NCBI RefSeq assembly: GCF_900103475.1
Contig: NZ_FNHG01000022.1
Location: 1-50,178 of the forward strand
Direction of reading: 5' to 3'
From: Maricaulis salignorans
Lineage (GTDB): Bacteria > Pseudomonadota > Alphaproteobacteria > Caulobacterales > Maricaulaceae
Length of the DNA stretch: 50,178 bases
Each line of letters opens with the position of its first letter. Position 1 is the stretch's first letter. Below, one piece after another: positions 1-50,178 of this stretch. The notes beneath the pieces were generated by a model that had not been told where the DNA came from, ran no database searches, and saw nothing but the letters and a program-made list of their open reading frames with translations. The position numbers and the translations under genes are program-made.

Positions 1-21
1 GGACGCCCTGCCAGTGCTCAG

Positions 22-141
22 GTTGTCACCCCTTCGCCCGGACAGGCTGCACGCTCCCGTTCGCCGCGACTGACTGAGCTCGTGCCTCCCGTGCGACCGG
101 AACGGGTTGAGCATAGGCGCAGGCTGCGGGGGTGGGGATAA
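22..141 (+). repeat. Dispersed 120-bp repeat, copy 1
   Basis: This 120-bp stretch aligns without gaps to 50023-50142 in the same orientation, at roughly 80 percent identity by eye. Both copies share the core CTCCCGTGCGACCGGAACGG and both end in GGGGATAA. Read in the same frame, both copies are open and end in Gly-Trp-Gly-stop, and many differences fall at first or second codon positions. No start codon with a ribosome binding site is visible, so I treat it as a dispersed non-coding or degenerate element and not as a gene. Confidence 0.75.
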
Positions 142-155
142 TTTGGGTCATAGAT

Positions 156-270
156 CGTCATCCCAGCGAAGGCCGGGACCCGGTTCGTAGAGCAAAAGGG
201 TCGGAAACGGGCGCCAAATCAATGAGATGTCGGTGCGTGAATCTGGGTCCCAGCCTTCGCTGGGATGAGG
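156..270. repeat. Inverted-repeat element (TCATCCCAGCGAAGG type)
   Basis: Arms at 156-181 and 245-270 are inverted copies (26 bp, two mismatches) separated by about 63 bp. The arm sequence TCATCCCAGCGAAGG...GGGACCC resembles palindromic intergenic repeats common in alphaproteobacterial genomes (from memory). There is no transposase and no credible ORF. The likely role is a REP/MITE-like non-autonomous element or a transcript-end hairpin. Confidence 0.8.
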
Positions 271-343
271 ATGATTTGTATGCTTGGTGCTGGATAAGCC
301 AGGTCAGCGCCGAATAATCACCGGCACCAAACACCCCACCCCA

Positions 344-479
344 CCGTCATCCCACGGTGCTCGGGCGCGCTTTGCGCGGCTGAGTGTCCGGGGGAACTCA
401 GCGATCCGGTGGGCATCATTCACGGCCAGCGCCACCGCCGAGGTCCCCCGAACGCGCTGCGCGCACCGTGGGATGACGG
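344..479. repeat. Inverted-repeat element (CCGTCATCCCACGGTGC type)
   Basis: A perfect 17-bp inverted repeat lies at 344-360 and 463-479, with further imperfect pairing just inside the arms (CGCGC/GCGCG blocks and a GGGGGA/TCCCCC pair). It is a second, different palindromic element about 75 bp from the first. The internal 100 bp has no convincing coding potential. Confidence 0.75.
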
Positions 480-554
480 AGGGTTATTGGCGGCGGTGCA
501 AGGTCTGCGGATCGTCGCGTCCGTCATCCTCACCAGCTCCGACTACTTCGCGGC

Positions 555-632
555 CACCTCTTCCATCAACGAAGAGGTGCGCCGGACTTGTTCCGGGGCG
601 AAGATAGTGCCCCCCAGGGGCGACAGGGGCAC
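555..632. repeat. Short hairpin cluster between repeats and first gene
   Basis: Three short stems follow each other: CACCTCTTC at 555-563 pairs with 571-579, CCGGA...TCCGG at about 582-596, and GTGCCCC at 607-613 pairs with GGGGCAC at 626-632. The CGGACTTGTTCCGG core is a motif often seen in dispersed alphaproteobacterial palindromes. It lies just downstream of the leftward gene ending at 683, so it may also help end that transcript, although no T-run is present. Confidence 0.5.
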
Positions 633-682
633 GCCCCCAAGTGTCTGTTCTTCCGTCGAGTCCGAAGCGACATCGAACCCAC

Positions 683-931
683 CTAGCTTGCGGACCGACG
701 CGCCCGCATGGCGATGACGACGCCAGCCAGCGCGGACACGGCCGCCAGCAAGACGATCCAGAAATAGAGAAAGCTCGTGTCGTGATACACGACGCCGTCG
801 AGGAAGCAGCGGCCGTTCTCGTCGAAACAGGCGCGGTTGTTCCAATGCATCGTCAAGAAGAGCCAGCCGAAGGCGATCGCCGTCACCAGCGACAGCACGG
901 TCCATATCAGGGCAAGAAGTCTGATCATCAT
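683..931 (-). CDS. Small two-helix membrane protein, unknown function
   Basis: About 82 residues if translation starts at the double ATG at 931/928. A hydrophobic helix covers roughly residues 3-25, a short polar loop follows with two cysteines (ACFDENGRC), a second helix covers about 53-72, and the tail is basic (RARRSAS). That fits a small inner-membrane protein with a loop outside. The frame stays open upstream to 1027, but the extra segment looks non-membrane and the start is not marked by a clear ribosome binding site, so the N-terminus is uncertain. It sits alone between a repeat cluster and the putAbiC-like gene. I recognise no family. Confidence 0.5.
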   Translation of the reverse strand: MMIRLLALIWTVLSLVTAIAFGWLFLTMHWNNRACFDENGRCFLDGVVYHDTSFLYFWIVLLAAVSALAGVVIAMRARRSAS

Positions 932-1209
932 CGACACCGTGAGGGGTAGCCAGCCCTGGTTCCCGTTCTTGGAATATCCGGGCCCACGCCAGAACACGTA
1001 CCAAAGATGCTCATGCCTGAGGTACACGTTTCACCGGAGCGCCCTAGCGCTGAACCCCGATGGCGGGATCTTGGCAAGCGAATAATGGGGGCCGTCGCGA
1101 AGAATAGGTTCTACTGTGGCTTTATGGCGCTGAAAATGCGTCTAAGTGAGCCAGAAACGCTTGCCACCGCAACTCACATCAAACCGCTATTCGATCGGAT
1201 TTACTCTGT

Positions 1210-2001
1210 TCAGTTTCCAAAAGCCGCATCATCGTATCGGGCACGAACTTCACTATGTATAAAGTGCTTCTTGTCCACGTTTTTCAACAACTTGTATCGC
1301 TCGATGAGCGGTTTAAATTTTTCGCTGCCATGCGTCGACAACCCGTTAAGATACAAAAGTGCGGCTTCCCGGTCCGATAACTGGGCCCGAACCAAGTTGG
1401 TATAAAAATTCTTATTCTGAACATCCGACTGATCAATGAACTTTATGATGTTGTACAAAGTGCGGAAGTAGTGCCCCAACTCATGTCCATTTTGCTGATA
1501 AAATGTCTTATACCCCTCATCAAAATCATGCCCACCCGCTAACTTCTGGGCTGTGGGGAGGACACATGAGAGCGCGCGCTCATGGAACACTTTCAACGCG
1601 TCCTTTCCGGACGTCACTGACTTAGCTGACGCTAAGTCAATTTGCGCCGTTATCTCTGTGAGTATCCGTAGGAGTTGGAAGAAGGTTCCTTCGAAGTTCT
1701 GCTTTCGCAGATGATCCTGTTGGTCGCTTAGGATATCTCTGGTGTGTCTCAGCTCTTTTCTTGCGACGCTAATTTCGCTGCGCTGCAGAAGAATTGCATA
1801 AATAACGCCAGCTAGGGCGAATCCCGAAAAGAGGGCGTTAGCGGCCCCAAACATGTCGCCAAAGGTGCCTCTGCTCGTCGGCGAGAAGAACAGCAGCAAC
1901 AAACTTGCGGCCCAGGCGAGGATGACACCACCCGCAACCAACCAAATCAGCAAGGTACTCGGCGTTTTTACGTCATCGACTTCGTCTTGATCCTTGCTCA
2001 T
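1210..2001 (-). CDS. Putative phage abortive infection protein (putAbiC-like)
   Basis: About 263 residues. Two N-terminal membrane helices (about 16-40 and 52-72) are followed by a charged, probably helical region and then the conserved-looking blocks [15 protein letters not shown] (about 103-117), [18 protein letters not shown] (about 175-192) and [19 protein letters not shown] (about 205-223). This arrangement matches what I know of the putAbiC family (Pfam PF16872), whose mechanism is poorly understood. The start at 2001 has GGGGAG upstream, and its ATGA overlaps the TGA stop of hutU, so it is translationally coupled to urocanase. The gene is clearly AT-richer than its neighbours, which suggests horizontal acquisition. 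Family call fairly confident; anti-phage role is inference. Confidence 0.75.
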
Positions 2002-3677
2002 CCCGCGCTCCCCACACTCGGCAAATCCAGCCCCTGCTCGCGCGCGCACTCCACCGCAATCTCATAGCCCGCATCAGCATGACGCATCACGCCCGTCGCC
2101 GGATCATTCCACAGCACGCGTCCCACGCGCACCCCGGCCTCATCCGTGCCGTCGGCGAGGACGACCTGGCCGGAATGGATTGAATAGCCCATGCCAACGC
2201 CGCCGCCATGATGCAGCGAGACCCAGGTCGCGCCGGAGGCGGTGTTGAGCATGGCGTTGAGGATCGGCCAGTCGGCGACGGCGTCGGAGCCGTCGCGCAT
2301 CGCTTCGGTTTCGCGATTGGGACTGGCGACGGAGCCGCTATCGAGATGATCACGGCCGATCACCACGGGCGCACTCAGCTCACCGCTGCGGACCATCTCG
2401 TTGAAGGCCAGACCCAGTCTGTGACGCTCGCCCAGACCGACCCAGCAGATCCGCGCCGGCAGGCCCTGGAACTGGATGCGCTCGCGGGCCATGTCGAGCC
2501 AGCGGTGGAGATGCGGATTGTCGGGGATGAGCTCTTTGACCTTGGCATCGGTCTTGTAGATATCCTCGGGATCCCCCGAGAGCGCGACCCAGCGGAAGGG
2601 TCCGACGCCGCGGCAGAAGAGCGGGCGGATATAGGCCGGCACGAAGCCGGGGAAATCGAATGCGTTCGTGACGCCCTCATCATGGGCCATCTGGCGGATA
2701 TTATTGCCGTAATCGACCGTGGGAATGCCCGCCTTGTGGAAGGCCAGCATTGCCTCGACCTGGATCGCCATCGATGTCTTGGCGGCTTTCGAGACGGCAT
2801 CGGGATCGGAAACCCGCATGGATTCCCACTTGTCGAGGCTCCAGCCAAGCGGGAGATATCCATTGACCGGATCATGCGCCGAGGTCTGGTCGGTGACGAT
2901 ATCGGGACGGACGCCGCGCTTGACGAGTTCGGGGAAAATCTCCGCCGCATTGCCGAGCAGCCCGACCGAGACGGCCTCGCCCTTGGCGCAGGCTTCGTCA
3001 ATCATTTCAAGTGCCTGGTCGAGATCGCGCGCCTGTTTGTCGAGATATCCGGTCTTCAGCCGCATCTCGATCCGGCTCGGCTGGCACTCGATAGCGAGCA
3101 TGGACGCGCCGGCCATGGTCGCCGCCAGCGGCTGGGCACCGCCCATACCGCCTAGCCCACCGGTCAGTATCCACTTGCCTGCCAGATCGCCGCCGTAATG
3201 TTGCCGTCCGGCTTCTACAAAGGTCTCGTAAGTGCCCTGCACAATGCCCTGGCTGCCGATATAGATCCAGGAACCGGCCGTCATCTGGCCGTACATCATC
3301 AAGCCCTTTTTATCGAGCTCGCGGAAATGTTCCCAATTCGCCCAGTGCGGCACAAGATTGGAATTGGCGATCAGCACGCGCGGCGCGTTGGAATGGGTCT
3401 GGAAGACCCCGACCGGCTTGCCCGACTGGACCAGCAGGGTCTCGTCATGCTTGAGGCGTTTCAGGGTGGAGACGATGCGGTCATAGCTCTCCCAGTCGCG
3501 CGCGGCGCGGCCGATACCGCCATAGACGACGAGTTCTTCCGGCTTTTCCGCCACTTCGGGATCGAGATTATTCATCAGCATGCGCAGGGGCGCTTCTGTG
3601 GCCCAGCTCAGAGCATCGAGTTCACTGCCACGCTTGGCACGGATCACGCGCGCATTATCGAGCCGGGTTGAGGTCAT
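1998..3677 (-). CDS. hutU: Urocanate hydratase
   Basis: Urocanase converts urocanate to imidazolone propionate, step 2 of histidine degradation, in the cytoplasm, with tightly bound NAD+ acting as electrophile. At 559 residues it is full length. The NAD-binding glycine run GGLGGMGG is at 173-180, the conserved [10 protein letters not shown] block at 354-363, and the active-site cysteine in ARICWVGLG at residue 411 (Cys410 in the Pseudomonas enzyme). It is third in hutHGU: its ATG at 3677 overlaps the hutG stop as ATGA, and its own stop overlaps the putAbiC-like ATG. The C-terminus ([11 protein letters not shown]) looks normal, so the downstream gene did not truncate it. Confidence 0.97.
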
Positions 3678-4483
3678 CTCACTTCTCCTGAATACATGAT
3701 TTCCGCAGCCCGCAGGGCCGCCGCCATGGTGTCTTTCAAGGCCACGCGCAGTACGGCGGCCTTGGTCTCATCGAAAGCCTTGGTCTCCATGTCGAGATAG
3801 GCCGACTGGGCCAGTTCCATCTGGACGGCGTGGACATTCTGGTTGGGTCGGCCATAGGCGCGGGTGATGAAACCGCCGCGGAAACGGCCATTGACGATCG
3901 AGGCGTATTCCTCGTGATCCATCATCGCCTTCAGCGCCGCGCGCTCAATCGTCGGATCGCAACTCTCGCCGCCCACCGTGCCCAGATTGAGGTCGGGCAG
4001 AATACCGTCGAACAGGCGCGGCACCTCGTCGGTGATGGAATGGGCATCCCACAACAGGGCAAAACCATGCTCCATCCGGGTCTCGACCAGAAGCTCGGTC
4101 AGCGCCTTGTGATAGGGATCGTGATAATCGGTGCGGCGTGCTTCCAGCTCGTCTTCATCGGGCTCCTGCCCCTCGCGATAGACGGGCGAGCCGTCGAACA
4201 GGGTCAGCGGCACCAGATCCGTGGTCGGCTGACCGGGATAGAGCGAGGTATTATTCGGCGCACGATTGAGATCGACGACATAGCGCGAATAATTCGCGCG
4301 GATCGTCGAGGCGCCCAGCTCTTCAAGGAAATCATAGAGCTGCGGCACATGCCAATCCGTGTCCGGCAGGCCCGCTGCCTGCGGCGTCAGCCGTTCAGCC
4401 AGGCCATCATTCAGGGCGAGCCCGGAATGCGGCATTGAAACCACCAGCGGGCTATTGCCCACGGCAAGCGTAAACACGTCCAT
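3674..4483 (-). CDS. hutG: N-formylglutamate deformylase
   Basis: Hydrolyses N-formyl-L-glutamate to glutamate and formate, the final step of the five-enzyme Hut route. The 269-residue protein shows family blocks VSMPHSG near the N-terminus, [22 protein letters not shown], and WDAHSI in the middle, rich in the His/Asp residues expected for metal binding. It fits the presence of hutF, which makes its substrate, in the divergent unit. The TAA stop of hutH overlaps its ATG by one base (TAATG), and its own stop overlaps hutU (ATGA). This is the FGase-type HutG, not the arginase-like formiminoglutamase. Confidence 0.95.
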
Positions 4484-6012
4484 TAAACCACTCCGGGCAA
4501 ATCGCCGGCTGCTGTGACCAGATCACCCTTGGCGACCAGGTCCCGCGCCGCGGCGATATCTGTCGCAAAATAGCGATCATCGCCATAGGGAGCCACATGC
4601 TGACGCAAGACCGCCTTGGCCGCTTCCAGCCGGGCCGAGCAGAGGTCCGGGGCGTGGAAATCCGTGCCTTGCGCGGCGCAGAGCAATTCGATCCCGACCA
4701 CGGCATGAAGATTTTCCGCCATTTTCAGCGACCGCACCGCGCCGTGTGTGGCCATCGAGACATGGTCTTCCTGATTGGCGCTGGTGGGAATGGAATCGAC
4801 GCTGGCCGGATAGGCTTTCTGCTTGTTTTCCGACACCAGGGCGGCGGCGGTGACATGCGCAATCATGAAGCCGGAATTGATGCCCGGATTGGGCGTCAGG
4901 AAAGCCGGCAGGCCGCTGACGGCCGGATCGGTCAGAAGCGCGATGCGGCGCTCACAGATCGAGCCGATCTCGCAGGCCGCCAGGGCCAGCTGGTCAGCGG
5001 CAAAGGCGACCGGCTCGGCGTGGAAATTGCCGCCGGAAATGGCCTCGCCCGTATCGGTAAAGATCAGCGGATTATCGGTGACGGCATTGGCCTCGATCTC
5101 GAGCGTGCGGCCGGCCTGACGCAATAGATCGAGCACGGCGCCCATCACTTGCGGCTGGCAACGCAGGCAATACGGGTCCTGGATTTTCTCGCACACGGTG
5201 TGGCTGGCCAGGATAGCGCTCCCCTCGGCGAGTTCGCGCAGGGCGGCGGCGGCATCGATCTGGCCCTGATGGCCGCGCAGGGCATGAATGCGCGGATCAA
5301 ACGGCGCGATCGAGCCCTTGGCCGCGTCGAGGCTCATCGCCCCGGTCACCAGCGCCGCCTTGTACCCGGCCTCGATGCCGAACAGGGCGGCGAGTGCCAG
5401 CGCCGTCGAGGTCTGGGTACCGTTGAGCAGGGCCAGGCCCTCCTTGGGGCCCAGCTTGACCGGCTCGAGCCCGGCACGCTTGAGGGCTTCGGCGGCGGGC
5501 AGGCGCTGCCCGCGCCAGACGGCCTCGCCATGGCCGATCAGCGCCGCGCTCATATGCGCCAGCGGTGCCAGATCGCCCGAGGCGCCAACCGAGCCCTGGG
5601 CCGGGATCACCGGCAAGACATCGTGGGTGAGCAGATCTTCCAGCGCCTTCAGCGTCGACCAGCGCAGGCCCGACGCGCCGCGTCCGAGACTGGCAATCTT
5701 CAGCGCCAGGATCAGGCGCACGATATTCGCCGGCAGCGCCTCGCCAATCCCGGCCGCGTGCGAGAGCACCAGGCGTTCCTGCAAAATGGCCAGCTCGTCA
5801 TTGGCGACCCGGGTCTGGGCCAGCTTGCCGAAACCGGTATTGAGGCCATAGACGGCGCGGCCCGAGGCAATCAGGTCCTCGACCGTGCGCGCAGCGGCAT
5901 CGACGCCGCCCTTCGCATTGGGATCAATGCGGGCAGCAGCGCCGCGATAGATGGCCTGCCAGTCGGCCAGCGCCATCTGGCCAGGTCTGATGATGGTCGC
6001 ACTCAAAGCCAT
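4483..6012 (-). CDS. hutH: Histidine ammonia-lyase
   Basis: Deaminates L-histidine to urocanate, the first step of degradation. The Ala-Ser-Gly that cyclises to the MIO cofactor is at 144-146 ([14 protein letters not shown]), matching Ser143 of the Pseudomonas enzyme. FCLRCQPQ-like and NPL substrate-pocket blocks ([21 protein letters not shown]) follow. Start chosen at 6012 because GGAGGA lies a few bases upstream and the protein then begins [11 protein letters not shown] like its homologues; length 509 is normal. The start lies 10 nt inside the end of hutI, so the genes are coupled. Confidence 0.96.
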
Positions 6013-7211
6013 TCTCCTCCGAGGATGCGGCCATGCAGCGGCCGCAAACCGATCCATTGAATAATTTCCGCCGGACGCTCGACATCCCAGATCGCCAGAT
6101 CGGCGCGCTTGCCGGTTTCCAGCGTTCCGATGTCCTTGGCCAGACCCAGCGCCCTGGCTCCCTCGCGGGTCACGCCGGCCAGCGCTTCCTCGACCGTCAG
6201 TCCGAACAGATTGCAGGCCATATTGGCCGCCGTCAGCAAGGACACCATCGGCGATGTGCCCGGATTGGCATCCGTCGCCACCGCCATGGGCACGCCCGCC
6301 GCGCGCAGGGCCGCGACGGGCGGCTTTTGCGTTTCGCCAATGCCGTAGAAGGCGCCGGGCAGGATCACGGCCACCGTGCCCGCCTTCGCCATGGCGGCAA
6401 TGCCGTCGGCATTGGTGAATTCAAGATGATCCGCCGACAGCCCGTCGAACTCGGCGACGAGTTTGGCACCGCCCGTATCGGAGAGCTGGTCAGCATGCAG
6501 TTTGACCGGCAGTCCGGCCGCCTTGGCGGCGATGAACAGGCGGCGGATTTCTTCCGGCGAGAAGGCGATGCTCTCGCAATAGGCATCGACCGCATCGGCC
6601 AGCCCCTCGCGCGCTGCTTCGCGGATCAACGGGATGCAGACCTCGTCGATATAGGCCCCGGACCGGCCTTCATACTCGACCGGAATGGAATGGGCCGCCA
6701 GCAAGGTTGTGGAGACACGCAGGCCCGAGACCAGACCGAGCGAACGCGCCGCCCTGAGCATGGCCAGCTCGCTCTCGAAGGTGAGGCCATAGCCCGATTT
6801 GATCTCGATCGTGCCAACGCCCTCAGCCGACAGCGCGTCGAGCCGTGACAGCGCCCCGCCGGCGAGCTCGGCCGCGCCGGCCTTGCGCGTCGCCTCGACC
6901 GTCTTGCGGATCCCGCCGCCGGATCTGGAAATCCCGGCATAGCTCTCGCCGGCCAGGCGGCGCTCGAATTCATCGGAACGATCGCCGGCAAAGACCAGAT
7001 GCGTATGACAATCGACCAAAGCCGGCGTCACCCAGCGGCCATCGAGGCTTTCTGTCTCCAGCGCCGTTTCAGGCACTTCCGACATCGGCCCGATCCAGGC
7101 GATCCGCCTATCGCGAATCCCGATCGCCGCGTCGAGCAAGGCGCCGTAGGCCACCTCGCCCGGCACCATGGTCGCGAGCCTGGCATGGGTCAGTAATCGG
7201 TCGAAACGCAT
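6003..7211 (-). CDS. hutI: Imidazolonepropionase
   Basis: Opens the ring of 4-imidazolone-5-propionate to formimino-glutamate. It is an amidohydrolase-fold metalloenzyme of about 402 residues with [10 protein letters not shown] (metal His69, His71), LHADQL around residue 240, the DHLEF block and [10 protein letters not shown] carrying the metal-ligand Asp. The ATG at 7211 is preferred over an in-frame TTG at 7226 because AAGGG sits about 7 nt upstream of the ATG. It is the first gene of hutI-H-G-U-putAbiC, 23 bp from the palindromic operator. Confidence 0.95.
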
Positions 7212-7234
7212 TGAACGGCCCTTCAATTCGGCGT

Positions 7235-7250
7235 AATTGTCTATACAATT
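7235..7250. promoter_or_regulatory. Probable HutC operator between hutI and hutF
   Basis: AATTGTCTATACAATT is a near-perfect 16-bp palindrome centred in the 79-bp divergent gap. It contains TGTCTATACA, close to the TGTATATACA-type site described for HutC of Pseudomonas. It includes TATA-like hexamers readable in both directions, so repressor binding would block both promoters. hutC lies in the rightward unit, which implies autoregulation. Binding is inferred. Confidence 0.75.
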
Positions 7251-7290
7251 AAATTGCGTACCTGAGTCTGTCCAGCCGGGAGGCCTGCCA

Positions 7291-8661
7291 ATGTCCGAAT
7301 TTCACTTTGCCGAGATTCTCCTGCCCGGCGGCTGGGTCCGCAATGTCGAGATCACGGTCGACGCGGCCGGCCGCATCGCCAGTATCAGCCCCGACACGCC
7401 GCCCGGTCCCGAGGCCGTGTGCCTGGGCGTCGCAGTCCCCGGCATGGCCAATGTCCACTCCCACGCCTTCCAGCGCGGCATGGCGGGCCTGTCGGAGCGG
7501 CGCGGACCCGGCGAGGACAGTTTCTGGTCCTGGCGCCAGATCATGTATGCCTTCAACGACAATCTCACCCCCGACCATGTCGAGGCGATGGCGGCACTGG
7601 TCTATTGCGAAATGCTCGAGACCGGCTTCACCTCGGTCGGCGAGTTCCACTATCTCCACCATGACGAACACGGCCAGGCCTATAATGACATCGGCGAGAT
7701 GGCCGGGCGGATTTGCGCGGCGGCCGGAGCAACCGGCATCGCCCTCACCCTGCTGCCGGTGCTCTACCGTCACTCCAATTTCGGCGAGATGCCGCCCAGC
7801 CCGGGCCAGCGCCGCTTCATCAATACGCTCGACCATTTCGCCGACATCATCGCTTCGGCCAAACGTCATATGGCGACGATCGACCATGCCGTGCTCGGCA
7901 TCGCGCCCCATTCCCTGCGCGCGGCCTCGACTGCCGAAATCACCGCCATCCTGCCGCTCAGCGAAGGCGGCCCGGTCCATATCCATGCCGCCGAACAGCA
8001 AAAAGAGGTCGATGATTGCCTCGCCGCAACCGGCAAACGTCCGGTCGAATATCTGTTCGATACCCAGAGCGTCGATGAGCGCTGGTGCCTGATCCACGCG
8101 ACCCATATGAGCGCCCGGGAAACCGCCGCCCTGGCCGCGTCCGGGGCTGTCGCCGGCCTGTGCCCGCTGACCGAGGCCAATCTCGGCGACGGCTTCTTCA
8201 ATGCCAGCGCCTATCTGGCCGATCATGGCCGGATCGGCATCGGCTCCGACAGCCATATACGCATCGACCTGGCCGAGGATATCCGCTTGCTGGAATATGG
8301 TCAGCGCCTGCAGGCCCAGCGGCGCAATGTCCTCGCCCCGCCCGGCGGCAGCACAGGCCGCCGCCTGTTCGACGCCGCGCTGAGCGGCAGTAATCAGGCC
8401 CTGCAACAACCCTCGGGCCGGATTGAGGCCGGGCAGCGCGCCGATTTCGTCATTCTCGACGATCATCACCCGACCCTGGTCGGGCGGTCCGAGGATGCGC
8501 GTCTGGATAGTTGGCTGTTTTGCGGCGACAGCCGTCTGGTGCGCGAGGTTTATGTCGGTGGCCAATGCGTCGTGCGCGAGGGGCGTGCCCTGACCCGCGA
8601 CCGCATCGAGGCCGCCTATCGTACGGCCATGCTCGATATCCGCACGGCCATTGATCAATGA
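7291..8661 (+). CDS. hutF: Formimidoylglutamate deiminase
   Basis: Converts N-formimino-L-glutamate to N-formyl-L-glutamate plus ammonia, defining the five-step Hut pathway together with HutG. Amidohydrolase superfamily, about 456 residues: NVHSHAFQRGMAG (metal His56, His58), HIHAAEQQKE in the middle, LIHATHM, and GSDSHIRID with the ligand Asp. Start at the ATG at 7291 with GGGAGG upstream; an in-frame TTG at 7237 would lie inside the operator and is rejected. Its TGA overlaps the hutC ATG. Confidence 0.95.
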   Translation: MSEFHFAEILLPGGWVRNVEITVDAAGRIASISPDTPPGPEAVCLGVAVPGMANVHSHAFQRGMAGLSERRGPGEDSFWSWRQIMYAFNDNLTPDHVEAMAALVYCEMLETGFTSVGEFHYLHHDEHGQAYNDIGEMAGRICAAAGATGIALTLLPVLYRHSNFGEMPPSPGQRRFINTLDHFADIIASAKRHMATIDHAVLGIAPHSLRAASTAEITAILPLSEGGPVHIHAAEQQKEVDDCLAATGKRPVEYLFDTQSVDERWCLIHATHMSARETAALAASGAVAGLCPLTEANLGDGFFNASAYLADHGRIGIGSDSHIRIDLAEDIRLLEYGQRLQAQRRNVLAPPGGSTGRRLFDAALSGSNQALQQPSGRIEAGQRADFVILDDHHPTLVGRSEDARLDSWLFCGDSRLVREVYVGGQCVVREGRALTRDRIEAAYRTAMLDIRTAIDQ

Positions 8662-9398
8662 GCGAATGGGCCGGCGATCTCAGCCTTGATGGCTCCGGCC
8701 CGGTCTATGACCAGATCCGGCGGGCAATCCTGGGCAATATCCGCTCAGGCATCTGGCCGCCGCGCCACCGTATTCCGGCTGAAGCCGAGCTGGCGGCGCA
8801 TTTCGGCACAGCCCGCATGACCGTCAATCGCGCGCTGCGTGAATTGACCGAGGACGGGCTGATCGTGCGACGCCGCCGCACGGGCAGTTTCGTCGCCCAG
8901 CCGCCCTCGCCTTCGGCGATGCTGGAGATTGTCGACATGTCGACGGCGATCCCGGCACGCGGCCAGACCTATGGCTACCAATGCCTGACCGACGAGACCG
9001 TCGCGGCCAGTTCCGAACGCGCCGCCCAGCTGCGCCTTTCGCCAGGTGCGCCGGTACAGCATCTGGTCTGTCTTCACACTGCCGATGGCGATGTTGTCGA
9101 GCTGGAGGAGCGCTGGATCAATCTGGCCCTATTGCCCGCGGCCGCGAGCCAGGACTTCAGCACCACCACGCCGGGCGCCTGGCTGCTGGCGGCGACGCCC
9201 TGGACCGCCGCTGAACACACCGTCTCGGCGATCAATGCCGATACCCGCCTCGCCAAGCGGCTGGATATCGGGCCCGGCGAGGCCTGTCTGGTGCTGGAAC
9301 GGCGCACATTTCACAATGAGGCCGTCGTCACCCTCGCCCGTCTGACCCATCCCGGCGATCGCCATGTGATGACCGAACGCTTCCGTCCGGGCGACTGA
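8658..9398 (+). CDS. hutC: Histidine-utilisation repressor, GntR family
   Basis: About 246 residues. An N-terminal GntR winged helix (about 12-78, VYDQIRRAILGNI...RMTVNRALRELTEDGLIVRRRRTGSFVA) is followed by a UTRA-type ligand domain that in this family binds urocanate. ATGA overlap with hutF. Expected to repress both hut units from the palindrome at 7235-7250 until urocanate builds up. Its 3' end is overlapped by about 70 bp by the convergent gene ending at 9328. Confidence 0.92.
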   Translation: MSEWAGDLSLDGSGPVYDQIRRAILGNIRSGIWPPRHRIPAEAELAAHFGTARMTVNRALRELTEDGLIVRRRRTGSFVAQPPSPSAMLEIVDMSTAIPARGQTYGYQCLTDETVAASSERAAQLRLSPGAPVQHLVCLHTADGDVVELEERWINLALLPAAASQDFSTTTPGAWLLAATPWTAAEHTVSAINADTRLAKRLDIGPGEACLVLERRTFHNEAVVTLARLTHPGDRHVMTERFRPGD

Positions 9399-10377
9399 AG
9401 CCGCCGGGCGAGCCGGCCGGCTCAGCGGCACAGGCGTTCTCGAAGCGCTCGATACAGTCCATCACAATCGCGACCGTCTCCTCCCATTGCGGCCGACCGC
9501 CATGATGGGCGCCACCAAAATAGCCACGCGGGCCGTTATGGGTGACATTGGCCAGGGGAATGCGTTTGAGGCGGCCGGATGAGCGGGCCAGTGCCCATTC
9601 CGACCCTCTGGAAAGCGGCCAGCGAGCCGGAAAGGCCAGAACGCCGGCGGCCTCAACCCGGTCGGCACTGCCGACCAGGTGATCGATCCGCGCCAGACGG
9701 TTGAGCCCCGGGGTCGAGGCAATGACACCGCCAATCGAGATCAGCTGAATAGGGCCGTCGAAGACACCGGCCAGATCATCGGCTGCGCCAGCGGCCATCT
9801 GGGCCCCGCCGCTCAACCCGATCAGGGTCAGGCGCGCCCCGCCGCCCGGCTGCCAGCCGGCCGCGCGCAGACTGTCCTCGATCAGGCCCGCGAGGGCGAG
9901 ATTGAACACCGGCCCGTAACGCCGGTCGGCCGAAACCAGAACCTGGAAAAAATTACGGGCATTGACGAGATTGGCCAGCAAGGGGCGGCGCTGGTGTGCC
10001 GGGGCCGCATCGAGGGCACGCCAGAGCCGGCTGAAAATTCGCGGACCGTGCAGCAGCGGATTGCCCGAAGCGGCATAGGGAAAGACGCTGTCGACCATGA
10101 CGGCATCCGGCACGCCCTCGCGCAGAGCCGCAAGGAAACGGCGCTCACGGCTGGAATTGGACGTGCCGCTGATCCGGTCAATCCCGCCCAGATAGACGAT
10201 GAATTCAGTGGCTGCCCGGACCGCCGGCTTCGCCGTCACCGGTGCCGGAGCGGGCGCAGGCTCGCGCCTGCCCTGCCGTGACCACCAGAACAGGGTCTCG
10301 AGCGGTGCCAGCGTGCTCGCCAGAACAAAGGCGATAAAACCGGTCAGCAGCAGCCAGCCGAGCGCGTCCTCAATCAT
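9328..10377 (-). CDS. Membrane-anchored alpha/beta-hydrolase-like protein
   Basis: About 349 residues. One N-terminal membrane helix (about 7-30), a Pro/Ala linker (PAPAPAPVTAKP), then a globular domain with a nucleophile-elbow motif GLSGG (GxSxG) preceded by a hydrophobic strand, as in alpha/beta hydrolases. A late HNGPRGYFGG block could contribute the catalytic His. The Asp/Gly-rich tail (SHGDRRDGSDGRG) runs antisense into the end of hutC and looks non-conserved. It overlaps the upstream membrane-protein gene by 8 nt, and GGGAGG precedes the ATG. Substrate unknown; a lipase/esterase-like role at the membrane is inference. Confidence 0.7.
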   Translation of the reverse strand: MIEDALGWLLLTGFIAFVLASTLAPLETLFWWSRQGRREPAPAPAPVTAKPAVRAATEFIVYLGGIDRISGTSNSSRERRFLAALREGVPDAVMVDSVFPYAASGNPLLHGPRIFSRLWRALDAAPAHQRRPLLANLVNARNFFQVLVSADRRYGPVFNLALAGLIEDSLRAAGWQPGGGARLTLIGLSGGAQMAAGAADDLAGVFDGPIQLISIGGVIASTPGLNRLARIDHLVGSADRVEAAGVLAFPARWPLSRGSEWALARSSGRLKRIPLANVTHNGPRGYFGGAHHGGRPQWEETVAIVMDCIERFENACAAEPAGSPGGFSRPDGSVRSSHGDRRDGSDGRG

Positions 10378-10969
10378 GGCCGCCTCCCGGCGTCACCAGA
10401 CGCAGACGCCGCAGCAGCGGCTCGCTCAGCCGGCCGCCATAATGGCGAACCGCCGCACTCACCATCCAGCCCGCTGCAGCGCTCACAATCACCAGGCCAA
10501 GCGGCCCGCCGATCACGACCCAGAACCCCCAACCGACACAGACAAAAGTCCAGGCATCAAGCGCCCGGTCGAGGAATTCGCCATAATAGGGCGCGACGGT
10601 GAGCACGCTGAGCAGGCGCGGTGCATAGGCCAGGGCGATCGTGCCGGCCAGAACGGTTTCTGACACACTCAGCCCGCCGGCCAGGCTGAGCAGGACATGC
10701 GCACTGGCGCTCCAGACCAGCACGCCGAGCAGATAGACCAGGCCGGTCACGATGAGGCTGGCCATGATGCGCCAGCGTCCGACTTGCTGCGCGGCAAGAA
10801 CATAGGCCTTTCCGAGCATTTCGGAAGCGCCGGCGATAAGCGGTATGACCAGCGCCGCCAGGGCGATGGAGGGATGCTCGACGAGATGGGTAAAGGCCGC
10901 GCGCTGCAGCAGGGCGGCATCGACCGCCAGGCCGAGCGCGCGGGCAAGATCGGAGAGCAGGCTGATCAT
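10370..10969 (-). CDS. Integral membrane protein, Yip1-like
   Basis: About 199 residues with five or so hydrophobic segments (about 35-52, 68-90, 100-120, 135-165) and a basic C-terminus (RRLRLV). The pattern of several helices with APR and PYYGEFLD loops is reminiscent of YIP1-type membrane proteins, but I cannot assign it firmly. It is first of a two-gene unit with the hydrolase-like protein (8-nt overlap), so the two probably work together. The 222 bp upstream (10970-11191) shows nothing I can name. Confidence 0.65.
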   Translation of the reverse strand: MISLLSDLARALGLAVDAALLQRAAFTHLVEHPSIALAALVIPLIAGASEMLGKAYVLAAQQVGRWRIMASLIVTGLVYLLGVLVWSASAHVLLSLAGGLSVSETVLAGTIALAYAPRLLSVLTVAPYYGEFLDRALDAWTFVCVGWGFWVVIGGPLGLVIVSAAAGWMVSAAVRHYGGRLSEPLLRRLRLVTPGGGHD

Positions 10970-11191
10970 CGCACTGCTCCCGAATTCCCGGTCATGTCGT
11001 CCCGTTCCGCTGCGTCAGAGGCTGATTCCCCGATGATCTAAGGCCAGATCCGCCAGCCGGGCAAATCGGGCGCGCCGGTGTCAAATCGGATGCAAGGGCG
11101 GGGCGATGATGCTATGCGGCATTTCCCGCCCTGCGAAGGCCCGGTACCGGCCGGCGAAGCCTGACGAGCGGTCGAGCGCCAAGGATCGAGC

Positions 11192-12706
11192 ATGTTCCCG
11201 ACATCGCAGCTGACCGAAGCAGACCGTGAGGCCGGTCTGAAATGGTATGTGCGCAATGGCATGTTCTTCAAGATCATGGAAACGCTGTCGATCGGCGTAT
11301 TCCTCACCGCCTACGCACTGAGCCTGGGCGCCTCAAATCTGGTCATCGGCGTGCTCGCCGCCATTCCGTCCCTGACCCAGCTGGCGCAATTGCCAGCCGT
11401 CTATCTGGTCGAGCGGATTGCCAGCCGGCGCCTGGTTGCGGTGTCGCTGACCCTGGCCAGCCGTCTCCTCCTGCTTGGCGCCGCCGCGGCCGCCCTGTTG
11501 CAGCCCGGCCCGGCGGCCCTGCTCCTGCTCGTGGTCGCCTTCGCCATCCGCTATATTTTCGGTGCCATTGCCGGTTGCGCCTGGAATAGCTGGGTGCGTG
11601 ACTTTCTGCCGCCGGAGCGGCGCGGCGTATTCTCGGCCCAGCGTCTGACCTGGATGACGATCATGGCCGCCATGGCGGCCCTGGCCGGCGGCGTCTTCGT
11701 CGACAACTGGTCCGCCCTCACCGGCCTGCCGCAGATCTACGCCTACTCGGCCCTGCTGGTGATCGCGACTTTCAGCGGTGTGCTGGAAACCATTGCCATG
11801 GCGCAGATCCCCGAGCCGACCCCGCTACCGCTCGAACAAGGCCCGGAACAGAAAACCGGCCTGTTCTCGCCGCTGAAGGAGAAGAATTTCCGCCGCCTGG
11901 TGACCTTCCTCTTCTCGTGGAATTTCGCCAGCAATCTGGCGGCGCCCTTCTTTGCCGTGCAGATGCTGCGCCAGCTCGGGCTCGACCTGACCACGGTGAT
12001 GATGCTGACCGCGCTCAGCCAGGGTGCCAATGCGCTGGTGACGGGGACATTTGGCAGTCTCGCCGACCGCTATTCCAACAAGCGCGTCCTGCAATTTGCC
12101 GCCCCGCTCTTCATCGCCTGCATCTTCGCCTGGACCTTTACCAGCCTGCCGGAGCGGCATTATTTCACCATGCCGCTACTGGTCGGCATCCACATCCTGA
12201 CCGGTATCGCCACCGCCGGTGTGACGCTGGCCTCGGGCAATATGGCCAATGCGCTCTCACCAACCAATGGCGCCACACGCCATCTCGCCCTGTGCGCCGC
12301 CTTCACCGCGATCGCCGCCGGTACCGCGCCGATCATCGGCGGTCTCTATGCCGACGTGCTGGCCAATTATCAGTTTTCCCTGACCGTGAACTGGAGCGCA
12401 CCGGACGGTGAGACCATCATCCCCGCCTTCGATGTCACGCGCTGGGATTTCTACTTCCTCGCCGCCACCCTGATCGGCCTGTGGTCGCTGACCCGGCTGG
12501 ACCAGATCGAGGAGCCTTCCCAGGGCGGACGCGTGCGCATGCGCAAGGAGTTGATGATGGGTGTCTGGCGCGGCGTGCAGACAGCGTCGAGCATCGCCGG
12601 CCTGAAAGCCGTCAGCGACCTGCCCATCGCCCTGATCACCGAACGCCTGTCGCGCCAGAAGAAGCCGCGAGCTGGCAAGGACAAGACGGAGCCGCCGGAG
12701 GCGTAG
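11192..12706 (+). CDS. MFS transporter
   Basis: 504 residues with about 12 hydrophobic segments in two halves and a basic cytoplasmic loop after helix 6 (about 210-230). The GSLADRYSNKRVLQ sequence in the second half matches the MFS loop motif (G-x-L-A-D-R-x-x-x-K-R). AAGGA lies 7 nt upstream of the ATG. The N-terminal block (KWYVRNGMFFKIMETLSIGVFLTAYALSLGASN) resembles MFS proteins with no known substrate. It is single and convergent with the serine hydrolase; 7 nt separate the stops, with a GGAGCCG/CGGCTCC hairpin spanning 12688-12714. Confidence 0.88.
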   Translation: MFPTSQLTEADREAGLKWYVRNGMFFKIMETLSIGVFLTAYALSLGASNLVIGVLAAIPSLTQLAQLPAVYLVERIASRRLVAVSLTLASRLLLLGAAAAALLQPGPAALLLLVVAFAIRYIFGAIAGCAWNSWVRDFLPPERRGVFSAQRLTWMTIMAAMAALAGGVFVDNWSALTGLPQIYAYSALLVIATFSGVLETIAMAQIPEPTPLPLEQGPEQKTGLFSPLKEKNFRRLVTFLFSWNFASNLAAPFFAVQMLRQLGLDLTTVMMLTALSQGANALVTGTFGSLADRYSNKRVLQFAAPLFIACIFAWTFTSLPERHYFTMPLLVGIHILTGIATAGVTLASGNMANALSPTNGATRHLALCAAFTAIAAGTAPIIGGLYADVLANYQFSLTVNWSAPDGETIIPAFDVTRWDFYFLAATLIGLWSLTRLDQIEEPSQGGRVRMRKELMMGVWRGVQTASSIAGLKAVSDLPIALITERLSRQKKPRAGKDKTEPPEA

Positions 12707-12713
12707 TCGGCTC

Positions 12714-13916
12714 CTACTCCGTCACCGCCGCCATCAATCGCTCGATAAAGCCATTGCGCTCACCGCTATCGATCCAGCGGACCACGGCGACGATATCGTG
12801 TTCGGGGTCGATATAGATCATGTTGGCACCAGCGCCGAGATAGGCAAAACTGCCTGGCGGCGCTGACGGGACCGAGATCGCCGCACCGTCGATATCGGGG
12901 CGGTTCAGGAAGAAATTCATATAGCCGTAGAAGGGTGCGACATCGGTCGGGGTCAGCGAGCGCTCATACCAGGCGTCGGACAGCAATTGCGTGCCATCCC
13001 AATTGCCGCGATTGAGGCCGAGCAGGCCAAAGCGGGCCTGGTCATAGGCGGAGAGCATCATACCGCCGCCCCAATGGCCGCCGCCGGAAACCGACCAGTA
13101 AAGCTCCTCGTCTTCCTCCAGCTCGACCCAGCTATTCTTGTAGCCCTGCCACTCCCAGGAGCCCGACGAGCCGATCGGCGTCATGATGCGCTCGTCGAGC
13201 ACTTGCGCCAGCGGTTCGCGCCAGACATGCAGCGCTGCCAGGGCGAGCGCATTGACGCGGACATCATTATATTCCCACGCCGCACCGGGCACGGGCGGTC
13301 CGGCGACCAGATCGCTGGCCGGATTATCGCGCGACGGCCGGTCGGCCCAGTCCGGCTTGTCCCAGAGCGTGCCCGACCAGCCCGAGGTCTGGCGCAGCAT
13401 CTGATCCCAGCTGATCGGCGTATTGTGCTCAGTGTGAAAGAGCGGGTCGGCAACCAGGTCGGAAACGGGAGCGGACACATCCTCGATCAGCCCGTCATCG
13501 ACGGCGAGGCCGACAACATGGCTCAGAAAACTCTTGGACACGGAGAAGGTCATGTCGACGCGCTCGAGATCGCCCCATTCGGCGACGATATAGCCATTGC
13601 GGATGATGATGCCGGCCGGCGCGCCGCGCGGCCGCAATTCACCGATCGGACTGGAATGCGGCTCATAGGCCCAGGTCAGCGGCACCATGACTTCCAGATT
13701 ACGCGCATCAATTCCCGCGCCCCAGGCCTCAGGCGCGCGGGTCTCGTGGGCGATGGCGAAATCGATGGCGGTTTGCAGCGCGCCGGCATCAAAACCGAGC
13801 GTGGCCGGTTCGCGGCGCTCCCAATCCGCATCGCCAGCGGCCGGGAAATAGTCCTGTGCCTGACCCATGCCCGACAGGCTCAGCGAGGCCAGACCGGCCA
13901 GCAATAAATGTCTCAT
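12714..13916 (-). CDS. Secreted serine hydrolase (beta-lactamase class C / esterase family)
   Basis: About 400 residues with a signal peptide (MRHLLLAGLASLSLSGMGQAQ, cleavage near residue 20). The catalytic SxxK is S125-V-S-K128 (FSVSKSFL), followed by WEYNDVRVN as the likely Tyr-x-Asn motif and a Gly-rich GGGHWGGGMM block as a candidate third motif. Such proteins are esterases, D-peptidases or amidases, and class assignment does not imply antibiotic resistance. The ATG at 13916 has GGGGAGGG upstream; the open frame beyond it is antisense to the receptor gene. It lies 28 nt after the TonB receptor in the same direction, probably co-transcribed. Confidence 0.88.
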   Translation of the reverse strand: MRHLLLAGLASLSLSGMGQAQDYFPAAGDADWERREPATLGFDAGALQTAIDFAIAHETRAPEAWGAGIDARNLEVMVPLTWAYEPHSSPIGELRPRGAPAGIIIRNGYIVAEWGDLERVDMTFSVSKSFLSHVVGLAVDDGLIEDVSAPVSDLVADPLFHTEHNTPISWDQMLRQTSGWSGTLWDKPDWADRPSRDNPASDLVAGPPVPGAAWEYNDVRVNALALAALHVWREPLAQVLDERIMTPIGSSGSWEWQGYKNSWVELEEDEELYWSVSGGGHWGGGMMLSAYDQARFGLLGLNRGNWDGTQLLSDAWYERSLTPTDVAPFYGYMNFFLNRPDIDGAAISVPSAPPGSFAYLGAGANMIYIDPEHDIVAVVRWIDSGERNGFIERLMAAVTE

Positions 13917-13944
13917 ATAACCCTCCCCAGGCGGCGGCAGCGGT

Positions 13945-15975
13945 TCAGCCGGTGACGCGAATGCCGATAGTGATAGCGCGTGGCTCGCCGGGAAAATAGC
14001 GTTCATTGCCAAAGGCAAAGTCGGCGCGCTCGGCATAACGCTCATCGAGCAGGTTTCGCACGCCCGTAAAAACCTCGATCCGTCCGGTCGGCGCATAGCG
14101 CAGACGCAGGGCCAGCAAGTCGTGCCCGTCATAGCGGTGGGCATTGGCCGCATCGGTGTAATAGGCGCCAGTATGGCTCCATTGCAGCTCGCCCGACCAG
14201 GCCGCATGAGGCTGCCAGACCAGGCGCGCATCCCACAGCCAGCGCGGCGCGGTGTCGATATCGGCGCCCACGCGGATCACCTCGCTGACCGTGCCGACGG
14301 GCCGGTCGAAATCATAGCTGTGGCGGGCCCATGTCCCGGCAAGACTGATGCGCCAGGCGGGCGCGAGGGGATAGTCGAGCTCGGCCTCAATGCCGTGATG
14401 ACGCGTGCGCCCATCGGTGACGTTGAAACCGTCCGCATCGCGGAAGAAGACATGGCGTTTGGCCATTGAGAAGGCCGTCAGCTCCAGACGGCCATCGCCC
14501 CCCAGGTTCTGGCGATAGCCCGCTTCAATACTGTCGAGCGTTTCCGGCTCGGTCCCGTCAATCTCCTGCCCCGCCTGCAGCCGGTAGAGCTCGGTCGTCT
14601 GTGGCGCACGCGCACCGCGGGCGATACGGCCAAAGAGCGAACGGTCGGCATCAAGACGCCAGATCGCGCCGGCATGCGGGGTCAGGGTCTCAAAGCTGTC
14701 AATGCGATCGCCGAGGCGCAGGAAACGCCCGATCGTGTCGGCAGCGAGGTGATTGACGTAGGCAAAGCGGGTCTGCTCGGCGCGCAGGCCGGCCTGCATT
14801 GCGAGGCTTTCGTTCACCTGCCAGCGGCCCTGGGCATAGACGGCAAGAACGTGCGCATCCACGTCGTAATCATAGTGATCGCCCTGCACGAAGGAGAAAA
14901 TGCTTGGCCGCGACTGGGTCTCGCGCAGATAGCCGCTGGTGTGCTCGTAGTCGCTGCCGATTGTGATGCGGCCACCGGCGAAATCACGCGCCGTCGAGGC
15001 GAGCAGGCCGACACTGGTATGCCCGCTTTCCTCGAGCGCCTGGGAAGGCAGGAAATGCATCAGCAAATCCATCTCATTGCCGCGCGCATAGGGCGTCAGC
15101 GACCAGGACCATCGCGATCCCCATTCCCCGTCCAGCCGCAGCGCCATGCGCACGGCGACGGCATCGCGAAAGGCTTCCGGATTGGCATTGGCGCGCGACA
15201 GGGTACGCGCTTCATAGGCGGCACCTCCGGTGACATAGCCGGCGGTTTCCTGGTTCAGCGTCACGATGCCGGCGCTCCATTGCCAGCGAACATCGCCGGC
15301 CGTCCCGTCCGCGCGGGCCAAGACGCCGACCCGATCAAGGCCCGCAGCCTCGCGCCAGCCGTCCTCATGCTGTGCCTCGACGGCCAGCACCGCACTGACG
15401 TCTGCTCCCGGCCGCGCCAGCACGCCCGAAGTGCGCACGCGCCCAAAGGAGCCCAGCTCGAACCCGGCGCGCGTGGTTGTGGTGGCCGGATCGGGGGTGA
15501 GAATATTGACCAGGCCGTGCAGCGCATTGGAGCCATGGAGCGCCGAGCCGGGGCCGCGCACCAGTTCAACGCCAGCCGCCAGACCAGTCAGGGCCTCGAA
15601 CAGCCCGTTTACATTGGCAAAACCGGCAGCACGCAGAGGCACGCCGTCTTCCAGATAGAGAAAGGAGCCAGCCCCCGCACCGCCGGTCAGGACGGGGGAG
15701 CGGATCGCGGTGAGATGTTCGGCGCCATTGCCGCGATTGATATTGGCCCCTGCCGAGCGGTTGAGCAGTTCGGACACATGCTGTGCCCCGACCAACTCGA
15801 TCTCAACCGCATCGATCACGGCAACCGGGATAATCGCCGCGTCCCGCGGCTCGCCGCGCCGGTCGGCCGTGACAGTAATGATATCCTGCGCCCCCGCGGG
15901 CGCACTGGTCAGGCAAGCCGCAATGGCCAGAAGAAGACCGGCCCACATCGCAGCTCTGGCACATGGGCCCGGCAT
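13945..15975 (-). CDS. TonB-dependent outer-membrane receptor
   Basis: About 676 residues. Signal peptide (MWAGLLLAIAACLTSAPAGAQ), then a plug domain beginning with a TonB-box-like ITVTADRR, the conserved VELVRGPGSALHGSNALHG block, LEDGVPLRAAG, and a beta-barrel ending in GIRVTG. Substrate unknown; the short plug and barrel resemble siderophore/vitamin-type receptors more than carbohydrate ones. The start is ambiguous: ATG 15975 lies 5 nt past the hisIE stop, and ATG 15948 is nearer the signal peptide; neither has a strong ribosome site. Proximity to hisIE makes read-through from the his operon likely. Confidence 0.9.
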   Translation of the reverse strand: MPGPCARAAMWAGLLLAIAACLTSAPAGAQDIITVTADRRGEPRDAAIIPVAVIDAVEIELVGAQHVSELLNRSAGANINRGNGAEHLTAIRSPVLTGGAGAGSFLYLEDGVPLRAAGFANVNGLFEALTGLAAGVELVRGPGSALHGSNALHGLVNILTPDPATTTTRAGFELGSFGRVRTSGVLARPGADVSAVLAVEAQHEDGWREAAGLDRVGVLARADGTAGDVRWQWSAGIVTLNQETAGYVTGGAAYEARTLSRANANPEAFRDAVAVRMALRLDGEWGSRWSWSLTPYARGNEMDLLMHFLPSQALEESGHTSVGLLASTARDFAGGRITIGSDYEHTSGYLRETQSRPSIFSFVQGDHYDYDVDAHVLAVYAQGRWQVNESLAMQAGLRAEQTRFAYVNHLAADTIGRFLRLGDRIDSFETLTPHAGAIWRLDADRSLFGRIARGARAPQTTELYRLQAGQEIDGTEPETLDSIEAGYRQNLGGDGRLELTAFSMAKRHVFFRDADGFNVTDGRTRHHGIEAELDYPLAPAWRISLAGTWARHSYDFDRPVGTVSEVIRVGADIDTAPRWLWDARLVWQPHAAWSGELQWSHTGAYYTDAANAHRYDGHDLLALRLRYAPTGRIEVFTGVRNLLDERYAERADFAFGNERYFPGEPRAITIGIRVTG

Positions 15976-15979
15976 GGCG

Positions 15980-16600
15980 CTATTGCGCCGCGCGGACCGC
16001 GTGACGCTTGCGCAACACGGCGACGACATCCTCAAGGCTCAGATCGCGCGACTCCAGCAGCACCAGCAAGTGGAAGATCAGATCGGCGGATTCCTCTGCG
16101 ACCGCTGTCCGGCTTTCCGAGACGGCAGCCAGGGCGACTTCCACCCCCTCCTCGCCGACCTTCTGGGCCGGACGCTTTGGCGCGCGCGCCATCAGCGAGC
16201 CGACATAGGAGCCCTTGGGCTTGTCCTTTTTGCGCTTCTTGATGATCGCGCGCAGATGCGCCAGGAAACCCAGGCCCGGTCCGGGATCATCGCCGAAACA
16301 ACTCACCGTGCCGGTATGGCAGGCGGCGCCCTTCGGCTTGACCTCGACCAGGAGCGTGTCCTGATCACAATCCAGCGCGATATTGACCAGTTTGAAACTG
16401 AGGCCCGAGGTCTCGCCTTTTTTCCAAAGAGACTGCCGTGACCGGCTGAAAAAATGGACCTTTCCAGTTTCCTGGGTCAGTTGCAGAGCTTCAGCATTCA
16501 TATAGCCGAGCATCAGGACCTGGCGCGTCGCGGCATCCTGGATAATCGCGGGCACCAGCCCGTCACCCTTGGCCCAGTCCAGGGAATTCGTGTCGATCAT
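15980..16600 (-). CDS. hisI: Bifunctional phosphoribosyl-AMP cyclohydrolase / phosphoribosyl-ATP pyrophosphatase
   Basis: HisIE fusion of about 206 residues catalysing steps 2 and 3 of histidine synthesis. The HisI half has [30 protein letters not shown] and [12 protein letters not shown] (zinc cysteines and His). The HisE half has [14 protein letters not shown] and [16 protein letters not shown] 16600 has AAGGA upstream, and its ATGA overlaps the hisF stop. In my experience most Alphaproteobacteria keep hisI and hisE separate, while this fusion is typical of Gammaproteobacteria and Bacteroidetes. Confidence 0.95.
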
Positions 16601-17364
16601 GTCCTTACCCTGATACCCGCTTGGTCGAGACAGGCTTTCAATTCGCCGATCCCGAAGACCTGTTTGTGAAACACGCTGGCCGCCAGCGCGCCGTCGACAT
16701 TGGCGGCATTGAAGACGGATTTGAAGTCTTCCTTGCTGCCCGCACCGCCTGAAGCAATCAAGGGTGTGGAACACACGGCCCGCGCCGCTGCAAGCTGTTC
16801 AATATCATAACCCTCGCGCACCCCGTCCTGGTCCATGCAATTGAGCACGACCTCGCCGGCACCGCGATCTATGCCCTCGGCGATCCAGTCGAGCGTCAGG
16901 CGCTGCGAGATCTGCGTCTTGTCCGGATCGCCGGTATATTGGTGAACCTGCCACTGACCGTCGATCCGGCGGCTATCAACGCCCAGCACGACGCATTGGC
17001 AGCCAAATTCCGCTGCCAGCGCATCGATCAGTCCGGGGTTTTCCAACGCCGGTGAGTTGATCGAAATCTTGTCAGCCCCGGCAAACAGGCGTGCCCTTGC
17101 ATCATCGATCGTGCGAATGCCACCGGCGACGCAGAAGGGAATGTCCAGCTCTCGTGCCACAGCCGTGACCCAGGCGGGCTCTACCGTCTGCCCGCGCGTG
17201 CTGGCGGCGATGTCGTAGAAGACCAGCTCGTCAGCGCCTTCAGCCGCATAGCGGCGGGCGAGATCGACAATGCCGCCGACATCCTCGTGATCGCGAAAGC
17301 GCACGCCCTTCACGACACGGCCATCGCGCACATCGAGGCAGGGAATTATCCGTCTTGCGAGCAT
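16597..17364 (-). CDS. hisF: Imidazole glycerol phosphate synthase, cyclase subunit
   Basis: 255-residue TIM barrel that uses ammonia from HisH to convert PRFAR to imidazole glycerol phosphate and AICAR. Catalytic Asp11 sits in [16 protein letters not shown]; the [34 protein letters not shown] and LIASGGAGS phosphate-binding blocks are present. The start lies 19 nt inside the hisA end, giving coupled translation. Confidence 0.97.
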
Positions 17365-18080
17365 GCCAGCGCCTCTTTCAGCGTGAAAATGCCCTCATAG
17401 AGCGCCTTGCCGGTGATTGCCCCGGCCATGCCGAGCTTGCGCACGGCTTCAAGATCGGCCAGCGAGGAGACGCCGCCGGAGGCCTGCCAGTCGATCTGCG
17501 GGTGGCGTTCGAGCAGGTCGGCATAGAGCGCCAGATTGGGGCCGGACAGATCGCCATCGCGGCTGATATCGGTGACCAGGGCGTGTTTGAGCCCCGAGCC
17601 GTCATAGGCGGCGATCACTTCGGGCAAGGTCGTCATCATCATGTCGGTCCAGCCCTGCAGGGCGGGGCGATAACTGCCGCCGAGGCGTTTGACATCCAGC
17701 GCCAGCGTGAGGCTCTGGGGCCCGTATTGATCAATCCATTCACGGACCTGCGGCGCATCGGTCACGGCGAGCGAACCAATGATGACGCGCTCGACGCCGA
17801 TCGCGAGCAGGCTCTCGATATCTTCCGCCGAACGGACACCGCCGCCGGTCTGCACCCGCAGCCCGGTCTGACAAATCTCGCGAATGGTCTCGCTCTGGCG
17901 CCGCGCACCATCACGGGCACCGGCAAGATCAACGACATGGACCCAGCTCGCCCCGGCCTCGCCGAAGGCTTCCGCAACCGCGACCGGGTCATCGCCATAA
18001 TCAGTGACGGCATCGAAAGCGCCCTTGTGCAGGCGCACGACGCGGCCCTCGAGCAGATCAATGGCGGGGTAGAGGATCAT
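17346..18080 (-). CDS. hisA: ProFAR isomerase
   Basis: 1-(5-phosphoribosyl)-5-[(phosphoribosylamino)methylideneamino]imidazole-4-carboxamide isomerase, about 244 residues. It begins [17 protein letters not shown] with the catalytic Asp at residue 8; the second Asp is in [16 protein letters not shown], and the QTGGGVRS and ASGGVSS loops bind phosphates. ATG 18080 is chosen because it forms ATGA with the hisH stop and has GGAG upstream. Confidence 0.96.
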
Positions 18081-18676
18081 GATATCGCTCCGGCGAAATT
18101 CATCAGGATACGGGCACCGGCAGCGCCGGAGCGTTCGGGGTGGAACTGGCAACCGGCGACATGGCCCTTGCGGACCAGGGCGGAGACCGGCGTGCCATAG
18201 TCACAGACGGCACGCGTTGCCGGGCCAGGCGCGGCGTAATAGCCGTGCACGAAATAGACATGGCTGCCTGACTCGATTCCTGCCAGAAGCGGCTCGTCCG
18301 GGTCGAGCTCTTCCAGTTCGTTCCAGCCCATATGCGGCCAGACCAGACCCTCAGCCCGCGGCAGGCGGATGATATCGCCAGCGATCAGGCCGAGCCCGTC
18401 GACGCCGCCCTCTTCGGAGCGGTCGAACAGGAGCTGCATGCCCAGGCAAATGCCGAGCAGGGGCCGGTCGTCGCCGCGCAATAACTCGGCCCAACCACGA
18501 TCAGTCAGGCGCGCCATGGCTGGCGCCGCTGAGCCGACGCCAGGCAGGATCAGCCGGGCGCAATCGCCCAGATCAAACGGTGTGGCGGCCGCGACATGGT
18601 CGAGCCCTGCCCGTTCCAGCGCAAAGCGTACCGAGGCGAGATTGGCGCAGCCGGTATCGATGACACCGATCTTCAT
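18077..18676 (-). CDS. hisH: Imidazole glycerol phosphate synthase, glutaminase subunit
   Basis: 199-residue class I glutamine amidotransferase that supplies ammonia to HisF. The LPGVGSA oxyanion loop, nucleophile Cys77 in LLGICLGMQL, and the HPERSG His-Glu pair near residues 180-184 complete the triad. It overlaps both neighbours (ATGA with the hisDB stop and with hisA). Confidence 0.96.
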   Translation of the reverse strand: MKIGVIDTGCANLASVRFALERAGLDHVAAATPFDLGDCARLILPGVGSAAPAMARLTDRGWAELLRGDDRPLLGICLGMQLLFDRSEEGGVDGLGLIAGDIIRLPRAEGLVWPHMGWNELEELDPDEPLLAGIESGSHVYFVHGYYAAPGPATRAVCDYGTPVSALVRKGHVAGCQFHPERSGAAGARILMNFAGAIS

Positions 18677-20574
18677 TCGAGGAATTCCTTGGTCGATGGC
18701 AGACGCTCACTCTCGATCCGCACCGCCTGGCGCAGCGCCCGGCCAAAGGCCTTGAACGAGCCCTCGACCATGTGGTGGGCATTCTCGCCCTCGACGCGGA
18801 CATGGATCGCCGCTTTCATCGATTCCGCCAGCGAACGGAAAGCGTGCGGTACCATCTCGACCGGGAATTCTCCGACGCGCTCGCCGGGGATCTCGCCCTC
18901 GAATTTGGCAAAGGGCCGTCCCGACAGATCGATCCAGACCCCGGCCCGCGTCTCGTCCATCGGCAGTTCAAAGCCGAAACGGGCAATGCCGCGCTTGTCG
19001 CCCAGCGCCTCGTGCAAGGCTTCGCCGAGCGTCAGGCAGACATCCTCAATCGTGTGGTGGGCATCGATCTCCAGATCGCCGCTCGCGTCGATATTGACCG
19101 CGATACCGGCATGGCGGGCGATCTGGTCGAGCATGTGATCGAAATAGCCGATACCGGTCGAGATCGCGCTCGGCCCGTCGCGGTCGAGATCGACGAAGAC
19201 GGTGATATCCGTCTCCTTGGTCTTGCGGCGCCTGGCGCTGGTGCGCAGGCGCGGACCCGATACGTCATCCGGCCAGGCCTGCGCCCATTCGCGCCGCAGC
19301 CGCATCGCAGTCGCGTGCCCGGCCAGCCCCTCGAGGGCGGCCAGACGCTCAACCGTCGGGGCCATCGCCGCTGCGCCGGCCTTGCTGGCGCGCAATATGG
19401 TGGTGGTCTTCTGAAACGCCTCGACCGTAACACCGCCATGGGCACGCGCCGCACCGCCCGTGGGCAGGGTGTGGTTAGGGCCGGCGGCATAATCACCTGC
19501 CGCTTCCGGCGCCCAGGCGCCGACAAAGATCGAACCGGCATGGCGCACGCGGCGCACCAGGGCTTCCGCCTCGCCGAGCTGCAGGATCAGGTGTTCCGGC
19601 GCATAGGCATTGGCGATGTCGGCGGCCTGATCGAGGCTTTCGCACAGGATGGTGCGCGAGTGGCGCATGGCCTGACGGGCGATATCGGCGCGCGGCAGCC
19701 CCATGAGCTGTGTTTCGACTTCAGCGGCAATCCGCTCGCGCGTGGCCGCATCGAAGCAGACCAGCATGACCTGTGCCGACGGGTCGTGCTCGGCCTGGCT
19801 CAAGAGATCGCTGGCAACGAATGCGGCGTCGGCATTCGCATCGGCGATCACCATCACCTCGCTCGGCCCGGCGGGCAGATCGACGGCGGGGCCGCCCGGA
19901 AGACTGGCGACATAGGCCTTGGCGGCAGCGACCCAGGCATTGCCCGGCCCGAAAATCTTGTCGGCACGGGGCAGACCGGCCGAGCCGGTGGCGAGCGCGG
20001 CGACGGCCTGGGCCCCGCCGATGGCATAGACCTCATCCAGCCCGAGCAGGCTGGCCGCCGCGAGCAGGACCGGATCAACGCCCTGCGGCCCCGCGGGCGG
20101 CGCAACAATGACTATCCGCGGTACGCCGGCGAGCTGGGCCGGGATGGCGAGCATGATGAGGGTCGAGACCAGCGGTGCGCTGCCGGCGGGCACGTAGAGG
20201 GCTACGACATCGACCGGTGTGGCGCGGCGCGAGGCCGTTACGCCGGGCCAGGTCTCGACACTGTAGGAGCCATAGCCCTGGCGGACGTGGAAACGGCGCA
20301 CAGCGTCGGCGGCGGCGAGGATGGCTTCGGCATCGGCCTCGTCCAGACCGGCGCGAGCGGCGGCGATGGCGGCTGCATCGACGCGAAAATCCGCCGGGGC
20401 GTAACCATCGAGACGGTCAGCATAATCGCGCACGGCCGCCTCACCGCCGGCATAAATCGCATCGACGATCTCGCGCGCGGCGGCACCGGCCGTGTCGGTA
20501 GACTCCGGGCGTTGCAGCATGGCGCGGCGCGTGGCCGCGTCGGCGGCGGACCAGTTTTGGGGTTCAAGCATCAT
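18673..20574 (-). CDS. hisD-hisB: Fused histidinol dehydrogenase - imidazoleglycerol-phosphate dehydratase
   Basis: One uninterrupted frame of about 633 residues. Residues 1-435 are a full HisD, matching the roughly 434-residue stand-alone enzyme: zinc/catalytic residues Gln260 and His263 (LLSQAEHD), Glu327-His328 (YAPEHL), Asp361 (GDYAAGPNHTLPT) and His420 (GLAGHA). Residues 437-633 are a full IGP dehydratase without phosphatase domain: RKTKETDITV (450-459), GYFDHMLDQIARH, DAHHTIED (505-512) and HHMVEGSFKAFGRAL. At the junction, codons 436-437 contain ATGA out of frame (19268-19265), possibly a relic of an overlapping stop/start. No ATG, GTG or TTG with a ribosome site precedes the HisB part in frame except Met424. 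HisD and IGPD catalyse the last and the sixth steps. Start at 20574, directly after the hisG stop. Confidence 0.9.
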   Translation of the reverse strand: MMLEPQNWSAADAATRRAMLQRPESTDTAGAAAREIVDAIYAGGEAAVRDYADRLDGYAPADFRVDAAAIAAARAGLDEADAEAILAAADAVRRFHVRQGYGSYSVETWPGVTASRRATPVDVVALYVPAGSAPLVSTLIMLAIPAQLAGVPRIVIVAPPAGPQGVDPVLLAAASLLGLDEVYAIGGAQAVAALATGSAGLPRADKIFGPGNAWVAAAKAYVASLPGGPAVDLPAGPSEVMVIADANADAAFVASDLLSQAEHDPSAQVMLVCFDAATRERIAAEVETQLMGLPRADIARQAMRHSRTILCESLDQAADIANAYAPEHLILQLGEAEALVRRVRHAGSIFVGAWAPEAAGDYAAGPNHTLPTGGAARAHGGVTVEAFQKTTTILRASKAGAAAMAPTVERLAALEGLAGHATAMRLRREWAQAWPDDVSGPRLRTSARRRKTKETDITVFVDLDRDGPSAISTGIGYFDHMLDQIARHAGIAVNIDASGDLEIDAHHTIEDVCLTLGEALHEALGDKRGIARFGFELPMDETRAGVWIDLSGRPFAKFEGEIPGERVGEFPVEMVPHAFRSLAESMKAAIHVRVEGENAHHMVEGSFKAFGRALRQAVRIESERLPSTKEFLE

Positions 20575-20575
20575 C

Positions 20576-21457
20576 TCAGGCCAGCATTTTCTCGATCGGC
20601 AGAACCAGGATGGCGCGCGCGCCCTCCTTCTCCAGCGCTTCCAGGGTTTCCCAGAAGACGCGCTCGCGGCACACCGCATGCAGCGCCACGACATCATCGC
20701 GGCCCGCGACCTGGGCGATGGTCGGCGCATCGGCGCCGGGCAGCAGCGCACGGATCGCGTCGAGCCGGTCTTTCGGCGCGTTGAGCATGATGTATTTGGT
20801 CTGCGAGGAGGCAATCACGCCCTCGGCGCGGCGCATCAGGATGCGGGCAATACTGTCCGTCTCCGGTGCCTGCACGCCCTTGCGCCGGATGAGGACCGCC
20901 TCGCTCTCGAACACGGTCTCGATCGCCTTGAGCCCATTGGCCTGCAGCGTCGCCCCGGAGGAGACCAGATCACAGATCGCATCGGCAATGTGCAGGCGCG
21001 GGGCGACCTCGACCGAGCCGCGCATTTCGACGATTTCGACATCGATACCGCGTGTCGCGAGATAGGCTCTGGTGATGCCGGGATAGGAGGTGGCGATCGC
21101 CTTGCCCTGCAGATCGGCAAGGTCACGGATTTCGCCCTCGACCGGCACGGCCAGTTTGAGACGGCAGGTGGCGAAACCGAGCCGCAGGGCGATTTCGAGC
21201 TCGGCGGTGCGGCCACCGGCAAGTTGTTCCTCGCGCAGCACATTTTCGCCGACAATGCCGTAATCGCAAGCGCCGCTGGCGACGAAATTCGGGATGTCAT
21301 CATCGCGCACCAGCATCAGGTCGACGGGCATGTTCTCGGCCCGCTGGTGCAGCTTGTCGCGGCCATAGGCGAAGCGCAGGCCGCAGCGCTTCAACAGATC
21401 CATACCGCCTTCGGAGAGGCGGCCCTTGCTTTGAACGGCGATGCGCAAACGGGTCAC
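20576..21457 (-). CDS. hisG: ATP phosphoribosyltransferase, long form
   Basis: First enzyme of histidine synthesis, about 293 residues, so the long HisG type with its own C-terminal ACT-like regulatory domain (about 220-293); it should not need HisZ. RIAVQSKGRLSEGG, the VRDDDIPNFVASGACDYGIVGENVL region and the PRPP-loop-like DLVSSGATLQANGL are recognisable. The start is a GTG at 21457 with AAGGA upstream; its GTGA overlaps the stop of the TrpR-like gene. Long HisG is the gammaproteobacterial type; many Alphaproteobacteria carry short HisG plus HisZ. Confidence 0.95.
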   Translation of the reverse strand: MTRLRIAVQSKGRLSEGGMDLLKRCGLRFAYGRDKLHQRAENMPVDLMLVRDDDIPNFVASGACDYGIVGENVLREEQLAGGRTAELEIALRLGFATCRLKLAVPVEGEIRDLADLQGKAIATSYPGITRAYLATRGIDVEIVEMRGSVEVAPRLHIADAICDLVSSGATLQANGLKAIETVFESEAVLIRRKGVQAPETDSIARILMRRAEGVIASSQTKYIMLNAPKDRLDAIRALLPGADAPTIAQVAGRDDVVALHAVCRERVFWETLEALEKEGARAILVLPIEKMLA

Positions 21458-21774
21458 GATTGGGTTTCCTTCAGGCGTTCGAGAATGAGGCGGTAGCCCT
21501 GCCAGGGCTCCTGGGTGAGAAAGCGCGAGACGCGGGTGACGGTGGTCGTACTGGCCCCGGTCATCTCGCTGATTTCGCGATAGGAATGACCACCTTCGGC
21601 GAGCAGACCAGCCACCCGCCAACGCTCGGTCAGCGTCTTCATCTCGCCCGGGGTGAGCAGATCGCGCAAAAAGCGTTCGCCCTCTTCCTCGGTCTTGATG
21701 GCACGCAGCGCAGCACAGAGCGGACCCAGGTCCGGCGGGTCATTACGGCGGTCGTCAGTCATGTCATCGATCAT
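21454..21774 (-). CDS. TrpR-like regulator (YerC/YecD family), probable his regulator
   Basis: 106 residues with a TrpR-type helix-turn-helix: LLTPGEMKTLTERWRVAGLLAEGGHSYREISEMTGASTTTVTRVSRFL (about 40-88). It is the first gene of the his operon, its stop overlaps the hisG start (GTGA), and AGGAGG sits 7 nt before its ATG. YerC/YecD proteins next to his genes have been proposed as histidine-responsive repressors (HisR). Control of this operon from the palindrome at 21799-21816 is inferred. Confidence 0.85.
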   Translation of the reverse strand: MIDDMTDDRRNDPPDLGPLCAALRAIKTEEEGERFLRDLLTPGEMKTLTERWRVAGLLAEGGHSYREISEMTGASTTTVTRVSRFLTQEPWQGYRLILERLKETQS

Positions 21775-21794
21775 GAATCGTCCTCCTGAGTGCC

Positions 21795-21822
21795 GATATA
21801 GCGTGTTAGCGCACTACCACAA
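21795..21822 (-). promoter_or_regulatory. Probable his operon promoter with operator-like palindrome in the spacer
   Basis: On the minus strand, TTGTGG (21822-21817) and TATATC (21800-21795) are spaced by 16 nt, a good sigma70-like arrangement 20 nt before the AGGAGG of the TrpR-like gene. The 18 bp at 21799-21816 (TAGCGTGTTAGCGCACTA) form an imperfect palindrome, TAG-G-G-TA-C-C-CTA, that fills the spacer. A repressor bound there would exclude polymerase. Confidence 0.5.
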
Positions 21823-21848
21823 TGGGGCAAATGCAGGGGGGACACAAA

Positions 21849-22002
21849 CGGGACATGCTCCGGCTTCGCCGGTGCGTGTCCCGACTGGCGAGAGTCCGGG
21901 CGCGGCGTTCCCAGACTTGGTCGGACCTCGTGAGAGAGCGGTCATGGTGTTCGAGACTTCACCAAAACGGGACACGCACCGGCAAAGCCGGAGCATGTCC
22001 CG
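21849..22002. repeat. Paired 35-bp palindromic repeats in inverted orientation
   Basis: 21849-21883 and 21968-22002 are inverted copies differing by one base. Each copy is itself a hairpin: CGGGACA(T/C)GC...GC(G/A)TGTCCCG around CCGGC-TTC-GCCGG, a stem of about 16 pairs with two mismatches. They lie 35-190 bp upstream of the his promoter region. This resembles a REP doublet; no coding sequence lies within it. Confidence 0.8.
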
Positions 22003-22075
22003 GTGCGCTGCGCGAAGGCGTGTGCCCGATTGCGCGTCGCGCCCCTATGCGTCCCGCCCCGCCCGCCGGGCAGAG

Positions 22076-22217
22076 CCATCCCTGAAATCCTTGCCAAACA
22101 GGGCGCCAGACTGGAGTTGAGCTGTCAAGGGTCTCGACCGCGCAGCGGCGCCTGCGGCGCCCTTGACAGCTCAACTCCAGTCTGGCCGGATCCCGGCATG
22201 GTTTTCAGGGCGGGGGC
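22076..22217. repeat. Large palindromic element with perfect 26-bp core arms
   Basis: A perfect 26-bp inverted repeat (22106-22131 and 22160-22185; CCAGACTGGAGTTGAGCTGT...) encloses a 28-nt GC-rich loop with its own GGCGCC-containing stem. Outside the core the symmetry continues imperfectly (CCCTGAAA near 22080 against TTTCAGGG at 22203-22210), making a near-palindrome of about 140 bp. It lies just downstream of the gene ending at 22245 and may act as its terminator, but the size suggests a MITE-like element. Confidence 0.75.
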
Positions 22218-22244
22218 TGGCGGGGAAGCGTGGGAAATCGCCCC

Positions 22245-23171
22245 TCACCCATTCTCATAGCTAAGATCGAGAAGCGGCTTGGCTCTTTCGAAATCGGCAG
22301 CAGAGGTGATAACGATTTCCAGATCTCCCGTCCCAAAATGGCCGATCTTCCGGACGTCCCGAGTAAAGCCCTTTTCAAGCTGGATCGTGTCCGGATCAAC
22401 CTTCACATAAACCAGCAAATTACGGGTTCGAGTATGCACCTCGACGCAGGCAAAATTCTTGATGCGTTTGAAGGCAAAGTACTTTTTCAGGGCCTTGACT
22501 TGAACATCATCACCCAGATTGATCAGGTATTCCTTCAAGGCATCAAAACGATCCGTCAGTTCCTGGTCAGCTTGCGCCAAATAGTCCGAGACTGTCTTGT
22601 CGCCGGCTCGTGAGCCGCTGGAAACGGAGGACATCACCTGGGCTGCTGCAGCACCATTGGTTGGCGCGGAGACGGCGTTCACTTGTTCCAGCATCAACAA
22701 GTCATCACCGAACCTCATATATCGTATCAGTTCGATATTGTGGTTCATCTGTTTGATGGCGTGCTCATCATACTTGCTGAAATCGCCGGCGATGCAGATC
22801 AGCCTAGGTGCCGACCATTCGACGGCCTGCGCGGCTTCAGCGCCCAGGTTTTTTAACACCAACATTTCAAAGTCGCCGCGATGGGTAACGAGCCAATCGA
22901 GGTAGAAGAGGCCCTGATTGATGACATTCGCATTCGTTGCGCGCTTGTATTCGATGATCACGGGGCATCCATTTTCATCGATGCCTAGCGTGTCCATGCG
23001 CCCACCATGCTCGCGACCGGTCGAAAACTCCGACGCCAGAAAGCGAACACCCAGGAACGTCTCCAGATTGCGTTCGATCAATGCCTGCAGCGACTTCTCC
23101 AGAGCCGCAGCCTTACCGTGGATCTCGGCGACTCGATCATCGTGGAGGCGGAAGAGTTTCAAATCACTCAT
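22245..23171 (-). CDS. PD-(D/E)XK nuclease-like protein with C-terminal DUF5655-type domain
   Basis: 308 residues. The N-terminal half contains GRMDTLGIDENGCPVIIEYKRA (about 58-78), the D-(x)n-E-x-K pattern of PD-(D/E)XK nuclease folds, with a second half-conserved QGLFYLDWL helix. The C-terminal part (about 215-305) has LKKYFAFKRIKNFACVEVH, FTRDVRKIGHFGTGDLEI and a final helix-SYENG, matching proteins I know as COG3586/DUF5655, once loosely called predicted transport proteins. No membrane segment is present, so a transporter role is unlikely. It is AT-richer than the his genes and sits beside palindromic elements, which suggests an accessory, perhaps acquired, gene. Function not established. 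Confidence 0.65.
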   Translation of the reverse strand: MSDLKLFRLHDDRVAEIHGKAAALEKSLQALIERNLETFLGVRFLASEFSTGREHGGRMDTLGIDENGCPVIIEYKRATNANVINQGLFYLDWLVTHRGDFEMLVLKNLGAEAAQAVEWSAPRLICIAGDFSKYDEHAIKQMNHNIELIRYMRFGDDLLMLEQVNAVSAPTNGAAAAQVMSSVSSGSRAGDKTVSDYLAQADQELTDRFDALKEYLINLGDDVQVKALKKYFAFKRIKNFACVEVHTRTRNLLVYVKVDPDTIQLEKGFTRDVRKIGHFGTGDLEIVITSAADFERAKPLLDLSYENG

Positions 23172-23496
23172 GCAACTACGGTCTCCGCGAAAACTGGACA
23201 GTTATGGAAGTTGTATAGAACCCAAGTGCACATCGTTCCAGCTCAGGTTCTCCTCGCAGGACGTAGTAGCCCCGGAAGTTGCGCCCATCGGGACCAGGGT
23301 CCGAATCCCAACCGTGCGCTCAGAGCAGTAGCCACCGAACGGCTGCGCCGGGCCGCCCCGTCGACTCCCTTTTCCCCGGGACGCGTACCAGAGGTACACG
23401 TCCCTCTACGCTGACCCGTGAGTCACCCCCCTCGCCATCCGCCACCCCACCCCCTATATCTCCATCATCTCATAGCTACAGAGTCTCGCACCCAGG
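23172..23496. other. Intergenic region with one strong hairpin
   Basis: No gene supported. The clearest structure is GGGACGCGTACC (23378-23389), loop AGA, GGTACACGTCCC (23393-23404): a 12-bp stem with one mismatch. The 11-mer GAGGTACACGT at 23391-23401 also occurs at 1020-1030, next to a weaker GTACC/GGTAC hairpin. I checked for a tRNA because of GGGTCCGAATCCC-like sequence near 23300 and could not fold one. The promoter for the ArsR-family gene must lie in the last 100 bp, but I cannot place it. Confidence 0.4.
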
Positions 23497-23814
23497 ATGG
23501 ACTATACCCAGATGCAGCCGGTCGCCGAGACCGTGGCCGATATCATGAAGACACTGGCGCATCCCAAGCGGCTGCTGGCGCTGTGTGCGCTGGTGGACCA
23601 GGAGCGGTCTGTCGGCGAGCTGGCGGCGGGGCTGGGGGTGCGGGACCAGGCGATGTCGCAGCAATTGGCGATTCTGCGCAATAAGGGGCTGGTGGCGACG
23701 CGGCGGCATAATCAGACGATTTATTACAGCCTCGCCAGCGCCGAGATTCGCACCCTTATGGAATCTCTCTACAAGACCTATTGTCCCCCCGGGGACGCCA
23801 CACGCCCTGCCTGA
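23497..23814 (+). CDS. ArsR-family persulfide-sensing repressor (BigR/SqrR type)
   Basis: 105-residue winged-helix repressor: LAHPKRLLALCALVDQERSVGELAAGLGVRDQAMSQQLAILRNKGLVATRRHNQTIYYSLAS. Cys30 (helix 2) and Cys96 (C-terminal YKTYCPPG) occupy the positions of the two cysteines that form a (poly)sulfide bridge in BigR/SqrR, unlike the metal sites of ArsR/SmtB. The next gene is a BigR-linked MBL hydrolase, which fits. Start at 23497 or the nearby ATG at 23512; neither has a strong ribosome site. Expected to repress the downstream genes until sulfide appears. Confidence 0.88.
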   Translation: MDYTQMQPVAETVADIMKTLAHPKRLLALCALVDQERSVGELAAGLGVRDQAMSQQLAILRNKGLVATRRHNQTIYYSLASAEIRTLMESLYKTYCPPGDATRPA

Positions 23815-23919
23815 TCCCCGCCCGGCCCGGCAGGTCGCACTTGCGTACTTGCATAGTTTTGCAGGAACACCATATTCAAACCAGAACAGCGTCAGTAAAC
23901 CGCGTCCCAGGAGCCATCG

Positions 23920-24789
23920 ATGAACCGCCCGCCCGAGATCAAATCCTTCTTCGACCCGGACACGTTCACGGTCAGCTATGTCGTCTGGGATGCGGCGACG
24001 AAACGCGCCGCGGTGATCGATTCCGTGCTCAATTACTGCCCGGCTTCCGGGCGCACCCACACCCAGTCCGCCGATGCGGTGATCGACTTCGTGCGCTCGC
24101 AAGGCCTGACCATCGACTGGGTGCTGGAAACCCATGTCCATGCCGACCATCTCTCGGCGGCGCCCTATATCAAGGAGAAGCTCGGCGGCCGGATCGGCAT
24201 CGGCAATCATGTCAGCCAGGTGCAGGACGTGTTCGGCGAGATATTCGATGCCGGACCGGACTTTGCCCATGACGGCTCGCAATTCGATCATTTGTTCGAG
24301 GATGGCGAGCGCTTCAAGATTGGCGAGATCGAGGCCGAGGCGATCTGGACGCCGGGCCATACGCCGGCCTGTCAGGTCTATCATATCGGCGATGCGGCCT
24401 TTGTCGGCGATACGCTCTTCATGCCCGATTTCGGCACCGCACGCTGCGACTTCCCCGGCGGCGATGCGGCGACGCTCTATCGCTCGGTGCAGAAAATCTA
24501 CGCCCTGCCCGACGAGACGCGGCTTTTCATGTGCCATGATTATATGGCGCCCGGTCGCGAGGAATTTGCCTGGGAGACCACGGTGGCCGAGCAAAAGGCG
24601 AGCAATATCCATATCAAGGCCGGCACGAGCGAGGCCGCTTTCGTCAAGATGCGCACGGAGCGCGACGCAACCCTCTCCATGCCGACGCTGATCCTGCCTT
24701 CGGTGCAGGTCAATATGCGCGCGGGACATTTGCCGGAGCCGGCGGAGAATGGCCGCCGCTATCTGAAAATCCCGCTCAATGCAGTCTGA
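23920..24789 (+). CDS. Persulfide dioxygenase-like MBL-fold protein (Blh type)
   Basis: 289 residues, metallo-beta-lactamase fold. THVHADHLSAA holds His72, His74 and Asp76; TPGHTPACQVY and VGDTLFMPDFGTARCDFPGG supply the second His and the ligand Asp; LFMCHDY follows. This is the pattern of mononuclear-iron ETHE1/Blh-type persulfide dioxygenases, which oxidise glutathione persulfide to sulfite. AGGAG precedes the ATG by 8 nt. Paired with a BigR-like repressor and a SulP transporter, it implies sulfide detoxification. A rhodanese domain is absent. Confidence 0.85.
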   Translation: MNRPPEIKSFFDPDTFTVSYVVWDAATKRAAVIDSVLNYCPASGRTHTQSADAVIDFVRSQGLTIDWVLETHVHADHLSAAPYIKEKLGGRIGIGNHVSQVQDVFGEIFDAGPDFAHDGSQFDHLFEDGERFKIGEIEAEAIWTPGHTPACQVYHIGDAAFVGDTLFMPDFGTARCDFPGGDAATLYRSVQKIYALPDETRLFMCHDYMAPGREEFAWETTVAEQKASNIHIKAGTSEAAFVKMRTERDATLSMPTLILPSVQVNMRAGHLPEPAENGRRYLKIPLNAV

Positions 24790-26539
24790 GGTCTTCAAGC
24801 GCGCCAAACGGTTGCTGCCCGGCCTGCAATGGCTGGAGGGCTATAGCCGCCGCACCTTTGGCGAAGATGCGCTGGCCAGCCTGATCACGGCGATCCTGCT
24901 GATCCCGCAAAGCCTGGCCTATGCCCTGCTGGCCGGCCTGCCGGCCCAGGCGGGGCTTTATGCCTCGATCGCACCGCTGGTCGCCTATGCCCTGTTCGGC
25001 TCGAGCCGGGTGCTCGCCGTCGGCCCTGTCGCCGTTGTCTCGCTGATGACCGCCGCCGCGATCGGCAATCTCGGCCTGACCGATCCGGCCCAGCAAATGG
25101 CCGCCGCCGGGGCGCTGGCCGCCTTGTCGAGCTTTTTCCTGCTCCTGTTCGGCCTGTTCAAGCTGGGCAGCGTCTCCAACTTCCTCAGCCGGCCGGTCGT
25201 GGGCGCCTTTGTCACCGCCTCGACGATCTTGATCATTGCCAGTCAGGCCAAGCATATTCTCGGCATTTCCTCGCATGGCTCGACCCTGCCGGAACTGGTC
25301 TATTCGATGAGCGGCCAATTGGCCTCGATCAATCTGGTCGCGCTGGTGCTGGGCGTCGGCAGTATCGCCTTTCTCATCGCCGCCCGTACCGTCCTGCCAC
25401 GCCTGCTGACGGCGATGAAAATCGGCGAGGCCCTGGCGGGCGGGATTGCCCGCGCCGCGCCGGCCGGCCTGGTGGTGCTGGCGACCTCGATTGCCTGGGC
25501 CTTCCAACTCGACACGCGGGCAGAGCTCGCTGTTGTGGGCGTCTTGCCGAGCGGACTCCCGCCGCTGCAGCTGCCCCTGGTGGATCTCACAATCTGGCGC
25601 GCCCTGATCGGACCGGCAGCGCTGATCTCACTGATCGGGTTTGTCGAAAGTGTCTCTGTGGGCCAGTCGCTCGCCGCGCGCCGCCGCGAAAGCGTCAATC
25701 CGGACCGCGAACTCTTCGGCCTCGGCGCCGCCAACGCCGCCGCCGCCCTGACCGGCGGCTATCCGGTCACCGGCGGTTTTGCCCGCTCGGTGGTCAATGA
25801 AGCGGCCGGGGCGCAGACACCGCTGGCCGGCGTCTTCACCGCCGTCATCATCCTGGCTGTGGCCGTCTTTTTGACCCCCCTCTTCCATTTCCTGCCCAAG
25901 GCGACGCTGGCCGCAACCATCCTCGTCGCTGTTGCCAGGCTGGCCGATTTTACGGGCCTCTGGAAAGCGTGGAAATACGCGCCCGCCGACGGTGCGGCGG
26001 CATTCCTGACCCTGTTCGGCGTGATCTTCCTCGGCGTCGAGATCGGGCTGACGCTTGGTGTGGTCGTCTCGGTTGGTGCCGCGCTCCGGCGCACCATGCG
26101 GCCGCACTGGACGCGCGTCGGGCAAGTGCCGGGCACGCATCATTTCCGCAATCCGGCCCGGCATGAAGTGATCATCTCGCCGCATGTCTATGCGCTGCGC
26201 GTCGACGGGGCATTGTATTTCGCCAATGCGCGTTTTCTCGAGGAACTGGTCGCCGACATTATCGCCAAGAATGACGGCGTCACCGATTTCGTTCTGATGT
26301 TTCCGGCCGTGAATTTCGTCGATGCCAGTGCGCTGGAAAGCCTGCGCGCGATCAATCAGCGCCTCGAGCATGCGCATGTGAAACTCCACCTGTCGGAAGT
26401 CATCGGCCCGGTGAGCGACCGGCTCGGCGCGGCCGGATTCCTGGAAGAACTGACCGGCGAGGTCTTCCTGTCGCAATATGCCGCCATGCGCACCCTCGAC
26501 CCGGCCACAACGCTGCGGGCCGAGGGTCTGCAAGTCTGA
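24779..26539 (+). CDS. SulP/SLC26-family anion transporter with STAS domain
   Basis: 586 residues. About 12 hydrophobic segments begin with ASLITAILLIPQSLAYALLAGLPAQAGLYAS, the SulP signature, and include GGYPVTGGFARSVVNEAAGAQTPLAGV. A C-terminal STAS domain (about 465-575) contains NFVDASALESL. Its start overlaps the persulfide dioxygenase gene by 11 nt with no separate ribosome site, so it is coupled. The context suggests movement of sulfite, sulfate or another anion linked to sulfide oxidation; direction and substrate are inference. Confidence 0.9.
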   Translation: MQSEVFKRAKRLLPGLQWLEGYSRRTFGEDALASLITAILLIPQSLAYALLAGLPAQAGLYASIAPLVAYALFGSSRVLAVGPVAVVSLMTAAAIGNLGLTDPAQQMAAAGALAALSSFFLLLFGLFKLGSVSNFLSRPVVGAFVTASTILIIASQAKHILGISSHGSTLPELVYSMSGQLASINLVALVLGVGSIAFLIAARTVLPRLLTAMKIGEALAGGIARAAPAGLVVLATSIAWAFQLDTRAELAVVGVLPSGLPPLQLPLVDLTIWRALIGPAALISLIGFVESVSVGQSLAARRRESVNPDRELFGLGAANAAAALTGGYPVTGGFARSVVNEAAGAQTPLAGVFTAVIILAVAVFLTPLFHFLPKATLAATILVAVARLADFTGLWKAWKYAPADGAAAFLTLFGVIFLGVEIGLTLGVVVSVGAALRRTMRPHWTRVGQVPGTHHFRNPARHEVIISPHVYALRVDGALYFANARFLEELVADIIAKNDGVTDFVLMFPAVNFVDASALESLRAINQRLEHAHVKLHLSEVIGPVSDRLGAAGFLEELTGEVFLSQYAAMRTLDPATTLRAEGLQV

Positions 26540-26678
26540 TCAGAAGCGCCAGGCGAAGCGGCGCTCTACCGGTCATGCTGCCAATGTGCCGGGGCAAGGC
26601 GTGATTTCGCCCCCTATCGCAGGCGATCTGATGGGGTAAACTATCGCATAACCCGCGACCCAGCCCGGAGTCCCGCCC

Positions 26679-28631
26679 ATGCCGTCCCAGGATCAAACCG
26701 TCTATCCCGTCACCGAGACCAGCAAGCGCTCAACCCGCGTCAATGCCGAACGCTATTCCGAGATGTACCGGCTGTCTGTCGAGGAGCCGGATGCCTTCTG
26801 GCGCCAGGAAGCGGCACGGCTGGACTGGATGACGCCCTTCACCCAGGTCGAGGACACCTCCTGGGACAAGGATGACCTGCATATCCGCTGGTTCGCCGAC
26901 GGCACGCTCAATGCCAGCGCCAATTGCATCGACCGGCATCTGCCCGAGCGCGCCAATGATACCGCCATCATCTGGGAGGGCGATGATCCGGCGGCCAGCA
27001 GCAAAATCACCTATGGCGAGCTTCACGACCATGTCTGCCGCCTCGCCAATGGGCTCAAATCACTGGGCGTGAAGAAGGGTGACCGCGTCACCATCTATAT
27101 GCCGATGATCCCGGAAGCGGCCTATGCGATGCTGGCCTGCGCCCGGATCGGGGCGGTGCATTCGGTGGTGTTTGGCGGCTTCTCGCCGGAAGCGCTGGCA
27201 GGACGGATCAATGATTGCGCCAGCGATATCGTCATCACCGCCGATGAAGGCATGCGCGGCGGCCGGGCGACGCCGCTGAAGGCCAATGTCGACCGCGCCA
27301 TGCAGCATGCGCCCGGCGTCAGACAGGTCATTGTCGTCAAGCGCACCGGCGGCAAGATGAAATGGGATCCGGCCCGCGATGTCTGGTATCACGACCTGAT
27401 TGCGCGCCAGCCCGCAACCTGCCCGCCCGAGCCGATGAATGCCGAGGACCCGCTCTTCATTCTCTACACCTCCGGCTCGACCGGCCAGCCCAAGGGCGTG
27501 CTGCACACCACGGGCGGCTATCTTGTCTGGGCCGCGATGACGCATGAATATGTGTTCGATTACAAACCCGGCGAGATCTACTGGTGCACCGCCGATGTCG
27601 GCTGGGTCACCGGCCACACCTATATTCTCTATGGACCGCTGGCCAATGGCGCCACGACGCTGATGTTCGAGGGCATCCCGACCTGGCCCGGGCCGGACCG
27701 CTTCTGGCAGGTGGTCGACAAGCACCAGGTCAATATCTTCTACACGGCCCCGACCGCCATCCGCGCCCTGATGCGCGAGGGCGACGGGCCTGTGCAGGGC
27801 ACCTCGCGGGCCTCCTTGCGCCTGCTCGGCTCGGTGGGCGAACCGATCAATCCGGAAGCCTGGACCTGGTATCATCGCGTTGTCGGCGATGGCCGCTGCC
27901 CGATCGTCGATACCTGGTGGCAGACGGAGACCGGCGGCGTGATGATTTCGCCCCTGCCCGGCGCGACCGATCTCAAGCCCGGCTCCGCCACCAAACCGGT
28001 CTTCGGCATCATGCCGGCGCTGGTCAGCAATGAGGGCGAACCCCTGCCCGATACCGGCGCGGCCGAGGGCAATCTGATCATCCAGCGCTCCTGGCCCGGC
28101 CAGGCGCGAACAATCTATGGCGATCACCAGCGCTTTATCGACACCTATTTCGCCACCTATCCCGGCGCCTATTTCACCGGCGACGGGGCCCGGCGCGATG
28201 AAGACGGCTATTGGTGGATCACCGGCCGCGTCGATGACGTCCTCAATGTCTCCGGCCACCGGCTCGGTACGGCCGAGATCGAAAGCGCGCTGGTGGCGCA
28301 TACCGATGTCGCCGAGGCTGCCGTGGTTGGCTATCCGCACGATATCAAGGGTCAGGGCATTTACTGCTATGTAACGCTCAATGCTGGCATCATACCGACT
28401 GAAGAGTCGGCGCAAATGCTGCGCCAATGGGTCCGCCAGGAAATCGGCCCGATCGCCACGCCGGACCTGGTCCAGTTCGCTCCAGGCCTGCCAAAGACCC
28501 GCTCTGGCAAGATCATGCGGCGCATTCTGCGCAAAATCGCGGAGAACGAGTTTGGCAATCTGGGAGACACGTCTACACTCGCAGACCCGAGCGTTGTTGA
28601 AGACCTGATCGAGAACCGGAAAAACCGATGA
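26679..28631 (+). CDS. acsA: Acetyl-CoA synthetase
   Basis: 650 residues, AMP-forming acetate:CoA ligase. The P-loop-like [48 protein letters not shown] adenylation motif, [18 protein letters not shown] hinge and C-terminal [20 protein letters not shown], with the lysine that is acetylated in this family, are all present. GGAG lies about 9 nt upstream. It feeds acetyl-CoA to the glyoxylate shunt genes 600 bp downstream, and its stop overlaps the lipoprotein gene (ATGA). Confidence 0.97.
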
Positions 28632-29149
28632 AGCGTGTAGTTGTCCTTGCCGTCGCCGCCAGCAGCCTGCTGGCCGCCTGCGCCACCGAAACCGTGCCCG
28701 CCTGCCGCGCGCCACAAGCCCATGAGATGGCGGCCTTCGCTGCCATCATCAGCCATAACGAAACCGCCGTCAGCGAGACGCTGGCACCGAGCGCGCTGCG
28801 CAATGCCTTCATCCGCCGTGATCCGCTGGTCCGGGCCTGGGTCTGGGGCGCACCGGGTGAGACCGGAGGCACACTGGTCGGCATGCTGTCGCAACCGCCG
28901 CTGTGCATCATCGATGATCCGCGCATCGCCGCGACGGAGACCGTGCGCCAGGTCCTGGTCTACCCACAGGCCAATTTCAGCCGCGTCGCACCACCCGCCA
29001 CGACGCCGCTGGCCGACGCCCCGCCGCCCTATGGTACAGCCATGCGCGACTTCCTCAGCTGCCGTTTCGAGCAAACCGCGGACGGCTGGAAACTGGCCGA
29101 TATGTGCGGCTATCGCATGCCGGGATCGGGTGGCCTGACCGGCCTGTAA
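28628..29149 (+). CDS. Lipoprotein of unknown function
   Basis: 173 residues. Signal peptide with lipobox LLAAC (Cys18), so probably an outer-membrane or periplasmic lipoprotein. The remainder has no domain I recognise; it contains five further cysteines (C27, then PLCIID, SCRFEQ, DMCGY) that could form disulfides. It is translationally coupled to acsA by ATGA and ends at a strong terminator, so it belongs to the acs transcript. A functional link to acetate metabolism is not obvious from the sequence. Confidence 0.8.
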
Positions 29150-29170
29150 ATACGCCATTGCCCACCCAGC

Positions 29171-29207
29171 AAAAGACCGGCTCCGCAGGGCGCAGCCGGT
29201 CTTTTTT
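29171..29207. terminator. Bidirectional rho-independent terminator
   Basis: AAAAGACCGGCT (29171-29182) pairs perfectly with AGCCGGTCTTTT (29194-29205), and a T-run follows on the plus strand with an A-run before it. It can end the acsA-lipoprotein transcript and, on the other strand, the convergent aceB transcript. Confidence 0.92.
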
Positions 29208-29231
29208 ATGGTCGTGTCAGAAAGAGCGAGT

Positions 29232-30872
29232 CTAGTCCTCGAACTCCTTCAGGCGCATCGATTTCTTGAGACCTTCTGTGAGCACGTCATAGGCTGGCAG
29301 GGTGAGGAATTCGACGAATTCCTCAGACAGAACCAGATCATTCAGGATCGCGGCGGCCTGGCCGATACGCTCCTGCAGCTCGGTCTGACCTTCAACTTCC
29401 GCCTGGATCGACTTGCAGATCGCCTCAATCCTGGCCCCCAGCATGTCAGCTGTCAGGGCTGTGCCCTCGACGGTCGACTTGTCGAAGCGGCGCCACTGCC
29501 AGAGCTGGGCCCGGGCAATCTCGGCGGTTGCCGCATCTTCCATCAGATTGCGAATCGGCACCGCGCCGCGTCCGCCCAGCCAGGCCGCGACATAGCGGAT
29601 GGCAACATCGATATTGTCGGCAACCCCGGCATCGGTGATGTCACCAGCCGGCGCCGTCAGCAGGTCGCGGGTCGTGACCGGCATGGCCAATTCATCAACG
29701 AAATCGATCTGGTTGGCCTCCGGCATGTGCTTGTCGAACACTTCCATGGCCACAGGGACCAGATCCGGGTGCGCCACCCAGGTGCCGTCATGGCCGTTCT
29801 TCACTTCGCGCAGCTTGTCCTGGCGGACCTTTTCGAGCGCGGCATCATTGGCGGCTTCATCGCCCTTGACCGGAATGAAGGCCGACATGCCGCCCATCGC
29901 ATGCGCACCGCGGCGATGGCACACGGCGACCACGCGCCGGGAATAGGCCGCCATGAAGGGCGTCGCCATGGTCACGGCCGAACGGTCCGGCAGGACATGT
30001 TCGGGGCGTGCCTGCAGGCGTTTGATATAGCTGAAGATATAATCCCAGCGACCGCAATTGAGGGCGACGATATTGCCGCGCAGCTCGTACAGGATCTCGT
30101 CGAGTTCGAAACTGGCCGGCAGCGTCTCGATCAGCACGGTGGCGCGGATCGTGCCCCGCTCAAGACCGAGCTCGTCCTCGGCGTGCTGGAAGACCAGGCT
30201 CCACAGCCGCGCCTCGAAACGGGACTCGATCTTGGGCAGGTAGAAATACGGCCCCGTCCCACGCTCTTTCAGGGCGGCGTGGTTATTGAACAGATAGAGG
30301 CCGAAATCGAACAGCGCTCCGGAGATGGCCTGACCGTTGATCCGGAGATTGCGCTCTTCGAGATGGAGGCCGCGCGGGCGGACAATCAGCACCGCGGCGT
30401 CTTGATTGATGGAATAGCGTTTGCCGTTTTTCTCGTCGACATAATCGATCTCGCGGCGCACGGCGTCGCGCAGATTGATCTGGCCCTCGATCAGGTTGGA
30501 CCAGACCGGCGAGGTCGCGTCCTCGAAATCGGCCATGAAGCATTTGGCGCCGGAATTGAGCGCATTGACGACCATTTTGCGATCAACCGGCCCGGTGATC
30601 TCGACCCGGCGATCTTGCAGATCGGCCGGTGCCGGACGGACTTTCCACTCACTGGCGCGAATATCGGCGGTCTCGTGCGGGAACATCAGCAAGGCGCCGA
30701 CATTCAGCTCGGCCTGGCGCTCGGTACGGTGGCGCAGCAGGGATTGGCGACGCTTCTCGAAGCGCCGGTGCAGGCCGGCCAGGAAATCGAGCGCTTCATG
30801 GCTGAGGATATCGCGATAACCCGGCTCAAGATGGCCCAGGATCTCAACGCCGCTCGGTGTAATCTGTGTCAT
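29232..30872 (-). CDS. aceB: Malate synthase A
   Basis: 546 residues. Condenses glyoxylate with acetyl-CoA to malate. Visible family blocks: DFEDATSPVWSNLIEGQINL, RPRGLHLEERNL, YFYLPKIESRFEARLW, IRATVLIETLPASFELDEILYELR, and the signature GRWDYIFSYIKRL. Start at ATG 30872 with CAGGAGAC upstream rather than the further ATG at 30908. It follows aceA in the same direction with a structured 80-bp gap. Confidence 0.96.
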   Translation of the reverse strand: MTQITPSGVEILGHLEPGYRDILSHEALDFLAGLHRRFEKRRQSLLRHRTERQAELNVGALLMFPHETADIRASEWKVRPAPADLQDRRVEITGPVDRKMVVNALNSGAKCFMADFEDATSPVWSNLIEGQINLRDAVRREIDYVDEKNGKRYSINQDAAVLIVRPRGLHLEERNLRINGQAISGALFDFGLYLFNNHAALKERGTGPYFYLPKIESRFEARLWSLVFQHAEDELGLERGTIRATVLIETLPASFELDEILYELRGNIVALNCGRWDYIFSYIKRLQARPEHVLPDRSAVTMATPFMAAYSRRVVAVCHRRGAHAMGGMSAFIPVKGDEAANDAALEKVRQDKLREVKNGHDGTWVAHPDLVPVAMEVFDKHMPEANQIDFVDELAMPVTTRDLLTAPAGDITDAGVADNIDVAIRYVAAWLGGRGAVPIRNLMEDAATAEIARAQLWQWRRFDKSTVEGTALTADMLGARIEAICKSIQAEVEGQTELQERIGQAAAILNDLVLSEEFVEFLTLPAYDVLTEGLKKSMRLKEFED

Positions 30873-30890
30873 GGCTGTCTCCTGTCGGCA

Positions 30891-30930
30891 GAAAAAGGTG
30901 CGGGGCACGCGTTTGGGGCGCGCACCCCGC
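30891..30930 (-). terminator. Terminator/attenuator-like hairpin between aceA and aceB
   Basis: On the minus strand, GCGGGG-TG-CGCG (30930-30919) pairs with CGCG-TG-CCCCGC (30911-30900) with a two-base internal mismatch. This is followed by ACCTTTTTC. It resembles a partial terminator that would lower aceB relative to aceA, just upstream of the aceB ribosome site. Confidence 0.5.
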
Positions 30931-30952
30931 GTCGGGTCTGAGGGCCCGAGAC

Positions 30953-32239
30953 TTATTCGGCGGCTTCGAACTGTGACGACTCGGTCGACTCGCCCATGGC
31001 GGTTGTCGAGGAGGTGCCGCCGGTGAGGGCCAGGGAGACCTGGTCGAAATAGCCGGTGCCGACTTCGCGCTGGTGACGCGTGGCGGTGTAACCATCAGCT
31101 TCGGAACCGAATTCTGCCTGTTGCAGCTCGGAATAGGCCGCCATGCCACGATCCTTGTAGCCGCGGGCCAGCTCGAACATGGAGTGGTTCAGGCTGTGGA
31201 AGCCGGCCAGGGTCACGAACTGGAACTTATAGCCCATGGCGCCGAGTTCGCGCTGGTATTTGGCGATGGTTTCCTTGTCCAGATTGGCTTCCCAGTTGAA
31301 GCTTGGCGAACAATTATAGGCCATCATCTTGCCGGGATATTTCTTCTGCACGGCTTCGGCGAAGCGGCGCGCCTCGTCGAGATTCGGCTTCGAGGTTTCC
31401 CACCACAGCAGGTCGGCATATTTGCCGTATTCGATCGAACGCGCGATGCAATGATCGACGCCGACGCCGTCCTTGATGCGGTAGAAGCCTTCCGGCGTGC
31501 GGCCGGCCTCGAAATCGATGAAGGGGTGGTCGCGCTCATCAATATCGGAGGTGAGCAGTTTGGCGCTTTCCGCATCAGTGCGGGCGACGGTGATGGTCGA
31601 CACGCCCATCACATCGGCCGCAAGACGCGCAGCAATCAGATTGCGCTCATGCGCCTGGGTCGGGATCAGGACCTTGCCGCCCAGATGGCCGCACTTCTTC
31701 TCCGAAGCCAGCTGGTCTTCGAAGTGAACGCCGGCAGCGCCCGCCTCGATATAGGCTTTCATGATCTCGAAACAGTTGAGCGGGCCGCCAAAGCCGGCTT
31801 CGGCATCCGCCACGATCGGCGCGAACCAGTCGCGCGACACCTTGCCCTCGGAGAATTCGACCTGGTCGGCGCGCTGCAGGGTACGATTGATCTTGCGCGC
31901 CAGCTCGGGACCGGAATTGGCCGGGTAGAGCGACTGATCCGGATACATGGCACCAGCGACATTGGCGTCGGCGGCAACCTGCCAGCCGGACAGATAGATC
32001 GCCTTCAGGCCGGCACGGACCTGTTGCATCGCCTGATTGCCCGACATGGCGCCAAGCGCGTTGATATAGGGCTCGGTCTTGAGCAGGCTCCAGAGCTTTT
32101 CGGCGCCGCGTTCAGCGAGCGTATTGCGGACCTGCACGGAACCGCGCAGCTTGAGGACGTCCTCGACGCCATAGCCGCGCTCGATACCGTCAAAACGGTC
32201 AGCAGCGGCACCGGGAACCAGATCTTTGAAGCTTGTCAT
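30953..32239 (-). CDS. aceA: Isocitrate lyase
   Basis: About 428 residues. Splits isocitrate into succinate and glyoxylate. The active-site signature [14 protein letters not shown] with the catalytic Cys is clear; [35 protein letters not shown] and [10 protein letters not shown] are also present. ATG 32239 is preferred (GGTGA 6 nt upstream) over ATG 32251. The length matches the short prokaryotic form. It is first of aceA-aceB, divergent from the ScfR-like regulator. Confidence 0.97.
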
Positions 32240-32338
32240 TTTTGTCACCATAACTGTGGGAGTTGAATTACCCTTACGGTGTCAAACGGAATAGAGCCTG
32301 TCCATAAAGCCTTCCATAGAAAGCGGACACGGTGTATA

Positions 32339-32375
32339 CAAATTACATTGTCATAGTGTCATCTTGTAAATTTTG
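32339..32375. promoter_or_regulatory. Candidate operator between aceA and the ScfR-like gene
   Basis: CAAATTACA (32339-32347) and TGTAAATTTTG (32365-32375) form an interrupted, near-perfect inverted repeat. Between them is the direct repeat GTCAT-AGT-GTCAT (32350-32362). It ends 10 nt before the regulator's ATG and about 100 bp from the aceA start. RamB/ScfR-type regulators bind such A/T-rich sites next to their own genes; binding here is inferred. Confidence 0.4.
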
Positions 32376-32384
32376 GTACATCTC

Positions 32385-33815
32385 ATGAGCGATTTACAGC
32401 CCCTCGAGAAGATTTTTGCCGGCGCGCGCCTGCGCCGCCTGCGGCGCGAACGCGGCATGACCCAGGCCGAGGCTGCGACGGCGCTTGGCCTCTCCGCCAG
32501 CTATCTCAATCTGCTTGAACGCAATCAACGCCCGGTGACGGCGCGCGTCCTGCTCTCCCTGGCCGATGCCTTCGATGTCGATGTGCGCGCCTTTGCCCAG
32601 GAGTCCGACAAGCAATTACTGGCCGATCTGCGCGAGGCGGCCTCCGACCCGCTGCTCGCCAGCATGGAGCTTGACCGGATCGAACTCAATGAGCTCAGCG
32701 AGGCGCATCCGCGCGTCGCTGAAGCCTTTGCCCGGCTCTACCAATCCTATCGCGAGACCAGTGCCGCCACCGCCGACCTGGCCAGCCGCATGTCCGGCCC
32801 CGGCGCCGCCCATGGCGGCCCCGGCGCGGTGCTGGAAAGCGTGCGCGATGCCCTTGATGCGCGGCATAATCATTTTCCCGAACTGGAAGAGGCGGCTGAA
32901 GCCCTGATCGACCAGGCCGGCATCCGGCCACGCTTGTGCGAGAGCGCCCTCTCCCGGCATTTGCAGGAGCGGCACGGATTTGCGGTGCGCATTCTCGACG
33001 AAACCATCATGGCGGGCGCCCGGCGCCGGCTCGACTTCCATGGCCGCCGCCTCCTTCTCTCCGAAGCCCTGGCCCCCGGCTCGCGCTCATTCAACATGGC
33101 CGTGGTGCTCGCCTCGCTTGAACTGGGCGACACGCTCGATGCGCTGTGCGACAGCGCCAGCCTGCCCTCCGATGAAGCGCGCAAGCTCTACCGCATCGGC
33201 CTCGCCAATTATTTCGCCGGCGCGGTCCACATGCCCTATGCCGAAATGCTCAAGACCGCCGAGGCGACGCGCTATGATGTCGACCGGCTGCAGCGCCGTT
33301 TCGAGGTCAGTTTCGAACAGGTCTGCCACCGCCTCACCACGCTGCAGCGTCCGGGCGCACGCGGCCTGCCCTTTTTCATGATCCGGGTCGACCAGGCCGG
33401 CAATGTCTCGAAACGCTTTGGCGGCGGCATCATGCCGTTTGCGCGCTCGGGCGGCGGCTGCCCGAAATGGAATCTGTATGATGCGCTGGGCCAGCCCGAA
33501 CGTCTGCTGGTGCAGGCCTTCGAACTACCCGATGGCAAGCGCAATCTCTCGATCGCCCGCGGTCAGGTCAGCGCGGCCCCGATCGGCCAGCGCCCGGTCA
33601 TCCATGCGATCGCGCTGGGTTGTGACTGGGCCCATGCCGAGAAGATCGTCCATGCCGACGGGCTGGAGGGCAGCCGTGTGCAGCCGGTCGGCATTGCCTG
33701 CCGCCTGTGCGAGCGCGAGGATTGCGCCCAGCGCGCCTTCCCGCCGCTCAATCGCAAGCTTCACATGGATCTGCATCAGCTGCGCGCCTCGCCCTACTCC
33801 TTTGGCGAGGACTGA
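32385..33815 (+). CDS. Short-chain acyl-CoA-responsive XRE-family regulator (ScfR/RamB-like)
   Basis: 476 residues. N-terminal XRE helix-turn-helix (about 12-66, LRRERGMTQAEAATALGLSASYLNLLERNQRPVT), a central IrrE/ImmA-like region whose zinc motif is degenerate (NYFAGAVHMPYAEML in place of HExxH), and a C-terminal domain with CRLCEREDCAQRAFPPLNR, typical of the ScfR/MccR/RamB group that controls the glyoxylate shunt, acs and propionate genes in response to acyl-CoAs. Its divergent position to aceA and proximity to acsA support this. ATG 32385 chosen; an in-frame TTG at 32373 is weaker. Confidence 0.88.
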   Translation: MSDLQPLEKIFAGARLRRLRRERGMTQAEAATALGLSASYLNLLERNQRPVTARVLLSLADAFDVDVRAFAQESDKQLLADLREAASDPLLASMELDRIELNELSEAHPRVAEAFARLYQSYRETSAATADLASRMSGPGAAHGGPGAVLESVRDALDARHNHFPELEEAAEALIDQAGIRPRLCESALSRHLQERHGFAVRILDETIMAGARRRLDFHGRRLLLSEALAPGSRSFNMAVVLASLELGDTLDALCDSASLPSDEARKLYRIGLANYFAGAVHMPYAEMLKTAEATRYDVDRLQRRFEVSFEQVCHRLTTLQRPGARGLPFFMIRVDQAGNVSKRFGGGIMPFARSGGGCPKWNLYDALGQPERLLVQAFELPDGKRNLSIARGQVSAAPIGQRPVIHAIALGCDWAHAEKIVHADGLEGSRVQPVGIACRLCEREDCAQRAFPPLNRKLHMDLHQLRASPYSFGED

Positions 33816-33936
33816 ACGGCTGCGGCCCTGATAGCGTATTGGGCTGTTTTGCCGTGACTTTTCCTTTTGATACCTAGAGGGTTGCCACTTACTGGCCGCC
33901 GGGTGATGCGGGGGCTTTGCCAGGCAAGGACAGACC

Positions 33937-34950
33937 ATGACACTCACACAACCCCGCCATCGTGCCGCATTGCTGGCGGCGACCACCCTCGCCCTTGCCG
34001 GTCTGGTGCCGATCGCCACTCATGCCTATGGCACGGTGCGCGCCATGGGCCAGAATGCCGAACACGCGCGGATCACCCGCCACGCCCTCGCCTGCGATGG
34101 CTTGCGCGCGGCCGATGACTGCTTCCAGTCCGATACGCTCGACAGCCTGGCCGGCGAGGAAGGCTCATTCGGCGCCGTTGGGGCACCGGACCGGGGCCGC
34201 GGCATGCTGACCTCGCACGCCCACTGCAGCGCCGGTGATTATCTCGATGTGCCGGGCTATCCGCGCAGCGCCGCCGAGGCCGAGGCGTCACTGACCGAGT
34301 GCCGGACGCAAATGATGTCCAATCTCGACCATGCCGTGCTCGATGCCGCCGATCTGCTCGATGAGGATGGTGATATCCGCGGCAGCCAGATCCCGAGCTA
34401 TATCGATTGCGTCTATGCCGGCAGCGAACATGGCCGCGCCAAGTGCAATGTGCTCGCCCATCTCGGCCTGATCCTGCATGCCAGCCAGGATTTCTATTCC
34501 CATTCCAACTGGGTCGACCGACCCGATTCGGGCCTGCCGGTCGGCGCCGAAAACCCGCCCGGCCTGGGCCATTCCGGCCGCTCACCCTGGCTTGACCTGC
34601 GCAACGCCAACCCGGCCTTCCCGGCCGGGCTGATTTCGGGTTGTTTCGACAATGAATCCTTCCTCGGCGAGGAGCGTGGCTGCTTCTATGGCGATGAGGG
34701 CGAGCACCGGGTGCGCCACCTCAACCTGGCCAAGGATACCGGTGTGATCGACCCGCAGATCGGCGCCGGCACAAGTGAACGTGGCGCCCTGGGCGAGAAT
34801 TTCCGCCGCAGCGTCGAGGCTGCGATCGAAGACAGCGCCGACAAGTGGGCAACCCTGCGCGAACGCCTGGTCGCGACCTATGGCGCGGAAAATGGTGGAA
34901 TGATGATTTGCGCCATCACGCGGGATAACCCGACCCGTGATTGCGACTAG
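33937..34950 (+). CDS. Secreted phospholipase C / CinY-like protein
   Basis: About 337 residues with a signal peptide (ALLAATTLALAGLVPIATHA, cleavage near residue 30). The block AHLGLILHASQDFYSHSNWVD (about 174-194) is the His-rich motif of zinc-dependent phospholipase C/HET-C/CinY-like proteins, with HARITRHAL early and HRVRHLNLAKD late giving more potential metal ligands. Ten or so cysteines spread along it suggest disulfides in the periplasm or outside. AAGGA sits 8 nt upstream. Enzymatic activity unproven; it stands alone between two convergent or unrelated units. Confidence 0.7.
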   Translation: MTLTQPRHRAALLAATTLALAGLVPIATHAYGTVRAMGQNAEHARITRHALACDGLRAADDCFQSDTLDSLAGEEGSFGAVGAPDRGRGMLTSHAHCSAGDYLDVPGYPRSAAEAEASLTECRTQMMSNLDHAVLDAADLLDEDGDIRGSQIPSYIDCVYAGSEHGRAKCNVLAHLGLILHASQDFYSHSNWVDRPDSGLPVGAENPPGLGHSGRSPWLDLRNANPAFPAGLISGCFDNESFLGEERGCFYGDEGEHRVRHLNLAKDTGVIDPQIGAGTSERGALGENFRRSVEAAIEDSADKWATLRERLVATYGAENGGMMICAITRDNPTRDCD

Positions 34951-34960
34951 AAGACTGGCA

Positions 34961-34992
34961 CCGCTGGCCTGCCCCTCGGGCGAGGCCAGCGG
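34961..34992. terminator. Hairpin between convergent genes
   Basis: CCGCTGGCCT (34961-34970) pairs perfectly with AGGCCAGCGG (34983-34992), with a 12-nt loop that can extend the stem (GCCC/GGGC). It lies in the 54-bp gap between convergent stops. No T-run is present, so it may end both transcripts only weakly. Confidence 0.6.
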
Positions 34993-35004
34993 CGTTATCA
35001 GGTC

Positions 35005-36093
35005 TTACTCGGCATGTCCGGCAACGGACTGGACATAGGCCGTACGCACATCCTGGTTCTGCTCGTCGAACTCGGCGGCGATTTTCTCATCCTGGGAGGA
35101 GAGCTCGTCGAGATCGAGTTCGGAGAAGTGCATCACGCCCATATCGACATAGGCCTTCTGGATGCGCGGCCCCCAAAGACCGATATCCTTGACGATTGGC
35201 ACGATGCGCTGGAACAGGAAGGTCCGGAACAGCTGCATCGTGGCCGATTGCTCGACGTATTTGACGCATTCATCGACGGGCAGGCCCATCACTTCGAACA
35301 CTTCACGCGCCTGGAAGCGGTCACGCATCAGATAACAGGCCTCGACGAGGAATTCCTCGCGCTCATCGCGCTCGGCATCGGTGAGGGTCGGATAATAATC
35401 GCGCAGCGACAGACGGCCGAAGGCGACATGGCGCGCTTCGTCTTCCATCACATAGGCGTTGACCATGCGGGCCAGCGGGTTCTGGGCGACATCGCGGATC
35501 GTGCCGAAGGCGGCCAGAGCCAGGCCTTCAATAACGACCTGCATCGCCAGATAGGTCATGTCCCAACGGCTGTCGCGCAGAGCCTGGTCGATCAGCTGCT
35601 GCAGCGGCGCGGTCATCGGATAGGCGACACCGAACTTAGTCAGGAGATTCTTGTAGGCCTCGACATGGCGCGCCTCGTCCATCACCTGGGTGGAGGCATA
35701 GAATTTGGCGTCGAGATCGGGAACCTGCTGCACGATCTTGGCGGCACAGATCAGCGCAGCCTGCTCGCCCTGCATGAATTGGGAGATGTTCCAGGCCTGG
35801 GAGTGGCGGCGGAATTCGCGCTTCTCCGACTTGTTCATCTTGTCCCACATCGGGGAGCCGAAAATCGCATTGGCCTCTTCGGGCATTTGCATGGGATTTT
35901 CGAAGTCGAGTTCCTGGGTCCAGTCGATGCGGTTGACCGCATCCCACTGCATGTCCTTGCCCTTCTGGTAGAGATGCATGAGCGTCGTGCGCCCTTCATC
36001 ATAGTCCCAGTCAAACAGGGTGGTGAAGTCCTGTGGCACGGACCACGACTTGTCGATATTCGGAATCGGATACAGCTCGCGCAGCGTTCCCAT
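35005..36093 (-). CDS. Ferritin-like diiron oxygenase family protein
   Basis: 362 residues, mostly helical. The carboxylate/His set of a diiron four-helix bundle is complete: Glu110 (FMQGEQAAL), Glu140-x-x-His143 (MDEARHVEAY), Glu189 (VIEGLAL) and Glu219-x-x-His222 (EDEARHVAFG). The E-30-ExxH-46-E-30-ExxH spacing is close to that of bacterial diiron monooxygenase hydroxylases and AurF-like N-oxygenases. GGGGAGG precedes ATG 36093. No reductase or ferredoxin gene is adjacent. A GTGAAC-N3-GTTCAC palindrome lies 39 bp upstream. Substrate unknown; proximity to a membrane hydroxylase suggests lipid or alkane chemistry. Confidence 0.8.
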   Translation of the reverse strand: MGTLRELYPIPNIDKSWSVPQDFTTLFDWDYDEGRTTLMHLYQKGKDMQWDAVNRIDWTQELDFENPMQMPEEANAIFGSPMWDKMNKSEKREFRRHSQAWNISQFMQGEQAALICAAKIVQQVPDLDAKFYASTQVMDEARHVEAYKNLLTKFGVAYPMTAPLQQLIDQALRDSRWDMTYLAMQVVIEGLALAAFGTIRDVAQNPLARMVNAYVMEDEARHVAFGRLSLRDYYPTLTDAERDEREEFLVEACYLMRDRFQAREVFEVMGLPVDECVKYVEQSATMQLFRTFLFQRIVPIVKDIGLWGPRIQKAYVDMGVMHFSELDLDELSSQDEKIAAEFDEQNQDVRTAYVQSVAGHAE

Positions 36094-36131
36094 GGCGTTG
36101 AACCTCCCCAGGTATGGCCAGAAATCTACAG

Positions 36132-36146
36132 GTGAACAACGTTCAC
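36132..36146. promoter_or_regulatory. Perfect palindrome GTGAAC-AAC-GTTCAC upstream of the diiron gene
   Basis: Six-base arms with a 3-nt spacer, 39 bp before ATG 36093. The same motif with one change occurs at 40619-40633 before the serine hydrolase - GMC - aldehyde dehydrogenase operon. The size and symmetry fit a TetR-family operator; no such regulator gene is in the window. Confidence 0.6.
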
Positions 36147-36212
36147 TTCCCCAACATCAGTCAATTTTTCGCGGAAGGCAAGCGGTTTGCGAAAAATGTA
36201 ATGAGCAATCCC

Positions 36213-37193
36213 CTACTCCGCCGCCGTCTGGGACGCGGCGGCCGGGGCTGTTGTGGAATCCGCGCTGGCCTCAGATTGCGTTGCGCCGCCTGTCCGGGCC
36301 AGCCAACGCGCCTTGATCTGCTTCGAGGTCGCGCGAGAGCCATCTGGCGTCCAGCCTGGCGGCGCCAGCAGATACATCATCGCGTCCTTCAGCGATTTGG
36401 CATGACGCATATCCCGGAAAACCGCCAGCCATTCATGGATCGCGATTTTGAACGGGTTGTGGGTGTCGATATTATGGATGATGCCATAACGGCATTTCTC
36501 CTCCTCCAGCTCGGGCTGGAAGGTTCCGAATATCTTGTCCCAGACGATGAAGACACCGGCGAAATTGCGATCGAGGTAGATCGGGTTGGTCGCGTGATGC
36601 ACGCGATGGTGCGAGGGCGTGTTCATGACGGCCTCGAACCAGGCCGGCATTTTCTTGATCGCCTCGGTATGGAACCAGAATTGATAGATCAGGTTGAAGC
36701 CCGACACGATGCCGATCACGAGCGGATGGAAACCGAGCAGGATCATCACCGATCCGAGCCAGAGGAATTTCAACGTCAGCGGGCTGAGCCAGGACTGCCG
36801 CAGGGCCGTGGTCAGATTATAGTGCTGTGAGGAATGATGGACGATATGGTCGGCCCAGAACCAGCGCACAGTGTGACCCAGGCGGTGGACCCAGTAATAG
36901 ATGAAATCATCCAGCACGAAGGCGACCGGCCAGATCCACCAGGGAAAGCCGATATCGAAGATGCGGAACTGGTAGATGAACATCGCCCAGGCGGTGACAA
37001 TCCCGCCAAGCAATACGCCAGAGATGGAATTACCGAATCCCATGGCCAGGCTGGAAAAGCTGTCGCGCGCCTCGAAACGGGCCGAGCCCGTCCGTTTCGC
37101 GTGCAGCATCTCGATGCAGACCAGAATCACGAAAAGCGGGATCGCGTAATAGATGGGGTTAAAGGTCTCTACAAAGGCCGGGACGTCCATCAT
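36213..37193 (-). CDS. Membrane fatty acid hydroxylase / sterol desaturase superfamily protein
   Basis: 326 residues with four or so membrane segments (about 12-30, 48-70, 78-100, 145-175). The three histidine clusters of the superfamily are present: HRLGH (about 104-108), HHSSQHYN (about 117-124) and HHRVHH (about 196-201), expected to bind two irons at the cytoplasmic face. The C-terminal tail is low-complexity Ala/Thr/Ser. Directly follows the small membrane-protein gene (TAG immediately before ATG), so the two are co-translated. Reaction could be hydroxylation or desaturation of a lipid or sterol-like compound. Confidence 0.88.
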   Translation of the reverse strand: MMDVPAFVETFNPIYYAIPLFVILVCIEMLHAKRTGSARFEARDSFSSLAMGFGNSISGVLLGGIVTAWAMFIYQFRIFDIGFPWWIWPVAFVLDDFIYYWVHRLGHTVRWFWADHIVHHSSQHYNLTTALRQSWLSPLTLKFLWLGSVMILLGFHPLVIGIVSGFNLIYQFWFHTEAIKKMPAWFEAVMNTPSHHRVHHATNPIYLDRNFAGVFIVWDKIFGTFQPELEEEKCRYGIIHNIDTHNPFKIAIHEWLAVFRDMRHAKSLKDAMMYLLAPPGWTPDGSRATSKQIKARWLARTGGATQSEASADSTTAPAAASQTAAE

Positions 37194-37610
37194 CTACTCC
37201 TGCATTGCGTTGAGCTTGTCGGCCCATATTCGGGCCTCGCCGGCATCGGCAAACGCCATGGTGAATGGCGGAAAGGTGAAATCATTGAGGCGAATGGTCA
37301 GACGGGCATCCTCGGCCAGCCGGGCAGCACGCACCATGCCTGGCTCGATATAGCGGATGACAAACTCATCGCCCTTCGCCTTGAGCAAACCTATCCGCTG
37401 CCCCCCATTTTCCTCGACCAGGGCGGCGCTGCCGGCCTGGGCCAGCACGCCGGGACCGGCCTGGAAGCCGACCGCATCAGTGTCGAGCCGCTCGACCGCT
37501 TCGTCCAGGCTACTCAATCGGGCCGGCTCCCCGAGGCGCAAGACGACATTCAGGGCGACCATCGCGGAAATCCCGACGAATGACCCCAACATGACCCAGA
37601 CAAACAGCAT
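37194..37610 (-). CDS. Membrane-anchored protein of unknown function
   Basis: 138 residues from ATG 37610, which has GGGAG 6 nt upstream; a TTG at 37625 is a poorer choice. One N-terminal helix (about 1-22) is followed by a soluble domain with alternating hydrophobic strands and a final amphipathic helix (DAGEARIWADKLNAM). That helix and domain length recall pleckstrin-like or small beta domains, but I cannot name it. It is the first gene of a two-gene unit with the fatty acid hydroxylase. Confidence 0.65.
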   Translation of the reverse strand: MLFVWVMLGSFVGISAMVALNVVLRLGEPARLSSLDEAVERLDTDAVGFQAGPGVLAQAGSAALVEENGGQRIGLLKAKGDEFVIRYIEPGMVRAARLAEDARLTIRLNDFTFPPFTMAFADAGEARIWADKLNAMQE

Positions 37611-37632
37611 CAGCGTCTCCCACAACGAATAA

Positions 37633-37658
37633 GGGCGAAGGCTATACAGCCTTCGCCC
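37633..37658. terminator. Strong hairpin after the TonB receptor gene
   Basis: GGGCGAAGGCT (37633-37643), loop ATAC, AGCCTTCGCCC (37648-37658): a perfect 11-bp stem located 28 bp past the receptor stop. On the minus strand it is followed by TTATTCG, a short T-rich tail. It likely terminates the receptor transcript and separates it from the next leftward unit. Confidence 0.75.
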
Positions 37659-37685
37659 CCATTCAAAGCGAAAATTGAACGCTGT

Positions 37686-40406
37686 TTACCCGCGGATACG
37701 CAGGGTCACACCGTAGGTCCGTGGATCGCCAGGATAAGCATTGACGCTGCTTCCCAGGTAACCGACCGACGGGAAGGCACCCTTGACGTATTCCTGTTCA
37801 AACAGGTTGCGTCCCCAGAACTGGAGACCCCAACGGCCATCATCGGCACCGATACCGAAGCTGCCATTGACCATGGTGAAACCATCCTGGTTGGCAAAGG
37901 TACGCGGATCCTGCGAGGTCATGAGACCGAAGCTGGAGATATTGGTCGCTTCGGCGCGAACAAAGGCTTCCATCGTGTCGGCAACGGCCCAGGTGTAGGT
38001 ACCGGTGATCGATCCGACGAATTCGGAATTGCCGCGATCACGACCGGTCAGGTCGTTGAACAGGGCCGTTACGCCAGCAGTGTTGGTACGCTCGGCACCG
38101 ACTTCGCAAAGTGCGAAGTCCGGATCACCCGCATCCCAGACGCCGACGCCGTTAAAGCCATCGGGGCAAGGTGCGAACTGATAGTCGCCATACTTGCTCT
38201 CGAACAGGTAGGTGAAGCCACCGGTGAAGACCAGGCCCGGGGTCGGTGCCCAGGTGCCTTCGAACTCGAGACCGGAGACCTGGATCGAGCCGGCATTCTC
38301 GAGGGCGAAGCCATTACCAACGAAGTTATTGGTCTGGAAGCCTTCGATTTCCTGATCAAACAGGGCCACCGCATAGGCGAAGTGGTTGTCGAACAGAGCG
38401 CCCTTCATACCAATTTCGAACGAGCTGGAGGTCTCTTCCTCAAACTCGAACACGCCGGTGAAGGCCGCATTGGTCGAGACGTTGAAACCACCTGGCTTGA
38501 AGCCCGTGGCATAGCTGGCATAGACGTTCAGCGTATCCGACACATCATAGGACATGATGATATTGCCCGAGAAATTGGTGTCGTTACGCGAAGTCGGGAA
38601 GTCAGCTGCGTTGACGGGTTCCCAGTTCTGGAAGGCTGAAAAGCCGAGCAGTGGGTTGAAGGCCGTACCTGCCAGATAGGATGGCAGTGGCGAGGTCGGG
38701 TCGATCGGGATCGGCGCGCCACCCAGAGGATCCGGGTAATGCGTCGCGCCCTGGCCGAGCAGGACGACCGGCACCAGATAGGCGCAGGCATCGCCGCCGA
38801 TGACCGGGAAGAGGCCCGGATTACAGAAGCCCGGTGCGACCAGGCGCAGATCCTGGGCCAGATCAAGGAAGCTGAATGCCGACATCGGATCCGGCTGATT
38901 GATCTGGGTGACCATCGTCTTGTCTTCGTTCGAATAACGGCCACCAACCGTTACCGTGAAGTTGTCTGTGACGTTGAAATCGAGCTGGCCAAAGATGGAC
39001 CAGGCTTCGGTGTCATACTGATAATCTTCCGAAATCAGGCCATGAGTGGTGTCGATGAAGCCCTCGGCAGGCGTCGTTGGCAGGGCCGCGCTGCCCGAAG
39101 CCAGCGGTACGAAATTGCCGACGCCGGCGCCCTCATTCATGTCGAGGAAGAATTCCAGCAGCGAGATGCCGCCGGTGCCAGCTGGCAGACCGAGGCTGGA
39201 AACCAGTGCCGCGACGCTTGGTGCCGATGCGGCATCAAAGAAGTTCCGTGCATCCGCACCGTAGGGCGTCGAATTCCGGAAATGCAGCTGGTTGTCGTAA
39301 TAGAAGCCGCCCAGCATCCAGTCGATGGTGTTATCGCCGGTCGAGGTCAGGCGGAATTCCTGGGTGAAGCTGTCATACTGGTTCTGGATATGACGATCGC
39401 TGACCAGGTCGAGATCCGAGAAGTCGGCGTCGAAATTCTGGTCTTCGTCGTAATTGCGCCAGGCCGTGATGCTGGTCAGCGTGAAGGCGTCGAAATCGTG
39501 ATCGACCTGGAAGGAGATGCCGGAGGTATCCAGCACGGTGTTCAGATCACCATCGATTGCGATCCGGCCACCATGCGGATCGGCCGGTACGGCGGTGCCG
39601 CCAAGCCCCACAATGGCACCCAGGTCGATCGGGTCATAATAGGCAAACGGTGCAGCACAGCAGTTTTCGTCGATCGTGCCGAAATCGGCGATCACACGAA
39701 CTTCTGTATTGTCGCCCGGATTCCACAACAGCTGACCCCGATAGCTTTGACGATCGCGGTTATTGATGGCGCGGCCATCTTCAGCGGTCATGTAGCCGTC
39801 ATTGGTGTGCGTCGTGGCGTCGAGACGGAAGGCCATGCTGTCAGACAACGGGCCGGTCACGGTGCCGCGCAGGATGCGCGAGCCGAAATTGCCGATCGTC
39901 ACTTCGCCGGTATAACCGAACTCGTATTCAGGCTTCTGGGTCAGGATGCTGACGACACCCGCCGGCGTATTGCGGCCAAACAGGGTCGACTGAGGACCGC
40001 GGATAACTTCGACGCGTTCAACCGACAGCAGATCATTGATCGCCGAGCCGGAACGCGGGCGGTAGACGCCATCGATGAAGACACCAACCGAAGGCTCGAG
40101 GCCCGGGTTGAAGCTCGATGTCCCGATACCACGAAGATTGAACTCCGTATTGGTCGAGGTCGCGAATTCAGAAACGCGCAGCGAAGGCACCAGCATCTGC
40201 AGATCGGCCGCATCGCGAATTTGCGACTGTTCGATTTGCTCGCCGGTGACGACAGCAACCGAAACCGGCGTGTCCTGCAGCGTCTGTTCGCGCTTTTGCG
40301 CCGTGACGGTGATCGTTTCGACCTGCGCGAGCGCGCCGGATGCGGCAATCAATCCGCTAAGAATGGCGGTCGTGCCCATGACGGCCGCTTTTGAGAATAT
40401 TTTCAT
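37686..40406 (-). CDS. Large TonB-dependent receptor
   Basis: 906 residues. Signal peptide (AILSGLIAASGALAQ), TonB box-like ETITVTAQKREQTLQDTPVSVAV, plug domain with NLRGIGTSSFNPGLEPSVGVFIDGVY and RVEVIRGPQSTLFGRNTPAGVV, and a 22-strand-type barrel ending TYGVTLRIRG. This is the OMR family abundant in Caulobacterales/Maricaulales and sphingomonads for import of large or hydrophobic organics. It is divergent from the serine hydrolase operon across 249 bp holding the GTGAAC palindrome, so the hydrolase may process what the receptor imports. Substrate unknown. Confidence 0.93.
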   Translation of the reverse strand: MKIFSKAAVMGTTAILSGLIAASGALAQVETITVTAQKREQTLQDTPVSVAVVTGEQIEQSQIRDAADLQMLVPSLRVSEFATSTNTEFNLRGIGTSSFNPGLEPSVGVFIDGVYRPRSGSAINDLLSVERVEVIRGPQSTLFGRNTPAGVVSILTQKPEYEFGYTGEVTIGNFGSRILRGTVTGPLSDSMAFRLDATTHTNDGYMTAEDGRAINNRDRQSYRGQLLWNPGDNTEVRVIADFGTIDENCCAAPFAYYDPIDLGAIVGLGGTAVPADPHGGRIAIDGDLNTVLDTSGISFQVDHDFDAFTLTSITAWRNYDEDQNFDADFSDLDLVSDRHIQNQYDSFTQEFRLTSTGDNTIDWMLGGFYYDNQLHFRNSTPYGADARNFFDAASAPSVAALVSSLGLPAGTGGISLLEFFLDMNEGAGVGNFVPLASGSAALPTTPAEGFIDTTHGLISEDYQYDTEAWSIFGQLDFNVTDNFTVTVGGRYSNEDKTMVTQINQPDPMSAFSFLDLAQDLRLVAPGFCNPGLFPVIGGDACAYLVPVVLLGQGATHYPDPLGGAPIPIDPTSPLPSYLAGTAFNPLLGFSAFQNWEPVNAADFPTSRNDTNFSGNIIMSYDVSDTLNVYASYATGFKPGGFNVSTNAAFTGVFEFEEETSSSFEIGMKGALFDNHFAYAVALFDQEIEGFQTNNFVGNGFALENAGSIQVSGLEFEGTWAPTPGLVFTGGFTYLFESKYGDYQFAPCPDGFNGVGVWDAGDPDFALCEVGAERTNTAGVTALFNDLTGRDRGNSEFVGSITGTYTWAVADTMEAFVRAEATNISSFGLMTSQDPRTFANQDGFTMVNGSFGIGADDGRWGLQFWGRNLFEQEYVKGAFPSVGYLGSSVNAYPGDPRTYGVTLRIRG

Positions 40407-40618
40407 GTGAATTTTTCTCCCCTTAAGACGCGGTTTTTTTTAACCAACCGATCCGCGTATCTAGGCCCATTTGAGCATTCCCGGCGCGAGCTGTCAGCCC
40501 GTTTTTCCGATCCTGGCGAAAAAGGTTGTGACATGATGCAAGCATACCGCACTTACCAATTTACCTTTTCGCGTTCCTGCGCCTCTTTCATCCTGACCGG
40601 ACTCTGCTAGGCTGCGAA

Positions 40619-40633
40619 GTGAACAGCGTTCAA
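40619..40633. promoter_or_regulatory. Palindrome GTGAAC-AGC-GTTCAA upstream of serine hydrolase operon
   Basis: Second copy of the motif at 36132-36146, differing in the centre and last base (TGAAC-N3-GTTCA conserved). It lies 23 bp before ATG 40656, between promoter and ribosome site, a typical repressor position. It is 213 bp from the divergent receptor start. Confidence 0.55.
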
Positions 40634-40655
40634 TTTACTGACTCTGGGGAGAGAA

Positions 40656-41948
40656 ATGAAAAGATTTTTCATGGGCTTGGGAGCGATTATCGCGACCCTG
40701 ACAGTGATCGCCGCTGGCTGGTATTACCGGCCCTGGTCCGAGTACTCACCGGCCGAAATCCAGGCCGCCACCCAGCCGGACCAGCTCGTGCCCACTTTTC
40801 GCGATATGGACGATATTTTCCCCTACAGGACGATTTCTGCTCAGGATTCTGCGATTCCCCTGGCGCGGAACACCCGCAATGACGACGTCGGATTCGAGTT
40901 CGACGGCCAGATGCGCACGATCGAGGCCTGGCAAGCAGACTCAGATGCCACCGGCCTGATCGTCCTTCATGATGGCGTTGTTGTGCATGAGGAGTACCGG
41001 CTCGACGCCACGGCCGAGACCCGGCACACCAGCTGGTCGGTCGGCAAGAGCTTTGTCGCGACCCTGATCGCGATGGCGATGCAGGACGGCCATATCGGCA
41101 GTCTCGACCAGACCGCTGAAATGTTTGCGCCGCAATATGCCGGCACAGCCTACGGGCAGACCACGCTGCGCCATCTGCTGATGATGTCGGCAGGGGTCGA
41201 TTTCGAGGAAGATTACAACGCACCGGGTTCCGACATCCGCCGCCTCTTCCTCGGTGCCAATATCTATGGCCAGAATATCGACACGCTGGTGGCTGCGATT
41301 GAACGTGACCGCCCCGCCGGCCAGGACCTGCACTATGTCAGCGCCAATACCCAGGTGCTCTCGGCGGTCGTTCGCGGCGTCTACAATGCGCCGCTGGCGC
41401 AAATCGTCGAGACCAAGATCTGGCGGCCGCTCGGTATGACGGGCGATGCGTCCTGGAACCAGAATATCCAGGGCGATAACGGCATGGCGATCGGCTATTG
41501 CTGCCTCAATGCCCGCGTCGAGGACTATGCCCGGATGGGCCAGTTCTACCTGCAGGACGGTGTCTGGGAGGGCCAGCGCCTGCTGCCCGAGGGCTGGGTG
41601 ACAATGGCGACACGCCCGAATGCGCCCTTCCAGGAGGCCGGCCCGGCTTCGGTCTATCCGCATCGCGGCTATGGCCTGCATTTCTGGGTGCCCGAGAACC
41701 ATGATGGCGAATACTTCATGGCCGGTGTCTACGGACAATATGTATGGGTCGATGAGCGCCGCAATATCGTGATCGCACGCACCGCCGCGGATCCGGCCTG
41801 GACCGGGCGTACCGCAGAATCGATTTCTGCCATGCGCGCCCTCGCCGCCCATTATGGCGATCCGCTCACTGGGGCTCCCGTCGAAGCCCCCGCCGCAGAC
41901 CAACCGGCGCCAGCCGCTGCCGACATCACGGAGACCGGCAATGAGTGA
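40656..41948 (+). CDS. Serine hydrolase, NylB/esterase-like, membrane-anchored or secreted
   Basis: 430 residues. N-terminal signal anchor (MGLGAIIATLTVIAAGWYY). Catalytic motif S128-V-G-K131 (TSWSVGKSFVATLIAMAM), then YVSANTQVL as the Tyr motif, and GYGLHFWV/GVYGQYVWVDE in the C-terminal part. The layout matches class C-type hydrolases annotated as 6-aminohexanoate-dimer hydrolases or esterases. The Ala/Pro-rich C-terminus (EAPAADQPAPAAADI) looks like a flexible tail. GGGGAGAG ribosome site; the last 8 nt overlap the GMC oxidoreductase gene, so the two are coupled. Confidence 0.88.
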   Translation: MKRFFMGLGAIIATLTVIAAGWYYRPWSEYSPAEIQAATQPDQLVPTFRDMDDIFPYRTISAQDSAIPLARNTRNDDVGFEFDGQMRTIEAWQADSDATGLIVLHDGVVVHEEYRLDATAETRHTSWSVGKSFVATLIAMAMQDGHIGSLDQTAEMFAPQYAGTAYGQTTLRHLLMMSAGVDFEEDYNAPGSDIRRLFLGANIYGQNIDTLVAAIERDRPAGQDLHYVSANTQVLSAVVRGVYNAPLAQIVETKIWRPLGMTGDASWNQNIQGDNGMAIGYCCLNARVEDYARMGQFYLQDGVWEGQRLLPEGWVTMATRPNAPFQEAGPASVYPHRGYGLHFWVPENHDGEYFMAGVYGQYVWVDERRNIVIARTAADPAWTGRTAESISAMRALAAHYGDPLTGAPVEAPAADQPAPAAADITETGNE

Positions 41949-43551
41949 GACCCGTTACGACTACATCATCTGCGGCGCCGGTTCGGCCGGCTGTACGGTC
42001 GCGGAACGCCTGTCGCGCGATCCGTCCGTCTCGGTCTGTGTGCTCGAGGCTGGTGGCTCGGACGACAGCCCCATCATTCGCACACCGATGCTGCTTCAAT
42101 TCGCGGTCACCGGCGAAGCCTTCAACTGGGGCTATTGGACCGAGGAGCAAAAGCATTTGCACGACCGCAAACTGCTCTGGCCGCGCGGCAAGACCCTGGG
42201 TGGCTCCTCCTCGATCAATGCGATGCATTATATGCGCGGGGCGCATGAGAATTTCGACGAATGGGAAAGCGTCTACGGGGCGCAAGGCTGGAACTGGGCC
42301 AATGCCCTGCCCGCCTTCAAGGAAGTCGAGCACCAGACTCGCGGTGCCAGCGAGCTTCACGGCACCGACGGCCCGCTCTGGGTCCAGGATATTGCGCCGC
42401 TCAATCCACTGACCGAGGCCTTCTTCAAGGCCGGTGACGAGCTGCAATACAAGCGCAATTCCGACTTCAACGGCCCGACCCAGGAAGGCTTCGGCCCCTA
42501 TCAGGTGACGCAGAAGGGTCATAAGCGCTGTTCCGCCGCCGACGCTTTCCTGCGCCCGGCCCTGGAACGCGAGAATTGCAGCGTCACCACAAAGGCAATG
42601 GTCCGCCGCGTGATCATCGAGGGTGGCCGTGCCACTGGTGTCGAAGTCGACATTGATGGCGTCACCACCACCCTCACCGCGCGCAAGGAGATCATCCTGT
42701 CGGGCGGTGCGATCAATTCACCGCAAACCCTGCTGCTCTCCGGCGTCGGGCCCGCCGATGAGTTGCGCGCCATGGGCATCAGTGTCGAATCCGACCTGCC
42801 CGGCGTCGGCAAGAATTTGCAGGACCATCTCGACATCACGGCCCAGCTCTGGACCAAATCCTCGACCTCGATCGGCAATTCCCTGCGCTCCCTGCCGCAC
42901 CACATGTATATGGTGGCGCGCTGGGCACTGGCCGGCGACGGCCCCTTCACCGTCAATCCGGTACAGGGCGGCGCCTTCATCAAGTCTGCCTTCGCCGGCG
43001 ATCTGCCGGATCTGCAACTGGTCTTCATCCCGGCCATCTCCAATCCGCACGGAATCGAGAAGGCCACCGGTCATGGCGTCACGCTGCATGCCTGCCAGCT
43101 CTATCCGAAGAGCCGCGGCGAGATCACGCTCAAATCGACTGACCCCTATGAACATCCGGCCATTCAGCCGAACTATCTCGAGGATGAATTCGATCTCGAC
43201 GTGCTCGCCGATGGTCTGTCCAAGGTGCGCGAGATCCTCGCCTCACCGGCCTTTGATTATGATCGCAAGTCAGAACGCTGGCCCGGCGCCGAGGTGACAA
43301 CGCTCAACGGCCTCAAGGATGATGTTCGAAAGCGCGCCGAAACCCTGTATCATCCGACCTCGACCTGCGCGATGGGATCGGGCGAAATGGCGGTCACAGA
43401 CAGCCGTTGCCGCGTCAGGGGTGTCGCCGGGCTGCGCGTCGTTGATGCGTCCGTGATGCCGCGCCTGGTCGGCGGCAATACGAATGCGCCAACGATCATG
43501 ATCGCCACCCGCGCCGGCGACATGATCGCGCAAGACAACAACACGGCCTGA
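41941..43551 (+). CDS. GMC-family FAD-dependent alcohol dehydrogenase
   Basis: About 536 residues. FAD Rossmann motif CGAGSAGCTVAERLS (GxGxxG at 12-17), GGSSSINAMHYMRG signature 1, SGGAINSPQTLLLSGVGP signature 2, and C-terminal HPTSTCAMG plus GLRVVDASVMPRLVGGNTNAPTIMIA typical of choline/PEG/alcohol dehydrogenases. ATG 41941 with GGAG upstream gives the family N-terminus; the further ATG at 41854 is rejected. It is followed by an aldehyde dehydrogenase, so it probably oxidises an alcohol released by the hydrolase to an aldehyde. Confidence 0.93.
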   Translation: MSETRYDYIICGAGSAGCTVAERLSRDPSVSVCVLEAGGSDDSPIIRTPMLLQFAVTGEAFNWGYWTEEQKHLHDRKLLWPRGKTLGGSSSINAMHYMRGAHENFDEWESVYGAQGWNWANALPAFKEVEHQTRGASELHGTDGPLWVQDIAPLNPLTEAFFKAGDELQYKRNSDFNGPTQEGFGPYQVTQKGHKRCSAADAFLRPALERENCSVTTKAMVRRVIIEGGRATGVEVDIDGVTTTLTARKEIILSGGAINSPQTLLLSGVGPADELRAMGISVESDLPGVGKNLQDHLDITAQLWTKSSTSIGNSLRSLPHHMYMVARWALAGDGPFTVNPVQGGAFIKSAFAGDLPDLQLVFIPAISNPHGIEKATGHGVTLHACQLYPKSRGEITLKSTDPYEHPAIQPNYLEDEFDLDVLADGLSKVREILASPAFDYDRKSERWPGAEVTTLNGLKDDVRKRAETLYHPTSTCAMGSGEMAVTDSRCRVRGVAGLRVVDASVMPRLVGGNTNAPTIMIATRAGDMIAQDNNTA

Positions 43552-43589
43552 GTTCGCCCGTCGAACCCAGACGAAATCAGGAGGCCGCC

Positions 43590-45011
43590 ATGAGCGAAGC
43601 CGAAGCCAAGCAGATCGAACGCATGAAATCCCTGCTCGCCACCCAGCGCGACGCGTTTCGCCATGAACGTCACCGGCCGATCGATCTGCGCAAGGCCGAT
43701 CTGGCCCGCATTGCCGATCTGTGCCGCAAGAATAGCGATGCAATCTGCGAAGCGATCAGCCGTGATTTCGGCAATCGTGCCAGGCAGGAAAGCGTCATCG
43801 CCGAGATCGCCTTCGTCATCCAGGACGCGGATCACACCGCCAAGCACATCGGCAAATGGGCCAAGACACGCTCCGTCGGTGTGCCGATGACGCTGATGCC
43901 CGGCAAGGCGACCATCCGCCGCGAGCCCAAGGGCGTGGTCGGCATTGTCTCGCCGTGGAACTACCCCTTCCAGCTCGCCATGGCACCGCTGGTGGCCGCT
44001 CTCGGCGCCGGTTGCCGCGCCATGATCAAGCCCTCCGAACTGACCCCGGCCACGGCCGAGCTGATGAAACGCCTGATCGGCGAAGCCTTCGAGGAAGACC
44101 ATGTCTGCGTCATCACCGGCGGTCCGGCCGTCGGCGAGGCCTTCTCACGGCTCAAATTCGACCATCTCTTCTACACCGGTTCGACCCAGGTCGGGCGCCT
44201 CGTTGCGATGGCGGCCGCTGAAAATCTTGTGCCCGTCACACTCGAGCTTGGCGGCAAGTCGCCAGCCATCGTCACCCCGGGCTATCCCAAGCTCAGCGCT
44301 GCGAAATCCATCGGCTGGGGCAAATTCCTCAATGCCGGCCAGACCTGCGTCGCGCCCGATTATGTGATGGTGCCCAATGGCGAGGAACGCGCCATGGGCG
44401 AAGCCATCATCAAGATCGCCGAGCATGAATTCCCTGAATCCTCCAGCGACGATGCCTATACCGCCATCGTCTCGGACCGGCATTATGAGCGCCTGACCGG
44501 CATGATCGAGGAAGCCCGCGCCGGCGGAGCCGAAATCCTGCAGGCCGAGCACGACGCCCAGGCCGCCCAGGCGGCGCGCAAGATCCCGCCGACGGTAATC
44601 CTCAATCCGCCCGCCGATTCCAAAGTGATGACCGAGGAAATCTTCGGCCCGCTTCTGCCGGTGGTCGGCTATAGCGAGATCGATGCGGCGACCAATTATG
44701 TCGCGGATCATGATCATCCGCTCGCCCTCTATGTCTATTCGACCGACAAGGAGATGGCGACGCGCATTCTCGACCAGAGCCAGTCCGGCGGCGTGGGCAT
44801 CAACACCAATCTTCTGCACCTCTCGGTACCGGACCTGCCCTTTGGCGGGATCGGCGCGTCCGGTCAGGGCAGCTATCATGGCGAGGCCGGTTTCCTGACC
44901 TTCACCCATGAGCGCTCGGTCTTTGCGACCGGCAAATGGCACCCGTCCCGCCTGCTCGCGCCGCCTTACGGAAAGTTCTACGAGACCGTGTCGAAAAAAC
45001 AGATGAGCTGA
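43590..45011 (+). CDS. Aldehyde dehydrogenase (coniferyl aldehyde / class 3-like)
   Basis: 473 residues, NAD(P)-dependent. Catalytic Glu219 in VTLELGGKSP and Cys253 in NAGQTCVAPDYV, with SPWNYPFQLAMAPLVAALGAG and FTGSTQVGR-like FYTGSTQVGR cofactor motifs. The NAGQTCVAPDY form and length match the coniferyl aldehyde/fatty aldehyde (class 3) branch. CAGGAGG lies 7 nt upstream. It completes an ester/alcohol to aldehyde to acid sequence with the two preceding genes. Confidence 0.94.
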   Translation: MSEAEAKQIERMKSLLATQRDAFRHERHRPIDLRKADLARIADLCRKNSDAICEAISRDFGNRARQESVIAEIAFVIQDADHTAKHIGKWAKTRSVGVPMTLMPGKATIRREPKGVVGIVSPWNYPFQLAMAPLVAALGAGCRAMIKPSELTPATAELMKRLIGEAFEEDHVCVITGGPAVGEAFSRLKFDHLFYTGSTQVGRLVAMAAAENLVPVTLELGGKSPAIVTPGYPKLSAAKSIGWGKFLNAGQTCVAPDYVMVPNGEERAMGEAIIKIAEHEFPESSSDDAYTAIVSDRHYERLTGMIEEARAGGAEILQAEHDAQAAQAARKIPPTVILNPPADSKVMTEEIFGPLLPVVGYSEIDAATNYVADHDHPLALYVYSTDKEMATRILDQSQSGGVGINTNLLHLSVPDLPFGGIGASGQGSYHGEAGFLTFTHERSVFATGKWHPSRLLAPPYGKFYETVSKKQMS

Positions 45012-45120
45012 CCCGTCACAATCTGCAATTGACGACACCCCCAAACACTTGAACGTTATCCGGTGCGGATTGACCTGTGAGTCGATCCCGGCGGCCGGTG
45101 TGGACAGCGGGGGCATCTCT

Positions 45121-45879
45121 GTGGATTTTGTTGAATTTCGTCGCCTGGTCGACGCGATGGGGCTGACGCCGGAAGCCTCCGAGGAAATGGATCGATGGGG
45201 GCATGAGAGTGCGCCCCGCCTGAAGCAGGCCCTGCTCGAGCTCTACACCACGATCGCGGATAATCCCGATCTCTCGGCATTCTTTGATGATGTCGAGCAG
45301 CTCAGCCATGTCCGCCAGAAGCAATACGAGCACTGGAGAACGCTGCTGTCCGGACTGTTCGACGAGACCTATCTGGAATCGGCGAAGCGCATCGGCACGG
45401 TTCATTGCTCCATCGGCCTCGAGCCGCACGCCTTCCTGACCGGTTATGCGGCCGTATTGTCCGCGCTGTTGCGCGATGCCAGCCAGCTTGATGGCGGCGC
45501 CGGCCGCAAGGGACATCGAGCGAGCCAGTCGCCGGACATCGTTATTGATGCCCTGACGCGGGCTGCCCTGCTCGATATCGGGGTCGCCCTCACCAGTTAT
45601 TCCGAAGCCGAACAGTCCAGGGCCCGCTTGTCCCGATTGAAATTCTCGAACGCCTTCCGGCAGGCCTTCACGCACTCCATGTCGGAACTCGATACGGCAA
45701 TGGGGTCACTCAATCAGGCCGCCGGTCAGCTCGCCAATCCCGACCCGGCGGAAGACCAGGGTTTGAACGCGGCCGAGCTGGCCCAGTCCGTCACCCGGTC
45801 CACCGCTGCGGTCCAGGTCCAACTCGATGAGTTGAAGTCGAAGATGAATGAGTTCCTGACCGCCACCGGCGCCGCCTGA
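45121..45879 (+). CDS. Protoglobin / globin-sensor domain protein without output domain
   Basis: About 252 residues from GTG 45121 (GGGGG upstream); a TTG at 45049 would add 24 residues. The central region FFDDVEQLSHVRQKQYEHWRTLLSGLFDETYLESAKRIGTVHCSIGLEPHAFLTGYAAVLSALLRDA matches the protoglobin family: the His in GTVHCSIGL is the likely proximal haem ligand. The C-terminal 100 residues are helical with heptad-like Leu/Ala spacing (coiled coil) but no methyl-accepting, GGDEF or kinase domain. So it is a truncated globin-coupled sensor, possibly signalling by dimerisation with a partner protein. Its gas-sensing role is inference; anaerobic ubi genes lie 1.3 kb away on the other strand. Confidence 0.75.
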   Translation: MDFVEFRRLVDAMGLTPEASEEMDRWGHESAPRLKQALLELYTTIADNPDLSAFFDDVEQLSHVRQKQYEHWRTLLSGLFDETYLESAKRIGTVHCSIGLEPHAFLTGYAAVLSALLRDASQLDGGAGRKGHRASQSPDIVIDALTRAALLDIGVALTSYSEAEQSRARLSRLKFSNAFRQAFTHSMSELDTAMGSLNQAAGQLANPDPAEDQGLNAAELAQSVTRSTAAVQVQLDELKSKMNEFLTATGAA

Positions 45880-46049
45880 GATTCACAAGGCCGGCTCCGG
45901 GTCCAGCCGCGGGTCGGCTCCTACGAAACCTCTGTGACTCCGGGATCGGCCGCGGCCTCCACGCCCACCCCGCGGCAAGCAACGCTCCCCTTGGCAGTCC
46001 CGGCGAGTTGGGTTAGCTCCTGCAGTGAAGCCGCAACAGGACATTGATC

Positions 46050-46808
46050 ATGTATCTCCCACTCTCCGGCAAACGCGCCCTGATCACCGGCTCCAGCCAT
46101 GGCGTCGGCCTGGCGGCGGCGAAACTGTTTGCCGAACAGGGCGCCGAAGTGGTGCTGCACGGCAATGCCAATATGGCCGATGCCGATCTGGCGGTGCGCG
46201 AGATCGGACCGAGGGTGCTGGGCGCCGTGCAGGCCGATCTGTCTATGCCCGGCGCCGGGCGCGACCTGGTCGAGGCCGCCCAGCATCTGGCCGGCGGCAA
46301 GCTCGACACCATCATCAATAATGCCGGCATTCACTGGGCCACCCCCTTCGAGGCCACCGATGCCGAATGGGAAGCGGGCTGGGCCGGTATTCTGCAGGTC
46401 AATCTGATGGCCGTCGCCGATATCTGCCGCGCCGCCATTCCCGGCATGGTGGAGCGCGGCGGCGGCTCGATCGTCAACATTTCCAGCCGCGCCGGCTATC
46501 GCGGCGAGGATCGCGACCATATCGCCTATGGCGCCTCCAAAGCGGGCCTGCTCTCACTGACCAAGACGCTGGCGCGCCAGTGGGGGCCGGATTCGATCTA
46601 CGCCTATGCCCTCACCCCCGGCTGGATCAATACCCGCATGGCACCGCAAAATGCCGCCGGTGTCGCCGCCGCCCATTCGGAAATTCCGATCGGGCGCATG
46701 GCCGAACCCGAAGAGATCGCCGCGATGTGCGCCTTCCTCGCCTCCGGGGCCTGCCAGAGCGCGACGGGCAGCTGCATCGATATCAATGGCGCGAGCTATG
46801 TCCGGTAA
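46050..46808 (+). CDS. Short-chain dehydrogenase/reductase
   Basis: About 252 residues, classical SDR. ALITGSSHGVGLA cofactor motif (TGxxxGxG), NNAGIHWATPF, and catalytic Ser (VNISSRAG) with Y-x-x-x-K (IAYGASKAGLLSL) are all present, plus the LTPGWINTRM post-active-site loop. ATG 46050 with AGGA 8 nt upstream is preferred to TTG 46044. Substrate unknown. It is convergent with the chorismate mutase-fold gene across 34 bp. Confidence 0.93.
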   Translation: MYLPLSGKRALITGSSHGVGLAAAKLFAEQGAEVVLHGNANMADADLAVREIGPRVLGAVQADLSMPGAGRDLVEAAQHLAGGKLDTIINNAGIHWATPFEATDAEWEAGWAGILQVNLMAVADICRAAIPGMVERGGGSIVNISSRAGYRGEDRDHIAYGASKAGLLSLTKTLARQWGPDSIYAYALTPGWINTRMAPQNAAGVAAAHSEIPIGRMAEPEEIAAMCAFLASGACQSATGSCIDINGASYVR

Positions 46809-46842
46809 GCTTCCGATTTAACCGGCAAAAACCGCATTCGGC

Positions 46843-47199
46843 TCATCGCGTCCGCAGACCCTGTTCGCGCGATGCCGACATATTGCCGGCATAGGGGATC
46901 TCGCCGCTCTCGCGGACCATCAGGTCGAGCTGGTGGCGGATCCATAATTCGGTCTGGAAACGCCAGACCCGCTCGGCAAAGGCCTGTGGCAATCCAAACT
47001 CTGCCGCGCAGCGGCGCACATTCTCAAGCACCGCCTCATTGCGATCGGCATCGACGACATAGCGTGGATAGCGCTTGATCCGTGCGGCGGTCTCGACCAG
47101 ATCCTTGCGCGCCGCCAGCAGGCGAACCAATTGCCGGTCGACCCGGTCGATCTTCAACCGGACCGCGTCGAGTCCGGCCTCGTTTACACCATCGTCCAT
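46843..47199 (-). CDS. Chorismate mutase-fold (AroQ) protein, PchB-like, ubiTUV-linked
   Basis: 118 residues, AroQ fold. Positions Arg14, Arg31, Lys42, Arg53 and Gln90 coincide in number and without gaps with the active-site residues I recall for the isochorismate-pyruvate lyase PchB (Arg14, Arg31, Lys42, Gln90), with shared GL at 9-10, IDR-D at 17-21, GL at 69-70 and WI near 86-87. The E. coli-type mutase Glu52 is replaced by Asn54. The start lies 16 nt inside ubiV, so it is co-translated with ubiTUV. It may be a mutase, or a pyruvate-lyase giving 4-hydroxybenzoate or salicylate-type products; a role in quinone supply is inference. Confidence 0.75.
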   Translation of the reverse strand: MDDGVNEAGLDAVRLKIDRVDRQLVRLLAARKDLVETAARIKRYPRYVVDADRNEAVLENVRRCAAEFGLPQAFAERVWRFQTELWIRHQLDLMVRESGEIPYAGNMSASREQGLRTR

Positions 47200-48086
47200 T
47201 CCCGCCCCGCCTTTCCGGCCAGATAGCCATTGACCAGCGGCAATGGCAGGGTCGAGGTGCGCACCGTCTCGACCATGTCAGCCGCATCAATCGCGCCGTC
47301 GAGAAATCCGCGCATCGCGTTGGCGACCTCGACCATGCCGACACTGTGCGGCGACAGGCGCAGCGCCGAAATCCCCGCAGGGCGCAGGCTTTGCGCCGTT
47401 TCGGTGCACAGCTGCAGGCCGTCCGACAGGGTCTGCACCCCGTTGAAGGCGAGGAAACCGGTGCCATCGAGCGTCGAGACGCGGCAGCCATCGGGGTCCT
47501 GTTCGCAGACATAGCGGCAGCTATCCCGGTTCAGCTTGTGCTGGCGCGCATGATAGCAGCGGCCGGAATGGGCCAGTGGCAGGCGGCCAAAGCCGAACAA
47601 TTCAATCTCCAGACCCGGGCAGAGTTCCGCGATCGTCGAGATTGCCTGCAGAGACAGCTCGACCGGCGGGCACCAGCGCGTGCACCCCATGGCCTTCAAC
47701 ATCAGCGCCGTGTCCTCATTATAGACATTGAGGAAGGGGCCGGCGGTGAAGGCGCGCCCGCCGCGGCTGGCCAGACCGCCAAAATCATTCAGTTCGACAT
47801 GTTCGCCATCGCGGACCAGGTCTTCGGTCAGACGCCGTTCGCGGCGATTGACCGGGGAGATCAGGGTCGACCAGATGACCGTCTTGCCGGCTCGCTCGAG
47901 CCGGTCCGCAGCGCTCGCGATGGCGGCCTGGGTCAGCGGGCCACGCTTGCCGCACACAATCTCGCCGAGATAGACGCGATCGACCGGGCATTCATCGGCG
48001 ATGCGGGCATAGAAATCCAGCAATTGCGCCGAGGGCCAGTTGAAATAGAGCGGTCCCAGGCTCAGGGATATCGGGGTCGGGTTCAT
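47184..48086 (-). CDS. ubiV: UbiV, O2-independent ubiquinone hydroxylation protein
   Basis: About 300 residues, peptidase U32 family. Four cysteines Cys45, Cys177, Cys190 and Cys194 show exactly the 13- and 4-residue spacings of the [4Fe-4S] ligands of E. coli UbiV (C180, C193, C197 plus C39). It forms a heterodimer with UbiU and hydroxylates the ubiquinone ring without oxygen, using prephenate as hydroxyl donor in the E. coli system. Start 48086 makes ATGA with the ubiU stop; ATG 48092, 4 nt after AGGA, is an alternative. Confidence 0.92.
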   Translation of the reverse strand: MNPTPISLSLGPLYFNWPSAQLLDFYARIADECPVDRVYLGEIVCGKRGPLTQAAIASAADRLERAGKTVIWSTLISPVNRRERRLTEDLVRDGEHVELNDFGGLASRGGRAFTAGPFLNVYNEDTALMLKAMGCTRWCPPVELSLQAISTIAELCPGLEIELFGFGRLPLAHSGRCYHARQHKLNRDSCRYVCEQDPDGCRVSTLDGTGFLAFNGVQTLSDGLQLCTETAQSLRPAGISALRLSPHSVGMVEVANAMRGFLDGAIDAADMVETVRTSTLPLPLVNGYLAGKAGREWTMV

Positions 48087-49111
48087 CGCCATGTCTTCCT
48101 GTACGCGCCCACCGTGCCGCGCTGACCTTCCGCCAGGGTATCGAGCAGCGTCACGCCCGTCGCCGCCCTCGCCGCCGCGCCCTCCGGCGCCGCCGGTCCG
48201 CCGGTCTTTCCAAGCCCGTCAATCGCCTGCCGGAATTGCCGCGTCACGGCCTCGACATAGGCCTTGCCACGCTGACGGCCTTCGATCTTCAGCGCCCTCA
48301 CCCCGGCATCGCGCAATTGCGGCAGGACATCGATCGTATTGAGACTGACCGGATCCTCGAACAGATGTCCCGTCTGCCCGCCCGCCATGAATCGGCCCTT
48401 GCACAGGGTCGGATAGCCCAGTGGCTCGCCGTCCGCCTTGCGGTCAATCGTCAATCCACCCAGCGCGACCGAGCGGCTGCCGTCCTGGCGCGAATAGCTC
48501 ACAGCTTCTGGCGGCGAGCAGACGCCGTCGAGATTGGGCGAACGGCCGGTGACATAGGAGGACAGATCGCACCGTCCCTCGGTCATCACACACAGCCCGC
48601 CAAAGGCGAAGACCTCGACCTCGATATCGATCTCGCCGATCAGGGCCTTGATTTCCGGGATGGAGAGAATGCGCGGCAGCACGACGCGCTGGACGCCAAA
48701 GCGTTCGGCATAGAAGCGAATCGCTTCCGGCGTCCCGGCAGCGGCCTGGACCGAGAGATGAAGCCGCAGATCGGGATGGTGCGAGGCGGCCCGGCCGAGC
48801 ACCGCCATATCGGCGGCAATGATCGCATCGGCGCCGGCCGCCGCCGCCGCGTCGACGGCGCGGGCCCAGATCGCCGTCTTGCCGGCCTGGGCGAAGGTAT
48901 TGATCGCGACCATCACCCGGGCGCCGTGCTGATGCGCATAGGCGACGGCCTCGGCCAGTTCGGCATCAGAGAAATTGAGGCCGGGGAAATTGCGCGCATT
49001 GGTCTCGTCGCGCAGGCCGCAATAAACCGTGTCGGCACCGGCATTGACCGCCGCGCGCAGGGCCGAAGGTGTCCCCGCCGGGCAGACCAGTTCGAGCGCG
49101 CCGCGGCTCAT
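48083..49111 (-). CDS. ubiU: UbiU, O2-independent ubiquinone hydroxylation protein
   Basis: About 342 residues, peptidase U32 family. LVCPAGTPSALRAAVNAGADTVYCGL starts the domain. Cys174, Cys181, Cys198 and Cys237 reproduce the 7-17-39 spacing of the four [4Fe-4S] cysteines of E. coli UbiU (C169, C176, C193, C232). Partner of UbiV for anaerobic ring hydroxylation. ATG 49111 forms ATGA with the ubiT stop. Not a protease despite the family name. Confidence 0.93.
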   Translation of the reverse strand: MSRGALELVCPAGTPSALRAAVNAGADTVYCGLRDETNARNFPGLNFSDAELAEAVAYAHQHGARVMVAINTFAQAGKTAIWARAVDAAAAAGADAIIAADMAVLGRAASHHPDLRLHLSVQAAAGTPEAIRFYAERFGVQRVVLPRILSIPEIKALIGEIDIEVEVFAFGGLCVMTEGRCDLSSYVTGRSPNLDGVCSPPEAVSYSRQDGSRSVALGGLTIDRKADGEPLGYPTLCKGRFMAGGQTGHLFEDPVSLNTIDVLPQLRDAGVRALKIEGRQRGKAYVEAVTRQFRQAIDGLGKTGGPAAPEGAAARAATGVTLLDTLAEGQRGTVGAYRKTWR

Positions 49112-49653
49112 GATCGCCGCCCCTGTTTCGCCGGGCGCCATGGGCCCGGTGGCAGCGGTGGCAGCGGCACGAGATCAACCAACCGCATCTCGGCCTCCTC
49201 GATCGCATTGCGCAGGCTGAGGACGACGGCGGTCTCGCCCTCGATCCACAGATCGGCGGCGAAGAAGGCGGCATCGCCATCCTCACTGCCCTGCATCAGT
49301 CGCAATAGCAGATCGAGCGGTGCTTCAATCCGCGCCTCGCACGGCGTCGGCGTGGCCGCCCTGACGACCTGCACCGCGCCCGCGCCGCCGTCCGGACGCA
49401 CCAGAAAGGCGACCGGCAGACCGGCCGGGCAAATCAGGATACGGGCCTGACGCGCCGGCCCCAGTCGCTCGAACACGTCGGGCCGCTGCCGCGCCAGCCG
49501 CCGCAGCGACGCCGTCAACATCACGGCCAGCGGCTGCATCGCCGTGGCCGCCACCCGCCCGCCCAGGTGTCCGAGGGGACCTTGCGGCCAGGGCCGGGCC
49601 GACAGAAAGCGACCGGCAGCATGAACGGGATGAAGCAGCGATTGTGGCAGCAT
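49108..49653 (-). CDS. ubiT: UbiT, SCP2-domain ubiquinone biosynthesis accessory factor
   Basis: 181 residues with an SCP2 lipid-binding domain (about 50-150, with ARILICPAGLPVAFLVRP and FFAADLWIEGETAVVLSLRNAIEEAE). UbiT binds isoprenoid intermediates and is required with UbiUV for ubiquinone made without oxygen. First gene of ubiT-ubiU-ubiV-chorismate mutase, overlapping ubiU by ATGA. An FNR-type box lies 71 bp upstream, so low-oxygen induction is likely. Confidence 0.88.
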   Translation of the reverse strand: MLPQSLLHPVHAAGRFLSARPWPQGPLGHLGGRVAATAMQPLAVMLTASLRRLARQRPDVFERLGPARQARILICPAGLPVAFLVRPDGGAGAVQVVRAATPTPCEARIEAPLDLLLRLMQGSEDGDAAFFAADLWIEGETAVVLSLRNAIEEAEMRLVDLVPLPPLPPGPWRPAKQGRRS

Positions 49654-49672
49654 GATTGAGCACCCCGTCCTG

Positions 49673-49696
49673 TTTTGATCACCCGTCGGGTCAAAA
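49673..49696. promoter_or_regulatory. Inverted repeat upstream of ubiT
   Basis: TTTTGA at 49673-49678 and TCAAAA at 49691-49696 are symmetric about TCACCCGTCGGG, whose CCCG/CGGG part also pairs. It lies between the FNR box and the ubiT ATG, 20 bp before the start, and could be a second regulator site or a 5' leader hairpin. Confidence 0.4.
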
Positions 49697-49723
49697 TCCG
49701 TCGATCAGTGATAACGCCAAGAC

Positions 49724-49737
49724 TTGATATTTATCAA
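49724..49737. promoter_or_regulatory. FNR/FixK/Dnr-type box upstream of ubiT
   Basis: TTGAT-ATTT-ATCAA is a perfect match to the symmetric TTGAT-N4-ATCAA anaerobox bound by FNR/CRP-family oxygen or nitric oxide sensors. It lies 71 bp upstream of ubiT, at a distance suited to activation. It fits the anaerobic role of the operon. Confidence 0.82.
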
Positions 49738-49792
49738 AACCTGAATCTGCGACATAGGCGCGCAGCCCGTGGCCTGCGAGCAGGCTGCACGA

Positions 49793-49924
49793 AAATCTCC
49801 ACGCGGCGTGCCGCTGGAGGTTTGAGTGGTTCACCTCTCGCATGGGAGGTGTGCGGGACGCCGGCGAATGCCGGAGCTGTTGTAGGTTTAGGGGGCATCC
49901 GAGACGTCCCGCACGTGGAGATTT
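49793..49924. repeat. Nested inverted-repeat region, possible structured RNA
   Basis: Several stems nest in 132 bp: AAATCTCCACG (49793-49803) pairs with 49914-49924; GTGCGGGACG (49851-49860) pairs with CGTCCCGCAC (49905-49914); CACCTC/GAGGTG at 49832-49851; and GCCGG/CCGG inside the loop. The frames here have no good start or ribosome site. It could be a small RNA or a palindromic element between ubiT and the 120-bp repeat. Confidence 0.45.
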
Positions 49925-50022
49925 ACTCAGGTCCCTCGCGGGCCCTGCCTCGAAATGACCGTGGACGAACAGTCGAGCATTCATGCTGCCCTTCCCCGAT
50001 CATGGCCTCACCAGAGCTTGAG

Positions 50023-50142
50023 GATGTCACCCCTCTGCCCGGACGAGCTCCACGCTCCCGATCGCCGCGAATGACTGAGCTCACGCCTCCCGTGCGACCG
50101 GAACGGCTGAAGTATGCGCGCGCCTTGGAGGGCTGGGGATAA
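50023..50142 (+). repeat. Dispersed 120-bp repeat, copy 2
   Basis: Gap-free match to 22-141 in the same orientation, about 49.9 kb apart, ending GGCTGGGGATAA. Together the two copies bracket nearly the entire window. See copy 1. Confidence 0.75.
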
Positions 50143-50178
50143 CATCGCTCGGAATGTGTCGTCCTGACGCAAGTCGGG

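Follow-up and report, generated by a model that had tools for sequence, protein, structure and literature searches.

The window, a 50,178-nucleotide stretch of Maricaulis salignorans DNA, carries a compact histidine operon on the minus strand in which hisD and hisB share a single open reading frame, here called hisDB (18673..20574; 633 aa plus stop, no internal stop). It is preceded by hisG (20576..21622; NCBIfam TIGR00070 and TIGR03455), whose frame opens at TTG and whose true start is probably later, because the domain begins at residue 59. The next gene, hisH (18077..18676; TIGR01855), shares 4 nt with hisDB at its stop (18673-18676), and hisA (17346-18152), hisF (16597-17364) and hisIE (15980-16774) lie on the same strand, each with a frame that may begin too early. 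NCBIfam profiles detected neither hisC nor hisN among the operon frames scanned; elsewhere in the genome, hisC is found on C32 and hisN (TIGR02067 family) on C24, both away from the operon.

Pfam places Histidinol_dh (PF00815) at residues 24-427 of the hisDB product (3.5e-138, 461 bits) and IGPD (PF00475) at residues 473-614 (6.2e-57, 192 bits, 144/144 positions), with no further Pfam domain at E 0.001, bearing out an earlier note on this DNA that had described a complete HisD and a complete IGP dehydratase (IGPD) in one 633-aa frame. The HisD domain (residues 1-433; 19276..20574, minus strand) closes with its C-terminal helix (418-433 in the predicted monomer), and the full-length domain passes the curated HisD threshold (TIGR00069, 459 bits against a cut-off of 243.8); the solved folds nearest to it, 1kae and 1k75, are both L-histidinol dehydrogenase. 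The IGPD (HisB) domain (residues 444-633 plus stop; 18673..19245, minus strand) starts at an RRKTKETD motif. Junction sequences from sister genera have this motif internal to a longer protein.

The HisD zinc ligands and catalytic Glu-His pair (Q260, H263, D361, H420, E327 and H328), at positions that we take to correspond to those of E. coli HisD, are identical in 18/18 full-length genus copies. The same is true of the IGPD catalytic and ligand positions H480, H506, H507, E510, D511, H577, H600, H601, E604 and K608, so that the earlier note's claim of catalytic residues in both halves stands at 16 positions. The second half is a full-length IGPD with the metal-ligand motifs H480, H506, H507, E510, H577, H600 and H601, which were assigned by motif order rather than by superposition to the list in the available text of PMC10978614. 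When modeled as a monomer, the product is predicted to form two folded enzymes joined through a disordered linker. From its sequence, the hisDB product is apparently one bifunctional protein, HisD with IGPD at its C-terminus.

The linker (residues about 434-443; 19246..19275, minus strand) varies in sequence and in length (9-12 aa in the genus, between phmmer domain ends), and its residues 437-442, with pLDDT <50, are predicted to be disordered. The earlier note had pointed to an out-of-frame ATGA at codons 436-437 as a trace of fused overlapping genes. The ATGA is present (19265..19268, minus strand), but it is not conserved. Because it occurs out of frame in the window copy only, 1 of 19 Maricaulis-genus copies, we read it as chance rather than as a conserved relic. 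Other variants among the 19 copies are an in-frame ATGA (L018), an out-of-frame GTGA (L007 and L015) and an in-frame TTGA (L005).

The gene is intact in 18/19 Maricaulis-genus genomes, the 19th copy being cut by a contig end (G012), which gives the single-frame architecture that the earlier note had suggested looking for in relatives. Because the reading frame is open across the junction in 19/19 genus copies, a sequencing indel is excluded, and independent genomes likewise exclude an artefact. An open frame could still yield two proteins, by cleavage or by initiation within it: 18/19 copies have an in-frame ATG 7-9 residues ahead of the HisD end, and an in-frame GTG or TTG lies within the linker in 4/19. 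However, none of the 19 copies shares a conserved start codon within the linker, and the conserved Met is part of the HisD C-terminal helix, where several unfused HisD proteins also have it. Internal initiation is thus less likely, and we regard an artefact or two-protein use of the frame as very unlikely. Purifying selection on both halves is strong (NG86 dN/dS across five close pairs of 0.05-0.07 for HisD and 0.009-0.014 for HisB), and the linker is weakly constrained (0.19-0.65 in the four computable pairs).

The search covered one genome for each of 17 further genera of the family that gave a match, and none of these genomes has the fusion. Elsewhere in the family, hisD and hisB are kept apart by a domain that HisB carries at its N-terminus. 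In 11 family loci examined, this domain is an intact HisC, with hisD encoded separately, an arrangement we refer to as C-B. In others, the closest Maricaulis relatives among them, it is a remnant, a domain of roughly 200 aa ahead of IGPD (remnant-B). A full-length match to the remnant-B protein was obtained in 32/120 matching family genomes, the query's own genome included, and one genome of another family (G481) also has the remnant-B arrangement.

Profile comparison with hhalign aligned the remnant collinearly with HisC at a score of 38 (87.6%), and at 55 (96.9%) when degenerate HisCs of order f3 were added; the corresponding controls gave at most 9.4 and 9.5 over 100 column shuffles, and 3.2 and 2.4 when reversed. 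The score against HisD was 9.8. Descent of the remnant from HisN was rejected, with a score of 2.3. Three order-f3 loci are intermediate, retaining about 280-290 aa of HisC (100%, E 9e-45) in which the PLP lysine is gone, SLSLAYG replacing TLSKAYG. The remnants were not found by phmmer with HisC, Pfam on three of three remnant-B proteins returned IGPD only, with no aminotransferase match, and the PLP region is missing from the remnant in the alignment with HisC. By the profile comparison, the remnant is a shrunken HisC and, because the PLP core is absent and no Pfam aminotransferase matches, a relic rather than a HisC enzyme. A Foldseek search with the remnant model hints weakly at the same identity: among the non-IGPD rows in the best 50 of 374, HisC 3ly1 had the top probability (0.91) at E 0.23, with all HisC matches at E >0.1 and the model built from a three-row alignment and including 85 residues of pLDDT <50.

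A HisC over the cut-off is encoded outside the operon in 17/19 Maricaulis genomes, 7/7 remnant genomes and 3/3 f3 genomes, and in only 2/10 family genomes with intact C-B. None over the cut-off was found in Maricaulis G006 (90% complete) or G007 (69% complete). In a whole-operon tree of 27 rows, Maricaulis formed a group with 100/100 support nested in a clade of 19 (also 100/100) that otherwise consists of remnant carriers and G083, a genome of the sister genus g8; the tree did not settle how Maricaulis, g8 and the remaining remnant carriers branch relative to one another.

Taken together, we think it likely that the fusion was made by erosion, from hisD beside C-B, through hisD beside remnant-B, to HisD directly on HisB (D-B). 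The ancestor would have had a compact operon, hisG-hisD-[hisC-hisB]-hisH-hisA-hisF-hisIE, in which HisC and HisB formed one protein. The operon HisC domain would then have become dispensable through a second, stand-alone hisC; this domain would have lost its PLP core and persisted on HisB as a remnant of roughly 200 aa, until deletion of the remnant together with the hisD stop placed HisD directly on IGPD. We infer the order of these events, the loss in one deletion and the activity of both halves. In a two-step variant, the remnant may have been lost first, with fusion of the then adjacent hisD and hisB following. Within one genus, the step from remnant-B to D-B was not seen, except possibly in g8 (G083).

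The earlier note had instead proposed that hisD and hisB were overlapping neighbors fused at their ancestral boundary through small indels. Adjacent separate genes do exist (L121 of Anoxybacillus, and G796) and overlap in G776, an alphaproteobacterium of another family (L259); the fusion has a clean junction and a short linker, and loss of the remnant may have been followed by a final step of the indel type. Where the genes are separate in the family loci examined (HisC in 11, the remnant in 18), however, HisC or its remnant always stands between, and none has bare overlapping hisD and hisB. Nor is the HisB side of the junction a gene boundary, the IGPD of sister genera lying C-terminal to HisC or the remnant; no genus copy but the window's has the out-of-frame ATGA, and G776, weakly placed in the trees (supports 0.43-0.77; the HisB placement of L258 was not used), does not fall within the Maricaulis-remnant clade. 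We therefore consider direct fusion of overlapping neighbors unlikely. Separate hisD and hisB in close relatives, which the earlier note had expected to count against a fusion, do occur outside the genus; rather than refuting it, they show its origin. The HisD side of the fusion ends near the old gene end.

Beyond Maricaulis, we found further D-B frames in G083 (one g8 genome, 88% complete and on a long branch), in at least 18/121 genomes of the SAR86 order and in at least 20/114 genomes of a Rhodothermales order, so the fusion is not unique to Maricaulis. Among the matches listed from a class sample (385 genomes, 279 with a match; G776 and G481 included), only that of the window ran from the HisD side past query residue 502. 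A phylum sample (398 genomes, E 1e-100) gave G796 as an apparent fusion that turned out to be two adjacent genes, leaving the window as the sole D-B among its rows.

These D-B frames share their domain order, and transfer of a whole his operon has been proposed (Fani 2007, in the part of PMC1963479 available), so the fused gene might have been acquired ready-made from another lineage such as SAR86 or Rhodothermales. Tree tests argue against this, rejecting a grouping of Maricaulaceae D-B with SAR86 (AU p 2.8e-4), with Rhodothermales (4e-6) and of all D-B as one clade (1e-35), and the concatenated Maricaulis operon proteins group with their own family, in a tree built without the distant D-B rows. 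We judge such a transfer highly improbable. A single origin was not rejected for SAR86 and Rhodothermales D-B (p 0.23) or for Maricaulis and G083 D-B (p 0.24; p 0.12 in the whole-operon tree), and for that reason the trees point to at least two origins, not four. The larger trees used 8/18 Maricaulis, 7/12 SAR86 and 9 Rhodothermales D-B rows, with L141 (an IGPD match of 100 aa), L137, L138 and L181 dropped; plain HisN-HisB (N-B) rows were thinned to 16, plus 3 from Rhodothermales, for the AU tests, and the test of a single alphaproteobacterial group left out the C-B rows L129 and L186, both of which fall elsewhere.

In the Rhodothermales order, sister loci of D-B have a HisB carrying a domain that resembles a decayed HisN. 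Support for a decayed HisN in two loci of this order is moderate: the two-row hhalign profile gave 47.7% and a score of 27.9, and the single sequences 1-2%. Among six short HisB N-terminal domains in other loci, L128 resembles a decayed HisN; L160, like the two-row Rhodothermales set, shows a moderate resemblance, and hhalign gave no signal for L152 or L163, each taken alone. Because some operons of the order (L240, L241 and L244) have hisD beside N-B without hisC in between, the route to D-B need not be identical everywhere. These three loci were rejected as direct predecessors of D-B, as they are not adjacent to D-B rows in the trees.

The fusion might be kept by selection for a distinct function, for example the positioning of HisD on the IGPD shell; such selection bears on retention and is compatible with an origin by erosion. 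It arose at least twice and was kept, in Maricaulis and in the SAR86 and Rhodothermales orders. In the 24-mer, IGPD has its N-terminal sheet on the outer face (PMC10978614, available text), so HisD would fit outside, and the expected assembly is a shell of 24 IGPD subunits with HisD dimers predicted on the outside. On the other hand, HisD and IGPD do not catalyze successive steps, the linker is weakly constrained, and in both lineages for which a predecessor can be proposed the fusion site was earlier occupied by a decaying domain, which accounts for recurrence without selection for contact. We regard selection for such a function, as opposed to a tolerated by-product of domain loss, as doubtful.

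Histidine synthesis, whose last two steps are catalyzed by HisD, is a standard example of a pathway shaped by gene fusions, which are usually pictured as joining neighboring or successive enzymes. The Maricaulis fusion, in contrast, seems to have been made by loss, with a non-enzymatic relic deleted and replaced by the next upstream enzyme. Relic stages persist in living relatives, which makes this path directly testable, and the case cautions that a fused pair need not touch for pathway reasons. We tentatively suggest, as an idea we hold with less than even confidence, that the IGPD of compact his operons acts as a fusion-partner ratchet, in which the N-terminal partner decays to a relic and, upon its deletion, the next upstream gene joins, dead domains on the 24-mer being the visible steps. 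If so, Maricaulis would have passed from N-B to C-B at the loss of hisN and then through remnant-B to D-B, and Rhodothermales from N-B through a decayed HisN on HisB to D-B. Decay would be triggered once a paralogue takes over the job of the domain, and the product would be a shell of roughly 1.6 MDa with HisD dimers outside. Such a ratchet would be a general route to new multifunctional enzymes through loss rather than joining, and could explain short HisB N-terminal domains in other phyla that have so far gone unexplained.

In line with the earlier note, which knew of no described HisD-IGPD fusion of this type, we found no description of a HisD-HisB fusion, or of a HisC-HisB fusion, in the literature searched. 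The available text of PMC1963479 and PMC7284861 lists seven his genes that occur fused, and HisC is absent from them; the archaeal his fusions reported in the available part of PMC11237513 do not include D-B by name. Literature matches to 'hisDCB' in Corynebacterium were, from the text available, taken for gene-order names and set aside. In fungal HIS4, a HisI-HisE-HisD fusion, HisD is also joined to other histidine enzymes (Fani 2007, available part of PMC1963479), but there it is C-terminal with HisI and HisE as partners, whereas in hisDB it is N-terminal with IGPD as its partner; the same text reports that a search of prokaryotes found no HIS4-like protein. E. coli-type HisNB resembles hisDB in that two enzymes share one protein, with IGPD as its C-terminal half, within the same compact operon. 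Its N-terminal partner is the HisN phosphatase, whereas hisDB has HisD there and HisN elsewhere in the genome. Among the NCBIfam HisB models listed, the best for the IGPD part was the C-terminal half of the HisNB model PRK05446, and the protein falls outside HisNB, its 275 bits covering profile positions 165-354 only and lying below the 443-bit whole-protein cut-off. The HisB of Balneolota and M. roseus bears an unexplained short N-terminal domain (PMC8305728, available text) that matches no known enzyme and, by that description, is likened to remnant-B; such domains are decayed HisC in Maricaulaceae, and some other loci lean toward decayed HisN. The HisC-HisB of Maricaulaceae and relatives has a homologous IGPD at the same place in the operon and differs in its N-terminal partner, the aminotransferase HisC, and its separate hisD; it is the likely ancestor of the Maricaulis fusion.

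The single HisD-IGPD frame reported in the earlier note is confirmed: hisDB runs open through 633 codons in a single frame, at 18673-20574 on the minus strand of the window, with Histidinol_dh (residues 24-427) and IGPD (473-614) as its sole Pfam domains. It lies in a compact operon (a yerC-like gene, hisG, hisDB, hisH, hisA, hisF, and hisIE), and the frames scanned around this operon contained no hisC and no hisN. The genome encodes one HisC above the curated cut-off, on contig C32 rather than the contig of hisDB, and one HisN above cut-off, on contig C24; the late histidine steps therefore look complete. The gene adjoining hisG (21454-21774, minus strand) encodes a YerC/YecD family TrpR-related protein. 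A gene of this family stands beside hisG in many other his loci too, and we take it to be, probably, a histidine regulator (HisR). The gene that directly follows hisIE, also on the minus strand, encodes a TonB-dependent receptor (13945-16035).

The same single-frame architecture, sought in relatives, was present in 18 of the 19 genomes of the genus (Maricaulis, according to the named records L116 and L117), at identities as low as 64%; the nineteenth copy (G012) is partial, ended by a contig end. Between the domain ends, the linker differs from copy to copy in sequence and in length (9-12 residues) and is in frame in 19/19. In five close pairs, dN/dS was 0.05-0.07 for HisD and 0.009-0.014 for IGPD, and, in the four pairs that allowed its calculation, 0.19-0.65 for the linker. 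Across all pairs, median pN over median pS was 0.32 for HisD, 0.19 for IGPD, and 0.77 for the linker, with synonymous change near saturation. Sixteen catalytic or ligand positions were invariant in all 18 copies. One polypeptide would most probably supply both the HisD and IGPD activities.

A structure model of hisDB built from a 58-row alignment had a mean pLDDT of 88, with residues 437-442 disordered. The best solved folds were those of E. coli HisD (1kae and 1k75), followed by more HisD-like enzymes and IGPDs. Each of the 29 distinct PDB sequences matched a single half, and none covered the two together. The IGPD 24-mer is reported to be conserved between kingdoms, with its N-terminal sheet at the outer surface (PMC10978614), and HisD to be a homodimer (PMC7284861). 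Given this geometry, HisD should lie on the outer side of the IGPD shell, possibly in the form of 12 dimers.

For each of 17 other genera of the family Maricaulaceae with a match, the one genome searched encodes HisD and HisB as two proteins, and between them is coding sequence joined in frame to the 5' end of hisB. This intervening domain is a complete HisC in 11 examined family loci and in one locus of another family (f5). When 137 family genomes were searched with a remnant-HisB protein, 120 had a match, and in 32 of these (the query's own genome included) the match ran through some 185-220 aa of additional sequence N-terminal to IGPD; 18 of these 32 loci were read directly. Pfam found IGPD alone in three of three such proteins. 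In profile comparison, this remnant aligned with HisC end to end with the PLP core left out, scoring 38 against HisC alone and 55 when degenerate HisCs of order group f3 were added. The corresponding maxima were 9.4 and 9.5 for 100 column shuffles, and reversed profiles gave 3.2 and 2.4; the remnant scored 2.3 against HisN and 9.8 against HisD. In a structure model of the remnant, built from three sequences, HisC 3ly1 was the most probable (0.91) among the non-IGPD rows listed, yet with an E value of 0.23. Three f3 loci represent an earlier stage of decay: the domain there (~280-290 aa) is plainly HisC (E 9e-45) and has another residue in place of the PLP lysine. In the genomes of L048, L050, and L112, all of this order group, a stand-alone HisC is present in addition to the lysine-less HisC domain of HisC-HisB, a pseudoenzyme domain retained on IGPD.

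The Maricaulis fusion therefore probably arose by stepwise loss of the intervening HisC domain, and this reading replaces the mechanism in the earlier note, in which overlapping hisD and hisB neighbours were fused by small indels. We regard that mechanism as improbable, since in relatives HisC or its remnant is fused to hisB. The state that it needs, bare overlapping hisD and hisB, does occur in an alphaproteobacterium of another family (G776, L259), which made us very slightly less confident of domain loss and as slightly more open to direct fusion; however, this genome falls outside the clade of Maricaulis and remnant carriers, at a position that the tree does not resolve.

A 27-row phylogeny built from seven proteins of the operon showed Maricaulis as one clade (100/100) within a 19-row clade with remnant carriers and G083 (100/100). 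The remnant of genus g4 (L033) fell outside this clade, adjoining intact and degenerate HisC-HisB (87/69 and 97/94), so HisC decay probably occurred more than once. G083, the one genome of genus g8 with the fusion, has HisD-HisB in a single 626-aa frame (L096) and grouped with g8 at 89/99, which is not decisive; one origin with Maricaulis was not rejected (P = 0.12 in the operon tree test, 0.24 in another). Alphaproteobacterial HisC-HisB, degenerate, remnant, and HisD-HisB rows formed one group of 35 (SH-aLRT 97), leaving out HisC-HisB loci L129 and L186, placed elsewhere. In the IGPD tree, the alphaproteobacterial group lay amid HisN-HisB type proteins with modest supports. One alphaproteobacterial genome of another family (G481, L258) also has the remnant arrangement; its HisD lies inside the Maricaulaceae remnant clade (0.994), which suggests acquisition of the operon by transfer.

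Presence of a second HisC goes along with decay of the operon domain. HisC above cut-off was found outside the operon in 17/19 Maricaulis, 7/7 remnant, and 3/3 f3 genomes, and in just 2/10 family genomes with intact HisC-HisB (G020, G024), counts that are not independent because the genomes are related. The two Maricaulis exceptions are G006 (90% complete) and G007 (69% complete). A HisC above cut-off also lies elsewhere in the genome for each of L117, L118, L119, and L122. Single HisC-HisB frames were seen at L125, L126, L127, L129, L135, L162, L031, L032, L035, L036, L038, L040, L041, L045-L047, L049, and L097; of the 10 family genomes of this kind that were checked, eight have no other HisC above cut-off. 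L186 (Cyclobacteriaceae, Bacteroidota) has a 536-aa HisC-HisB frame that groups with Bacteroidota HisNB and probably had a separate origin. Possible HisD-HisC fusions, in which hisD and hisC appear to share an open frame, are L134 (Myxococcaceae, 797 aa) and L153 (Photorhabdus CRCIA-P01, 813 aa).

Members of SAR86 and of a Rhodothermales order also have HisD-HisB in a single frame. In the order to which the SAR86 record belongs, at least 18 of 121 genomes carry it (12/12 fetched loci checked, plus six further rows without stops), the frame at L220 missing the HisD start. At least 20 of 114 genomes in the Rhodothermales order of L118 carry it (12/12 fetched loci checked, plus eight further rows without stops, including L119, checked separately). 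Grouping with the Maricaulaceae fusions was rejected for SAR86 (P = 2.8e-4) and Rhodothermales (P = 4e-6), and a single SAR86 and Rhodothermales group was not (P = 0.23), giving at least two origins. Among the SAR86 loci examined, no predecessor was seen. In the Rhodothermales order, two loci (L238, L239) with separate hisD and a ~130-aa domain on HisB are the sister group of the fused rows (SH-aLRT 95.9). By profile, that domain moderately resembles HisN (two-row score 27.9; 67 with four further short domains, that of L128 among them, against a six-row shuffle maximum of 14.3). L240, L241, and L244, of the same order, have separate hisD and HisN-HisB with no hisC between, and are not adjacent to the fused rows in trees. 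Short degenerate N-terminal domains on HisB were also seen at L128, L152, L160, and L163; that of L128 is clearly a decayed HisN (score 88, 98.9%), that of L160 matched HisN more weakly (53%), and those of L152 and L163, compared singly, gave no HisN signal.

The HisD and IGPD steps are not consecutive, and in both lineages for which a predecessor can be proposed, a decaying domain occupies the same spot. We therefore see in the fusion chiefly a by-product of domain loss that is tolerated; selection for HisD-IGPD contact may also keep it. Searches of open-licence PubMed Central literature turned up no account of a HisD-HisB or HisC-HisB fusion, and one may exist elsewhere or in database annotation. 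Short N-terminal domains on HisB, of an origin not known, are reported from Balneolota (PMC8305728). The his fusions named in the text consulted are hisNB, hisIE, hisHF/HIS7, HIS4 (IE-D), and archaeal HisA/F with HisIE, and hisC is absent from the seven his genes said to fuse (PMC1963479, PMC7284861, PMC8305728, PMC11237513).
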